DNA from: Clostridia bacterium | GTDB lineage: Bacteria > CBDUZB01 > JAGLHV01 | NCBI GenBank assembly: GCA_030595925.1 | Contig: JAUVLC010000076.1 | Location: 1-11,533 of the forward strand | DNA length: 11,533 nucleotides | Direction of reading: 5' to 3' | Shown here: piece by piece, positions 1-11,533 of the stretch | Position numbering within the stretch: the first letter of the stretch is position 1 | Layout: every line of letters starts with the position of its first letter | The notes under the pieces: generated by a model | What the model was told of the DNA's origin: nothing | Databases searched by the model: none | What the model saw: only the letters and a program-made list of their open reading frames with translations | Program-made: the position numbers and the translations under genes

Positions 1-51
1 CAAATGATACTTCGTATCGTATACTGCATGGCTTGTTCGTTTTATTCCCAT
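1..51 (-). CDS. tnpA: IS200/IS605-family transposase TnpA, N-terminal fragment (cut by window edge)
   Basis: Seventeen codons are visible, starting at an ATG at 51 and reading leftward out of the window: MGIKRTSHAVYDTKYHL. This closely matches the usual N-terminus of IS200-type Y1 transposases, where a short basic start is followed by a T-x-H-x-V-Y-x-x-x-Y-H-L segment, the first strand of the HUH fold. The catalytic HUH motif and the tyrosine lie outside the window. TnpA excises and inserts the element as single-stranded DNA. No strong Shine-Dalgarno sequence precedes the ATG, and the leader contains hairpins; in Salmonella IS200 such leader structures keep transposase expression very low. 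Whether the full gene is intact cannot be seen. Confidence 0.8.
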   Translation of the reverse strand, partial: MGIKRTSHAVYDTKYHL

Positions 52-72
52 GCTTATAGTATACTATTTTTG

Positions 73-87
73 ATTGCCTTCGGCAAT
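73..87. repeat. Small hairpin in the tnpA leader
   Basis: ATTGCC (73-78) pairs with GGCAAT (82-87) around a TTC triloop, giving a perfect 6-bp stem between the outer element palindrome and the transposase start. It would form in the tnpA leader RNA. In IS200 comparable leader stem-loops block read-through transcription or hide the ribosome-binding site; a role here is inference. Confidence 0.5.
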
Positions 88-129
88 TCAACTTTTCATC
101 TCCGTTCAAGAACGGAGTATTCAAGTTGA
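88..129. repeat. IS200/IS605 subterminal imperfect palindrome
   Basis: The structure is a two-level stem: TCAACTT (88-94) with AAGTTGA (123-129), and CTCCGTT (100-106) with AACGGAG (111-117). The top loop is CAAG, and the two stems are separated by the internal loop TTCAT/TATTC. A lower stem, unpaired internal bases and a GC-richer upper stem is the shape bound by TnpA dimers at the ends of IS200/IS605 elements. Both sides are visible and the pairing is perfect within each stem. Confidence 0.65.
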
Positions 130-159
130 GGTTTTTATAAACAGAGTTTTTCTCAAATT

Positions 160-1794
160 TTTAGCTGGCAAATAGAGACGGTTGATGACTTAGGGGATGT
201 AGGTGATTATCCTTCGATAGATTTGGATAGCCATGGTTATCCTCACATTTCTTATTATGATTGGACTAATATAACTTTAAAATATGCTAAATGGGATGGA
301 TCAGGTTGGCAAAAGCAGACTATAGTTTCTGTTGTAAGCGGGGTTTGTTTTACCTCCTTATTCATAGATTCTAATGGTTTTTCACATATCAGTTATCAGG
401 AAAATGGTAGTGTTGATGGAGATTTAAAATATGCTAAATGGAATGGTGTATTTTGGAGCACTTCAACTGTAGATTCAAATGGAAATACCGGTCATGATTC
501 TTCCCTCACCTTAGATTCTAATAATTATCCTCACATTAGTTATGCAAATTATACAGATAATACATTAAAATATGCCGGATGGAATGGGTCATCCTGGGAT
601 ATAGAAACAATAGTAGCTTCAGCTACAGACGATATTCACCATACTTGCATAGCTTTAGATTCTAATAATCAGCCACATATTAGTTATCATGATCCTGCTG
701 GTAATGATTTGAGATATGCTCACTGGGATGGGGTGATATGGAATATAGAGACTATCGATTCCGACGGAGATGTGGGAATTCATTCCTGTATAGTTTTAGA
801 TTCAAATGACCATCCCCATATTAGTTATGGCTGTACCTACAACACTGGTAATTTAAAATATGCTGTTTGGAATGGACTAAGTTGGGATATAGAAATCGTA
901 GATAGTGAGATAAATACCGGTCGTTATTCTTTCTTGTGTTTGGACAAAAATGAATACCCTTGTATATCTTACAACAATATGGATAATCGTAATTTAAAAT
1001 TAGCTTGTTGGGATAGGACAAAATGGGAAATAGAGATTATTGATTCTAATAATGGGTTTGTCTATAGTACATCTATGGTTTTAGATTATAATTATAATCC
1101 TCATATTGCCTATTATGTAGGTTGGAATTATAGTGATTTAAGATATGCTAAAGGGACGGATATTGTTCCACCGGCAATAATAAATGACCTCTCTGCTATA
1201 ACGGGTAGGTTAGCAGGTACCGTTAATTTAACCTGGACATCACCGGGGGATAATGGAAATAGTGGAAATATTCTTAACGGGGAATACCGTATGGAATATT
1301 CTCAGGATGCTAATGCCAATTGGGGGGATAGTAGTAACTATACTTTACAATGGTTAACGAATACTACCCCGGGGAGTTATGAAGTCGTTACCCTGAATGA
1401 TTTGGATCCAGGTGCGGCTTATTATTTTTGGATGAAGACTGCTGATGAGAGACCAAACTGGTCTGAATTATCTGTTCGGGCAAGTAGTATTGCACGATTA
1501 CCCACGGATTTGTTTTTAGTGGGGGTTTCTCCACGGATATTTACTCCTAATAATGACGGCATTAATGATGTAGTTACTTTTATTTATGAAAATCCTAAAA
1601 ATGACAGGGTATGTGGGAAGATATTTGATATGGGGGGTAGTGTAGTAAGGGACAATTTGTATCAGAATAGTATATCTTCACTAATTTGGGATGGTAAAAA
1701 CAATGAAAATATTTGTGTAAAAGGAGGAGTGTATATTTATCAAATTAAGGCAGGAAATAGTGTTATTAATGGAACGGTGGTATTGGCAAAATAG
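160..1794 (+). pseudogene. Secreted repeat protein with FN3-like and CHU_C-like C-terminal domains, 5' end lost at IS junction
   Basis: The frame is open from 130, but no ATG, signal peptide or ribosome-binding site is present. The only in-frame candidate start is a TTG at 223, inside a repeat and without a good Shine-Dalgarno. Coding sense begins in mid-repeat at about 160 (SWQIET). The visible part holds seven ~48-residue repeats, each with a PHISY motif followed by LKYAxWNGxSW and an acidic DSN turn. This looks like a beta-propeller or beta-solenoid surface module. An FN3-like domain follows (nt ~1170-1490), then a C-terminal domain (nt ~1510-1791) opening SPRIFTPNNDGINDVV. That opening is typical of the CHU_C/gliding-motility C-terminal domain used as a T9SS type-B-like sorting signal. 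The intact protein was probably secreted and surface-attached. It is called a pseudogene because the 5' part is replaced by the mobile element; residual translation from 223 cannot be excluded. Confidence 0.75.
163..1150 (+). repeat. Tandem ~48-codon repeats (PHISY repeats)
   Basis: Seven copies of a unit of about 144-150 bp lie in the coding frame, anchored by the codons for PHISY or near variants (SHISY, PCISY, PHIAY), starting near nt 241, 382 and onward to about 1100. The copies are diverged at DNA level, so this is an old structural repeat rather than a recent satellite. The first copy is cut at the mobile-element boundary and the last runs into the FN3-like domain. Confidence 0.8.
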
Positions 1795-2126
1795 AGGAAA
1801 GACAGAAAAAAGCAGGTAGAGCCTTGCCATTTTCATCAAATTTTTTATACCATTAATATCTACTTTCTCTTGTATTCCAAATGTTACTACTTTCCTACCT
1901 TCGATTTTGTTCTAAATTTAATCTACTCTCCCCACTTTCTTTTATCTCTCTTTTTTTTTCTTTTCGCAATATTTTTTTTCCTTTCTTTTTTCACCAAACC
2001 AATGTTTTTTTATTAACTTTATTAGTTCTTCATACCTTTCTTTTCTTCATACCTTTTATTTTTCTTATTTCAATTCCCGGGGGTGTCACATTTATTGTAG
2101 CATTCCCAAAAAGTGGCGAAAAAGAC
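1795..2126. other. Gene-free, pyrimidine-rich intergenic region
   Basis: I see no convincing gene here. From about 1860 to 2075 the plus strand is heavily pyrimidine-biased, with runs of T8-T9 and CT tracts. An 85-codon open frame (1881-2138) encodes mostly Leu, Phe and Ser, has no Shine-Dalgarno, and is best explained by this composition. A weak hairpin (GCAGG with CCTTGC around 1814-1830) after the upstream gene might be a poor terminator. The region ends at the promoter for the fimbria-like locus. Confidence 0.6.
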
Positions 2127-2154
2127 TTGACAAAATAAAAAAAGGTACTATACT
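2127..2154 (+). promoter_or_regulatory. Sigma70-type promoter for the riboswitch-controlled transcript
   Basis: The -35 box is TTGACA (2127-2132, perfect), the spacer is 16 bp, and the -10 box is TATACT (2149-2154, five of six). The predicted start at about 2161 lies some 58 nt before the first riboswitch helix, so the whole aptamer would be transcribed. A second TTGACA at 2191-2196 has no good -10 partner before the aptamer. Confidence 0.65.
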
Positions 2155-2218
2155 TAAAATAAAAAATGTGATAAAACTCACATTAACAAATTGACAATTG
2201 TATATAGAGAATTATTTC

Positions 2219-2300
2219 CTCTGATAAAGGTAAACCTCGGGAAACCGGGGGACACAAAACTGCGGGTCCACTATTATAGTGGAAAGCTGGGTTGCCAGAG
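2219..2300 (+). promoter_or_regulatory. Cyclic-di-GMP-I (GEMM-I) riboswitch aptamer
   Basis: The order and spacing of conserved elements match the GEMM-I aptamer. The closing helix is CTCTG (2219-2223) with CAGAG (2296-2300). The conserved GGTAAACC leads into a hairpin capped by a GAAA tetraloop (the loop that docks in the tetraloop receptor). GGGACACAAAAC and GCGGGTCC follow, then a second hairpin (CCACTA/TAGTGG), then GCTGGGTTGCC. In known structures a G just before the (C/U)AAA of the first conserved segment reads one guanine of the ligand. The equivalent base here is G2230; it is retained, which favours c-di-GMP over 3',3'-cGAMP. A terminator follows at once, so control is probably transcriptional. 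Confidence 0.85.
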
Positions 2301-2312
2301 ACTGAAAAAAAT

Positions 2313-2358
2313 AAAACCAGGTTAACCGCAGAAAAAGCGAAATAACCTGGTTTTTTTT
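2313..2358 (+). terminator. Riboswitch expression platform: intrinsic terminator
   Basis: AAAACCAGGTTA (2313-2324) pairs perfectly with TAACCTGGTTTT (2343-2354). An extra CGC/GCG stem sits inside the loop, and the right arm merges into T8 (2351-2358). It lies 12 nt after the c-di-GMP aptamer and 27 nt before the first gene. A competing pairing of AACCAG (2315-2320) with CTGGGTT (2287-2293, one bulged G) is possible. It would tie the 3' part of the aptamer to the terminator. Confidence 0.85.
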
Positions 2359-2385
2359 ATGTAAGGAAAAAAGGGAAATGAAAAA

Positions 2386-2814
2386 ATGAAAAAACGAATT
2401 TTTATCTTTTTTGTCTTTTTTATGCTTTTTATGTGGGGAGGTAATATTTATGCTTCCTCTGTTGATAGTAATTTATTTTTACCCGGAACTTCTTCGGATT
2501 TTTACTTAAGAATAAAGATGCAATTATTACCTCTTTATTTGATTTTTCCTGATTTGGATGTTCGCGATGAGAAAAACAAACCGGTAAAAGATTGTAACGA
2601 TTTGTTTTTAAACAGTATGAATTATTGGGATAATATTTCAAACATTTGGGGTGTTATCAAGAAAAGAGTAAAAATAGGGGATATAGAATTAGCCATAATA
2701 AACTTAAATAAATTAAAAATCACAAAATCATCTGATAATACAAGATACCTGGATACTGCTGTATGCTTTTTTAAAGATGGTCTTTTTTTAAAACTACAGG
2801 TTATTCTTTTTTGA
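2386..2814 (+). CDS. Unknown secreted 142-aa protein, first gene behind the c-di-GMP riboswitch
   Basis: I do not recognise the family. Residues 1-23 form a signal peptide (MKKR, a Phe-rich core, cleavage after IYA). The mature part is about 119 residues, without a lipobox or clear repeats. It contains hydrophobic segments (MQLLPLYLIFPDLDV), an Asn/Ile/Lys-rich middle and a C-terminus LFLKLQVILF that ends like an outer-membrane or pilin beta-strand. The ATG at 2386 follows AAGGGA with suitable spacing; the ATG at 2378 opens only a three-codon frame. It is the gene nearest the riboswitch, 101 nt before pilin 1. A short open frame before pilin 2 (3493-3630) ends in a similar C-terminus. A role as accessory or minor subunit, or periplasmic factor of the fimbria-like system, is inferred from position only. 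Confidence 0.65.
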   Translation: MKKRIFIFFVFFMLFMWGGNIYASSVDSNLFLPGTSSDFYLRIKMQLLPLYLIFPDLDVRDEKNKPVKDCNDLFLNSMNYWDNISNIWGVIKKRVKIGDIELAIINLNKLKITKSSDNTRYLDTAVCFFKDGLFLKLQVILF

Positions 2815-2854
2815 AAACCTCTCTTTCCTCAAAGAAGTGTCTCTAAGTAAAATC

Positions 2855-2886
2855 AAATTAAAAAAATTACAAATTAAAAAAATTAC
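2855..2886 (+). repeat. Two perfect tandem copies of a 16-bp AT-rich unit
   Basis: The unit AAATTAAAAAAATTAC occurs at 2855-2870 and again at 2871-2886 without a mismatch, followed by a partial AAAACAAAA. It lies in the leader just before the ribosome-binding site of pilin 1. Copy number could change by slippage, altering leader length or structure. Confidence 0.8.
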
Positions 2887-2915
2887 AAAACAAAATAACT
2901 TAAAGGAGAAAAAAA

Positions 2916-3407
2916 ATGAAGAAATTAACGATTCTCTTAATAACAATCGGACTTATACTACAAATAAGCGGGATAGTAATGGCAGACAATATCGGTGACC
3001 ATCAGGTCACCATTATCATAGCTGTGGTAAATGAGCTGGAGATTATCGGGGGTAATATTACCTTGACCATTAATACCGCAACAGCCGGAAGCGGATTGAT
3101 TGATGATACAGACAATACTTGTGCACTTGACTGGACGACCAACTCTGGTAGTGTCAAAAAGATTACCGGACAGTTAGATACCGATTATTCGACTGGTATT
3201 TCATTAGCCGTAAATGTTACTGTGGCTGGTGGTAATGGTGCCAGTGCCGGGCAGCAAACACTTATTAGTGCCAGTGCAGTGGATCTGGTCACCGGAATGC
3301 ATAATGAATTTGTTAGTGCTAATACCCTTGGTTATACAGCATCAGCTCCCACTGCTTCTCCGGCCAGTGAGACAAAGACTGTCACTTATACAATTCTTGA
3401 TCAGTAA
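2916..3407 (+). CDS. Pilin-like secreted subunit 1 (163 aa)
   Basis: This small secreted beta-rich protein is likely the major subunit of a fimbria-like fibre. The start is clear: AAGGAG lies 7 nt before the ATG. Residues 1-23 are a signal peptide (cleavage after VMA). A 14-16-residue extension with alternating hydrophobics (HQVTIIIAVV) follows, then a Thr/Ala/Ser/Gly-rich beta-sandwich-like body with one Cys (TCALDW). The C-terminus is TVTYTILDQ. Chaperone-usher pilins share this layout: an N-terminal donor strand, an incomplete Ig fold and a C-terminal edge strand with an aromatic residue near the end. I see no sequence match to the FimA or CsuA/B families, so the role rests on layout and neighbours. 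It is about 80% identical to the 163-aa protein at 3768-4259 in its C-terminal half. It is followed at once by a strong terminator, which suits an abundantly made subunit. Confidence 0.75.
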   Translation: MKKLTILLITIGLILQISGIVMADNIGDHQVTIIIAVVNELEIIGGNITLTINTATAGSGLIDDTDNTCALDWTTNSGSVKKITGQLDTDYSTGISLAVNVTVAGGNGASAGQQTLISASAVDLVTGMHNEFVSANTLGYTASAPTASPASETKTVTYTILDQ

Positions 3408-3432
3408 TTAATTACTCATCTACAAGGGGGAA

Positions 3433-3466
3433 GGGGGGGAGGAGAAATCCTCCCCTCTTTTTTTTT
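3433..3466 (+). terminator. Strong intrinsic terminator after pilin 1
   Basis: GGGGAGGA (3436-3443) pairs with TCCTCCCC (3448-3455) around a GAAA loop. The stem extends outward through G-T and G-C pairs to 3433/3458 and is followed by T9 (3458-3466). This is one of the few GC-rich stretches in the window. It should end or attenuate most transcripts arriving from the riboswitch, uncoupling pilin 1 from the downstream assembly genes. Confidence 0.9.
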
Positions 3467-3492
3467 ATTTTTTTTATATATTTATTGCAGTA

Positions 3493-3630
3493 ATGGTAAA
3501 CCGGTTTGATAAAATGTTTGCCGAATTATTCTCTCCTTACAAAATAGTTTGTCTATACAAAACATCTGAATACTGCTGTTTACCTTTCCCGGACAACCTT
3601 TATTTAAAATTAAAAATTATTCTTTCTTGA
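3493..3630 (+). pseudogene. 45-codon remnant resembling the C-terminus of the 142-aa gene
   Basis: This is a short open frame from an ATG at 3493 without a good ribosome-binding site. Its last residues (DNLYLKLKIILS then stop) match the end of the 142-aa protein at 2386-2814 (DGLFLKLQVILF then stop) at most positions, including CxxFxD spacing just before. The DNA after both stops is also alike (TTCCTCAA, then GTGTCT). It therefore looks like a decayed partial copy of the upstream gene, carried along when the pilin unit was duplicated. It could instead be a spurious frame; the similarity covers only about 20 codons. Confidence 0.4.
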
Positions 3631-3722
3631 AATTTTTTCCTCAATGCAGTGTCTTTAAAGAACATCAATGTAAAACAAATGCAAAGTAAATAAATTAAAT
3701 TAAACCTTTGGAAATTAAATAT

Positions 3723-3751
3723 TTGACTAAAAAAAGAAAAAGTAATATAAT
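3723..3751 (+). promoter_or_regulatory. Sigma70-type promoter directly before pilin 2
   Basis: The -35 box is TTGACT (3723-3728, five of six), the spacer is 17 bp and mostly A, and the -10 box is TATAAT (3746-3751, perfect). The predicted start falls near 3758, only about 10 nt before the ATG and within the G6 ribosome-binding tract (3755-3760). The leader would be very short. The match is strong, but chance occurrence in A-rich DNA remains possible. Confidence 0.6.
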
Positions 3752-3767
3752 CCAGGGGGGTATAAAA

Positions 3768-4259
3768 ATGAAAAGATTACTAGTTTTTTTGATAGCAGTT
3801 GGATTTATCTGGCGAATAAGCGGGATAATAATGGCGGCTAATAATGATAATCAGCAGGTGACCATTATGGTTGTTGCAGTCAATGAATTGGCTGTTACCG
3901 GGGGTAATATTACTCTGACCATTAATACTGCGACGGCTGGTAGTGGACTGAATAATGCTACAGACACTACCTGCGCACTTGACTGGACGACCAATTCCAG
4001 TACTAATAAAAAGGTTACCGGGCAATTAGATACTGATTATTCAGCCGGTATTTCATTAGCTGTGAGTGTTACCGTAACGGGTGGTAATGGTGTTAGTGCG
4101 GGGCAGCAAACACTTATTAGTGCCAGTGCGGTGGATCTTGTTACCGGGATGCATAATGAGTTTGTCAGTGCCAATACTTTGGGTTATACGGCATCAGCTC
4201 CTACTGCTTCTCCGGCCACTAATACTAAGACTGTCACTTATACAATTATTGACCAGTAA
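3768..4259 (+). CDS. Pilin-like secreted subunit 2 (163 aa)
   Basis: This is a paralogue of pilin 1 with the same length, signal peptide (residues 1-23, ending IIMA), N-terminal hydrophobic extension (QQVTIMVVAV), single-Cys TCALDW motif and C-terminus TVTYTIIDQ. The start is set at ATG 3768 because GGGGGG lies 7 nt upstream and the signal peptide begins there. A longer in-frame TTG start at 3708 would put 20 polar residues before the signal peptide. The copies are most alike from GQLDTDY onward, with only scattered changes, and differ more near the N-terminus. It heads a compact gene group with the third subunit, the chaperone-like and the usher-like gene, so it is likely co-expressed with the assembly machinery. 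Alternative subunit or antigenic partner roles are inferred. Confidence 0.75.
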   Translation: MKRLLVFLIAVGFIWRISGIIMAANNDNQQVTIMVVAVNELAVTGGNITLTINTATAGSGLNNATDTTCALDWTTNSSTNKKVTGQLDTDYSAGISLAVSVTVTGGNGVSAGQQTLISASAVDLVTGMHNEFVSANTLGYTASAPTASPATNTKTVTYTIIDQ

Positions 4260-4297
4260 ACGGAGGTATTTTTTTACCATCTTTTGGGTAAATAATA

Positions 4298-4774
4298 ATG
4301 AAGAAAAGAATTATTATTATATCAATTTTATTATTAGGGTATTTTGTTTTTTTTGCCCGGGATAGATTAATTTTTGCTGCCTCTTTAAGTGTTACCGGGG
4401 GCGATATTGTTTTAACTATTTCTACTGCTGTTGCCGGGGGAAATCCGGATTCGGTTAGTAATGAAGTTAGCGGACTTAGCTATGGGACAAATCCTCAAAC
4501 ATATAAAATAACAGCAAGAACGAGTTTAGCTGCTCCGCTGTTTACTTTGATGGTGCTGGTAAAAAACATTCAAACAGGTGGTAGTGGTAGTGGCGGGACT
4601 GCTCAGTCGCAAATAACTTTGAGTACAACTGACCAGGATGTTGTCGTGGGTGTTACCGGAGGAACATTAGCTAATCCTCACACCTGTACTTTGGAATATA
4701 CTGCTTCGGCTACGGCAGCCCAGGGAACCGGAAATGATGTTCATACTATTACTTATACTATTGTAAAACAATAA
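4298..4774 (+). CDS. Pilin-like secreted subunit 3, lacks N-terminal extension (158 aa)
   Basis: This is a diverged member of the same subunit family. Residues 1-27 are a long signal peptide (cleavage near IFA). The mature protein begins directly at SLSVTGGDIVLTI, which aligns with LAVTGGNITLTI inside pilin 2. The ~15-residue hydrophobic extension of pilins 1 and 2 is therefore absent. It ends HTITYTIVKQ, matching the family C-terminus, and is Gly/Thr/Ser-rich (QTGGSGSGGTAQ). In donor-strand assembly the subunit lacking the extension is the one secreted first, at the tip; that role is an inference here. The ATG at 4298 is the first start after an in-frame stop. Its own Shine-Dalgarno is weak (TGGG about 10 nt upstream), while a good GGAGG sits 31 nt away, which suggests low translation, fitting a minor subunit. 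Confidence 0.7.
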   Translation: MKKRIIIISILLLGYFVFFARDRLIFAASLSVTGGDIVLTISTAVAGGNPDSVSNEVSGLSYGTNPQTYKITARTSLAAPLFTLMVLVKNIQTGGSGSGGTAQSQITLSTTDQDVVVGVTGGTLANPHTCTLEYTASATAAQGTGNDVHTITYTIVKQ

Positions 4775-4787
4775 ATAAAGGGGAAAG

Positions 4788-5597
4788 ATGATAAAAAATA
4801 TTATTATAGGGTTTATCTTTTTTTTGTTTCTTGGTTCAACTGAGGTTTATGCCGGTTTTTCGGTGATAGGGGAATTAACCAGAGAAAGAGCTGTCCAGTG
4901 CGGAGAAAAATTTGAGGAAAAAATTCTTTTAAAAAATAAGGGAGATGTTTCTACTAAAGTAAAAATTTATCAAACGGATTATCTTTTTTTTGCTGATGGG
5001 AAAAACATCTATGGAGAACCGGGGAGTATTCCCCGTTCTAACGGTAAGTGGATTACAATAGATACTACCCGGTTGGTTATTCCTCCTAAAAATACTGCTT
5101 CTTTTGGTTATATGGTTTGCTTACCTCAAAAAAAAGATTTAAAGGGGACCTATTGGAGTATAATTATGGTAGAATCAATACCTTCCATAACTCCGGAAAA
5201 AAAGAAAGATAAAAAAAGAAAAGGTGACTTTGGCATTCAGACTCGTATACGTTATGGGATACAAATTGTTACCAATATTATGGATACAGGAACCCGTAAT
5301 ATAAAGTTTTTAGATAAGAAATTAATTTATGAAAAAGGAAAAAAGATTTTTCAATTAGATATTGAAAATACCGGAGAAAGATTGCTTGTTCCTTTTGTCT
5401 GGGCAGAGTTTTATAATAAAAATGGAATAAATATCGGACGTTTTGAAAGCAAAAAATTGCGAATTTATCCTGAATGTTCGGTAAGGCACAGTATTGATTT
5501 AACTACTGTGAAGAAGGGAAAATATAAAGTTTTAGTAATAGTTGATAATGAAGATGGATCTGTTTTTGGAGCACGATATAATTTAAGGATTAAGTAA
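4788..5597 (+). CDS. Periplasmic chaperone-like protein with two Ig-like domains (269 aa)
   Basis: The likely role is to stabilise the secreted subunits in the periplasm and deliver them to the outer-membrane protein encoded next. Residues 1-22 are a signal peptide (cleavage after VYA). Domain 1 (about 23-132) looks like an Ig-type beta-sandwich: ILLKNKGDVSTKVKIY, the tail SNGKWITI, VIPPKNTASFGYMVCLP and GTYWSIIMVES. That order resembles the N-terminal domain of PapD-like and DUF916-like proteins. A Lys-rich linker (136-147) leads to a second Ig-like domain (about 150-269). The total of about 247 mature residues is slightly longer than classical PapD-type chaperones. I cannot point with certainty to the Arg/Lys pair that anchors subunit C-termini in PapD. 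GGGGAAAG precedes the ATG, 13 nt after subunit 3. The stop codon overlaps the usher-like ATG by one base, implying translational coupling. Confidence 0.65.
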   Translation: MIKNIIIGFIFFLFLGSTEVYAGFSVIGELTRERAVQCGEKFEEKILLKNKGDVSTKVKIYQTDYLFFADGKNIYGEPGSIPRSNGKWITIDTTRLVIPPKNTASFGYMVCLPQKKDLKGTYWSIIMVESIPSITPEKKKDKKRKGDFGIQTRIRYGIQIVTNIMDTGTRNIKFLDKKLIYEKGKKIFQLDIENTGERLLVPFVWAEFYNKNGINIGRFESKKLRIYPECSVRHSIDLTTVKKGKYKVLVIVDNEDGSVFGARYNLRIK

Positions 5598-8376
5598 TGA
5601 GAAAAGCATTTTTCCTTTTTTTTTTATTCTATTTTCTTTTAATTCCGCTGAAAGTAAAGAATTTATAGTTAAAGCAAAATTAACCTCTCCGAAATTCCTA
5701 AAAATAGAACCAGGAAAAATTGTTACCTGTAGTTTTCTTGTCTCTAATCATTCCCGCCGCAAGGAGAAATTTTTTGAAAAACTGAATCTTCCCAGTGGAT
5801 GGCAAGTAATTGTTTCCGGAAAACTTCATTTTGAATTAAAACCAAAACAAAAAGAGCTTAGAGTAATGGCTTTTTTTGTTCCTAACTCTTGTCCGGCAGG
5901 TCGTTATCATATGACTTATTATGTCGGAAGTCATAGCAATCATAAAATCACTGATAATGTTTCTTTTTCGGTGCTTGTTCTACCCGTCATAAAATTGAAG
6001 ATATTGGTAGAAAACAAGCCGGAGGTAGTTCTGGCCGGTGAGCCTTATAAAGTAAAATTACGCTTGATTAATCAAGGCAATAGTAAAAGAGATTTAAAAT
6101 TAGAAGTAAAGGGAATTCCTGATTATTCGTTAAAAATGCCGGTATCGGAGATAAGTCTTAAAGCCGGGGAATCTGTGCCTTTAGAGATTAAAGTGAAAAC
6201 AGATACAAGATTAAAGAAAGAAATAAAACATATTATTACCGTTAAAGCCAGTACAAAAAAATTAAAAAAAGAGGTTGTTTCTACAACTACAAGCCAGGTA
6301 ATTTTAACTGAAATTATACCCAGAATAACCTGTAAATTTGATCCTTATCATAGAATTCCCTCCCAAATAAAGTTAATTGGTGTAAAGGAAGACAGAGAGA
6401 CTGCTTTTCAAGTGGAATTTTCCGGTTCGGGAAAGTTAGATGAAGAAGGAAAAACCGGAGTTGATTTTTTGTTCAGGGGAGATGATATTTACAATAAAAG
6501 TATTTATGGAAAAAGAGATGAATATTATTTAAATTATTATTCTAAATTATTAGATTTTTTTGTTGGTGACAAGAACTATTCTCTTTCTCCTTTAACGGAA
6601 AGATACAAATATGGGCGGGGAGCAGAAATAGAGATTTATCCCGCAGACTTTACATTAGGAACATTTTATTTGAAAAGTAGATGGGAAAATCCCGAAGAAG
6701 AACGGGTAGGAACATATGTTGAATATAAATTTAATGATTACTTTAATGTTAAGGGAAATTTTTTGAATAAAAACAAGGAATTGTATAATGACAAAATTAC
6801 TAGTTTCCAGACACAAATAAAACCAACTGAAAAATTAAATCTTGAGTTGGAATATGGTTATTGCAATAGTCGGAGGGAAGGAAGATTTAATGATAGTGCT
6901 TATAGCGTAGATTTTGAAGGGGAAGTTTATAACCGGGTATATTATAGTCTCAAAAAAATTTATGCTAACCCAAATTTTTTTGGGTATTATAACGATATTG
7001 ATTATAATTTTCAAAGATTAGTTTTTCCGATTTATGATAAATTGCGTGGAAAGATGTCTTATCACAATTATAAGAATAATCTTGATAGGGATGTTATTCG
7101 GGAAGTAGCGGCAAAAGAAGAATCTTACGAAGTAGGAATTTCTTATCCGGTTAACCATGGTATGCATATTTATTTAGATTATAAAGATTTTCGAAGAAAG
7201 GATGAGCTTTTGCCGGCAGACTATGATTATGGAGAAAACTTATTGAGATTGAGGTTAGAGCAAACCTTCCGGAAAATTAGCATTCATTCTTATATAGAAA
7301 GAGGTAGATTTGAAAACGAGCTTTTTAATAATGAAAATAACTATTTAGAAAGATATGCCTTTTACGCGTATTTTCGTCCCAATTATAAGCAATCCTATAG
7401 TGTTTATACGAAAATTGGACATAATAGTTTTTCGGGAAGCCCCCAAAAAGCAAAAAGTACCGGTGTTTTGGGTACCTGGCATATTAATAATTTTTATTTT
7501 AATTTGAATTATAAGCACTATAAAGGTGATAATCTTCAACAGCATAATATCTTTTCTAAATTTTTCTATACGTTGCCCAATAACCATTCTTTATCGTTAA
7601 AAGGTCATTGGTTTAGATATGAAGAAAAAAAAGAAGAAAAAACTTCTTTTTTTCTCGTCTATACTGTTCCATGGGGAATACCGGTAAAGAAAAGAGAATT
7701 TATTGGAAGTGTTAAAGGAAAGGTTTATGACGGAGAAAAAGGGGAAAAGGTGCCGATTGTTAATGTAATTTTAAGAATCAACGGAGCAACGGCAATTACC
7801 GATAAAAAAGGCAGATTTGTCTTTCCCTCACTTAAACCGGGAACTTGTTTTTTAATGATAGAGAATAGTTCTATCGGATTGAATCGCCTGGCAGATAAAA
7901 AGTTACCTATTAAAGTCATAGTAAAAGGAGGAGAGGTTACTAAGATTAAAATTGGGATAGTAAATTCCGGTACTATTTCAGGAGAAGTAATATTTTTTGC
8001 TAGTAAAAAGAAAAAAGATAAAATTTTAAAAGATAACGTTTTTTTAATTGGGTCAGAACAAACTGATTATCTGCAAGGGAGTGATAAAAATAATTTAAGA
8101 GAAAAAAAAGCTCTAAGTAATGTACTGGTAGAAATTAATAATGACCGGGAAATTTTTAGAGAAAACACGAATGAAAAAGGGGAGTTTTATTTTAAGAATA
8201 TAAGGCCTGGAAAATGGACTTTAAAATTTTATGACTACAATTTACCTGCATATCATTATTTTGAAAAAAACGAATTTCAGATTGAATTGAAACCGGGAGA
8301 AAAGCGGCAGTTTGTGATAAAAGTTTTACCTCGATTTAGGTCGATTAAAATTATTGACGAGGGAGAGATAAGATAG
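5597..8376 (+). CDS. Usher-like outer-membrane protein with Ig-like and carboxypeptidase-regulatory-like domains; frame broken at a T10 tract
   Basis: The probable secretion/assembly platform of the locus. The true start is ATG 5597: AAGGA lies 7 nt upstream and the start overlaps the chaperone stop. As read, that frame ends after 23 codons at TAG 5666. The main frame runs open from 5587 to 8376 but has no ATG, GTG or TTG before 5866. One extra T in the run at 5616-5625 joins them into a 926-residue protein with a normal signal peptide (MRKAFFLFF..., cleavage near NSA/ESKEF). Next come two NEW3/Ig-like domains (about 20-240). A long Tyr/Asn/Lys-rich region of alternating strands follows (about 250-700), typical of an outer-membrane barrel, with GDKNYSLSPL and YGRGAEIEI. 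Two carboxypeptidase-regulatory-like beta-sandwich domains close it (about 704-790 and 838-885, with TDKKGRFVF and TNEKGEFYF). Size and C-terminal sandwiches recall fimbrial ushers, but I see no plug domain or usher signature. The frame break could be phase variation, slippage, decay or an assembly error. Confidence 0.65.
5616..5625 (+). repeat. T10 homopolymer at the usher-like frame switch
   Basis: Ten consecutive T residues lie in the signal-peptide codons, 19 bases after the start. With T10 the ATG frame stops at 5666; with T11 (or T8) it fuses to the 8376 frame and encodes a well-formed signal peptide. Homopolymers of this length near the 5' end are classic slipped-strand contingency sites and also frequent sites of sequencing error. 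Confidence 0.85.
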
Positions 8377-8400
8377 AAATTGAATATACACAAAGAAAAG

Positions 8401-8420
8401 AAATGATAGTCCATTCATTT
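8401..8420. terminator. Weak hairpin between convergent genes
   Basis: AAATGA (8401-8406) pairs with TCATTT (8415-8420) in the 73-bp gap between the usher-like gene and the minus-strand operon. It is AT-rich and lacks a long T tract, so termination here is only a possibility. No better terminator is visible in the gap. Confidence 0.25.
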
Positions 8421-8449
8421 TATCAGGATATGCTAAGAAAATGATTATT

Positions 8450-9373
8450 TTAACGGGCCATAAATAACACTGCTGCCAAACTTAAACCAATACTTACTTT
8501 GGTAAGTATTTTATCATCTTTGTCCATTGTGTAGTTTGCTTTTTTTGAATTTTTATTGGACGTAAGAGAAGTTTTAGAATATTGGTTGATAGGTTTTTGC
8601 TTGGCCAGACTGCGTTTGACTTCCTTGTTTATAATTTTTTTGAATGTAGATGATTTTTGAATAATTTTGGAAATTTTATTTTCGTTAATTGGCGAATATG
8701 GTTTATCCAAAAGGCTTAGTTTGTCTTTTAGCATAGAAAGTTCTTTGTTTATTTTTGCAATTTGGTAGACGCTAACATTTTTTCTTTTTATTGTATTTTT
8801 CCCTGTGGGTTTTATGTTTTGTATTTTGTTTAATTGTGTTTTTAAGATAGAAAGTTCTTTGTTTATTTTTGTAATTTGGTAGCTGCGAACATTTTTTCCT
8901 TTTGTTGTATTTTTCCCAGTGGGTTTTGTCTTTTGTATTTTGTTTAATTGTGTTTTTAGGATCAAAAGTTCTTTGTTTATTTCTGTAATTTGTTCCACAC
9001 TAACGTTTTTAACATCTTTTGTTGTTGTTTTTTCTTTGGGTAAAGATTTTGTGTTGGACATTCTATTTAGTTGTGTTTTTAGGCTGGTGATTCTTTTTAT
9101 TAATACTTTTTGGTATTCCAATAATGTTTGATTAAGTTTATTGTATTCATGTAAAGCTAAAAGTAAGTCTTCTCTGGTAACAGTAGCTGTGGGACGAAAA
9201 TAACCGCTACCATATTTGTTTATAAATTTGTTTAATATTTTCTGATTGTCAAAATCGTTAACTGCTTTTTTTACTGCCGGGCGTACATCTTTATACTCTT
9301 TTGCGTAAACAACGGAATTTAAAAGAAAAGTACATAATACGGTAAAACCTGATATAAGTAATTTTTTTTTCAT
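8450..9373 (-). CDS. SLH-domain, coiled-coil, C-terminally anchored envelope protein (Omp-alpha-like, 307 aa)
   Basis: Probably a rod that links peptidoglycan to the outer membrane. Residues 1-24 are a signal peptide (ending VVYA). Residues 25-80 look like one S-layer homology domain: YKDVRPAVKKAV, then GYFRPTATVTREDLLLAL, the family's typical FRP-x-x-x-x-TRE ending. Residues 85-222 are coiled coil built on 38-residue repeats (INKELxILKTQLNKIQ). Residues 223-285 are Lys/Ser/Asn-rich, and 290-306 form a hydrophobic C-terminal segment (SIGLSLAAVLFMA). Signal peptide, SLH, rod and C-terminal anchor is the plan of Thermotoga Omp-alpha, though this protein is shorter; OmpM-type proteins have a barrel instead. 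The start is clear: GGAGGGAG precedes the ATG within the 13-nt gap after the PorV-like gene. It is the last gene of the minus-strand operon. Confidence 0.75.
   Translation of the reverse strand: MKKKLLISGFTVLCTFLLNSVVYAKEYKDVRPAVKKAVNDFDNQKILNKFINKYGSGYFRPTATVTREDLLLALHEYNKLNQTLLEYQKVLIKRITSLKTQLNRMSNTKSLPKEKTTTKDVKNVSVEQITEINKELLILKTQLNKIQKTKPTGKNTTKGKNVRSYQITKINKELSILKTQLNKIQNIKPTGKNTIKRKNVSVYQIAKINKELSMLKDKLSLLDKPYSPINENKISKIIQKSSTFKKIINKEVKRSLAKQKPINQYSKTSLTSNKNSKKANYTMDKDDKILTKVSIGLSLAAVLFMAR
8708..9100 (-). repeat. 114-bp in-frame repeats encoding the coiled coil
   Basis: An exact 114-bp (38-codon) period is visible, for example in AAAGTTCTTTGTTTAT ending its AAAG at 8740, 8854 and 8968. 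Two full copies and one partial copy are closely alike, with a more diverged fourth (about 40 codons) at the 5' side of the gene. The high DNA identity suggests fairly recent expansion, so coil length may vary between strains. Confidence 0.8.
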
Positions 9374-9386
9374 TTTACTCCCTCCA

Positions 9387-10421
9387 TTAAAAGAATTCTA
9401 TAATTAAAGAAATTCTATGTTTATTTCCTAATCGATAAGAACCGAAGGCATAATCTATTTGAAAACTATGCTCTAAAATATTTACTTTAGCTCCGGTACC
9501 TATTGTCCAATTAATATGATTGTTTATGTCCGATATGTTTCCGTATCTATTTTCAAGAGCGAGTTCGTCTATCCCGGCTCTTAAACTTAATAAAGAGATT
9601 TTAGAAGATGGTAATAAATAATTAAACTCGGCACCCAGATGAGTACATAATGGTTGTTTTTGGGTTTGTATCAAATCCATAAGGCCTATTATTGAGGTTA
9701 ATTTTTTCTTTAAAAATTTATAAGAAGTGCCGACTTTAATTTTTAACGGGCTCTTATCCTTGTGTCCGTTGTCCCATTTTAATTTTATTTCGTTTTGGAG
9801 GAGAAGTCCTAATTTTAAATCCTGGTCAAGGGAATAAATTAAACCGGCATCCAATCCATAGCCTATAGCGGAAGCATCTTTTACTTTAGTGAATTTTTGG
9901 GTTATTAATTTAAAATTTCCACCTACTAAAAAATTACCGGACCCCAATGGCCGGCCGTAAGAAATTAAGTAGGCATTTTCCCGGTCACTAAGTGTATCTC
10001 TTATTATTTCTCCGGAAGTATCCATCCATGTATAGGGAATATTATTCAGTCCACAGTGAATCCAGCTAATGGCAAATGAACCGCCTATTGTTCTTAACCC
10101 AATTTTATCTGCGGGTAGTAAAATACTGAGAAATTGATATTTAGGGGTAATGTCTTCTATGCCGTCCCATTGGCTGCTTGCCAGGGACTGAATCATAGTG
10201 GTTAAAGCTATCTTGTCGGATGTTCCCAGTCCGGCGGGGTTCCAGTATGCTGCAGTAGCATCATCACTAACAGCAGTAAAAGCTCCTCCCATACCAAGTG
10301 CACGTGCACCAACACCGATATTCAGGAAAGCCGCTGCGTTTGTTCCTGCCCGGCAGGGTTGGGTTGCAAAGAAAAAAATACAGAATAAGGGAACTATGCC
10401 GATTAGATTTTTTAATTTCAT
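9387..10421 (-). CDS. PorV/PorQ (UPF0164)-family outer-membrane protein (344 aa)
   Basis: This is an outer-membrane beta-barrel of the FadL-like PorV/PorQ group. In type IX secretion PorV binds the C-terminal signal of cargo and shuttles it from the translocon to the attachment complex. The family hallmark follows the signal peptide: NIGVGARALGMGGAFTAVSD, then DATAAYWNPAGL. The rest alternates barrel strands and turns, ending in a typical C-terminal strand with a terminal Phe (ISLIIEFF). The start is placed at ATG 10421, since GAGG lies 9 nt upstream and a good signal peptide (residues 1-25, ending CRA) begins there. A GTG at 10436 overlaps the previous stop but has no ribosome-binding site. 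It sits 11 nt after the FlgD-Ig-tailed gene. Many phyla carry several UPF0164 paralogues, so a non-T9SS role is possible. Confidence 0.85.
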   Translation of the reverse strand: MKLKNLIGIVPLFCIFFFATQPCRAGTNAAAFLNIGVGARALGMGGAFTAVSDDATAAYWNPAGLGTSDKIALTTMIQSLASSQWDGIEDITPKYQFLSILLPADKIGLRTIGGSFAISWIHCGLNNIPYTWMDTSGEIIRDTLSDRENAYLISYGRPLGSGNFLVGGNFKLITQKFTKVKDASAIGYGLDAGLIYSLDQDLKLGLLLQNEIKLKWDNGHKDKSPLKIKVGTSYKFLKKKLTSIIGLMDLIQTQKQPLCTHLGAEFNYLLPSSKISLLSLRAGIDELALENRYGNISDINNHINWTIGTGAKVNILEHSFQIDYAFGSYRLGNKHRISLIIEFF

Positions 10422-10432
10422 TTTTATTATCC

Positions 10433-11503
10433 TCACTTTCTGAATATAGCTAATGATTTGTATTTTCTATGTTCACCGGATACATCTTTGGCTATAATTT
10501 CACATAAATAAATACCACTGGCTAACTTTTGATTGGCGTAATTGGTTCCTTTCCACCGGTCATTAATATGTTCCCCTACGGTTCGTTCTTGTTCTTTAAT
10601 TAATGTTTTTATTAATTTTCCTCCCAGATCATAGATATTGATAGTTATTCGGGCTTGATGGGATAGGACATATTTTATTACAATTTCCTCCTTATAAGGG
10701 TCAAAAGGACTGGGGTAAGGAATTAAATCTACAATTGTTTTTCTTTTTACTGTAAATATTGCTGATTGTGTACAGGATTTGGGTTCTTTATAACCCACAT
10801 CTTCAACATAAATAGTTACGAGATATCTTTTTCCTGTCTCTAATGCTGTTTCTTCGTATCTATATGAAATTGAATTTCCATTTGAATTGTAAATTTCAGG
10901 ATGTTCGGATGCTCTAATCTCAATGACATTACTACCTTGATATTCATCGATGGTCATTGTTAATGAATTCAGGTTGATTCCCAACCCTTCATCAGAAACG
11001 GTAGATTGAATGAGCGGATGAATGCCGGTATAACCGTTATTACCGGGTTGTAAAATAGTAATTTGAGGAGCTTGATTAATCTGAATATTTATTTTGTACA
11101 TCCCCGAATAAGGGGTTTCGCTTTTAATTCTCCATTGAATATAATTATTGCTTCCTTCTTCAAAAAAGTCTTCATTCCCATAAGTTTGATCAGGGATAGT
11201 AATTTTAAAGCGGATTTGGGTTGGTGAATAGGTATAATCAACAGTTGCATTATCTCGCCAATTATGCCAGTTTTCATTAGCATAACCACTATTTGATATG
11301 CGGTATTCGATATCATTAGTATTTATGACTACATCACACGTAGCAGTGATTAGACAGGTTACAGTAGTAGTGTTTTGACATTCAGATGAGAGAGGGGATT
11401 GGTCGGTAAAATTAATTTCAGCATGGAGTAAACCATGGTTGAATATTAATAATAAAAAAAATAAACACATTTCTTTTAATATCAAAATTACCTTCTTAAG
11501 CAC
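10433..11503 (-). CDS. Secreted protein with Ig-like region and FlgD-Ig/T9SS type-A-like C-terminal domain (356 aa)
   Basis: This is a secreted, probably surface-attached protein of unknown specific function. The start is placed at GTG 11503, because GGAGG lies 8 nt before it and the signal peptide begins there; the ATG at 11518 adds five residues and lacks a Shine-Dalgarno. After the signal peptide (hydrophobic FLLLIF, ending LLHAEINF) comes an unassigned region (about 30-150) rich in Asn, Tyr and Thr. An Ig/cadherin-like segment (about 150-255) contains PQITILQPGNNGYTG and RYLVTIYVEDVG. The last ~90 residues are a FlgD-Ig-like domain: PYPSPFDPYKEE, ITINIYDLGGKLIKTL, DRWKGTNYANQKLASGIYLCEI. 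This domain resembles T9SS type-A sorting tails. It is the first visible gene of the minus-strand operon, directly ahead of the PorV-like gene, which suggests it is a client of that system. No promoter is visible in the 15 bases left. Confidence 0.75.
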   Translation of the reverse strand: MLKKVILILKEMCLFFLLLIFNHGLLHAEINFTDQSPLSSECQNTTTVTCLITATCDVVINTNDIEYRISNSGYANENWHNWRDNATVDYTYSPTQIRFKITIPDQTYGNEDFFEEGSNNYIQWRIKSETPYSGMYKINIQINQAPQITILQPGNNGYTGIHPLIQSTVSDEGLGINLNSLTMTIDEYQGSNVIEIRASEHPEIYNSNGNSISYRYEETALETGKRYLVTIYVEDVGYKEPKSCTQSAIFTVKRKTIVDLIPYPSPFDPYKEEIVIKYVLSHQARITINIYDLGGKLIKTLIKEQERTVGEHINDRWKGTNYANQKLASGIYLCEIIAKDVSGEHRKYKSLAIFRK

Positions 11504-11533
11504 AGATTGTTCCTCCATTTATATTACAGGAAA

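Follow-up and report, generated by a model that had tools for sequence, protein, structure and literature searches.

Among bacterial secretion pathways, chaperone-usher pili are a textbook case, and the described ushers consist of about 24 strands with an NTD, a plug and two C-terminal domains. WxLIP, a protein of Gram-positive bacteria, has so far been read as peptidoglycan- and host-binding. Chaperone-usher pili have been described only from proteobacteria, with Cyanobacteria and Deinococcus-Thermus added for the archaic class (PMC4654587). WxLIP has been described as a WxL-binding surface protein, and in published models one of its strands fills a gap in WxL, completing the WxL sandwich (PMC10599100). 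A search of open-access literature found no earlier connection between WxLIP and chaperone-usher systems.

We analysed a stretch of 11,533 nucleotides from a Clostridia bacterium (hereafter the window), in which genes for six exported proteins follow a c-di-GMP-I riboswitch (2220-2300). An initial sequence-only reading had described six signal-peptide-bearing genes 3′ of an aptamer, which the ORF list and an Rfam match bear out; the signal-peptide-like N-termini of all six products were judged by eye from the sequence. The locus most likely encodes the subunits, the carrier (chaperone) and the outer-membrane pore of a widespread, apparently undescribed relative of chaperone-usher systems, with the carrier most likely also connecting these systems to WxL proteins on the surface of Gram-positive bacteria. 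With a probability of roughly 0.75, it represents an apparently undescribed class of chaperone-usher-like donor-strand fibre assembly, transcribed in two units, in which usher output is limited or made variable through a poly-T tract.

Candidate subunits, chaperone and barrel

The assembly components and their domains are as follows.

2916..3407, + strand: subunit 1, pilin-like, mature protein from 2985 (sequence, AlphaFold model, structural matches)
3768..4259, + strand: subunit 2, 81% identical to subunit 1 (ORF, alignment)
4298..4774, + strand: subunit 3, divergent, pilin-like (ORF, subunit profile matches)
4788..5597, + strand: chaperone, WxLIP-like, two Ig domains (profile comparisons)
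5229-5267, + strand: candidate donor strand G1 of the chaperone, about residues 148-160 (hydrophobic alternation)
5597..8376, + strand: usher-like outer-membrane protein, main frame 5587-8376 (AlphaFold barrel, structural matches)
5668..6318, + strand: two N-terminal Ig-like domains of the usher, residues 28-244 (domain scan, AlphaFold)
6346..7692, + strand: beta-barrel of the usher, about 26 predicted strands, residues 254-702, without an inserted plug domain (AlphaFold, structural matches)
7705..8331, + strand: two C-terminal transthyretin-like domains of the usher, residues 707-806 and 837-915 (domain scan, AlphaFold)

All three subunits, picked out earlier as beta-rich proteins with a common C-terminus, carry a C-terminal T-x-T-Y-T-I/V signature, and the AlphaFold model of the subunit is beta-rich (pLDDT 93.7). 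In the model, the N-terminal extension, residues 1-15, is left unpaired, which fits the strand-deficient subunits envisaged by the sequence-only reading. The best structural matches of the model, at weak Foldseek E-values (0.01), are mostly chaperone-usher pilins (FocH, FimF, FimH, CfaE, CfaB, EcpA and CsuA/B), and the alignments with pilins begin at about residue 13-16. Within the extension, a donor-type alternating-hydrophobic pattern at residues 8, 10 and 12 recurs across 32 subunits and resembles the donor residues Val8, Leu10 and Ile12 of CsuA/B (PMC4654587). Two relatives encode proteins of 457 and 478 amino acids with a C-terminal subunit domain, which resemble two-domain tip adhesins. 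A Pfam scan of the 32 subunits matched no family, including SCPU (PF05229) and WxL, and PF05229 was likewise absent from G000-G002. Subunit profiles gave no significant match to archaic pilins (24% at best) and nothing relevant among PDB sequences; the listed structural matches of the subunit include no WxL domain, an absence that excludes nothing.

The profile of the chaperone matched EfmWxLIP1 in the PDB with E=1.3e-10 over profile positions 36-266, spanning both domains; by this comparison, the two-Ig protein is homologous over its full length to Gram-positive WxLIP (DUF916-DUF3324). Using hhalign against two archaic chaperones encoded beside SCPU pilins and ushers, we obtained 98.5% (E=1.8e-15), with control alignments to unrelated Ig proteins and shuffles below 2%; at the profile level, the protein is thus also homologous to the chaperones of archaic chaperone-usher systems. 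WxLIP_PGBD was matched by 13 of 41 chaperone homologues, PapD_N (PF00345) by 1, and then only at E=0.03. The hydrophobic alternation of the candidate G1 strand is present in 59 chaperones. We sought an equivalent of CsuC Arg89, super-conserved in non-classical chaperones, in strand F and found none that was obvious, the position being mostly Trp or Ser. The window chaperone ends at its second Ig domain and has no C-terminal membrane helix. Such a helix is present in the chaperone of a CPR relative (L015).

The last gene, suspected from sequence to encode a large barrel-like protein, is indeed predicted by AlphaFold to form a barrel resembling FimD and PapC. In Foldseek searches with this model, FimD took ranks 1-7 (E down to 2.6e-13) and PapC came next; VIA-align placed ushers level with other large barrels. 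Comparison with an archaic usher gave 56%, with similarity only in the C-terminal domains, and among PDB sequences the usher profile matched only NOMO, again for these domains. Within the window, no hit to the Usher family (PF00577) reached E<=1; the family was not among the 25 listed at E<=0.05 for 27 usher homologues and was not found in G000-G002. When each component was scanned against Pfam and NCBIfam, the Usher and SCPU models and the remaining curated pilin models stayed unmatched, the matches being to generic CarboxypepD-like and NEW3/Ig domains only.

Could the locus simply be an ordinary archaic (sigma) chaperone-usher member that profile libraries overlook? The homologous chaperone, the last strand and the overall gene set do recall Csu loci, but neither PF00577 nor PF05229 is matched in the window, the 27 ushers or the 32 subunits, the modelled usher has other N-terminal domains and no plug insertion, and true archaic loci in the same genome sample were recognised normally. 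We regard this explanation as very improbable. Chaperone homology, the predicted barrel, the predicted pilin-like subunit and conservation of the gene set together support the earlier view that the locus is chaperone-usher-like but falls in none of the described groups (alpha, beta, gamma, kappa, pi and sigma). We checked the three outcomes named beforehand as counting against that view (subunit folds complete by themselves, a last gene product that is no barrel, a gene set missing from relatives), and none of them overturned it.

From homology and predicted folds, we infer strand complementation and exchange, fibre formation and secretion through the barrel. Subunits would be exported as incomplete Ig-like pilins whose free donor strand is the mature N-terminus (about residues 6-13, hydrophobic at 8, 10 and 12). 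In the periplasm, the WxLIP-like two-domain chaperone would cap each subunit by lending it the G1 strand, with its alternating hydrophobic residues at 148-160. The usher-like barrel may then receive chaperone-subunit complexes via its two N-terminal Ig domains and its C-terminal domains, and subunits would polymerise by donor-strand exchange during passage through the pore.

Predicted transcription units and the T tract

Control elements and associated features of the locus are listed below.

2127..2154, + strand: promoter-like site P1, TTGACA-16-TATACT (11/12 consensus match, its sole basis)
2220..2300, + strand: c-di-GMP-I riboswitch aptamer, GGC subtype (Rfam RF03167)
2260..2331, + strand: putative antiterminator, CUGCGG 2260-2265 with CCGCAG 2326-2331, overlapping aptamer helix P3 (co-transcriptional MFE series)
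2313..2358, + strand: riboswitch intrinsic terminator, predicted ON/OFF element (RNA fold z = -6.15)
2386..2814, + strand: 142-aa exported protein (ORF), of a genus-restricted family always behind a c-di-GMP-I riboswitch
3425..3466, + strand: intrinsic terminator 3′ of subunit 1 (-27.3 kcal/mol, terminator-like site; also in L090)
3539..3697, + strand: decayed 3′ copy of the 142-aa gene (71% over 164 nt, E=1e-19)
3723..3751, + strand: promoter-like site P2, TTGACT-17-TATAAT (11/12), kept in three genomes
5616..5625, + strand: T10 tract in the usher signal peptide, reading U UUU UUA in the zero frame (sequence comparison)

The proposed c-di-GMP-I aptamer is confirmed by two Rfam models above their gathering scores, RF03167 (59.6 bits against 59, E=2.7e-12) and RF01051 (64.7 bits against 35). 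Across six leaders, both sides of the riboswitch terminator change at three pairs, and the putative antiterminator shows one compensatory G-C to A-U pair and one G-U. The expression platform is predicted to be OFF with c-di-GMP. All six homologues of the 142-aa protein in the genus are preceded by the same riboswitch module, and the protein belongs to a genus-level, riboswitch-linked family and is probably not part of the assembly machine. We discarded the idea that the class as a whole carries a c-di-GMP riboswitch, none being found in ten relatives from other phyla (0/10).

The strong terminator at 3425-3466 and the promoter-like P2 at 3723-3751 indicate that the locus is divided into two transcription units. 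Between them, the decayed copy of the 142-aa gene reached a local alignment score of 155, whereas none of 200 shuffles exceeded 84, and is, on this sequence match, a trace of tandem duplication of the 142-aa gene together with a subunit. The first unit would comprise P1, the riboswitch, the 142-aa gene, subunit 1 and the terminator; the second would run from P2 through subunits 2 and 3 and the chaperone to the usher. Binding of c-di-GMP is predicted to terminate the first. The sequence-only reading had the whole locus controlled by c-di-GMP, which is not supported in that form: the riboswitch lies immediately ahead of the first unit alone (the 142-aa gene and subunit 1), with a predicted OFF response to ligand, whereas the assembly genes lie beyond the terminator and behind their own conserved promoter-like site, apart from the riboswitch.

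The one-base frame problem noted earlier in the last gene is real. The usher signal peptide lies in the frame of ATG 5597 and the remainder in the -1 frame, with the switch at T10; the stop-to-stop usher frame (5587-8376, 929 codons) has no start codon before 5866. All three genomes of the genus share the break, with T10 at the same offset between diverged flanks, and a Spirochaetales relative has the same kind of break at T11, making sequencing error unlikely in the genus. Initiation at a non-canonical codon of the usher frame was rejected, as no start is common to the window and L090, and no stimulatory RNA structure was found 3′ of T10 (fold z about 0). With the bulk of the gene in the -1 register, usher output would be low or variable.

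Where the frame break alone is concerned, a rival to a fixed recoding site is that the T tract may act as a phase-variation switch through slipped-strand DNA replication. T8-T11 tracts occur in usher signal peptides of several lineages, in frame in L068, L055 and L101 and out of frame in others, and pili are known to be switched by slippage (PMC9187656). Yet every out-of-frame signal-peptide case (the window genus, L093 and L072) shares the -1 register, and T10 is exactly maintained within the genus despite diverged flanks. We hold the switch to be a serious possibility, somewhat short of even odds.

Distribution and gene neighbourhood

The set of subunit(s), chaperone and barrel recurs across many phyla and so shows the conservation in relatives that the sequence-only reading had made a test of its idea. 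The chaperone profile matched 53 of 386 genomes in a broad bacterial sample (~1 in 7); the classical usher profile matched 1 of 116, a figure not directly comparable because profile sensitivities differ. The usher profile gave 137 matches over the 386 genomes, which we did not use as a count since many cover only the promiscuous C-terminal domain. Of the usher-bearing genomes tested, each had Omp85 with a single exception. A barrel gene adjoins the chaperone gene in 29 of 31 named loci and in 27 of 44 cases in the broad sample, leaving 17 of 44 chaperone genes without an adjacent usher.

These 17 speak for surface display without fibres. In that case, as has been proposed for WxL loci, the two-Ig protein would be a lasting structural partner keeping subunit-like domains at the envelope, and the barrel would export or anchor each of them singly. 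The nearest solved relative, WxLIP, is itself described as a surface protein binding WxL (PMC10599100), and the fibres of the window system are putative. Against this, the modelled subunits leave their N-terminal extension free and it shows donor-strand periodicity, a locus with several near-identical subunit genes fits a polymer, the window chaperone lacks the C-terminal membrane helix of WxLIP, and an usher-size barrel is the usual genetic partner. We judge fibre-free display unlikely and favour fibre assembly.

A broader proposal, which we consider evenly poised, is that WxLIP (DUF916-DUF3324), the chaperones of this class and archaic chaperones form one donor-strand chaperone family. The usher-bearing class would be a separate, phylogenetically broad branch, Gram-positive WxL clusters its usher-free counterpart, and usher production would, in several lineages, be gated by poly-T recoding or switching. 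Judged by its chaperone, a system that apparently works on the principle of chaperone-usher pili yet escapes current curated profiles occurs in about one-seventh of the sampled genomes. Numerous exported proteins now without annotation in Bacteroidota, Ignavibacteria, Krumholzibacteriota, Elusimicrobia and other groups would be explained by the class, and WxLIP would gain a testable function as a donor-strand chaperone.

Comparison with described systems

Archaic (sigma) pili such as Csu share with the window system a homologous two-domain chaperone, what are here predicted to be pilin-like subunits with a donor-type N-terminal extension and a large barrel with C-terminal domains, and an operon of subunits, chaperone and usher. 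In contrast to them, the window system has no Usher or SCPU Pfam match, its modelled usher starts with two Ig domains and shows no plug insertion, its chaperone has no obvious Arg89 equivalent, and the class occurs in many phyla without a described chaperone-usher system. Compared with the classical FimC/FimD and PapD/PapC systems, the predicted barrel best matches FimD and PapC and the predicted subunit matches their pilins, but there is no sequence-family match, the N-terminal domains of the modelled usher differ and the model shows no plug insertion.

WxL clusters (WxL and WxLIP) are alike in having a full-length WxLIP homologue and, encoded next to it, small beta-sandwich partners; in published models, WxLIP complements WxL with a strand (PMC10599100). 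The window class differs in its diderm hosts, an added usher-like barrel, the lack of a WxL-domain match and a chaperone without the C-terminal membrane helix. Finally, donor-strand fibres assembled without an usher (TasA/TapA, archaeal threads and cannulae) resemble the window system in predicted fold, some being among the structural matches of the subunit; they have no outer-membrane usher, whereas here the barrel gene is a regular partner.

Predicted structures of the subunits and usher

Structure prediction and gene order make the components of this locus look like a chaperone-usher system. The model of mature subunit 1, built from 32 homologues, reached a pLDDT of 93.7. Foldseek against the PDB returned mostly chaperone-usher pilins as best matches, with modest E-values (0.01 and up), and VIA-align scored the pilin domain of CfaE at Z 8.8 and that of CfaB at Z 8.6. 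Residues 1-15 lie in no strand of the model, and VIA-align aligned most chaperone-usher pilins from model residue 13-16 onwards, leaving out this N-terminal extension. Taken across 32 subunits, positions 8, 10 and 12 of the extension are hydrophobic and those between them polar, a pattern like that of CsuA/B, which uses Val8, Leu10 and Ile12 as donor-type residues (PMC4654587). Conservation in these subunits is highest in the final strand, with Thr136 invariant. By sequence, homology between the subunits and SCPU pilins was not significant. In two relatives, proteins of 457 and 478 aa at loci L020 (9976-11349) and L054 (3545-4981) end in about 140 residues of subunit domain, a candidate two-domain tip adhesin layout.

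The 929-codon usher frame (model pLDDT 85.6, pTM 0.62) is predicted to carry two Ig domains N-terminally, then a barrel of about 26 strands, and a pair of transthyretin-like domains at the C-terminus. All seven top Foldseek matches were FimD (best E 2.6e-13), with PapC close behind; by VIA-align, ushers led on Z (17.3) but were tied with other large barrels. Since the model holds no plug-sized barrel insertion, we infer that gating must differ from that of FimD.

In the window genus, the reading frame that starts at the usher ATG runs for only 23 codons, and the remainder of the gene lies in the -1 frame, with the shift at a T10 tract (5616-5625) whose position and length are kept in the diverged congener while both flanking bases have changed. 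L093, a Spirochaetales locus, carries T11 at the equivalent place (about 5460) with an in-frame stop immediately after it, while the usher tract of L072 (about 8248) is a T9; all three share one -1 register. Three other ushers have an in-frame T8 or T9 at the same place. Usher genes with a long run of T or A near their start and a displaced main frame occur in the window, L093, L072 and L094 (about 1468), and T11 is striking in a gene of 63% GC (L093); such tracts could serve phase variation or recoding. Candidate mechanisms for the break are a ribosomal shift to -1, slippage of RNA polymerase and phase variation during replication; pili that switch through homopolymers, and slippage at A/T runs, are known (PMC9187656, PMC1088944).

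Transcription and control of the locus

The c-di-GMP-I riboswitch recognized in the sequence-only reading is present, and the window ORFs confirm six exported proteins after it.

Features of the locus (window coordinates)
2127-2154: promoter-like site upstream of the riboswitch
2220-2300: c-di-GMP-I riboswitch
3425-3466: very strong intrinsic terminator 3' of subunit 1 (-27.3 kcal/mol)
between 3425-3466 and 3723-3751: decayed 3' copy of the 142-aa gene
3723-3751: second promoter-like site directly 5' of subunit 2 (match 11/12)

The window is an entire contig (G000:C137) from a metagenome-assembled genome. The comparison set comprised two congeneric genomes, all further genomes sharing only the domain with the window. 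Predictions also place the terminator after subunit 1 in the most diverged congener, and the second promoter in both congeners; we therefore read the locus as two transcription units. Its features, including the decayed gene copy, likewise lead us to read subunits 1 and 2 as products of tandem duplication.

An intrinsic terminator (fold z = -6.15) lies 3' of the aptamer without overlapping it, and a competing helix pairs the 5' strand of aptamer P3 with the terminator loop. Among six leaders from three genomes, each 5' of a 142-aa homologue, both terminator and antiterminator helices were kept in every case. Both sides of a pair have changed at three positions in the terminator and at one in the antiterminator; this last column also belongs to P3, and its covariation is therefore shared between both helices. 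Ligand binding would stabilize P3 and free the terminator, stopping transcription, so that the riboswitch would act as an OFF switch. Control of the whole locus by c-di-GMP is not supported as proposed: the riboswitch exists and is predicted to switch off with ligand, and the locus reads as two units. A search of ten relatives from other phyla found no such riboswitch, which makes this control a feature of the genus. The window genome has 18 c-di-GMP-I riboswitches over cut-off. Of the 142-aa exported family, six members were found in the genus, and each lies immediately 3' of such a riboswitch (the window, L122, L123, L124, L125 and L126).

Host envelope and distribution

Because the window genome encodes Omp85, its host is a diderm; a profile search of this genome found neither a PF00577 usher nor an SCPU pilin. 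Among the products of neighbouring genes (1-1794 and 8450-11518) are a PorV/OMPP1-like barrel, a repeat protein whose tail is CHU_C-like, and a protein whose C-terminus is Por_Secre_tail/FlgD-like, a hint that the lineage may have a type IX-like secretion system.

The chaperone profile matches 53 of 386 broadly sampled genomes. An usher-like gene adjoins 27 of 44 chaperone genes from this sample (24 downstream, 3 upstream), a count that leaves out the window locus and its genus orthologues, and 29 of 31 chaperone genes of named loci, always downstream. MAG titles place hosts among Deltaproteobacteria, Spirochaetales, Krumholzibacteriota, Ignavibacteria, Elusimicrobia, Acidobacteriota, Bacteroidota, Rhodothermia and Gemmatimonadetes, among others. 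Omp85 was found in all tested usher-bearing genomes except G368 and was missing from two of eight genomes lacking an adjoining usher, one a CPR-like genome of 0.8 Mb. PF00577 exceeded its cut-off in 1/116 genomes and SCPU in 3/145, frequencies only indicative beside that of the chaperone, as profile sensitivities differ. One usher-bearing locus (L100) lies in a MAG whose title reads Clostridiales; its host may be a diderm of that group, or else the bin is mislabelled or mixed.

The chaperone and known assembly systems

As a single sequence, the 269-aa chaperone matched no Pfam model. The profile built from its family can be aligned to both domains of the solved EfmWxLIP1 (1.3e-10), and 13 of 41 relatives weakly match WxLIP_PGBD. 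Profile comparison with chaperones of two bona fide archaic loci (L130 and L139, both with SCPU subunits, L130 also with a PF00577 usher) aligned both domains at 98.5% (E = 1.8e-15, from a pairwise comparison rather than a database search); usher Ig domains, other Ig proteins of the window and shuffled sequences stayed below 2%. On this sequence evidence, the chaperone is a homologue of archaic chaperones. Across 59 aligned chaperones, a variable loop precedes a strand hydrophobic at 148, 150, 154, 156, 158 and 160, with Arg155 almost constant, a candidate G1 donor strand by layout.

The genus has a second WxLIP-like chaperone (L049 12471-14792, on G000:C122; L050; L051), with larger subunit-like neighbours, near an OmpA-like protein and with no usher adjoining. 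Proteins of 490-576 aa, about twice the length of the two-domain chaperone profile they match, occur at L075 (6943-8673), L085 (6705-8336), L078 (7442-9001) and L086 (7831-9300), likewise without an adjoining usher. In the CPR-like genome G061, which lacks Omp85, L019 (5907-10830) encodes subunit-like proteins next to WxLIP-like ones that have a membrane helix at the C-terminus, and may be intermediate between WxL clusters and the usher-bearing system.

In AlphaFold models, Hassan et al. fitted a WxLIP strand into a gap in WxL, completing the sandwich; they neither used the term donor-strand complementation nor drew a link to chaperones (PMC10599100). The connection that the present system makes between WxLIP and the chaperones of chaperone-usher pathways is what specialists are most likely to find surprising.

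The idea of a chaperone-usher-like system is supported in every respect accessible to structure prediction and gene order; its placement outside the described classes is supported too. An archaic usher resembles the usher here in sequence in the C-terminal domains only (56%). Because usher and pilin fall outside the families that define those classes, we assign the locus to none of the named classes and treat it as a variant within the chaperone-usher kind.
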